From the IMG/VR virus record IMGVR_UViG_3300030331_002097, positions 1 to 30,313 of that record: DNA of 30,313 bases. The stretch is one strand, 5' to 3'. The translations under genes and the position numbers were made by a program. This stretch comes from a virus. Below the pieces are notes generated by a model that worked only from the letters and a program-made list of their open reading frames with translations, ran no database searches and had not been told where the DNA came from. Shown piece after piece: positions 1 through 30,313 of the stretch (position 1 is its first letter; every line of letters starts with the position of its first letter).

Positions 1-60
1 GGGTCCGTGCTTCCGGGGCCCGTGCTTCTGGGGTCCGTGCTTCCGGGGTCCGTGGTTCCC
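1..60 (-). repeat. 15-bp tandem repeat coding for GSTDP units
   Basis: Four copies of a 15-bp unit lie in tandem (plus-strand unit GGGTCCGTGCTTCCG). Copies 1 and 3 are identical, copy 2 has two substitutions and copy 4 is more diverged. Because 15 is a multiple of three, the array stays in frame and encodes a Gly-Ser-Thr-Asp-Pro linker on the minus strand. The array is cut by the window edge, so its full length is unknown. Confidence 0.85.
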
Positions 61-539
61 GCCCCATCTGTTCCTGTAACCGCCGGGCCAATCTCACTTT
101 GAGTTCTGAACTCGAGCGGTATAGTGGGTCCGATGAGCGGGTCCATAGCGCGTGTTTCAAACCCACCTGAGTAGTCTGTCTGAGGTTCGCCAAAGATTTC
201 GTTTGTCCCGCCGGGGCTGATTGACATTGGGTCAACCTGCGGTGAACCAAGGGTATCGTAGCCAAACTGAAGCGGCTCTCCGCCCCTTGTAGCGCCTAAG
301 AATCTACCGCCTTGGTATTCATCAAAAAATTGGTCTTGGGAGAATGTTGGCCCCGGCACAGATAATCCAGCATCGTCACCAAGAAAAGACAACTGGCTTG
401 GAGCAAACGGTTGAAAGCCACCGCGCGGATTCATATTGTAATTAGTAGCAATCCGAGGCCCCAAATCAGTGCGCCCTCTCCGCCCTGCGAAGAAACGGGC
501 TTGTTCTAAAAGCGGGTCGTTGTACTTAAAGTTGGCCAT
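1..539 (-). CDS. Unrecognised virion-associated protein, 3' end outside the window
   Basis: An open frame begins at the ATG complementary to 537-539 and runs off the left edge after 179 codons, so only the N-terminal part is seen. The protein starts MANFKYNDPLLEQARFF, is rich in Gly, Pro, Thr and Asp, and has no signal peptide or membrane segment. The last visible residues are a GSTDP pentapeptide repeat encoded by a 15-bp tandem array at the edge. It begins 9 bp after the stop of the 1,892-residue tail protein in the same direction, so it is the next gene of the late unit. Function is not recognised; position suggests a tail or internal virion protein. The gene is real on the basis of spacing and frame, but product assignment is open. 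Confidence 0.6.
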   Translation of the reverse strand, partial: MANFKYNDPLLEQARFFAGRRGRTDLGPRIATNYNMNPRGGFQPFAPSQLSFLGDDAGLSVPGPTFSQDQFFDEYQGGRFLGATRGGEPLQFGYDTLGSPQVDPMSISPGGTNEIFGEPQTDYSGGFETRAMDPLIGPTIPLEFRTQSEIGPAVTGTDGAGTTDPGSTDPRSTGPGSTD

Positions 540-548
540 ACTGCAAAT

Positions 549-3500
549 TTAGTTAACTCTGTCGTTATGAAGGCGTGAGCGCTCAAAGATAGCGTTCACA
601 GCGTACAACTCGTTTTTGGTGGTAGAGCTGTTCGTGAGTTTGATTTTTAAGAAGTAGTCGCGCAGTGGGTCTCCCGTAACGTGACCTGTGTCAGAAGCGT
701 TCCTTGCGATTAGGTTATCTGCATCCGCAAGTCCACTGACTCCACTTACTTTCAAGGTAAACCTGTCGTGGACACCCTCGATTGTGATGCCTGTGGTATT
801 GCCGTCCGCTGCATCGAACAGCGTATCTCCGATGTTGAATGGAATGTTGTCTACGCGAGACGTGAAGGTTACTCTGTCGTTGGCACCGTCAATACCCGAC
901 GTAGCCACAACTCCAACAGCAATCTCGTCTAGCTTGCTAGTATTGCTTGTGTCACCGGGCATATCACAGTATAACATTCCCTCCCGGAACCCATCGCCAG
1001 CCCTTACTTGGCCGTCAATGTCTTGGTCCTTCCACATGTTTGTGGTGATTGTAGAAGTCTGTTCTCTGTTAGAAAGCTCTGCAGTCCACACTGAGTTACC
1101 TTCAAGGCTGATTGCCTTGTAGAGCTTCACCATGGACGGGTTTTTCTTTGCAATAACCTCAATGACTGCGTTGTGAGCTACACCGTAATAGTTGAGCGGC
1201 GTTGCTGAAGGGCTGTGAAGGAATACTTTTCCAGCAGAAAAGCTTACCATATCCTCAAATATTGGGCACATGTCTTCGGGCCTATAGCTATACTTGCTAG
1301 TCCAAACGCCTTGCTTGAAGTTGTAAGCAATCGTAGTTCTGTCAGCAACAGATACTGAGCTTTTTGAAAGAGTAGACGCTGAGTTGTTTTTTGAACCGCC
1401 ACCAGCACCTTCATTTAGAACACCTCTCATATCAGACCCGACTTGCTTAACCATCTTGCCGTAGAAATCATTGCGCTGATTTGTAACAAGAAGGTCTTGA
1501 GTTCCTTTGGTGCTAAGTTCTGATTCTACAAAACCAATTTCAGTTGGGTGGTCAACAAAGATAACGCCCTTGCCAGCTTCGTCCCAATCTAATACATGCA
1601 CCTCCCAGTTTTGATTTTCGTTAATGATGTCGAGCGGTGAGCCTTTAATCGTGTAAACCTTTCTCAAACCGTTCAGGTCAAAGCTAGTGTCGGTGTCGAG
1701 GTCTACTGGAAGTCCTCTTCCGAATGTAGTTCCCCCAGCCGAAATAGTTCTACGCTGTTTGCTATTGATGGAAAACACAATTTCATTTTGGTCGATGTGT
1801 ACGCCAGTGATAACTCCTGAGGCAGAGCGTCCAGCCTGTACGCTTCTCAGCTGAGTAGAAAAGAAACTACTAGCCTTAGCATCGCTAATAATTTTTATTT
1901 GATTGCCAGCAAGAGCACAGACAACACCCTTCTCCGCATCAACAAAGTAAATGATTCCATCATGCTCCCTGACACCCATGCTGAACATACCCGGGCCGTA
2001 GTCGCTAGGCGAGTATATCTCTTTGCCAAGAACATTTGTAGAGGTAATAAGCACGCCCCCTTCTGCGGTATTGATGTAGTCTCTACTGACAGGAGTTTTA
2101 GAGCACTTTCTTTCTTGCAACACCGCCAGTCCAGCGCCCTCGTCAATTAGTTTGCAGATGTCACCGTACCTAAGGGAGTAGTCCTTGAACGGGAACAGTG
2201 ATGGGTTGAAACTAGAAAGGTTGAGCACCTCACCATCTGACGCGTATGGGTCACTGTAGGTAACTGATGAACCCCTAACGTTTACTTGAAACTCTGGGTT
2301 GTAGAAGTGAGGTCTTCCAAAATGATAGTTTCTTGTGACAGTAGAGTCCAAGTAATCATTGAAGCCCGGGTCTTCGATATTTGTAAGCCTAAAGTTTACA
2401 GACGTAGCTTCAGTCAGGTCGCTTGGGTCAAACTCAAGTGTCGTTGAGTTGAACGAAGATGTCCTCATGTCTCTCTTACGATAGTATGTATCGCCTTGGT
2501 CTGTCAGGTGTACTGCCCTGAACGAGCCCTTTGTAAACACACAGAATGCTGCCGGAATAGGCGCTTCGGGATTTGCAGAGGTTCCGTCTGCAAGGGTTAC
2601 ACCATTTGGCGCATCAAAGCCATCGTTGACTGCGCCGGGACCTCCTGATGCTGAAACTCTGTACCTGTAGTATGTGCCGCTGCCATCCTCGTATATCCCT
2701 AGTGGCCGTACTATTTCGTGAGTCGCAAGGCTTATTGAAGCAAAATCACCGCCAGCAGAGCCAAACCCTCCTACCCCAAAAAAGTCTGGGTCCGTATTGT
2801 TTTCAGCAGGAAATGAAACTGGGCGAATAGTGTCGCCCCTAAACAGCCTCACCCTGCTTTTGATTTCGCTGACACCTGTAAACGCCACCGCTCCTTCAGT
2901 AGCTGCTTGGTTGTATACACTTCTCCTAGAATCATCCGATACAGAAAATGACTCACCAATTTCAAAGTACACAATCTCCTCATCCACAGGCTGTACTTTT
3001 GGTCTCAAGATTTCTACAACACAGTTCTTTTTCCAGTTGTCGCTTTCACCACTCCCCTGAATGTCTGCAACCGAAAATCCTGTATGAACATTGTTTTCTT
3101 TAACAATCAACATCCAACCTGAGCGCCTGTACTCACCCTCCTTGGTAAAGTTACCGTCAGCAGCATGTGGCAAGGACAGGACATTCTTTTCTGAGTTGGG
3201 CTCAAAGTGCTTGTAGTCGATGATGTCAAAGAAATGATTTTCCGGAAAGTTTGTAATTACTTCAGGGTTACCTTCTTCCGTTCCGGGATTGATGTCTTGA
3301 TAGCTAACAATCCGAAGCTTGTCTCCCGGTCTAAACTGGTAATCAAGTTTGACTCCGAAAGATGACTTGTACGAATCCGTCTTCCCCTCAAAGAATCTGA
3401 AAGGAAGATAAATGGCGTTACTAAGAATGCCAGCAGACTCAGCCGCAGCCAAACTCGTGAAGTTTGCTTCTGCCGCTGCATCTGTTCCGGAAGCGCTAGA

Positions 3501-6227
3501 AGAATCAAGAGTCTCCTCGAGGTCTTCACTGTCAGTGAGTGAGGGGTCTCTAATTACAACCCTGCTCATGTCAGCAAGAAGCGCCTCAGGGACGCTGTGC
3601 GTAAGAGAGAACTCATACTGAGAGTTACCCGCGTAAACAATCTGATACCTTTCCGCCCAATCTGGAATGTAAGAGGTTGGAAATGTCACGTCAATGTCAT
3701 AGGGAACAAGACGATTTACTTCGTTGCCAACAACAGAGGCTGCGTCTCCACTAAAAGGAACATAGGCTTCCCTCAAAAGCTTTACCGTAGAGCTTCTGTT
3801 TCTGTGGTCGTAAAACACGCAGCCAAGGGGGTGATTGGCCCCGGAGCGGAAGGTAAGCCTGTTGTCGCCCTTGTCGCCCTGAATAGACCCAGCATTGCCA
3901 AACACTATACGAGCATTTGTTTTAGTGTGCATCCAGTCTAGAATCATACACCTAAAAAGGTCTTCTTCATTGGCGCTGTTGACGCTGCCATCTACAGAAA
4001 AGCAATTAGCCTGAAGCACGCTTGCTGAATCGCCCAAAATAATTTCCTGACGATTGGCTGCGTACTGTGGTTCAATAGGAATTGCGCCAAAGCCATTGTC
4101 TAATACGTTAGCAACTGGCCCGCCATGCTGAATGTGTGAAACTCTAAATTCTCCACTCCTGCCTTTGTATGTAACGCGGACCCTGTTACCATTGTCTTGA
4201 ACTATGGCAAACGCTGGCTCAATAACGATTTTAGAGTCTTCGCCAGTTCCCCTGCCGTCACAGAAATACCTACAAGCTTTTGACCCCGGTCTGTCTGACG
4301 CGAATGCGCTCACCATTTGATAGTTAACTCCGTGAGCAGTGAGGTATCCAGTTCCTTTAATCTCAACTCCGAAATTGTCAACCTCAATTTGGTCAACAAC
4401 TTTTTGAGCAATGCTTAGTCTTGTGTCTGTATTGTTTACGTTGACCTGAACCTGAACACTTTTACTCCAGTAGTTGTCGGGGGTAGCCCCAATAAATCCT
4501 ACTCCGCATACCTTGGCCATGTCTGGGTCAAACCCCGCATTGTTTAATTGGTCGACAATCCCGCTACCAATGCTATCTCCACCATGGAAAAACTTTAGGT
4601 CCAAGTCTCTTGTCTGGCCCTCTGCTACAGAACCCAGTCCGGGCCTGTATTTAATTCTATACTCTTGCTTTCCATCTTGGTCTCCGTATGTAGGAATCAT
4701 ATATGGTCTGCCGCCCGTGATGAAATACGTTAGAGTCATTTCAGAAGTAGTGCCAATACCTTCCTCTGGAATGTCTGAAAGGTCAATGTCAATCTCCATT
4801 GCGTATGAAGTTGACAAACCCAGCCTAGCGCTTTGCTCATTAGAATCAAGAACATTGTCACCGTTAGTGTCCAACCTCCATTCTATATTCTGAGTGTTGT
4901 TGTCTGCTCTTTGGTAGTAGCCCAACGAAGATTGGAGGGAAGTGCCTGAGGCAATTCCAGTGCCGCCTGCGTCTGGATGAAAGTGGTCCAGATTTTCGTT
5001 TGCAGTTTCACTACTATCAGCGTCTCTCAACACAAAGTAAGAGGGTACTTTATCACCTTGCATGTCTGCGGATGATTGTATACCCTCTACCGCCTCAAAG
5101 ATAGCGTTCTGTATCCCGACAGTTACAGGAAACGATTGACTTCTAGTGTTAGAAGATTTGGTTTGTACCCACTCTGAGGTGTCAAACCCGTCAACGTAGT
5201 TGCCAAAAAACAGTCTGTTCTCAACCACACTAAGAGTCTTTGCCTTCAAAGGCACAGCGTCAAAGAGCTTGTTGGTTTCCTGCTCCGAAATAAAACGATA
5301 GGCCTTGGTGTTCGTAAAGTTAGAAACAGTCTGTCCGTTACTGTATGCTGTATCTACCTCGTCAAACACCACGAAAGAACCTGTGTTCCCAGCTCTAGCC
5401 AAAAACCTAACTGCTACTACATCGCCATCCTGATTCTCATTGTTGGAATTGACCTTCTTTTGGGTGACGTCAATAGAGTCAAAGGGAGTGTTGTAGAGGT
5501 CGGCCATAGTCCCGTCCACATTAAAGTGGTTGTCCTCGTAGGTAAGCTTAGAGTAGGGACCAATCGCAGAAACCTCACCATCAGCATAGACATACTGAGT
5601 TGCAAACTGAAACACACGGTCAATAACCCTATTGTTTGAGTTGGCATCGCCAGAAACGCTAAATTCAAATGTTGGCGGTTTCATTGGTGGACGCTTGCAA
5701 ACTGTAATGTAATTGCTTACTGTGCTTGCCGTGTCGTCGTCAATAGCACTCTCGTAGCTGTTGCTTAGAAGCCTAGAGACGTTAAGCTTTCGCGGTTCGT
5801 TTTTTCCGTCAGTAAAGTACAACAGGGTATCACCCTTACCAGTCTTTACAACGTCACCCTGAATGTGCATACCCTTCTCGAAAGCAAGAGCGCTGTTTTG
5901 GTAGAGCTTGACATATCTGTTTTCGTCTTGCTCGTACATGTAAACACCGTGGTCTTCGTTGCTGTTGTACAAAAAGTAGAATAGCACACCGCCTGCGTCA
6001 AAGTTGACAGAGCCAATGATAAGGTTAATGCCGCTTGAAGGAATTGTATCGGAAGAAGTTTTCGGGCTGACCTCTGCGTTTCCATCAGCTTGTTTTACAA
6101 CGCCCGCATCGTTTTCTTGGTTTCCAGAGATGAACACATTTTCTGCATTCGTCATCTGCATAGCCTGCACCAAGCGTTCGTCGTCATCCAAGTTTAGATG
6201 TCGAGGTATCAGTTTGTCAATAGCCAT
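549..6227 (-). CDS. Giant tail protein, nozzle/stabilisation-like (1,892 aa)
   Basis: A very long structural protein. The N-terminus (PRHLNLDDDERLV, then NAENVFISGNQEN.AGVVK at about residues 9-45) has the layout seen at the start of podovirus nozzle/tail-tube B and P22-type stabilisation proteins. A later stretch, GIIYFVDAEKGVVCALAGNQ and on to IKIISDAKASSFF, resembles the beta-propeller strands of those proteins. Most of the sequence is beta-rich with no membrane segments. Residues 453-464 (DTNGDNVLDSNE) form a complete EF-hand-type calcium loop. The start ATG overlaps the stop of the upstream connector gene by one base (TGATG), indicating coupled translation. T7 and P22 nozzle proteins are well under 1,000 residues, so extra domains must be present; fusion with other tail functions is possible. 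Family assignment is inference from weak similarity and position. Confidence 0.6.
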   Translation of the reverse strand: MAIDKLIPRHLNLDDDERLVQAMQMTNAENVFISGNQENDAGVVKQADGNAEVSPKTSSDTIPSSGINLIIGSVNFDAGGVLFYFLYNSNEDHGVYMYEQDENRYVKLYQNSALAFEKGMHIQGDVVKTGKGDTLLYFTDGKNEPRKLNVSRLLSNSYESAIDDDTASTVSNYITVCKRPPMKPPTFEFSVSGDANSNNRVIDRVFQFATQYVYADGEVSAIGPYSKLTYEDNHFNVDGTMADLYNTPFDSIDVTQKKVNSNNENQDGDVVAVRFLARAGNTGSFVVFDEVDTAYSNGQTVSNFTNTKAYRFISEQETNKLFDAVPLKAKTLSVVENRLFFGNYVDGFDTSEWVQTKSSNTRSQSFPVTVGIQNAIFEAVEGIQSSADMQGDKVPSYFVLRDADSSETANENLDHFHPDAGGTGIASGTSLQSSLGYYQRADNNTQNIEWRLDTNGDNVLDSNEQSARLGLSTSYAMEIDIDLSDIPEEGIGTTSEMTLTYFITGGRPYMIPTYGDQDGKQEYRIKYRPGLGSVAEGQTRDLDLKFFHGGDSIGSGIVDQLNNAGFDPDMAKVCGVGFIGATPDNYWSKSVQVQVNVNNTDTRLSIAQKVVDQIEVDNFGVEIKGTGYLTAHGVNYQMVSAFASDRPGSKACRYFCDGRGTGEDSKIVIEPAFAIVQDNGNRVRVTYKGRSGEFRVSHIQHGGPVANVLDNGFGAIPIEPQYAANRQEIILGDSASVLQANCFSVDGSVNSANEEDLFRCMILDWMHTKTNARIVFGNAGSIQGDKGDNRLTFRSGANHPLGCVFYDHRNRSSTVKLLREAYVPFSGDAASVVGNEVNRLVPYDIDVTFPTSYIPDWAERYQIVYAGNSQYEFSLTHSVPEALLADMSRVVIRDPSLTDSEDLEETLDSSSASGTDAAAEANFTSLAAAESAGILSNAIYLPFRFFEGKTDSYKSSFGVKLDYQFRPGDKLRIVSYQDINPGTEEGNPEVITNFPENHFFDIIDYKHFEPNSEKNVLSLPHAADGNFTKEGEYRRSGWMLIVKENNVHTGFSVADIQGSGESDNWKKNCVVEILRPKVQPVDEEIVYFEIGESFSVSDDSRRSVYNQAATEGAVAFTGVSEIKSRVRLFRGDTIRPVSFPAENNTDPDFFGVGGFGSAGGDFASISLATHEIVRPLGIYEDGSGTYYRYRVSASGGPGAVNDGFDAPNGVTLADGTSANPEAPIPAAFCVFTKGSFRAVHLTDQGDTYYRKRDMRTSSFNSTTLEFDPSDLTEATSVNFRLTNIEDPGFNDYLDSTVTRNYHFGRPHFYNPEFQVNVRGSSVTYSDPYASDGEVLNLSSFNPSLFPFKDYSLRYGDICKLIDEGAGLAVLQERKCSKTPVSRDYINTAEGGVLITSTNVLGKEIYSPSDYGPGMFSMGVREHDGIIYFVDAEKGVVCALAGNQIKIISDAKASSFFSTQLRSVQAGRSASGVITGVHIDQNEIVFSINSKQRRTISAGGTTFGRGLPVDLDTDTSFDLNGLRKVYTIKGSPLDIINENQNWEVHVLDWDEAGKGVIFVDHPTEIGFVESELSTKGTQDLLVTNQRNDFYGKMVKQVGSDMRGVLNEGAGGGSKNNSASTLSKSSVSVADRTTIAYNFKQGVWTSKYSYRPEDMCPIFEDMVSFSAGKVFLHSPSATPLNYYGVAHNAVIEVIAKKNPSMVKLYKAISLEGNSVWTAELSNREQTSTITTNMWKDQDIDGQVRAGDGFREGMLYCDMPGDTSNTSKLDEIAVGVVATSGIDGANDRVTFTSRVDNIPFNIGDTLFDAADGNTTGITIEGVHDRFTLKVSGVSGLADADNLIARNASDTGHVTGDPLRDYFLKIKLTNSSTTKNELYAVNAIFERSRLHNDRVN

Positions 6228-7024
6228 CAGTACTTAGGCGCTTGCTTAAAGTTCTTGCGAATCACGCGCACTGCCTCGTCCTTGTTGAATGTCTTAAGGC
6301 GGGCGTTAGCCTTGCGTCTTTCGTTGTAGTATTCTTGCCTAGCGCGAGACTTCTCTACGTTAGGCACACTTCTTTTGCGCTCTATGATTTTGTAGTACAT
6401 GTATGACCGCAGTGCCTCCTCGGCTTCCACGGGAACCTGTGGGTTCTTGGCCCGAGCTTCGTCTGCCACATACTCTACAACAATCACACCAGTAGTTCCT
6501 GAGTCAGTCTCGATTCTGTTTTGGTCTCTGTTGAGCCTGTACTCTCCTGCATATATGCCCCCACCCATACCGTAGGTTCTACCCGTGGCTTGGTTGTAGG
6601 CGTAGTTGTTAAAGATGAGCGCCTCCTCTTCCCCGAGGATGCCGCCACCGCTTCCGGTTGTGTCATCCACTCTGTCAAAAAAACCATCACTATCACTGTC
6701 TGTTGGGCTCTCTACGTTTGTGTAGGCCTGCGACATGTTAAGGTTTGTGTTGTGTGCAAGTGGATACACATAGCCATCGCTGCCAGCTAAGCCGACTCGA
6801 GCGATGCTTGCAAAGTCATCGGGCAACTGGTAGGTCCCGTTGGATTCAGGGGACAGCTTCAAAGAGCGCACCTTGCCCGAAAGGTCAAAGCCAAACTCAC
6901 GCAGCCCACGCAGTGCTACTGAGCGGAGCATAGGGCGAGTAACATTGATAGCGTAGTCATCACCCTCCAAAGAGATGATGAAGTCATTGATGATGTCGGA
7001 TAGTCCTACTAAGTTGTGTGCCAT
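6227..7024 (-). CDS. Head-tail adaptor / tail tubular protein A-like (265 aa)
   Basis: The sequence has the arrangement of podovirus adaptor (tail tubular A, gp11-like) proteins: an N-terminal helical part, a central QLPDDF...RVG strand region near residues 67-80, and a C-terminal helical region (AEEALRSYMYYKIIERKR at about 203-220) followed by a very basic tail rich in Arg and Lys. These proteins form a ring between the portal and the nozzle. Residues 109-120 read DSDSDGFFDRVD, a complete EF-hand-type calcium loop of the kind found in thrombospondin type 3 repeats, which is unusual in an adaptor. The gene lies 3 bp after the upstream connector gene and overlaps the next gene by one base. Function is inferred from domain layout and neighbours. 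Confidence 0.6.
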   Translation of the reverse strand: MAHNLVGLSDIINDFIISLEGDDYAINVTRPMLRSVALRGLREFGFDLSGKVRSLKLSPESNGTYQLPDDFASIARVGLAGSDGYVYPLAHNTNLNMSQAYTNVESPTDSDSDGFFDRVDDTTGSGGGILGEEEALIFNNYAYNQATGRTYGMGGGIYAGEYRLNRDQNRIETDSGTTGVIVVEYVADEARAKNPQVPVEAEEALRSYMYYKIIERKRSVPNVEKSRARQEYYNERRKANARLKTFNKDEAVRVIRKNFKQAPKY

Positions 7025-7027
7025 CTG

Positions 7028-7873
7028 TTACACTCTTTGTTCTTTAACATCCTCTTGGGCTCCGTGCTGGTACACCTCTTTGTCCTTGAGGTTGACACCG
7101 ATTAGCTTTGCCATCTCAATCACCAAGTCCATAACGTAGTGGTCAGGTAGCTCAAAGTCTCTGCTGGTCGAAGCGTTGTATACCTCTTTATTGTTGGTAA
7201 GAGTAAAACCAATCTTGGGCATAGAATTGTCGAGCGCACCTGCAGTAGTGAGAGAGGCTGGGTTCTTGTAGTACACAAAGTCAACCCCGATTTGGTCTGC
7301 TGTGCCAGCGGACGACGTGTCCTTGTTTAGAACCAAGTCATGAGGGTACAGCTCAAGCGTAACTCCTGTGATGTAGCACGCTGGAAACTCCTTGGTTGGT
7401 CTAGACAGTGTGCTTGACAGGATTGCCTGAAGCTTGTTTGCGTCCTCGATAACCTCCACAGGAATCACCTCTGCATTGGTTGAGGCATTGACAGACGCGC
7501 TTGCAGACGGAGATGTAATACTCGCAGCAGCTGGCTCGTAGTTTACCTCGATGACTCTGTTGAAGTTGTTTGGCAGGTTCAAGGATGTCTTGAGCCTTGG
7601 GTATGTAGTGTCCGGTGCTTCGTCAAGCTGCACTCTAGTGACAAACCTTCCCAAGTCCTGCTTGAGTCCACGGATACGAGACTCGGATAGCCCGGGGTCT
7701 AGAAGGCGAAGACGCTGAGCCTGAGCACGCTCTAGCTCCAAAAAGATATTGTTGAATACCTTCTGCTGTGCAACAGCTGCAAACTGGTTGAATACCGCAG
7801 GAGTTACGAACCCTCTTTCGTCCTTGTTTGCTAGTCCCTGAAGCGTTGTATATACCTCTCGTACGCTCGCCAT
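7028..7873 (-). CDS. Probable head-tail connector/structural protein (281 aa)
   Basis: I place the start at the ATG complementary to 7871-7873 (MASVREVYTTLQGL). A longer reading from a TTG at 7906 would begin inside the poly-T of a terminator and run through the -7 promoter element, so it is rejected. The protein has an N-terminal helical region with many Arg and Gln residues, a central Ala/Ser/Thr-rich insert with alternating residues (about 130-150), and a C-terminal YVMDLVIEMAKLIGVNL helix like those at the end of connector proteins. The very similar opening to proteins I recall from Bacteroidota phages supports a structural role, but the exact ring it forms is not known. It is the first gene after a promoter and is followed within 3 bp by the adaptor-like gene. 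Confidence 0.55.
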   Translation of the reverse strand: MASVREVYTTLQGLANKDERGFVTPAVFNQFAAVAQQKVFNNIFLELERAQAQRLRLLDPGLSESRIRGLKQDLGRFVTRVQLDEAPDTTYPRLKTSLNLPNNFNRVIEVNYEPAAASITSPSASASVNASTNAEVIPVEVIEDANKLQAILSSTLSRPTKEFPACYITGVTLELYPHDLVLNKDTSSAGTADQIGVDFVYYKNPASLTTAGALDNSMPKIGFTLTNNKEVYNASTSRDFELPDHYVMDLVIEMAKLIGVNLKDKEVYQHGAQEDVKEQRV

Positions 7874-7893
7874 GGTGTTGTAATTACTACCAG

Positions 7894-7901
7894 CAAATAT
7901 A
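7894..7901 (-). promoter_or_regulatory. Bacteroidota-type -7 promoter element, TATATTTG
   Basis: The minus strand reads TTTTGTTTATATTTGC at 7908-7893. TATATTTG fits the TAnnTTTG -7 consensus of the Bacteroidota primary sigma factor and ends 20 nt before the chosen ATG. A 16-base identical string stands before the portal gene. No clear -33 TTTG is present at the usual spacing because the terminator hairpin lies there. Confidence 0.75.
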
Positions 7902-7904
7902 AAC

Positions 7905-7930
7905 AAAAAAGGGCCGCCCGAAGGCAGCCC
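7905..7930 (-). terminator. Intrinsic terminator with UUCG tetraloop
   Basis: On the minus strand GGGCTGCC-TTCG-GGCGGCCC forms an 8-bp stem (one G-U pair) capped by the very stable UUCG loop, followed at once by six T residues. It lies 20 bp downstream of the stop codon of the 286-residue protein and directly abuts the next promoter, so it separates two leftward transcription units. Confidence 0.92.
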
Positions 7931-7950
7931 CTTTCCGCTAGGGTTATGGG

Positions 7951-8811
7951 TTAAGCAATCTCCGAGAGTTGCCGTTCGATTTCGGACAGGACGGTAGCGC
8001 CCTTGTCGGTCATGCAGAATCGAGTGAGTACATCGACTTCGTTCTGCCCAACAGGCACGCCGACTACAATTGCACCGCTGTCAAACCACGTTACAGCACC
8101 GCCCTTGAATCTGACAATCTGAAAGTCAAAGGCCTGCATCACAGTGACGCGGGTCTGAACGACTGGGTTGTCAAAGAGGTCGATGAACTCTTGTGGCTTG
8201 CGCTTAGCAGCCAACACAAGCTCTCTCTTAATGGCCAAGTTGTCTTGGTCTGTATTGATATTCAGTGCGATAGCTACAGGCAGCAAGTCCGTGAGGCTGC
8301 GAGTCTTAATCATCTGGATGGCATCGGTAACCAAGAAGTCCATGTCAACAGACTCCTGAATCTTTGTCTCCGTGTCGAGGAGATGGAAAGAGCTGCCACC
8401 GTTGGCCCTGTTCTCAGGGTGAGCTGCGAGGAACTCACGCAGGTTGGGCTTGGTATAAGGCACAGCCAATCCGTTATTGCGGAAGATTACCTGCGACCTT
8501 GTAGCAGAAGGAGACTGCTCGTCGACATAGATAGATGGCTCACCAGCACAGTATCTAATTTGACGAATCTTTCCAGACTCTTCGTCAAAGATGTTGATGT
8601 TGCTGTTGGAAAGCTTAAAGTAGATGCCCCCCATGATAGAGCTGTAGAACTGAGTCTCCTTGCTCTTGTCCTTGAGGTTTCTTTTGATTTCCGGCTTCTT
8701 AGCAGCAGGAGCTTGAGGGATTTCTGTTACCTGTTCCTCAACGACAGGCTTTGCCGCAGCCTTGGGCGCGGTCTTCTTAGCGGGTTTCCGCTGGATAGTT
8801 TCTGTAGACAT
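7951..8811 (-). CDS. Conserved-looking phage protein of unknown function (286 aa)
   Basis: Residues 1-50 are Lys/Ala/Pro/Glu-rich and likely disordered. A folded domain follows from about residue 52 (TQFYSSIMGGIYFKLSNSN) to the end, with several beta strands, a helical middle (VTDAIQMIKTRSLTDLLPVA) and a C-terminal helix. There is no signal peptide or membrane segment and no catalytic motif that I recognise. It lies between the capsid-region genes and the connector genes and ends in a strong intrinsic terminator, so it closes a transcription unit. A head-completion or internal virion role would fit its position. An almost full-length open frame on the opposite strand is treated as a shadow. 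Confidence 0.75.
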   Translation of the reverse strand: MSTETIQRKPAKKTAPKAAAKPVVEEQVTEIPQAPAAKKPEIKRNLKDKSKETQFYSSIMGGIYFKLSNSNINIFDEESGKIRQIRYCAGEPSIYVDEQSPSATRSQVIFRNNGLAVPYTKPNLREFLAAHPENRANGGSSFHLLDTETKIQESVDMDFLVTDAIQMIKTRSLTDLLPVAIALNINTDQDNLAIKRELVLAAKRKPQEFIDLFDNPVVQTRVTVMQAFDFQIVRFKGGAVTWFDSGAIVVGVPVGQNEVDVLTRFCMTDKGATVLSEIERQLSEIA

Positions 8812-8840
8812 GATTAAAAGAAATTAAAGTCAAACGAGTA

Positions 8841-8874
8841 GTAAGTGGGAGGAGGCCTTTCCCCCTCCCCTTAC
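8841..8874 (-). terminator. GC-rich hairpin between two late genes
   Basis: The minus strand folds as a 14-bp stem with one bulged A (GTAAGGGGAGGGGG paired with CCTCCTCCCACTTAC) around a 5-nt loop. No U-tract follows, so it may be an RNA-stability or attenuation hairpin rather than a classical terminator. Confidence 0.45.
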
Positions 8875-8891
8875 CATAGGTTAGTCAGCTA

Positions 8892-9596
8892 TTAGCCAAA
8901 CGTGATAGAGCCGTTGGCTTCACCAGCACCAGTCACAAACCAAGTTGGGTTGTTGGTAGTGGTGGTAGCAGATACGCACTTGCAGTTAATGAAGTCTCCC
9001 TCAGTAGCTGTAGAAGCAGCGAAGGTGATAACGTCATTATTTGCTACTTGGACGGTAGCGTCATTTACATCAGCAATACCGAAGAACAAGTTTGAAGCGG
9101 AAGAGCCATCAGTAGTTGAAGTGATGGTAGCTCCAGTGCCTCCCATTGCGGCGTCCAAAACGAACGTGTACTCCAAGCCAACAGCAGGTGTTGGGAGCTT
9201 CAAGTCAATCGCGTCGTTAAGAACAACGACAGCTCCTGAGTCAGCAGAAGACAAAGTACCATCAGCCGATGGCTCAATGACGTGGAAGCCAGAGACAACA
9301 GGAACTCCGTTCAACGTAACGCTCAAGCTTGTGACATCAGAGATGCCAGCAAAGTCGTCGTTTACATCGTCGAGGGTAACCGTGCGTTCGCTTCTGATGA
9401 GCTGCAGCAAGTCGTTAGCAACAGTATGCTCATTACCTGCAGTGCAGTTCACTACCAAAGAATCGCGGGTAGGCGTGTCTCCTGAATCAACTGTAGCGAA
9501 GTTTGCAGTCACCGTAGTGGCAGCAATGTTCATTGACTCAAAGACAGCTGGATTCAAGATTGCCCCTGCGTTAGAGGCGGTCTTTACGATAATCAT
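8892..9596 (-). CDS. Beta-rich virion protein next to the capsid gene (234 aa)
   Basis: The sequence is Thr/Ser/Ala/Val/Asp-rich with alternating hydrophobic residues throughout, typical of an all-beta structural protein. The segment around residues 127-165, IDLKLPTPAVGLEYTFVLD followed by a GGTGATITS turn, resembles the strands of head-decoration and fibre proteins. The fibre-like protein encoded at 19885-20766 has a comparable LTLPSASEGRFIRINVD segment. It lies directly downstream of the major capsid gene (27-bp gap). A capsid decoration protein or head fibre is the best guess, but nothing in the sequence proves it. The start ATG is preceded by AT-rich sequence and no Shine-Dalgarno, as elsewhere in the window. 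Confidence 0.6.
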   Translation of the reverse strand: MIIVKTASNAGAILNPAVFESMNIAATTVTANFATVDSGDTPTRDSLVVNCTAGNEHTVANDLLQLIRSERTVTLDDVNDDFAGISDVTSLSVTLNGVPVVSGFHVIEPSADGTLSSADSGAVVVLNDAIDLKLPTPAVGLEYTFVLDAAMGGTGATITSTTDGSSASNLFFGIADVNDATVQVANNDVITFAASTATEGDFINCKCVSATTTTNNPTWFVTGAGEANGSITFG

Positions 9597-9623
9597 AGTT
9601 TCTTAGTGTTTAGAGGTTAACGA

Positions 9624-11066
9624 TTAGGACTTAATCAACACGTGTTGATTTGCAGCACGAGTAACCAATGCACACTCAGAACGGTAGTTGAATCTAGCCG
9701 TGTCCTCAGTCGCATTACGGAATCCGAGGATAGAACCAGTCACCCAGTGCTCCAACTCACGAGAGTATCCACCTGCAGCCTTGTAGTTCAACTCCAAAGC
9801 AGGAGAGCGGTCACCAGTAGTTGGGTCAGTCACTGTAGCCAATGGGCACATCACACCAGAAACGAGCTTCTGTTGAATGTCGCTGTTACCACCCAAGAGA
9901 GTTGGGTCGTTCAACAACTTCCAGCTGTGCTTGTGGAACGTGTATCCACCGCGAGAGAATGAAGAGAAACCGAGCTGTACAGCCATGTCAGGTGAGTTCT
10001 GGAACGCACCGTAAGAGGCAGTAACACCAGCGATGCCAGCCTTAGAAGAACCACCACCCTGAGCGACCATGTCGTCGAGGAGCAAGTTCTGCTTGGTGTT
10101 GGCGTAGATGGCGTACTCAGGAGCAGAGCCCTGCTTGTCAAACTCAGTGATGAGGTCGTCCAAGTCAGTGAATCCACCGTCGTTTCCAATCATGCTAGAG
10201 GTAACCAAGCCACGGTCTTCGAGAGCAGTGATGTAACCTTCGTTGCCGCTCATAGTCAATGCTGCTGCAGCGTCGCTGGCAACTTCTTGACCGAACAAGA
10301 GAGTCATTTCACGCTTGTCCAAGAAACGCTGGCGGGCATCCATCTCGCCCTTGATGTACCAACGGTAGTCACCACCTCCGACGTCGATGTATCCGATGTT
10401 GGTAGCCTGTGAACCCGTCACCTCAAAGTTACCCTTGACGATGGCGTAAGGCTTCTGGAAACGAACCACGTTAGACTCAATGAAGCGTCCGGGCTGGTCG
10501 CTGCCTTCATCGAATACGTTACCGATGATTGGCATCTCGTGTACAGTGTTTTGACTAACCGCAACAGTTGGGTTATTCATGTATGCACACGTGAAATCTG
10601 TGCTGTTGTTGGCAGCACCCTCGGTAGTTACAACGAGACGGTCCTTACCGTTGATGAGCAAGATGTCACCCTCCATTGGAGTGTGAGCACGGATGTCAGC
10701 ATCAACAGCGGAAGGAGCTGCCTCAACCACAAAGACCAATGTTTGCCCAGCATCAATAGCTGCAGCACCACTTGAATCGTTCTTGGTTGCTGCACGAACC
10801 TTTTGGTGCAAACGAGCTTCCTCGTAGTAAGTAACCTTTTCGGCAGAGCCAGCAGCCTTGACGGCTCCGGTCATACGCAAGAATCCGGTAATGCCCTGAT
10901 TACCGTAAGTTTTGATGAGCTCGGGGCGTACATCAAGGGCGTTGATAGAGTTCATAAAGTCACCGAGAGAAGAGTACTTTTCAGGTGTTGCCAAACCAAT
11001 GTTTGACGCACCACCACCAGTACTTCCCCCAAGCTGACCATGAACATTTGGCGCAGTAATAGCCAT
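9624..11066 (-). CDS. Major capsid protein, HK97-fold type (480 aa)
   Basis: Identification rests on size, position right after a scaffold-like gene and the sequence style of HK97-fold capsid proteins. It has a Gly-rich, flexible N-terminus (HGQLGGSTGGGASN), an N-arm with LRMTGAVKAAGSAEKVTYYE, a central helical spine around residues 235-265 (KGEMDARQRFLDKREMTLLF), and a C-terminal beta/P-domain-like region ending in ELEHWVTGSILGFRNATED and TRFNYRSEC. No protease or fused decoration domain is evident. It would assemble on the scaffold around the portal to form the procapsid. It lies 22 bp after the scaffold-like gene and 27 bp before the beta-rich accessory protein. High confidence as capsid, lower for the exact subfamily. 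Confidence 0.8.
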   Translation of the reverse strand: MAITAPNVHGQLGGSTGGGASNIGLATPEKYSSLGDFMNSINALDVRPELIKTYGNQGITGFLRMTGAVKAAGSAEKVTYYEEARLHQKVRAATKNDSSGAAAIDAGQTLVFVVEAAPSAVDADIRAHTPMEGDILLINGKDRLVVTTEGAANNSTDFTCAYMNNPTVAVSQNTVHEMPIIGNVFDEGSDQPGRFIESNVVRFQKPYAIVKGNFEVTGSQATNIGYIDVGGGDYRWYIKGEMDARQRFLDKREMTLLFGQEVASDAAAALTMSGNEGYITALEDRGLVTSSMIGNDGGFTDLDDLITEFDKQGSAPEYAIYANTKQNLLLDDMVAQGGGSSKAGIAGVTASYGAFQNSPDMAVQLGFSSFSRGGYTFHKHSWKLLNDPTLLGGNSDIQQKLVSGVMCPLATVTDPTTGDRSPALELNYKAAGGYSRELEHWVTGSILGFRNATEDTARFNYRSECALVTRAANQHVLIKS

Positions 11067-11088
11067 AATTGTTTTCTGTTAGAGAGAG

Positions 11089-12249
11089 TTAAAACTTGAA
11101 AGTCATTCCCTTGTCACCTCCCATGGCAGCTGCGAGCTGTTCAACAATCTTGCTTCTTTGAGCTTCAGCCGAGGTGTCTACCTGCTGGGACTGTGGAGTC
11201 ACAGGAGCGACGTTAGAGGCTTGGTGAACCACACGACGTTGGCCATCGCTCATACCCTGTCGGTACACCGCGTTGACAATGTTGTCAATGTTGTCCATCA
11301 CTGCTCGATGAGAGTTAAGAAGGTCGTAGTCCCACTTGCCATCGTCAGAGACGTAGGAATCAAAAAACGATTCGAGGTTCGCATTTTTGTCCTTCAATGC
11401 TGACTTGTACTGGTCGGCTAGGCCGTAGGTAAATGTCTTACCCGTGGGCAAATCAAATGAAATGCCGTCCAGATTGTCAACCTCTTTGGACATGTTTGCG
11501 ACCCACTGGTCGTCAATGGGGCTCATAAATTCATCTTCAGTGGTTCGATTAGGGTCCGGCGTAGCGAACGCCTCACGAATCTCTTCGATAGATTGACGAG
11601 CCTTGTCGGCTGCCACCTTCAGTTCCACAGCTGATGTAGCGATTTCCTCATCGGTGTACCTGTCCGTGTCGAGCTTGTACTTATTGTTCATAAGCGTATC
11701 AATCTCTCCGGGCGTCAGGTTGGGGTGTTCCATCTGCATCTGCATACGCACAGCCCTGCTATCATCCATTTCGGAAGTGTTCAAGGACTGGTACTTATAC
11801 CAATCATCAACGGAACGACCCGTCTCGGTGACGAACTCGTTAATAGCTGCGACACTGGGGTCAATGTCAGCCTTCCTGTTAAACTGCTGGCTCACTTCGT
11901 CGAAGCTATCGAACTTCATGTTCAGCCTTTCGCTGAGCTTCTGAAGCGCAATGGCATCTTCGTCGATTGCCTGCGGTTGCACAGGTTCTTGTGTCGGAGC
12001 TTGTGGCTCCGTGTATTCTTGTCTGAAGACAACTTCTTGAGGTTCAGGCTCCGGTTGTGGAGCGGGCTCAGGAGTCTCCTGCACGGGCTCGGGAGCTTCT
12101 TCCACTACGGGTTGTGTAGCTTGTGGTTCCGAGGGTTCAGGCTCCGGCGAGGGCGCAGGAGCTTCCTGAGGTGTATTCAAAAAGTCAGGGGTGTCACTAA
12201 TTGTAATCCCCTGTGCTTCAGCTGCAATTTCTAATTCGTGCTTAGCCAT
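11089..12249 (-). CDS. Probable scaffold protein (386 aa)
   Basis: Residues about 20-95 are a Pro/Glu/Gln/Ala low-complexity stretch (many PEP, PEPE and QEP units), followed by acidic, helix-rich sequence through about residue 340 and a small basic/hydrophobic C-terminus (MGGDKGMTFKF). This acidic, helical, low-complexity make-up and its place immediately upstream of the major capsid gene are typical of phage scaffolds, whose C-terminus contacts the capsid protein. No protease signature is seen. The start at 12249 is preceded by AT-rich sequence (TAAATTTAATATA) without a Shine-Dalgarno. Function is inferred from composition and context. Confidence 0.65.
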   Translation of the reverse strand: MAKHELEIAAEAQGITISDTPDFLNTPQEAPAPSPEPEPSEPQATQPVVEEAPEPVQETPEPAPQPEPEPQEVVFRQEYTEPQAPTQEPVQPQAIDEDAIALQKLSERLNMKFDSFDEVSQQFNRKADIDPSVAAINEFVTETGRSVDDWYKYQSLNTSEMDDSRAVRMQMQMEHPNLTPGEIDTLMNNKYKLDTDRYTDEEIATSAVELKVAADKARQSIEEIREAFATPDPNRTTEDEFMSPIDDQWVANMSKEVDNLDGISFDLPTGKTFTYGLADQYKSALKDKNANLESFFDSYVSDDGKWDYDLLNSHRAVMDNIDNIVNAVYRQGMSDGQRRVVHQASNVAPVTPQSQQVDTSAEAQRSKIVEQLAAAMGGDKGMTFKF

Positions 12250-12274
12250 TATATTAAATTTAGGATGTTCTTAA

Positions 12275-13108
12275 TTATCTACCGATAGCCTTCTGCTGGG
12301 AAGCTACTGAAAGCTTCGAGCTAGGAAGGCGTCTGTATGGGGAGTAGTCCAAAGAAGGCTTGTCTTGCAAGTACAACAACGCGAAAGCATTGGCGTCATT
12401 CTCTGGTTCAAACTCAGTAATCTCTCCATAGACGACTTGACCGTCAGGAAAGTCAATGTTGTTTTCGATTGTGGCGCCTGCAATGTTATTCATCTTGAAC
12501 TTCAAAGGCTTGTGACGCGCAAGGACTTCTCCGGCTGCAACGTCATCCATACCCAACATCTCTACGCAAAAAGCAGGGGGAAAGGGGAGTACAGTACAGC
12601 TAATTGTTTCGTTGTTTGCAGTTCCAGCTACGTCTGCAAATTGCCCGGTCTCCAAACCCAAATCGGATTCTCCAAAGAATGAGTTTGGAGCATTGCCTAC
12701 AACCTCGATAAAGTCGTCATCTCCACTTACTGTACCCTTGAAATAAGTGTACGTTCCATTCAATCTGGGGTGCAAGTCTGACGAAAGAATTACTGTAGCG
12801 CCTTTCAAGAATGAGTTTGCGTCAAACGCTACATCCTCTCCATACATGTTCACGCACTGGATTCCCTGACCCAAGTACAGCCGCAATGAATCAGTTGATG
12901 TTTGATACTCAACAGCTTTAATACTTCCGGTTGATTGAAGCCTAACTGTCTCGTTTCTCAACACAAGTCCTGCTTGAAAAAGCTGTTCTCCCGCAGAGCC
13001 ACCCTTGAGAGCGACTACCTGAGTAGCGCCCGTGAGCATTCTGTTAGTTGCAACGTCTTGCCCTAGGCGTGTGCTGCTGTTTCCTTTGTTGTGGTCAAAA
13101 AATGCCAT
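12275..13108 (-). CDS. Unrecognised structural-type protein (277 aa)
   Basis: The sequence mixes beta strands with short loops and is neither membrane-bound nor secreted. Recognisable stretches are GATQVVALKGGSAGEQLFQAG near residue 27, a PRLNGTYTYFKGTVSGDDDF segment near 113, and a C-terminal LYLQDKPSLDYSPYRRLP. I do not recognise a family. It is read in the same unit as the 130-residue protein upstream and the scaffold and capsid downstream, with gaps of 10 and 25 bp, so a head role is likely. Confidence 0.55.
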   Translation of the reverse strand: MAFFDHNKGNSSTRLGQDVATNRMLTGATQVVALKGGSAGEQLFQAGLVLRNETVRLQSTGSIKAVEYQTSTDSLRLYLGQGIQCVNMYGEDVAFDANSFLKGATVILSSDLHPRLNGTYTYFKGTVSGDDDFIEVVGNAPNSFFGESDLGLETGQFADVAGTANNETISCTVLPFPPAFCVEMLGMDDVAAGEVLARHKPLKFKMNNIAGATIENNIDFPDGQVVYGEITEFEPENDANAFALLYLQDKPSLDYSPYRRLPSSKLSVASQQKAIGR

Positions 13109-13118
13109 GTCTTATCTA

Positions 13119-13511
13119 TTAGGCGTCAGTTCCGATTACCATGAACTCAAGGAGTGTTCCCCCTGTCGTTGCGTATGCTTTGAGTGAGATTCCTGCGTTG
13201 AGCGGCAGGAATGCCCAGTCACCACCAGCCAGTTTCAAGATGACAGGGTTGCCACTTGTAGTTCCGTCGTACACAAAGATGTAGTCTGTTGCAGTACTAT
13301 CTGTGTTCTTGACGTACAAGTAAGCTGGTGCGCTGAAGTCAGATGCTTCAAACAATACTGTTGCGCTACCCCCCACACTTGTAGCCGTCACAGGGCGACG
13401 TGCTAAGCCTGTAGTGTTAGCTGCAGTGACATCTGTAGAAACACTGACAGACAGTTCATCAGAAAGCAAGTCTGTGCTAGTTAAACTGATTTGTGCAGTT
13501 ACTGTTGCCAT
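13119..13511 (-). CDS. Small beta-rich structural protein (130 aa)
   Basis: Thr/Ser/Val-rich with regular alternation, beginning MATVTAQISLTSTDLLSDEL. A run of strands (ATVLFEASDF, AYLYVKNTDS, DYIFVYDGTT, FLPLNAGISLKAYA) suggests a single compact beta sandwich such as a decoration or fibre-tip domain. It is the first gene after a TATATTTG promoter and probably starts the head-gene transcript. No specific family is recognised. Confidence 0.6.
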   Translation of the reverse strand: MATVTAQISLTSTDLLSDELSVSVSTDVTAANTTGLARRPVTATSVGGSATVLFEASDFSAPAYLYVKNTDSTATDYIFVYDGTTSGNPVILKLAGGDWAFLPLNAGISLKAYATTGGTLLEFMVIGTDA

Positions 13512-13527
13512 TGGTTATTCTTTGATG

Positions 13528-13535
13528 CAAATATA
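13528..13535 (-). promoter_or_regulatory. -7 promoter element TATATTTG for the head-gene unit
   Basis: The minus strand reads GTTTCATATATTTGC; TATATTTG matches TAnnTTTG and ends 16 nt before the ATG of the 130-residue protein. It is one of four identical octamers in the window, each upstream of a late gene. No good -33 element is visible. Confidence 0.7.
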
Positions 13536-13542
13536 TGAAACA

Positions 13543-13848
13543 TTACCACTTGACTTTGTTGGCCCAGTAGGCAGCGCTCATCTTGCCCTTCTTGATATTT
13601 TTTGAGTGTCTTGACTTGAAGCTTGCTCGCTTCTTTTTCATCTTGTCAGACTCTCCTGCTTTTGGTTTGCCAGCGGTCTTAGCACCTTGCTGACCAAAGC
13701 GGATAAGCTTAATCTTGTCCCCTTCTTTGGCCAATACAATGTGAGACTTCTTAGGGTGACTTGGAGTTCTTTTAGCTTTGTTTACACCGCTGAGCCCGTG
13801 CTTCTTGAGCATGCGTTTGATTCGCGCTCTCATAGCTTCCTTGCTCAT
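13543..13848 (-). CDS. Small basic protein of unknown function (101 aa)
   Basis: A Lys/Arg-rich protein beginning MSKEAMRARIKRMLKKHG with a conserved-looking C-terminal half: SHIVLAKEGDKIKLIRFGQQ (about 35-54), then KKKRASFKSRHSKNIKKGKM and AAYWANKVKW at the end. I recall this RFGQQG...ASFKSRH...SAAYWANKVKW pattern from hypothetical proteins of many marine phages, often near the portal gene; no function is established to my knowledge. Strong positive charge suggests contact with DNA or with the acidic scaffold. Its ATG overlaps the portal stop codon by 4 bp (ATGA), so it is translationally coupled to the portal. Confidence 0.75.
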   Translation of the reverse strand: MSKEAMRARIKRMLKKHGLSGVNKAKRTPSHPKKSHIVLAKEGDKIKLIRFGQQGAKTAGKPKAGESDKMKKKRASFKSRHSKNIKKGKMSAAYWANKVKW

Positions 13849-16283
13849 CGACGCATTAGTTCTTGGATGATGTCCCTACTGTCTTGGTCTTCAAGTTCCG
13901 GACGTGTACCCTTGCGTTGAGAGATAAGCTTGGATTGAGCTACAGCCTGCTTATCAACACGGGAGTCCTTTCTGTCATCCTTGCTTCTCTCAAGGTCCAT
14001 GCGGAACTGCTTGTCAGCTGCTTGAGTCTGTGCGCTCATTTGCATCTTAGCCATCTGAAGTTGACCCTCCACCTGCTGACGAGCCTGAAGAATCTGCAAC
14101 TCAACCTGACCCTGAGCCTGAATCTTCTGCATGTCAATCTGCCCTTTCATTTGGACTTCTTGCATACGAAGCTGTGCGGCAGCTTGCTGAGACTGCATGT
14201 TTACCTGCGCTTGCATCTGCATTTGTTGCTGCTGTTGCTGCTGCAACGCGGCGATTCTGCGCTTGCGTCGGATGATGAGGAGTCTTTCCGCTTGGTCCAA
14301 ATCTTTGAGACGACGGATTGCCATAGCGTCCTCAAGGTCAATCTCTCTTTGTGCAAGTGACTGCTGGATGTTTTGTTCGAGTAACAGCTTGGCTTCCTCT
14401 GACATCTCTCGCTCTACAATCACACCATAGTTGTGAAGTGGCAGAGCGGCAAACGAAGAAAGAATCTCCATACTGCTAGTCCCGATAGCTCTTTCGTAGG
14501 CCTCGTAAATGATTGAGTCAGGAGGCAAAACTTGCAAGCACTTAACCACGTCATCACACACTCTCTTGTACAAGACAGATGCTCCGTTAGTGATGTCATT
14601 GATTGCGTTATTGCCTGCAGCAAGCTGCTGTTGACGAACACCGACAAGAGCATCACCCTTAGGGGAGCTACCATCTAAAACTTCGTTGACACCCGTTACG
14701 TCACGAATCATGCGGAGGTAGTGGTTGTACAAACCAATCAACTCGTTGATGTTTCGGATGGTGTTGTCAAGAGGACGCACAGGTGGGTTCTGGAATCCAC
14801 CCTCCGGGTTCTTGCTTCTGTAGTAGAAGACACCAGTCTGCTCGTAGATATCTTGGATGTCGAGCGGTTGAAGCTCTCCCCCCGCACCAAGCTGCACATT
14901 CTCCAGACCCTCGATGTCTACAATCAATCCGTCAGGCTTGGCCTTAGCAATCGCCTGTTGAATCTTGAGGTGAGTAAGCTGAAGCTGGTCAGCAAAGCCG
15001 ATGACAGATGACACCATAGACTTGGGCATCTGACGACGAAAGTTTGTGGCGACTACGCTGTACGAAAGACGAGCGCGAGTCAAGTCGTGCATGTTCTTGG
15101 GGATGTCCCGCTTCATGCCGTACCCAAACAACAACCCACTACCGATAACGTAAGAGCCACCGTACACACACATGTTTGGCATGGTGTGAATCTTTCTGTC
15201 GTAGACGGAGTCGCTGGGAAGCTTGTAGCTTTCGCCTTTGTAGTAGAAACCGATGTTGCCAAACTGCGAGGTCTTCTCCTCGTAAATCATGTCATCAACA
15301 CCTAGGAACTCAAAGTCCAAGACATCGACCAAGTATTCGTCGTAGCCGTAGACGTGAGTGCCACGAGTTCTATCGTAGACAGTTTGGTTGAACTGAGCCG
15401 CGTTGTTGTAGGTACGGTTCATCACCGCCTTTGCAATCTTCTTGTATTCCTCCTCGGGGATGTCAGTGCCAGCGACTCTTTTGAGTTCTTGAATGGACAT
15501 GCGCTTTACATGCCCAGCGTATACGATGTCAGAGAAGTTGGGGTCTTCCGTGCTGGAGTGAATGAACTGAGCTGGGTCTACATACTCCGTCTTAATTCCG
15601 TAAGTCGGGTCGTTGCTTCTTTTAACGACAGCCATGCCATTGACCACAAGGTCCTCCACAGCTCTACGGAATATGACGTCATCAAAGTCATTCCAATCAA
15701 GAGTAAGTTTAGTAGCAAGTTGAGCTGCCACCTCAGCACTAGTCTTGATGCTGTCTGCCAAGTAAATCTCAGCCTCCTCACTGTTGTCAGGAAGTCCCTC
15801 CGGCACAGCAGCAGTGTTAAGACCAAGTGACTTGGCCTCTTCGATAACTTCTTTTTCTTCAATAGCAAACTTGGCTAGAATCTTTTTCTTTTCCTTCTCG
15901 TCTCTAGACATAGGGTCAATCGCCTCCACATTAGGGCGAAACTTGCGAGAAAGAATTTTGTTTACTACAATCCGAACAAACTTGGGCAGTATAGGAACTG
16001 GGGTAAAGTCAAGGTTCAACAGCGTGCCATCACCCGTTTGGGTGTCCATGCTGTTTAGGATTTGTTTGTAGATTGATGTATCTTGCGTACCGTTAGCGTA
16101 ATCTCTGTTTCGATTGAACTCGACGAGTCGCTTTCCGAACCCGTGAGAAAAATCGTCGAGACCTCCCCATTGTGCCTCGATAGATTTAGCGTAAGCGATT
16201 CCGTAACTCTCACTTGCCTTAACGCTCGCTGGCGCCATAGGGTCTGGAAACTGGGAATACGACTTTGGCTTGTGACCCTTCAT
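13845..16283 (-). CDS. Portal protein with Gln/Met-rich C-terminal extension (812 aa)
   Basis: Portal proteins form the dodecameric ring at the capsid vertex through which DNA is pumped and to which the tail attaches. Size, place next to the terminase, and sequence style support the call: an N-terminal region with PKFVRIVVNKILSRKFRPNV, a middle KTEYVDPAQFIHSSTEDPNF strand region near 230-250, a long helical stem region (LQLTHLKIQQAIAKAKPDG and on), and MIRDVTGVNEVLDGSSPKGD near 530. From residue 681 there are seven Gln in a row and then about 90 residues of Gln/Met/Ala-rich helical repeats, probably a coiled-coil barrel or crown. The gene has its own TATATTTG promoter. Its stop overlaps the next start (ATGA). 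Confidence 0.85.
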   Translation of the reverse strand: MKGHKPKSYSQFPDPMAPASVKASESYGIAYAKSIEAQWGGLDDFSHGFGKRLVEFNRNRDYANGTQDTSIYKQILNSMDTQTGDGTLLNLDFTPVPILPKFVRIVVNKILSRKFRPNVEAIDPMSRDEKEKKKILAKFAIEEKEVIEEAKSLGLNTAAVPEGLPDNSEEAEIYLADSIKTSAEVAAQLATKLTLDWNDFDDVIFRRAVEDLVVNGMAVVKRSNDPTYGIKTEYVDPAQFIHSSTEDPNFSDIVYAGHVKRMSIQELKRVAGTDIPEEEYKKIAKAVMNRTYNNAAQFNQTVYDRTRGTHVYGYDEYLVDVLDFEFLGVDDMIYEEKTSQFGNIGFYYKGESYKLPSDSVYDRKIHTMPNMCVYGGSYVIGSGLLFGYGMKRDIPKNMHDLTRARLSYSVVATNFRRQMPKSMVSSVIGFADQLQLTHLKIQQAIAKAKPDGLIVDIEGLENVQLGAGGELQPLDIQDIYEQTGVFYYRSKNPEGGFQNPPVRPLDNTIRNINELIGLYNHYLRMIRDVTGVNEVLDGSSPKGDALVGVRQQQLAAGNNAINDITNGASVLYKRVCDDVVKCLQVLPPDSIIYEAYERAIGTSSMEILSSFAALPLHNYGVIVEREMSEEAKLLLEQNIQQSLAQREIDLEDAMAIRRLKDLDQAERLLIIRRKRRIAALQQQQQQQMQMQAQVNMQSQQAAAQLRMQEVQMKGQIDMQKIQAQGQVELQILQARQQVEGQLQMAKMQMSAQTQAADKQFRMDLERSKDDRKDSRVDKQAVAQSKLISQRKGTRPELEDQDSRDIIQELMRR

Positions 16284-16308
16284 TACTTACTGTATTACAG
16301 GCAATGTG

Positions 16309-16316
16309 CAAATATA
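16309..16316 (-). promoter_or_regulatory. -7 promoter element TATATTTG for the portal gene
   Basis: On the minus strand TTTTGTTTATATTTGC (16323-16308) is identical over 16 bases to the sequence before the connector gene at 7893-7908. TATATTTG ends 25 nt before the portal ATG. The element lies in the 40-bp gap after the terminase stop codon. Confidence 0.75.
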
Positions 16317-16323
16317 AACAAAA

Positions 16324-18465
16324 TCACTTAGAGGGTTTTGAGAGCCCGCCCGGTGTGTAGGTGTATTTGCGGAAGAACTTCTTACCCGTAAAGTCAGCCG
16401 CTTTTTTCTTTTGGACGACAGTCTGTGCAGCAAGCAATGCAAGCCCCGCACTAATCGTCAAGTCAAACTTTGTTCTGTTGTCAATTCTGTACCCAATCCA
16501 GTCCTCTAGAGTTCGGTTGAAATACATTCTACCTACCTCACCTTTCTCATTGATTCCTACGTGATTGTGTATGTAGTCCTCAATCGCTTGTGCATGTGTA
16601 TGAATTACATCTTGAGAGTTAGACGGGATACCCTTGGTCTTGGTTGCAACAGAGCCCGATGTAGTAAGGTGCTGTGGTCTATCAAGTAGATAGCCATCGT
16701 AACCTCTTGACTCAAAGTACCTTACAATGCCGTACTTATTGTTTTCCACGAGGAGTGGGTAGCCAAAGAAGAAGGCTGCCATCAGCACATCCTCGTAGAA
16801 GATTTTTGCCATAGGAGGACGAGAGCAGTACTCCGCAACAAACATGTTAGCGGGGGCCCGCATGTTGAACTTGTTGTAGATGTGACACGCTCCCTTTGAG
16901 CCCCTCCCGTCTGTAGTAGCGTCGATGTCATAGGAGTCAACACCACCACAGCCAATTAGTTTGTTTGGGGCTATAGCCTTGCCTCTTTCTGTTACCTTTT
17001 GATTTCTGAGTTCAAGCGGAGGCATCCAAGACACAAACCACCTGCCCTCTGAGCTAGGAACAAACACAACCTCCGTATCCCTGATACCGCCCTTCCACGT
17101 GAAGTTGCCACGCACTACGGGGTCTGGATACATGTTTTCGTTGTGGTCAATCTGCTCGTAAATCTTTCCGATGTTAAACAGAGAGCCCTCGACGCTGTCT
17201 CGGAACGCCTCGTCTGTAGTAAAGGGGAACTGACGAACAATTTCGTTCATCTCCCGAGCGTCATGCTTTAGAGCGTCCCTTTCGTTTTTTAGAAACTGCC
17301 TTGCGCCTATGTCTACGGTTTCCCCGTCCAACGTCTCCAGCTCCTGCTCCGGAGTCTCGATGATTGGCTTCCCGTACTTGTCGAAGAAGCCCTCTAAGGC
17401 TTCGTAAGCCGGAATGAAGATTTTGTATAATCCTGAGGTTGTCCTTCCGTTTTTGTTGCGTTCTTGTGGGTCTGAATCTTTCCAAAGCTCTTTGTATTCT
17501 TGACCTCCTTTGTCCATCGGGTTGACGGTGCTGCCCACAAGGGCCTTCCCTATAACTCGGCGTCCCACAATCAAGCAAGTCCGTTGTATCCTCCATGCTT
17601 CTCTAATGTCTGTTGGTTTCTCCCACTTACCTGCCTCATCAAGATACAAGATATGTAACTTCTCGCCATCGTAAGCATTGTTAGTGGTATTTTTCCAGTT
17701 GATGATTGTGTTTAGGGCATCCCCTTTGATAGAGGTCTTGTTGTTTTTGGTAATCCTTTTAGACGGTTCTCTGAACGCCAACTCCATGCGTGGATTGGTG
17801 GTACCGTCTTGGATGGGCTTAAAAAAGAACGGGTAGGACTTGAAGATAGCAACGACCTTCTTCATAAAGACGTTCTCCTGCGCGTCCTTACCAGTCTTCG
17901 ACTGGATACCCAAAAGTTTGTCCTTGACCTGTGTGGCTTCGTCTACAAGAACGCAGGCGGACATGTTGGTGTACCCTGAGCGACGACACTTGGTATACAG
18001 TTGACCAAGGCATCTGGGGTCAGCCTCGCACGCAGCTTGATGAACGAAGAGCTTCCGCTGGAAGTCTAGGAAACTAGGATACCCAATATCTATCTTGCTC
18101 CACTGAAGCATCATGTAGTGACGTCCAGTAACGTAGGTAGGTTCTCCATTGTTGTAAAACCAGTACCCCTCTCTACGCCTACGGAACTCCTCCTCAATAA
18201 AGGGGGAGAACCTTTGGCGAAACTCCTTGGGCATCTCGTACCATTCGTCCATAGACTTGATGCGAGCAAGCTCGCTGGGCATCTCTGTCCTAGCCCAAGT
18301 CTGTAGGTGAGTGGGTAGGTCGTACCCTGCAATGTCTTTCTTTCTTGGCTGCTTAGGCAAACAGATAGGTAGACCGGAGATGTCGATGACGTCCCCGAGA
18401 GTGCCGCGCGGGCAAATGGATACGACTGGTTCGTCGTACTTCTCTATGTCTACCAGACCTGTCAC
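16324..18465 (-). CDS. terL: Terminase large subunit (713 aa)
   Basis: The packaging motor ATPase and headful/cos nuclease. Visible motifs are a Walker A-like CRRSGYTNMS at residues 160-169, Walker B HILYLDEAG at 271-279 (D276, E277), and a coupling motif GSTVN at 311-315. The RNase H-like nuclease has acidic residues at D510 (CGGVDSYD), E545 (FVAEYC), E574 (LLVENNKYG) and D668 (FDLTISAGLALL). The Walker A has Arg/Gly/Tyr in place of the classical GKT, as in many phage terminases. Translation starts at a GTG (complement of 18463-18465) that overlaps the upstream stop codon as GTGA; the next Met is residue 62, too far in, so GTG is preferred. It acts with the portal just downstream. Confidence 0.93.
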   Translation of the reverse strand: MTGLVDIEKYDEPVVSICPRGTLGDVIDISGLPICLPKQPRKKDIAGYDLPTHLQTWARTEMPSELARIKSMDEWYEMPKEFRQRFSPFIEEEFRRRREGYWFYNNGEPTYVTGRHYMMLQWSKIDIGYPSFLDFQRKLFVHQAACEADPRCLGQLYTKCRRSGYTNMSACVLVDEATQVKDKLLGIQSKTGKDAQENVFMKKVVAIFKSYPFFFKPIQDGTTNPRMELAFREPSKRITKNNKTSIKGDALNTIINWKNTTNNAYDGEKLHILYLDEAGKWEKPTDIREAWRIQRTCLIVGRRVIGKALVGSTVNPMDKGGQEYKELWKDSDPQERNKNGRTTSGLYKIFIPAYEALEGFFDKYGKPIIETPEQELETLDGETVDIGARQFLKNERDALKHDAREMNEIVRQFPFTTDEAFRDSVEGSLFNIGKIYEQIDHNENMYPDPVVRGNFTWKGGIRDTEVVFVPSSEGRWFVSWMPPLELRNQKVTERGKAIAPNKLIGCGGVDSYDIDATTDGRGSKGACHIYNKFNMRAPANMFVAEYCSRPPMAKIFYEDVLMAAFFFGYPLLVENNKYGIVRYFESRGYDGYLLDRPQHLTTSGSVATKTKGIPSNSQDVIHTHAQAIEDYIHNHVGINEKGEVGRMYFNRTLEDWIGYRIDNRTKFDLTISAGLALLAAQTVVQKKKAADFTGKKFFRKYTYTPGGLSKPSK

Positions 18466-18755
18466 TTACTGAATCTTTCTGCAAAGCCGCCTGAGTAATC
18501 CTTGTCCTCGTCGATGCTGCCGTTCTCGCTCAGGTCTTTGACCATTTGCTCTAGCCGCTGCCTTTCGATTAACAGTTCTTTGCAATCTGTAGCGGTCTGC
18601 TTGATGGACTGTAGCTCAGCCTTGCGTGCAGCGCCACCAGCCTCAGGGTCGACGGGACGCTTGACCTCCTCAATCATGTTGTTGATTGCGACAGCCATGC
18701 TATCCATCAGCCTACGAGAAGCCTCGATGGTCTCAAACTTAGGACTCCTCGACAT
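18462..18755 (-). CDS. Small protein upstream of terL, candidate terminase small subunit (97 aa)
   Basis: A short, charged, mostly helical protein: N-terminal helix (ETIEASRRLMDSMAVAINNM), a short linker with DPEAGG, and a second long helix rich in Lys/Glu/Gln (LLIERQRLEQMVKDLSENG) that could form a coiled coil, then an acidic DEDKDYSGGF tail. Small terminase subunits are often of this size and encoded directly before terL, and its stop overlaps the terL start. No helix-turn-helix is clearly visible, so the role is inferred from position only. It overlaps the upstream GroES-like gene by 17 bp. Confidence 0.5.
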   Translation of the reverse strand: MSRSPKFETIEASRRLMDSMAVAINNMIEEVKRPVDPEAGGAARKAELQSIKQTATDCKELLIERQRLEQMVKDLSENGSIDEDKDYSGGFAERFSK

Positions 18756-19329
18756 ACATCATTTCTTCTGAGCGCATACGGAACACGGTGGTGTCGTCCT
18801 CCAATCGCATCTCATAATCTCTGTTCTTCTTGAACCCAACGATGTCTCCTTGCTTGACGCCCTGAGTAATCATGTCTTCGGGGCAGCAGAATACTTTTGC
18901 CTTAAGGTGAGTCTTGGGCTTGAGGTCAACGATAATAATCTCGCTCTCCTCTGGCTCCTCTTCCTCTATTGGCTGCAGGAACACCCAGTCCGCGAGCATG
19001 TGAAGCTTTCCAGTATCCTTGCTGCGATACGCGATAGCGTGACAGCTAAGAGTGTTTACTGGGTCGTACCCTACGATAAACCTGTCCTCGTCGTCCACCT
19101 GAATCTTCAGAGCGTCAGACATAACCACGTGGTGATGAAAGAACAGGGTATCTCCCGGCTTCACATCCACGTCGTACTTGACTGGAGTTGATGTTACCTC
19201 GCCATACATGACGCGGCGCTCGAACTCCTTCCACTTAGGGTCAACGTAAATTTCTTTACCGTTGCCTAGTTCGATAGTGTCGTGATGAGTCTTATCAAGC
19301 TTCACCACGAAGTGGTACAGCGCTTTCAT
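18739..19329 (-). CDS. GroES-like co-chaperonin, double-length (196 aa)
   Basis: Two segments recall the GroES fold. The first (about 1-120) opens LYHFVVKLDK, then has RRVMYGEVTS, DVDVKPGDTLFFHHHVV and a closing KLHMLADWVFLQP strand. The second (about 133-196) reads AKVFCCPED...VKQGDIVGFKKNRD, then FRMRSEEMMYVEE, matching the GroES order of VLAVG, VKVGDIVIF and the final I..ESDILAIVE strand. Phage co-chaperonins such as T4 gp31 cap host GroEL so that it can fold the capsid protein. The gene lies a short way from the terminase and capsid genes, as expected for a capsid-folding helper. It overlaps the upstream gene by 4 bp (ATGA). The GroES call is by eye; the double arrangement is inference. 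Confidence 0.6.
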   Translation of the reverse strand: MKALYHFVVKLDKTHHDTIELGNGKEIYVDPKWKEFERRVMYGEVTSTPVKYDVDVKPGDTLFFHHHVVMSDALKIQVDDEDRFIVGYDPVNTLSCHAIAYRSKDTGKLHMLADWVFLQPIEEEEPEESEIIIVDLKPKTHLKAKVFCCPEDMITQGVKQGDIVGFKKNRDYEMRLEDDTTVFRMRSEEMMYVEES

Positions 19330-19565
19330 TCAAAGTTACAATCGTATTCAACAATAACCGGGGTGTTCTCCACAGTCTTCCACAGGTAGGACGATTCACT
19401 GTCTTGAGTGTAAATATTGTACCTACGAATGTTGTGCTTAAACATAGCGCGGTCATCCTCCTCTATGAGAACAACTTTTCCTGCGCCAGCCTTCATGCCG
19501 ACGTAGTACGCCATCGCATCCTTCGGATTAGGACCGATGACGATTTTTCTAATCAAATTTTCCAT
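19326..19565 (-). CDS. Unrecognised small protein (79 aa)
   Basis: A compact soluble alpha/beta-looking protein: an N-terminal strand (RKIVIGPNPKDAMAYYVG), a VVLIEEDD strand, a basic helix (FKHNIRRYNIYTQD) and a C-terminal strand (TPVIVEYDCNF). The stop is in a 4-bp overlap with the GroES-like gene start. No family is recognised. Its place in a tight late cluster makes it a real gene. Confidence 0.65.
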   Translation of the reverse strand: MENLIRKIVIGPNPKDAMAYYVGMKAGAGKVVLIEEDDRAMFKHNIRRYNIYTQDSESSYLWKTVENTPVIVEYDCNFE

Positions 19566-19570
19566 TGTAT

Positions 19571-19885
19571 TTAGTTGAGGTTGAAGCCTAGGTCGCCTAG
19601 GTCAATATCATCTATGTCGATGTCATCATCTTGAGTTACTTTTTCGTAAGAAGCCATGATAGCTGAAAATAGCTCGGCAAGTTCATCAGAACCATCTACA
19701 TGCCATTTACTAGCTACCTGCCAAGCAGGGCCGATTTCTGGGATGTCGTCAACAAGCCCGAGACCAAAGAGGTAAGCCACCCTTTCGTTTACTTGATACT
19801 TCTCTATGACGTCTTCAAGCTGTGCCAAGACTTCGGCTACTTCTGATATGAAGAGCTCCTTCAGGGTGGGGTCCATAGTTGTCAT
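19571..19885 (-). CDS. Unrecognised acidic helical protein (104 aa)
   Basis: The start chosen is the ATG complementary to 19883-19885 (MTTMDPTLKEL), which shares one base with the stop codon of the upstream fibre-like gene (TAATG). An upstream in-frame start would lie inside that gene. The protein is helical and acidic (LFISEVAEVLAQLEDVIEKY), with a striking Asp/Ile tail, DDDIDIDDIDLGDLGFNLN. Acidic C-termini of this kind occur in chaperone-like and DNA-mimic proteins, but no function can be assigned. Confidence 0.65.
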   Translation of the reverse strand: MTTMDPTLKELFISEVAEVLAQLEDVIEKYQVNERVAYLFGLGLVDDIPEIGPAWQVASKWHVDGSDELAELFSAIMASYEKVTQDDDIDIDDIDLGDLGFNLN

Positions 19886-20766
19886 TATTGTCCGTTGATT
19901 GCTGCGATAGAAGAGGGAGTCGTTGCGGCACCGATAAGGTATCCGTGAACGTGCCACCCAGAATCGTCGTAGCATGTAAGGTCGAGGTAGCTACCCTCCG
20001 CGCCACCAAGAGTGGCGTCGTTTTCATCCAGAGTAATCTGATTGAAGCTTGCGACAGATGCAGCAGCAGTAGCACGAGGCACGCTCTGCACAGCAGTCTT
20101 ATTGTCTGTAGTAGACACGGCGATGATTCCTCCATAGAAATAATCACCTGATGCAGCGTTAATGTTACACGCAGTGGTGTGACCAACATCAACATTAATT
20201 CTAATAAACCTGCCTTCAGAAGCTGATGGCAATGTCAAAGTACCTCCGTTAAGAGTTGCGCAATCCAAAAACACGGTAGTACCTCCTTCTGAAGCAGCGG
20301 TAAGTCCTGTGGTTGAAGTAACCTTAGTTACATCTCTTGTGTCATACTTAAAGTTGAGCGTGCCTCCAGTAGCACGAATCGTCATATTTTGATTTGTCTG
20401 AAAGCTTGCTGACCCGGAGTTTCCCGAAGAGTCTGCAATCGTTACTGCAATAGCACTGCCCGTTCCGTTGGTTGTCGTGCCAGAGCCAACAGTAGTTGTA
20501 ACACTACGAAAGCCCGGAAAGCGACGCTTGCCAATCAATCCAGTAGAGGAATCTCTGACCAGAACCTCATCTCCTGAAGAGCTGGCTGGAGAGTCAATCA
20601 AAAGATTAGTTACCTTTACCTGAGACGAAGAGACAGAAAGAGCTGTGTCATTACCAGCGCCGTCAGTAATTGTCTTGAGGGTGCCACTAATAGCAGTATT
20701 GTCAGTAGCCTTTAGGATTCCAACGTAGGTGGTTTTGATTTGAGTGCCTGATAGTGTAGTTCCCAT
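19885..20766 (-). CDS. Fibre-like structural protein (293 aa)
   Basis: Start placed at MGTTLSGTQIKTTYVG, 19 nt after a TATATTTG element; a longer frame from 20811 would read through the promoter. The first 50 residues (GTTLSGTQIKTTYVGILK, then ITDGAGNDTALSVSSS) resemble an N-terminal attachment segment I recall from tail/head fibre proteins of marine phages. The rest is Thr/Ser/Gly-rich beta sequence with strands such as GGTLNFKYDT and LTLPSASEGRFIRINVD, ending in a Tyr/His/Trp-rich DDSGWHVHGYLIG patch. Likely a trimeric fibre or decoration protein exposed on the virion. It is the first gene of the leftward block and is divergent from the winged-helix regulator. Confidence 0.6.
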   Translation of the reverse strand: MGTTLSGTQIKTTYVGILKATDNTAISGTLKTITDGAGNDTALSVSSSQVKVTNLLIDSPASSSGDEVLVRDSSTGLIGKRRFPGFRSVTTTVGSGTTTNGTGSAIAVTIADSSGNSGSASFQTNQNMTIRATGGTLNFKYDTRDVTKVTSTTGLTAASEGGTTVFLDCATLNGGTLTLPSASEGRFIRINVDVGHTTACNINAASGDYFYGGIIAVSTTDNKTAVQSVPRATAAASVASFNQITLDENDATLGGAEGSYLDLTCYDDSGWHVHGYLIGAATTPSSIAAINGQ

Positions 20767-20775
20767 CTTGTTCTT

Positions 20776-20789
20776 TTTGTCTACACAAA
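20776..20789. promoter_or_regulatory. Candidate operator, TTTGT-N4-ACAAA dyad
   Basis: A perfect 5-bp inverted repeat TTTGTCTACACAAA lies in the 33-bp region between the divergent fibre-like and winged-helix genes and overlaps the leftward -7 element. A dimeric winged-helix protein bound here would block leftward transcription. The dyad is short and could arise by chance. Confidence 0.35.
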
Positions 20790-20793
20790 TATA
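20786..20793 (-). promoter_or_regulatory. -7 promoter element TATATTTG for the structural block
   Basis: The minus strand reads TTTTGAGTATATTTGTG. TTTTG, two bases, then TATATTTG has the same spacing as in the elements at 7894 and 16309. It ends 19 nt before the fibre-like ATG and lies within the upstream flank of the divergent regulator gene. Confidence 0.75.
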
Positions 20794-20799
20794 CTCAAA

Positions 20800-21255
20800 A
20801 TGAAGAGACACAGACCTGAGCGCAAAATGCGTGAGTTCTCATACCTCCACGAAAAGTACGTAAACAAGAACTACCTCAAGTATCTAAGACTAGCAGAGAC
20901 AGATATGTCTCAACATCACGACATCAGACCAGTAGAGATGCAGGTAATGTTATTTGGCTACGACTACGAGTTCTTCACGGCCACGCACATCGCAAAGTCA
21001 CTGTTTGCATCTCCCAAAAAGTTTAGGGAGCGCACACTGCAGCCGATGATGAAGAAGGGATTGATACACGTGGTGCATCGCAGGTTCAACGTCGACACGG
21101 GCTCAGAAGCTGACATGTACTTTGTTGAGGAGGCAAAGACGAACTACAAGCACAGGTACGGGCTGACGCCCAAAGCTAGACACTTGGTGCAGAGGTTTTA
21201 CCGAAAGCTAGAGGGAGAAGAAGCGATTAAGATTTCTTGTGAGAAGCAATCTTGA
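20800..21255 (+). CDS. Winged-helix (MarR-like) DNA-binding regulator (151 aa)
   Basis: The only rightward gene within the leftward half. Residues about 60-105 have the winged-helix order: FFTATHIAKSLFASPKKFRE (first helices and recognition helix), TLQPMMKKGLIHVVH (third helix into the wing), and then RRFNVDTGSEADMYF (wing strands). This is followed by YGLTPKARHLVQRFYRKLEGEE, the LT..G...v..fy..L pattern at the end of MarR-type domains. The N-terminus is very basic (MKRHRPERKMREFSYLHEKY). It would bind DNA as a dimer and is well placed to regulate the divergent structural promoter 7 bp away and its own. Its last 29 bp overlap the 3' end of a convergent gene. The fold is well supported; the target is inference. 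Confidence 0.7.
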   Translation: MKRHRPERKMREFSYLHEKYVNKNYLKYLRLAETDMSQHHDIRPVEMQVMLFGYDYEFFTATHIAKSLFASPKKFRERTLQPMMKKGLIHVVHRRFNVDTGSEADMYFVEEAKTNYKHRYGLTPKARHLVQRFYRKLEGEEAIKISCEKQS

Positions 21256-21418
21256 ACTCTGCCTTTTGCAAAGCCCCCGGTTGTTTTTTGTACTCTCCTT
21301 TTACTAGAAAGTACCTTCCGCTTTCTTGAACCCAGTAATGACCCTTGGGAGGCTCTACGGCAACCTTTTTGCTAAGGATGTTAAGACCTCCTTTCTTGTA
21401 CCTCTTTACAGTGTTCAT
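21227..21418 (-). CDS. Small basic protein with KxGG N-terminus (63 aa)
   Basis: MNTVKRYKKGGLNILSKKVA, then PPKGHYWVQESGRYFLVKGE and a basic C-terminus (KAEFKIASHKKS). The KKGG opening and the PKGHYWVQE...YFLVKGEY core resemble small proteins I recall from Bacteroidota phages, with no known function. Its ATG overlaps the stop of the 46-residue gene upstream (ATGA). The 3' end overlaps the convergent winged-helix gene by 29 bp. Confidence 0.65.
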   Translation of the reverse strand: MNTVKRYKKGGLNILSKKVAVEPPKGHYWVQESGRYFLVKGEYKKQPGALQKAEFKIASHKKS

Positions 21419-21555
21419 GAGTTGTCAGTTATCAACTGAGAAAAATAAGCGTGTATCTTAGGAGAGGATTCTTGAGTAAAAACAACCTGAAGTGCTTTTG
21501 ACATTTTCACTATCTCTTCTGAGCTGAAATGTATCCTGTTTGGCCAATAGTCCAT
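21415..21555 (-). CDS. Very small unrecognised protein (46 aa)
   Basis: An open frame of 46 codons, MDYWPNRIHFSSEEIVKM to QLITDNS, that fits exactly between its neighbours. Its ATG shares one base with the upstream stop (TAATG) and its TGA overlaps the downstream ATG (ATGA). Such coupling at both ends is strong evidence for a real gene. It is a soluble helical peptide with no recognised family. Confidence 0.7.
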   Translation of the reverse strand: MDYWPNRIHFSSEEIVKMSKALQVVFTQESSPKIHAYFSQLITDNS

Positions 21556-21992
21556 TAGTAAGTGATTGATGCTGTAACCTCTGTGGATTCGTACCCTGCA
21601 AGTGTTAAATCTCCTGTAACAACAATGGTGTCACCACTACCTGCTCCTACTAGTGACTCAAAGTTATTGTTTCCTGTTGAAAGAAAGTGTCCAGAACCAA
21701 TTTGGCCTAGATTGGCTGTGAAATTAAATGTTTGACCTGAAGCGCTGGTGCCATCTGTTTGATTGTTTACAGTGGCGCTCGTTATGCTGAAATCTCTTTC
21801 AAAACCTGTAAAGTCATTTGGGTCAAGTATTAGCAAAATAGGAGTTGCTCTTACAGAACCACTTAGAGATATGGCTGGAGTTGTGACGCCCGATACGTTG
21901 ACGTTACCAAATGATTGGATGCGTGACGGAAGCTTTTTAATTTTTGCACTTCTTCTGCGTCTTGCAGAATTTGAAATTCCTATCTGTCTCAT
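21555..21992 (-). CDS. Small protein with basic N-terminus and Ig-like beta domain (145 aa)
   Basis: Start chosen at MRQIGISNSARRRRSAKIKK (complement of 21990-21992), which overlaps the upstream stop codon as ATGA; upstream in-frame starts lie inside the giant gene. A very basic segment (RRRRSAKIKK) is followed by about 110 residues of Thr/Ser/Gly/Asn-rich strands, such as RATPILLILDPNDF and DTIVVTGDLTLAGYESTEV, ending in TASITY. This suggests one Ig-like beta sandwich as found on virion surfaces. Function is unknown. Confidence 0.65.
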   Translation of the reverse strand: MRQIGISNSARRRRSAKIKKLPSRIQSFGNVNVSGVTTPAISLSGSVRATPILLILDPNDFTGFERDFSITSATVNNQTDGTSASGQTFNFTANLGQIGSGHFLSTGNNNFESLVGAGSGDTIVVTGDLTLAGYESTEVTASITY

Positions 21993-24900
21993 GTTGTCGG
22001 TATTGGTGGCGGCGCTTCGCCTGTTTCTGCATACCCTTGTGGTGACCATCCATCTCCGAAGTAATCTTCTTGGTCAAAGTCATCGTAATCAAAATCAACC
22101 CATACGCCGTCGTCAAAGTATCCGAACTGACCAAACTGAAATTCGCCTTCATCGCCAGCAAATGACCCAAAGAAGTCGACGAATTGAACCAAGTCACTTT
22201 CGTCTAAATCGCCATCATTTGTTAAGTCCAAGGCATCAAACTCAGGGCTTCCCTCAGTAAAATCTCCAGACTGAAGTAGTTCTAGTAACAACGTTACGTC
22301 AGCTTCAGTATAAAATCCGTCGTTGTTGAGGTCTGGGTCGTCAAACTGCTCAATGAACTCAAGGAGCTGTGGGTACAAAAATACCGAGAACGCTAGCTCC
22401 GGGGGAGGCATTGTGCCATTAAGTTGAAAAGCAATATTGGCAGTGTGGAATGCTTGCGCTTGCAGTCCAGCGTAAATATTGTTTACCTGAATAAAGTTTC
22501 CGTCAGGACCTATGTAGTAGGCTCCTTCAATCAAAGAATCTGCAATGACTCCAATCAATCCCCCCTGTTGTGTGTTGTTTGGGTTACCAAATATTTGAGC
22601 GAAATACTGTGCGGTAGTTAGATTGACGGTTGTGCCAAAAGTGATGAAGATATCTGTCATCCCTGATATGTCAACATCAGTTTCAACTCCAAAGACACCT
22701 AGCTGAATAAATGGGCCAAACAAAGAGTACAAAGCAGCTGCTTCATCTGAAGCTTCACCGCTCATTATCATAGATGTAACGAAGTTGTTGACGAGGCTAA
22801 AGGTTGAAGCGCCCGGCCCCATAAGTTCTATGGCCAACGTATTTAGAGAGAGCTGACCATCAACAGCTGCACCGGGTAGGGCAGCAACAATCATCTGGTA
22901 AAGCTGACCGTATAGGTTAATTTCTGCGGTGTTGATTTGCCCATCTCCATTAAAGTCTATAGCCGCAATTCCCACCGGGTTAGCTATTGCGTACTCAGAA
23001 ATAAAGTTGGCGCTTGAAGCAGCAGCAAGAGCATCTTCTAATCCATCACCCAGAGAGCCAGCGCCTGCAATAATAGGCACAAGCGAGTCGGGCCCTGTGT
23101 ACGGTCCGGCTGGAACAAAGAACTCATTTGGGTCGATGCCGTTCTGCAGGTAGAAATCTGAGTAAGAGTTTAGTGCATTTTCGTCAGGAAGAATCGCTTG
23201 AAGAAGCGGTACAACAAGACTTCCAAATAACCCACCATTACCACCATCGTCACCTGCAAACGAGTTAGCGCTGAATACTTCGGTAATGTTTACCCAGTTG
23301 GGGTCAATTAAATTAAACCAATCAGCAGTAGATAGAGGGGAGTTGGGGTTCATCTCCATAAGTGTCGTGAACCAATTAGGTGTCTGACCTCCGGAGTCGA
23401 TGTAGTCGTTTGCGTATTGGAAGACCAAGAAGTAGGCTAAGGCATAGGCAGGGTTGAATCCAGTGTAAGGTCCTGACTCTCCAAACTCAGCTCCTTCATA
23501 CATAAATGGGTTCAGTCCGCCGTAGCTGTAAAGGGAGTTGCTAAGCAGTCCCTGCTGGTTTAGGACTAGGTCGCCCGGAGTCATAAAACCTCCGTACCAC
23601 AAATCACTTGAGGTGAGGTTGTATAACGCTTGGTTTGAGAAATTATTTTGAGTGGCATAAAACGCAGACCAGCCAATTCCAATGTTTCCTGCGTAAAACG
23701 AGGCCATAGGCCAGCTAAGTCCATTATAGTTATTATACGCTCCCTGTAGAATCCATGCGTACACGGCAAGGAAGTCGCCGAACCCTACATTTCCGTCGCC
23801 ATCAAAATCAATCATACCGCCTGTTCTATTCAAGAAATCAGGGATGTCAATATACTCACCCGCTTGCTCTGCACCCGGCGTAGGTGCATCACCATAGATT
23901 CCTTCGACACCTTCTGATGGGTTGATGGAAAGGTTTGGTGGGGGTGGTGGTGTGTAAAACGGAGTGCTGTCTATGAAGGCATTATAGGTAAACAAGAACT
24001 CACTTGACGTCAAGTCTAACTCAAAGTTGTAGAATTGAACGTCAAAAAGGGCAGGACCCTGTCCTTGATAATAGGCGTAATCGTCGTAGTCGTCTCCCAG
24101 CTCCCAACCAGCTGGTGCCCAAATGACCCCCATCCCCGGAGACATAATAGTTGATTCTCCTGTATTTGGGTCAAAATACCCAACAAGCCCCATGAATCCG
24201 GTGTAAAGCCAGTTGCTAAACGCAGCTTGGTCGGCTACGAATCCATCTTCAGATTGCACATAGCTTGCAAGTGACGATGCTTGTTCGGAGTCATATCCTA
24301 GATACTCAAACAATGATTCATAGCTGTAGTCAAACCCATCAGGGCCTTGTGCCGTTGGGTCAGCGTTTAAGTTTTGATGTCCAAATGAAGTAGCCAAAAA
24401 CAACAATGCTGCATTTTGAGCTAGATGGTTGAACGGTTCAGTGTTCTCTTGACCGATAATGTTTGCCCATTCAGGTATTCCACCAACGCTGTTTACCCAG
24501 TCGGAGCACTCGTTCAGAAGCTGTGGCATTATGTTGAGTGCCTCCCCAAATACTTCTGGGGTAATGTCTGAAAGCTGATTTACCTGTGGGTGGTTGTTAA
24601 TTAAAAATTCTACAACGCTATTGTCTAGGTCTAATGGGTTGTATTGTGTGTCACCGTCTGGGTCAAAAAAGTTTGCGGAAATCCAGCTAGCAATCTGAGA
24701 TTGATATGCTTCTACTTGAGCGTTAGGGCCTTGACCAGCCCATGTGTTGTAGTTAGGTGAGTCCTGAGTATAGTTTGCATCGTAACCATTACTCATCCAT
24801 GTAGAAAATGAATTAGCAAAGGCGATGTACCAATCAGGGGTTTCTGACTGAAGGTCAGCGGGGAGTCCATAGTTCTCACCCCAAGTAGGTCTTTGGTTGG

Positions 24901-26218
24901 CCCAGTTGAGCTCTTGAAGCTGCAGAATTTCATCAGCCTCTTGCTCTTCGACGTACGCATCTACATCTCCTTGGTCCAAAAGGTTGAAGATAAGTGGTGG
25001 GTTCTCTGTAGGATTGTTAATGTTAAACAGATTCTGCGTGTCATCCCACTCACCGTTCGTGCTGAAGTATAGATTACCTCCGGCCATTTCTGTACCGTAG
25101 TAAGCGTAGTACTCGATGATTTGGTCGATGTCATCCTGAGTAAAGATGTTGTTCGCCTCAGATATATCCGTGCCGTTAGTGACAGCAGATACCATCTCTG
25201 TAAAGTCTGCCCATGCCGCGATGTCAGCACCATTAAAGGTGCCGTCATTGTTTACATCGAAGATGTTTCCAGAGAATGGGTTGTAGTCTGTATCGTTGAT
25301 GGATACATCAAAGTTCCCAATGCCTTGGCCCTGAGACTCGATGTAGTTCATCATGTCTTGGAAGTTGGTGTCGCTGTATCCAAGCGGGTCTCCTGCAACA
25401 TTTGACATGTAAACATCCGCGTAGATGTTCATTATTGGCAGCATGTTTGCATCGAACCATGCGCCCAGGTCCTCGAGGTCAGCCTCGGTGGGCTGTGGGT
25501 TCATAAGGAGAGTGTCGAAGAAGTCGTCAGGCACATTGCCTTGATACGCATCGAACACGGCTTGCAATGCGGAGGTGTACTGGTTGGGGGTAGGATTATT
25601 CCAGTCAAGGGGAATTGGATAGAACAAAGTGAGGTTTTCCTCATTAAAAGCCTCGGAAGCCATGTAGTCTGACCAAGTAAGAAGAGACTCTCCAATCCCG
25701 TCTTCTGTAGGTTCGTAGTAAGCGGCGGTTCCGTTAAAGCTTTCACCCGGGTTAAAGAATAGACCAGCGTTGTTCAAGAAAGACATCTGCCCAGCGTTGT
25801 TCCAAAACAAACCCTGAAATTGCTGACCCAATAAGCTGCCACCCGGTTCCACAGACTGAGCAACAACTGTCATGAAAAAGTCGATGATACCTGCGACGTC
25901 AAGAACGTCTAGCGCTCCATCACCGGACGTATCCATGTTACCACCCTGAAGAGCAATGGCGTTTTCAAACGCATCGACAGCTTGCCTGTACGATTCTGGA
26001 AGCTGTGGAGCCTCTTGAACTGGCGGGTCGGGAATTGGTGGCGGGACTACATCGTCGTCGTCCTGCTGCTGATTCGCCTGTTGGTTCGACAGCAGATAGG
26101 AAGAGTAGTCGTCACGAGCTGCCGTAACGTCACGCTTCTTTACTTCAGGGCCTAGTGGGCGAGCCTTCTCGCCGTGCTCCCGGTCATCGAAGGTCGCCGA
26201 TAGCTTCTTCAGCTTCAT
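21989..26218 (-). CDS. Giant dockerin/EF-hand-repeat protein (1,409 aa)
   Basis: An acidic, Asn/Tyr/Trp/Gly/Ala-rich protein without a signal peptide or membrane span. After a basic N-terminus and a Gln/Asp/Pro-rich linker (about 45-70) it carries seven 12-residue calcium loops of dockerin/EF-hand type (D-x-N/D/S/T-x-D-x6-D/E). They begin at residues 96 (DTSGDGALDVLD), 321 (DVNNDGTFNGAD), 519 (DPDGDTQYNPLD), 804 (DFDGDGNVGFGD), 1088 (DFNGDGQINTAE), 1296 (DLNNDGFYTEAD) and 1331 (DLTNDGDLDESD). Each is followed by a hydrophobic helix. The last two are 35 residues apart, like the paired repeats of a dockerin domain. The sequences between the loops are not recognised. The genes around it are small phage proteins, so a virion surface, adhesion or host-range role is plausible. 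The start is well placed, 3 bp before the next stop. I know of no described phage family with this arrangement. Confidence 0.8.
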   Translation of the reverse strand: MKLKKLSATFDDREHGEKARPLGPEVKKRDVTAARDDYSSYLLSNQQANQQQDDDDVVPPPIPDPPVQEAPQLPESYRQAVDAFENAIALQGGNMDTSGDGALDVLDVAGIIDFFMTVVAQSVEPGGSLLGQQFQGLFWNNAGQMSFLNNAGLFFNPGESFNGTAAYYEPTEDGIGESLLTWSDYMASEAFNEENLTLFYPIPLDWNNPTPNQYTSALQAVFDAYQGNVPDDFFDTLLMNPQPTEADLEDLGAWFDANMLPIMNIYADVYMSNVAGDPLGYSDTNFQDMMNYIESQGQGIGNFDVSINDTDYNPFSGNIFDVNNDGTFNGADIAAWADFTEMVSAVTNGTDISEANNIFTQDDIDQIIEYYAYYGTEMAGGNLYFSTNGEWDDTQNLFNINNPTENPPLIFNLLDQGDVDAYVEEQEADEILQLQELNWANQRPTWGENYGLPADLQSETPDWYIAFANSFSTWMSNGYDANYTQDSPNYNTWAGQGPNAQVEAYQSQIASWISANFFDPDGDTQYNPLDLDNSVVEFLINNHPQVNQLSDITPEVFGEALNIMPQLLNECSDWVNSVGGIPEWANIIGQENTEPFNHLAQNAALLFLATSFGHQNLNADPTAQGPDGFDYSYESLFEYLGYDSEQASSLASYVQSEDGFVADQAAFSNWLYTGFMGLVGYFDPNTGESTIMSPGMGVIWAPAGWELGDDYDDYAYYQGQGPALFDVQFYNFELDLTSSEFLFTYNAFIDSTPFYTPPPPPNLSINPSEGVEGIYGDAPTPGAEQAGEYIDIPDFLNRTGGMIDFDGDGNVGFGDFLAVYAWILQGAYNNYNGLSWPMASFYAGNIGIGWSAFYATQNNFSNQALYNLTSSDLWYGGFMTPGDLVLNQQGLLSNSLYSYGGLNPFMYEGAEFGESGPYTGFNPAYALAYFLVFQYANDYIDSGGQTPNWFTTLMEMNPNSPLSTADWFNLIDPNWVNITEVFSANSFAGDDGGNGGLFGSLVVPLLQAILPDENALNSYSDFYLQNGIDPNEFFVPAGPYTGPDSLVPIIAGAGSLGDGLEDALAAASSANFISEYAIANPVGIAAIDFNGDGQINTAEINLYGQLYQMIVAALPGAAVDGQLSLNTLAIELMGPGASTFSLVNNFVTSMIMSGEASDEAAALYSLFGPFIQLGVFGVETDVDISGMTDIFITFGTTVNLTTAQYFAQIFGNPNNTQQGGLIGVIADSLIEGAYYIGPDGNFIQVNNIYAGLQAQAFHTANIAFQLNGTMPPPELAFSVFLYPQLLEFIEQFDDPDLNNDGFYTEADVTLLLELLQSGDFTEGSPEFDALDLTNDGDLDESDLVQFVDFFGSFAGDEGEFQFGQFGYFDDGVWVDFDYDDFDQEDYFGDGWSPQGYAETGEAPPPIPTT

Positions 26219-26221
26219 GGC

Positions 26222-26722
26222 TTACTTCTTTCTGTTGTCTCGCAACATTTTAACAAAGTCAGCGGGGTCCATGACCGAAAAGCCTCCTTCGTGAAACTTC
26301 TTCATCATCATGCCCTTCTCAGCCTTCATATCTTTCTTCTTGAGCATCATGCCCTCCTCACCAGTCTGCAGCGGGTCAGCACCTGAGCCTGAAATGGTAG
26401 CGCCGGGAGTTCCCGGGTCAATGGTGGGGTCGCCGTAGTTTGCAGTCTGAGTCTGCACCCCGTCGTCGTCAGTAGTTACCGTGTAGCTTTCAATTACACC
26501 GGGAGTGATTGTTGGCTGGTCAGCAGTGTATGGGTCACCTGTCACTGTTGTGCCAGTAAACTTGCGCTCTACATCTGCTGCCAGTGGCATGGATGGTCCA
26601 CCGTGCTCTGGGTCGCGGAAGGTTCCGCTTCTACCTGCTGCTGCTTTCTGGGTCATCGCCTTGCGCTGAGCCATCTTGTTCATTGCGGGCATACCGCCCT
26701 CTTGCATCTTCTTAGTTCTCAT
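26222..26722 (-). CDS. Lys/Met/Gly-rich protein sharing a motif with the giant protein (166 aa)
   Basis: Basic, Met/Lys/Gly-rich ends (KKMQEGGMPAMNKMAQRKAM at the start; EGMMLKKKDMKAEKGMMMKK near 124-143) flank a Thr/Asp/Gly-rich acidic middle (about 55-120), perhaps a small beta region. Residues 34-53, TFRDPEHGGPSMPLAADVER, align without gaps to residues 9-28 of the giant protein (TFDDREHGEKARPLGPEVKK). A KFHEGGFSVMDPADFVKML helix ends the protein. It overlaps the upstream DUF5675-like gene by 4 bp and lies 3 bp before the giant gene. The KGMM motif is also found in the 153-residue protein upstream. Function is unknown; an assembly partner of the giant protein is possible. Confidence 0.65.
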   Translation of the reverse strand: MRTKKMQEGGMPAMNKMAQRKAMTQKAAAGRSGTFRDPEHGGPSMPLAADVERKFTGTTVTGDPYTADQPTITPGVIESYTVTTDDDGVQTQTANYGDPTIDPGTPGATISGSGADPLQTGEEGMMLKKKDMKAEKGMMMKKFHEGGFSVMDPADFVKMLRDNRKK

Positions 26723-27222
26723 AAGTTCAGTTTTGCGATGATAACATCATTAAGGTCGACGTACTCGATGCGAACATTCCTTCCGTCATTAAGTGCCTTC
26801 AAAATTTTTGGGTAGACACGTTTGTAAGCTTGTGTTGATTTTCCAATAAACCCATCATCCAAGAGCTGGTTGTTCTCTTGGCTGTCACCAAGTAGAAGAC
26901 ATCCTGCTGTGTGCTCGTCTGTGTTGCCACAGTGGATAAGGATGTATTCAAAGTTAGGAACGTCTCGCACCCACAGCATGCCCTCATGGATATCGGGAAA
27001 ACGCTCGGAGTACTTGGCGTCAAACCCGCCCTCGGTGCGAAGTGTAATGTCGTAAGTCCCCTCTGGTATTCTTGTTTCTTTTCTCCTCTTTCTTTTTCTC
27101 TCTTCGTCTTCTAGGGTATAGCACAAAAACTCACGTCCGTCAGGGAAAAGCTCAACCAAAATACCATTGGTCGAGTCTCCGCTATCCGAAAACCTGAGTA
27201 CCTGTAAGTGCATGTCCCTCAT
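26719..27222 (-). CDS. DUF5675-like protein, possible cell-wall enzyme (167 aa)
   Basis: The sequence follows the order I recall for the DUF5675 family: FLCYTLEDEERKRKRRKETR, RIPEGTYDITLRTEGGF, HEGMLWVRDVPNFEYILIHC, then GNTDEHTAGCLLLGDS. The conserved His...Gly-Asn...Thr-x-Gly-Cys block (H108, C118 approximately) recalls the catalytic His and Cys of L,D-transpeptidases. A role in wall degradation or lysis is therefore an attractive but unproven idea; the family has no established function that I know of. There is no signal peptide. The start overlaps the upstream stop (ATGA). Confidence 0.65.
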   Translation of the reverse strand: MRDMHLQVLRFSDSGDSTNGILVELFPDGREFLCYTLEDEERKRKRRKETRIPEGTYDITLRTEGGFDAKYSERFPDIHEGMLWVRDVPNFEYILIHCGNTDEHTAGCLLLGDSQENNQLLDDGFIGKSTQAYKRVYPKILKALNDGRNVRIEYVDLNDVIIAKLNL

Positions 27223-27680
27223 GAACCAACCTTCTTCTGTGCTTCTTTGTGTGACGCTGTAAAGGACGAGCCCTTAAGCATTGCGTTAGTCATCTCCTGA
27301 AGGTGCTTCTTTGTGTGATGCTTAGAGTGCTTCTTCATGGTTTTCTGCTGTCTCTTGGTAAGACCGCTAACATCTACTCCCTTCACCATCATACCCTTAT
27401 CTGCCTTCTTAACCATCATACCCTTCTCGCCACTTGGAGTCTTTGCGTCCTTAGCCGCGTCCTTCATGAGCTCGGTCTTGTTGCCGTCACCATCAATGTC
27501 GATAAAGTCTGGCTTACCACCTTGATTGTACATTTTACCTCCGTAGGCGAAAGACTTCTTTGCGAGCTTGACAGTTCCGTTAGCCATACCCTCCTTGACT
27601 TGGTCAAAAGTCATAGCGTTAACCTTACCGCCAGCGGCGTAAGTATTGTAAGTCTTGGGTTTCTTTTTTGCTGTTGGCAT
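27219..27680 (-). CDS. Lys/Gly-rich protein with one EF-hand-like loop and KGMM repeats (153 aa)
   Basis: A highly basic protein beginning MPTAKKKPKTYNTYAAGGKV. Residues 61-72 read DIDGDGNKTELM, which matches the first nine positions of an EF-hand loop but lacks the final acidic residue. The GGKPDFIDIDGDGNKTE stretch resembles a motif I recall from many marine-phage hypothetical proteins. Two KGMMVK units follow (about 86-100), then a His/Lys-rich helical tail (KKHSKHHTKKHLQEMTNAML). It is the first gene after a TAGATTTG promoter element. Function is unknown. Confidence 0.65.
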   Translation of the reverse strand: MPTAKKKPKTYNTYAAGGKVNAMTFDQVKEGMANGTVKLAKKSFAYGGKMYNQGGKPDFIDIDGDGNKTELMKDAAKDAKTPSGEKGMMVKKADKGMMVKGVDVSGLTKRQQKTMKKHSKHHTKKHLQEMTNAMLKGSSFTASHKEAQKKVGS

Positions 27681-27699
27681 ATCGTTCTTGTTGAGATTA

Positions 27700-27707
27700 C
27701 AAATCTA
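27700..27707 (-). promoter_or_regulatory. -7 promoter element TAGATTTG
   Basis: In the 33-bp gap before the 153-residue protein, the minus strand has TAGATTTG (fits TAnnTTTG) ending 19 nt before the ATG, a distance close to that of the TATATTTG elements. It lacks the preceding TTTTG of those elements, and no -33 box is evident. Confidence 0.6.
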
Positions 27708-27713
27708 ATAAAA

Positions 27714-28136
27714 TTATCGCAAGTCTGTATCGTGCTTTTTCGAGCCTCTGATGAAGCTGTTCACTCTCCCCATCGCCCATGCAGCCATACTTGTCTTGGG
27801 TCTTGAGCCACTAGACAGATACGCTCCCTGACCTCTTCGGTAAACCTTCTTGAGTGTAGACAAAGACTTACCTGATGACTTGGCCTTCTTCTTGAGAGAG
27901 GCAATGGTAGATGCGCTTAAAGGCTTTCTGCCTTCCTTAGCACCCTTGCCCGTCTTTACCTTGCCACCTTTTTTGAACTCTTGTCTTTCTTTGAAATAGC
28001 TGTCGGGGAGTCGCCTTCCTTCCTTGTAAGCCTTCTGGCCCTCCTTAATGGATTTGGCTCTTGCCTCCCGATTCTTTGAACCAGACAGATACTTTTCAGG
28101 AAGCCCCGTCTTCTCGTCTCGTTTTACTGCTCGCAT
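27714..28136 (-). CDS. DUF5824-like protein (140 aa)
   Basis: The order LPEKYLSG..., AKSIKEGQKAYKEGRRLPD, LKKVYRRGQGAYLSSGSRPK, then AWAMGRVNSFIRG matches the pattern I recall for DUF5824. That family is found in cyanophages and large algal DNA viruses, with the invariant RG.GAY.SSGSRP core. The function is not established. The protein is Lys/Arg-rich (KGGKVKTGKGAKEGRKP in the middle) and likely binds nucleic acid or sits in the virion; that is inference. It overlaps the 56-residue gene upstream by 41 bp and is followed by a promoter. Confidence 0.7.
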   Translation of the reverse strand: MRAVKRDEKTGLPEKYLSGSKNREARAKSIKEGQKAYKEGRRLPDSYFKERQEFKKGGKVKTGKGAKEGRKPLSASTIASLKKKAKSSGKSLSTLKKVYRRGQGAYLSSGSRPKTSMAAWAMGRVNSFIRGSKKHDTDLR

Positions 28137-28266
28137 TGCCGTAGTGTTTGTTCAAAGCTCTCTCCATAGCACGACGACGCGCCCGAGCAGAGCTATTGTT
28201 CTTTTGTTTTTTTGATGCTGTCATCAACACCTCCAAGAAATCAGGGTCTAGTGTTGGTAGATTCAT
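28096..28266 (-). CDS. Small basic protein at the head of the leftward cluster (56 aa)
   Basis: An open frame from the ATG complementary to 28264-28266, beginning MNLPTLDPDFLEVLMTASKK, with a strongly basic helix (SSARARRRAMERALNKHYG). It runs 41 bp into the next gene in a different frame. It is the rightmost leftward gene and may open the unit. A TATATTTA element just 5 nt before the ATG is too close for a normal leader. A seven-A homopolymer inside the gene could hide a frameshift. No family is recognised. Confidence 0.5.
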   Translation of the reverse strand: MNLPTLDPDFLEVLMTASKKQKNNSSARARRRAMERALNKHYGNASSKTRREDGAS

Positions 28267-28484
28267 GGCTGTAAATATACTACAACTTTGGGTACAGCTA
28301 ACCCGGATACGGCACTTAACGAGTACGACTACGATAGTTTTGTTTCACGCAGCATTTGTTCAGACTGAGTAGCGTCCGAGACCCGAACCCCCATAGGGTC
28401 GAAGGGCGTGACTGACGTTGTCGTGAGTGCCTAGCGACTTAGCAAAGTTACGGGAAAAAAATTAAAAAGTCAAGTCCTGAACAG
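28267..28484. other. Non-coding divergent region before the tRNA
   Basis: No convincing gene on either strand. It is the turning point between leftward and rightward transcription. It contains a GACCC...GGGTC inverted repeat (28380-28400, 11-nt loop) and, toward its right end, an A-rich stretch near 28454-28467. No attachment site or origin could be identified by eye. Confidence 0.5.
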
Positions 28485-28516
28485 CTTGTTTACTCGAGAA
28501 CTTGTAAGTACCTTTG
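28485..28516 (+). promoter_or_regulatory. Bacteroidota-type promoter for the tRNA / rightward unit
   Basis: CTTG at 28485-28488 (-33), a 20-bp spacer, and TACCTTTG at 28509-28516 (-7, TAnnTTTG) lie 13 bp before the first base of the tRNA. This is the only promoter in the window with both elements at usual spacing. Confidence 0.7.
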
Positions 28517-28529
28517 ATTCAAACGATAT

Positions 28530-28603
28530 GCTCTCGTAGCTCAACTGGATAGAGCGACAGCCTTCTAAGCTGTAGGTTGCAGGTTCGAGCCCTGCCGGGA
28601 GTA
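28530..28603 (+). tRNA. tRNA-Arg (anticodon UCU)
   Basis: A full cloverleaf of 74 nt. The acceptor stem is GCTCTCG with CGGGAGT (G-U pairs at the first and fifth positions) and the discriminator is A. The anticodon stem ACAGC/GCTGT encloses loop CTTCTAA with anticodon TCT at 28564-28566, and the T-arm is GCAGG-TTCGAGC-CCTGC. The CCA end is not encoded. It reads AGA (and AGG by wobble). Phages often carry tRNAs for codons that are rarer in the host; codon counts would be needed to test that here. Confidence 0.95.
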
Positions 28604-28944
28604 CAGCACTCCAAAAAAAGGAAACACATACATGTCCCCCGGAAAAGTCCTGAGAAATGTGTGGGGTGGGGATTATGTCTATATGTACACGCGCGTCACG
28701 TCAGCCCGAAGTCGATTCTGCGCGATGGGGGGGTAGCATATTGCCGTGTCGTTGCGTCAAACTTTCAGCGTTTTTGCTCCCGTACCACACCATAGACGGA
28801 TAGGTCTGAGCAGACCCTTTTGGGGGGAGGTGGGACAACCACATCGTCGGAACTGAGCGACCCTAAACTGACCCCACAAACGGGGTTGGCACGGAGGTTG
28901 ATACGCGCGTCTACAACATTTTTCTGACCTGTGCAAACACATAA
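28604..28944. other. Non-coding stretch after the tRNA
   Basis: No open frame looks like a gene. The stretch has several G runs (GGGGGGG at about 28727-28733, GGGGGG near 28822), a GGTCTG-AG-CAGACC hairpin and an ACCCC-ACAAAC-GGGGT hairpin at 28871-28886. It may be an untranslated transcript or a structured leader. Confidence 0.4.
28803..28816 (+). terminator. Possible weak intrinsic terminator
   Basis: GGTCTGAGCAGACC forms a 5-bp stem with a GAGC loop and is followed by C and TTTT on the plus strand. The stem and U-tract are short, so efficiency is doubtful. It could end the tRNA transcript. Confidence 0.25.
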
Positions 28945-29112
28945 ATGTTAAAATTTCACTGTGGGTCCAAGTCGTTCGTCGAAGCTATTTGGTTGTTCGT
29001 CGATGAAATACAGGCATTGAAAAAAAACTTGCAAAAACCGCTTGACAAGTCAGCCCCCTATAGTACTATGGCTCTCGTGTTGCAATGGCAACCCCGCACT
29101 GCGGACTATTGA
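28945..29112 (+). CDS. Possible small gene (55 aa)
   Basis: An ATG-started frame reading MLKFHCGSKSFVEAIWLFVD to WQPRTADY, with a plausible amphipathic helix and no Shine-Dalgarno, as for other genes here. A frame of this length can occur by chance, and the region also contains a TTGACA promoter-like sequence and direct repeats. It is reported as a candidate only. Confidence 0.3.
   Translation: MLKFHCGSKSFVEAIWLFVDEIQALKKNLQKPLDKSAPYSTMALVLQWQPRTADY
29042..29069 (+). promoter_or_regulatory. Candidate promoter with TTGACA and TACTAT
   Basis: TTGACA (29042-29047), a 16-bp spacer and TACTAT (29064-29069) resemble a sigma-70 promoter of the proteobacterial type, not the Bacteroidota type. It lies within the candidate 55-residue frame, so only one of the two may be real. 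It precedes the hairpin-rich leader of the rightward genes. Confidence 0.3.
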
Positions 29113-29379
29113 CGTACTGCCTGTCGCTGACTAAACGACCCGCTCCACGGAGCGAACCTCGCACCCTGTATGCAGAACGCAGGGTGGGCAAACACCACTC
29201 ACCGCAGAGCGCAGTTCTTTGACGTATTGAAACTACCTACCACTCGGGCCGACAAAACCCGCCACACTACGTGGCCATCGGAGTTGGGATGGGGGAAGAA
29301 GTAATGCAAACACTATTGACTACACCGCCACGATACAAGCCAGCTTGGGATTGCGGGGCTATCCGCCCGCCGTGGCGTA
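29079..29379 (+). other. Hairpin-rich leader, no gene seen
   Basis: A chain of short hairpins stands ahead of the first rightward gene: GTTGC-AATG-GCAAC (29079-29092), CCGC-ACT-GCGG (29094-29104), CGCTC-CACG-GAGCG (29141-29154), CACCCTG-11 nt-CAGGGTG (29162-29186) and GCGG-6 nt-CCGC (29353-29366). TTGACGTACTG at 29109 and TTGACGTATTG at 29219 form an imperfect direct repeat. The density of hairpins suggests a structured RNA or regulatory leader. An origin of replication is an alternative. Confidence 0.4.
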
Positions 29380-29437
29380 GCAACGGAACAGGCGTTCCAC
29401 CTCGGTAGGTGGTGGGGGTTCGACTCCCCCCCGTTGT
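29380..29437 (+). ncRNA. tRNA-like element 1
   Basis: A 58-nt structure with a 7-bp acceptor-like stem (GCAACGG at 29380-29386 with CCGTTGT at 29431-29437) and a canonical T-arm (GGGGG-TTCGACT-CCCCC, 29414-29430). Between them are a 3-bp mini-hairpin and a 6-bp hairpin with loop CGGT (29397-29412). It is far shorter than a tRNA and has no 7-nt anticodon loop. It may be an acceptor/elbow mimic or a decayed tRNA. It ends 34 nt before the ATG of the next gene. Confidence 0.5.
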
Positions 29438-29471
29438 TCTAACCCGTGCTTCGGCACACAATTCAATTACT

Positions 29472-29921
29472 ATGTTGTTTACTGCAACCGCCATTCAGGC
29501 ATACACTACTACCCGCGACAACCACGAAGTCGCATTGTCTAACCGCTTCGAGTTCAGCTACGACCTCGACGCTAACAACAAGCAAGGCCGTGACCTCGTC
29601 ATCGGCACGATGCTCAACCGCTTGTTCCGCTACCTGTCCTTGCAGAAGGAGACAGGAGCAAGATTCACCAACCTGTCGCACCCTGTGCTCTTGAAGTTCA
29701 AGGTCGGCAAGTCAACCATCGACCTCCGCGACATCGAGGAGCGTCTGCAGGCCACCTTCAAGGTCGGTCACACACCCAAGGCCAAGCGTCGCTTTGCCCA
29801 ACGCGTTGTGGCCGTTGTTGAGTTCTTGCTCGAAGCCCCTGTGCAGATGACTGCCACAGAGTTGCTCGCCTCCTTGGAGGAGCAGATTGCCGAGGATATG
29901 GTCGCTGAGTTGACCGCGTAA
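29472..29921 (+). CDS. Unrecognised rightward gene (149 aa)
   Basis: The start is the ATG at 29472 (MLFTATAIQAYTTTRDNHEV). A longer frame from a GTG at 29409 would begin within the tRNA-like element and is rejected. The protein is soluble and helix-rich: a basic middle (DLVIGTMLNRLFRYLSLQKE), a short strand region (PVLLKFKVGKSTIDLRDIEE), a basic helix (TPKAKRRFAQRVVAVVEFLL) and an acidic C-terminus (LLASLEEQIAEDMVAEL). No family is recognised. A GTGC-TTCG-GCAC hairpin (29446-29457) stands just before the start and could affect translation. Codon use is notably GC-rich at third positions (GAC, CGC, AAC) compared with the late genes. It is probably an early gene. Confidence 0.7.
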   Translation: MLFTATAIQAYTTTRDNHEVALSNRFEFSYDLDANNKQGRDLVIGTMLNRLFRYLSLQKETGARFTNLSHPVLLKFKVGKSTIDLRDIEERLQATFKVGHTPKAKRRFAQRVVAVVEFLLEAPVQMTATELLASLEEQIAEDMVAELTA

Positions 29922-29948
29922 GTGGACTAAGTTAGGATGTAGACCACA

Positions 29949-30003
29949 GGTGTACTTGGAGGACGCGAAAAACACGCGTCGGGGGCTCGACTCCCCCTGC
30001 ACC
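29949..30003 (+). ncRNA. tRNA-like element 2
   Basis: Between the two rightward genes, GGTGTA (29949-29954) can pair with TGCACC (29998-30003), one G-U. A GACGCG-AAAAACA-CGCGTC hairpin (29962-29980) has a 7-nt loop, and the T-arm GGGGG-CTCGACT-CCCCC (29981-29997) follows directly. There is no D-arm and no variable loop. The T-arm differs from that of element 1 at one base of 17. It ends 23 nt before the next ATG. Confidence 0.5.
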
Positions 30004-30026
30004 ACAAACACTTAAACCCATACATT

Positions 30027-30313
30027 ATGGACAACATCAAATACAGCCCCGAGATGGCTCAAACTCTCGCCTCCGCTTTGAATTGGCTCACGATGAAGGG
30101 ACACTCTCCCTCGCTCCGTTGGGAGCATTGGACCGCTGACAAGCCCGTCATCACTATCCACGCTACGACGTACGACGACAACCACAAGTTCCTCGACGCG
30201 ATGGCCGTCTCCATCAGCGAGATGTGGCAAATAGAACGCTTAGCGCGGCAATGGCAAGACCACATCGCTGACTGCGAGGAGGCAAGCAAAGTTGAACTCT
30301 CTGAATCTGAGGA
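30027..30313 (+). CDS. Unrecognised rightward gene, 3' end outside the window
   Basis: An ATG-started frame (MDNIKYSPEMAQTLASALNW) stays open for 95 codons to the right edge. It is soluble and Trp-rich (W at 20, 33, 36, 70 and 79), with an N-terminal helix, a strand region (PVITIHATTYDDNHKFLDAM) and a helical, acidic C-terminal part (WQDHIADCEEASKVELSESE). No family is recognised. The codon style is like the gene before it (many GAC, CTC, ATC). No Shine-Dalgarno is present. Confidence 0.65.
   Translation, partial: MDNIKYSPEMAQTLASALNWLTMKGHSPSLRWEHWTADKPVITIHATTYDDNHKFLDAMAVSISEMWQIERLARQWQDHIADCEEASKVELSESE

Follow-up and report, generated by a model that had tools for sequence, protein, structure and literature searches.

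The window, a linear viral record of IMG/VR analysed over its whole length of 30,313 bases, carries a late gene block on the minus strand. Read from right to left, the block encodes two basic proteins, a DUF5675 protein, a 166-residue protein and a giant protein of 1,409 residues, and it continues with a gene for a product with a basic N-terminus, a fibre-like ORF of 308 residues, the terminase, the portal and further structural genes. Its sole plus-strand gene (20800-21255, 151 residues) has a counterpart at the same place in the related locus L005 (1591-2046) and probably in L083 (7103-7537). The features considered below lie at these window positions.

26719-27222, minus strand: DUF5675 protein (domain match), a putative lysis or peptidoglycan gene
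26222-26722, minus strand: 166-residue protein with the motif TFRDPEHG..PL..DV, directly upstream of the giant
21989-26218, minus strand: 1,409-residue giant protein with an ATG start (exact ORF)
26114-26218, minus strand: basic N-terminal peptide of the giant, residues 1-35, with 10 K/R (motif common to the upstream gene)
25994-26047, minus strand: Pro-rich linker (VPPPIPDPP...), residues 58-75 (sequence)
25898-25933, minus strand: predicted calcium loop 1, residues 96-107, DTSGDGALDVLD (loop pattern)
25223-25258, minus strand: predicted calcium loop 2, residues 321-332, DVNNDGTFNGAD (loop pattern)
24629-24664, minus strand: loop 3, residues 519-530, DPDGDTQYNPLD (loop pattern)
23936-23950, minus strand: PPPPP linker joining the two bodies, residues 757-761 (sequence)
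23774-23809, minus strand: predicted calcium loop 4, residues 804-815, DFDGDGNVGFGD (loop pattern)
22922-22957, minus strand: predicted calcium loop 5, residues 1088-1099, DFNGDGQINTAE (loop pattern)
22187-22333, minus strand: loops 6 and 7, a dockerin-type pair, residues 1296-1344 (Pfam Dockerin_1 above cut-off)
21555-22037, minus strand: downstream gene with a conserved basic N-terminus (SARRRR) and an exchangeable C-terminus (comparison with related loci)

The terminase shares 41-47% identity, among the best matches listed, with those of Flavobacterium Elemovirus, Cellulophaga phages of the Pervagoviridae and Pachyviridae, and the environmental podovirus ctfjg026; for the portal, identity to the same four is 23-32%. 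This kinship bears out the phage gene-cluster setting proposed in the initial annotation and assigns the phage to a podovirus-like lineage related to Pervagoviridae, Pachyviridae and Elemovirus. Because both proteins resemble those of flavobacterial phages, the host is probably a marine flavobacterium. Elsewhere in the window, a 1,892-residue protein (549-6227, minus strand) matches PF25729, the C-terminal domain of the crassvirus muzzle, below threshold (22.8 bits against a cut-off of 27), and a tRNA-Arg lies at 28530-28604. ARAGORN also called a tRNA-Thr at 11971-12061 (plus strand), possibly spurious, within a 386-residue gene on the opposite strand (11089-12249).

The reading frame of the giant was confirmed exactly as first annotated. 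Its product comprises a basic N-terminal tail, Pro-rich linkers, two large bodies and seven predicted calcium loops, and it is purged of Lys, Arg and His. No hydrophobic N-terminal segment or signal peptide was found, in agreement with the earlier statement that a secretion signal is lacking. Self-BLAST revealed neither internal repeats nor a duplication of the two bodies, and profile comparison of the two halves matched only their shared overlap. Trimeric-fibre repeats, RTX GGxGxD nonapeptide repeats and TSP3-type repeats are likewise absent from the giant. Apart from Dockerin_1, the window protein has no Pfam match above cut-off, no NCBIfam match and nothing in PHROGs; its family is not described by any of these three collections. 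Relatives, detected down to about 25-32% identity, occur only in uncultured IMG/VR contigs, where the family protein measures ~1,400-1,770 residues. The closest include L002, L003 and L004 (61-70% identity) and the partial L009 (61%), followed by L008 (46%), the group of L010-L013 and L016 (32-38%), and L022 with L034-L036 (~27% across the C half). A search of 50,697 phage records returned no relative of the giant, nor did bacterial genomes, covered by a pattern scan driven by the N-terminal peptide only.

All seven dockerin/EF-type loops were located where the initial annotation had put them, starting at residues 96, 321, 519, 804, 1088, 1296 and 1331, with loop 6 reading DLNNDGFYTEAD and loop 7 DLTNDGDLDESD; seven is the count for the window copy. 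Five of the seven satisfy a strict EF-loop pattern for which 0.03 occurrences are expected and which appeared at most twice in any of 20,000 residue shuffles. The looser pattern used originally is weaker, with 1.2 expected and at least seven occurrences in 0.025% of shuffles. The suggestion that the last two loops form a dockerin pair held up in the Pfam profile comparison, with Dockerin_1 (PF00404) scoring 26.7 bits against a curated cut-off of 22.9; this membership covers the loop 6-7 pair only and not the five other loops. The profile also exceeds its cut-off in the homologue L008. Sequence comparison with the PDB gave one weak dockerin match (E 0.09), and the dockerin pair used as a query against the phage records retrieved weak, unrelated matches only. 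Like a type I dockerin (PF00404), loops 6 and 7 are a pair of 12-residue F-hand loops, here spaced by 35 residues, but the giant has five more loops, each single along the chain, and is a phage gene without an enzyme or signal peptide. No cohesin (PF00963) was detected in the window record or in the five related records searched. A cellulosomal or dockerin-anchored secreted protein was considered and rejected, as signal peptide, cohesin, enzyme and other modules are all missing.

Conservation among the homologues provides a second line of evidence. Loops 2, 4, 5 and 6 are mostly retained in the relatives: loop 2 in every homologue of the loop alignment, loop 6 in every homologue reaching its place, loop 4 in imperfect form in L008 and the L010 group, and loop 5 everywhere except in L008, where it is lost, being degenerate in L022. 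Loop 1 is also retained, with an insertion within the loop in L009 and the L010 group. Loop 7 is missing from L022 and L005 and carries one extra residue in L004, but is otherwise kept. Loop 3 has DPDGDT in the window and DPDGDG in nearer relatives and is lost in the L010 group. Across the C half, 12 of 24 ligand positions are invariant as against 30 of 621 other residues (Fisher p=2e-9), and across the N half 12 of 18 as against 123 of 673 (Fisher p=1e-5); both p-values are indicative, owing to a possible slight bias of the aligner towards loops and to the kinship among the sequences, but loops 2 and 6 are unambiguous. Loss of the acidic loop residues in homologues had been named at the outset as grounds for abandoning the idea, and the ligand positions proved to be conserved. 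Since this conservation lies far above background, calcium binding by the loops is very likely real and functional. The opposite view, that they are chance or low-complexity acidic sequence that does not bind calcium, could draw on the D/N/G-rich body and on the losses of loop 3 in the L010 group and loop 5 in L008; it is contradicted by the shuffle control, the ligand-position conservation and the above-cut-off Dockerin_1 match, and we consider it highly improbable.

AlphaFold2 models built from shallow alignments are mostly helical in both parts, with mean pLDDT values of 45.3 (residues 1-756) and 51.8 (residues 765-1409). For six of the seven loops, an exit helix is predicted from loop position 10 onwards, where an F-hand would have it, a weak indication at so low a confidence. 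The models are too uncertain to reveal the shape of the protein, and no internal repeats point to the regular chain of helical modules anticipated in the initial annotation. Fold searches in the PDB and BFVD, with these low-confidence models as queries, gave no match at E<=0.001.

The initial annotation overlooked the near-total loss of Lys, Arg and His outside the N-terminal tail. Residues 37-1409 (1,373 in all) contain no Lys, three Arg and four His, whereas the first 35 residues alone hold 10 K/R; the means for the remaining late genes in the window are 5.2% Lys, 5.0% Arg and 1.5% His. Uninterrupted K/R-free stretches extend over 364, 354 and 611 residues, His makes up 0.29% of the body against 1.47% in those genes, and the protein has a net charge of -190. 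Base composition was rejected as the cause, because it predicts 7.3% K+R, or ~100 residues in the body. Acidic enrichment was rejected as well: D+E is ordinary (14.3% versus 13.6%), so positive charge has been removed rather than negative charge added. The purge recurs in homologues: members of the close group and L008 have bodies with 3-4 K/R, L010-L013 have 12-13, and the L022 protein, 1,765 residues long, has ~16 past residue 36. The few arginines that remain are partly conserved, since most relatives have one that corresponds to R78, and counterparts of R443 and R798 occur in L008 as well as in the close group.

One consequence is practical. Past residue 35, trypsin would release peptides of 43, 720 and 611 residues, so that with trypsin the virion proteomics proposed earlier would fail; cleavage at D/E yields 88 usable peptides. 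The near absence of K/R cut sites across ~1,370 residues could also suggest that the purge is mainly an evasion of trypsin- or gingipain-like proteases or of lysine-targeting conjugation, the loops being merely fold stabilisers. Neither kind of evasion predicts the accompanying depletion of His, which disfavours protease evasion as the sole cause and leaves this account improbable as the main one; it can nevertheless coexist with a fibre function.

The tail that escapes the purge is itself conserved. Residues 1-35 include the motif TF(R/D)D(P/R)EHG-x(5)-PLxxEV, which recurs in the 166-residue protein encoded directly upstream. Local alignment of the two proteins scores 58, against a maximum of 54 in 5,000 shuffles, and the 166-residue gene adjoins the giant in the related loci that have the motif (L002-L004, L009-L013, L016 and L022). 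When the whole of IMG/VR was scanned at the DNA level with a degenerate form of the N-terminal motif, it turned up in these phages only, apart from a single chance match in L028 that is unrelated. The simplest reading of a motif common to two adjacent genes would be a docking peptide.

On its other side, the giant is followed by a gene whose SARRRR N-terminus is kept in the window, L005 and L022, and whose C-terminus is exchanged: it is LamG lectin-like in L005 and in the same-place gene of L002, and of other sequence in the window. The copy in L002 matches a PHROG whose annotation is virion structural protein, although LamG is a widespread domain. A fixed N-terminus combined with a swapped C-terminus is typical of receptor-binding parts, and this neighbour therefore favours, by inference only, an external virion location for the cluster.

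Every one of the 10 loci that have a TerL at least 91% identical to that of the window and extend far enough to include this position carries the giant (L042, L043, L045, L047, L051, L052, L056, L057, L058 and L059). It is absent from all sister-clade loci (TerL ~73%) with enough upstream DNA, whole sister records included; it is thus lineage-specific and accessory rather than a core virion part. Members of the sister clade instead encode other candidate extracellular proteins. L083 (2835-3992), L117 and L118 specify a 385-residue protein that starts with a hydrophobic segment, contains a Peptidase_M43 domain and ends in a dockerin pair; this pair is like that of the giant and comes from a related phage group, but the protease architecture is unrelated. 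A similar but larger Peptidase_M43-type protein occurs in L122. In addition, L066 (600-1805), L062 and L067 encode a phage protein of ~400 residues with ~1.7% K/R, whose CHU_C domain was shown in L066 and which is apparently addressed to the host T9SS.

These proteins bear on the possibility that the giant is no virion component but an extracellular protein freed at lysis, which would fold with seawater calcium and surround the burst cell as an adhesin in soluble form, a matrix or a decoy. Its composition fits an extracellular protein, its gene lies close to the putative lysis gene, and the secreted sister-clade proteins (the M43 protease with its dockerin pair and the T9SS-type CHU_C protein) indicate that the group handles extracellular dockerin-type modules. 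The giant nevertheless has no signal peptide, and the strongly conserved basic motif common to its neighbour suggests docking to a partner, so we regard this non-virion role as unlikely.

A location inside the particle must also be weighed, with the giant as internal or ejected cargo that is attached by its basic N-terminus to the portal or to packaged DNA, and whose purged body avoids DNA for storage and ejection. A basic tail on a body without positive charge would suit a protein that touches DNA at one end only. Crassviruses carry cargo proteins (PMC10172136), and the 1,892-residue muzzle-like protein offers a weak, sub-threshold crassvirus link through PF25729. The calcium loops, by contrast, are hard to explain within a capsid, and the gene is grouped with fibre-like genes. 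Internal virion proteins are, moreover, usually positively charged, and we judge this reading quite unlikely.

We favour, tentatively and at a little short of an even call, an accessory external virion protein, a long fibre or adhesin of podovirus-like phages. The basic N-terminal peptide would dock the giant onto the virion, and the Pro-rich linkers would connect the two large bodies. In the low-calcium cytoplasm the loops would be empty; in seawater (~10 mM calcium) they would fill, and the body would stiffen upon release at lysis. Without positive charge, a protein with a net charge of -190 would not adhere to anionic polysaccharide or nucleic acid; the loss would also leave almost no trypsin-type cut sites. 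In favour of a fibre or adhesin, the giant sits between the DUF5675 gene and the LamG-swapping gene, the same general region contains structural or fibre-like genes in known relatives, and none of the 10 same-clade loci extending to its position lacks it. Against it count the lack of any sequence or fold match to a fibre in PHROGs, the 50,697 phage records, the PDB or BFVD, the absence from the sister clade, the missing trimeric-fibre or internal repeats, and the low confidence of the models. The more specific proposal of a new class of calcium-set fibre, with a docking peptide and a charge-purged body in which single dockerin-type loops lock rigid in seawater calcium after lysis, hidden from trypsin-based proteomics, is rather unlikely as a whole.

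RTX and TSP3 extracellular proteins are acidic and calcium-loaded outside the cell; the giant is acidic too and would likewise take up calcium there, but their repeats are missing from it. In phi38:1, phi18:3 and elemoA (Pervagoviridae, Pachyviridae and Elemovirus), tail-fibre or structural genes lie between the lysis genes and the terminase or upstream of the lysis genes, the same general neighbourhood as that of the giant, but they have no sequence similarity to it. Sampled genes of these known relatives contain 4-15% K/R with a longest K/R-free stretch of at most 79 residues, unlike the giant. The CHAP lysin LysGH15 of Staphylococcus phage GH15 is another phage protein whose calcium loop is EF-hand-like and 12 residues long (PMC4022735), but it has one loop in an enzyme, compared with seven in a protein without a recognisable enzyme domain. 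Most noteworthy is that calcium loops occur together with a very small basic tag and a body virtually without positive charge.

If the fibre reading is correct, a calcium-triggered, charge-purged fibre would be added to phage virion biology, and a very large protein family outside Pfam, NCBIfam and PHROGs would have been identified. The lack of useful tryptic peptides past residue 35 would then give a concrete reason for gaps in published virion proteomes. Dockerin-type calcium modules would be in use among phage late genes, far from cellulosomes. Acidic loops also occur in smaller proteins of these phages: a very basic 153-residue protein of the window (27219-27680, minus strand) contains one (DIDGDGNKTELM), and sister-clade phages likewise carry small basic one-loop proteins, of which those in L119 and L120 have a full acidic loop (DANKDGKISGTD).
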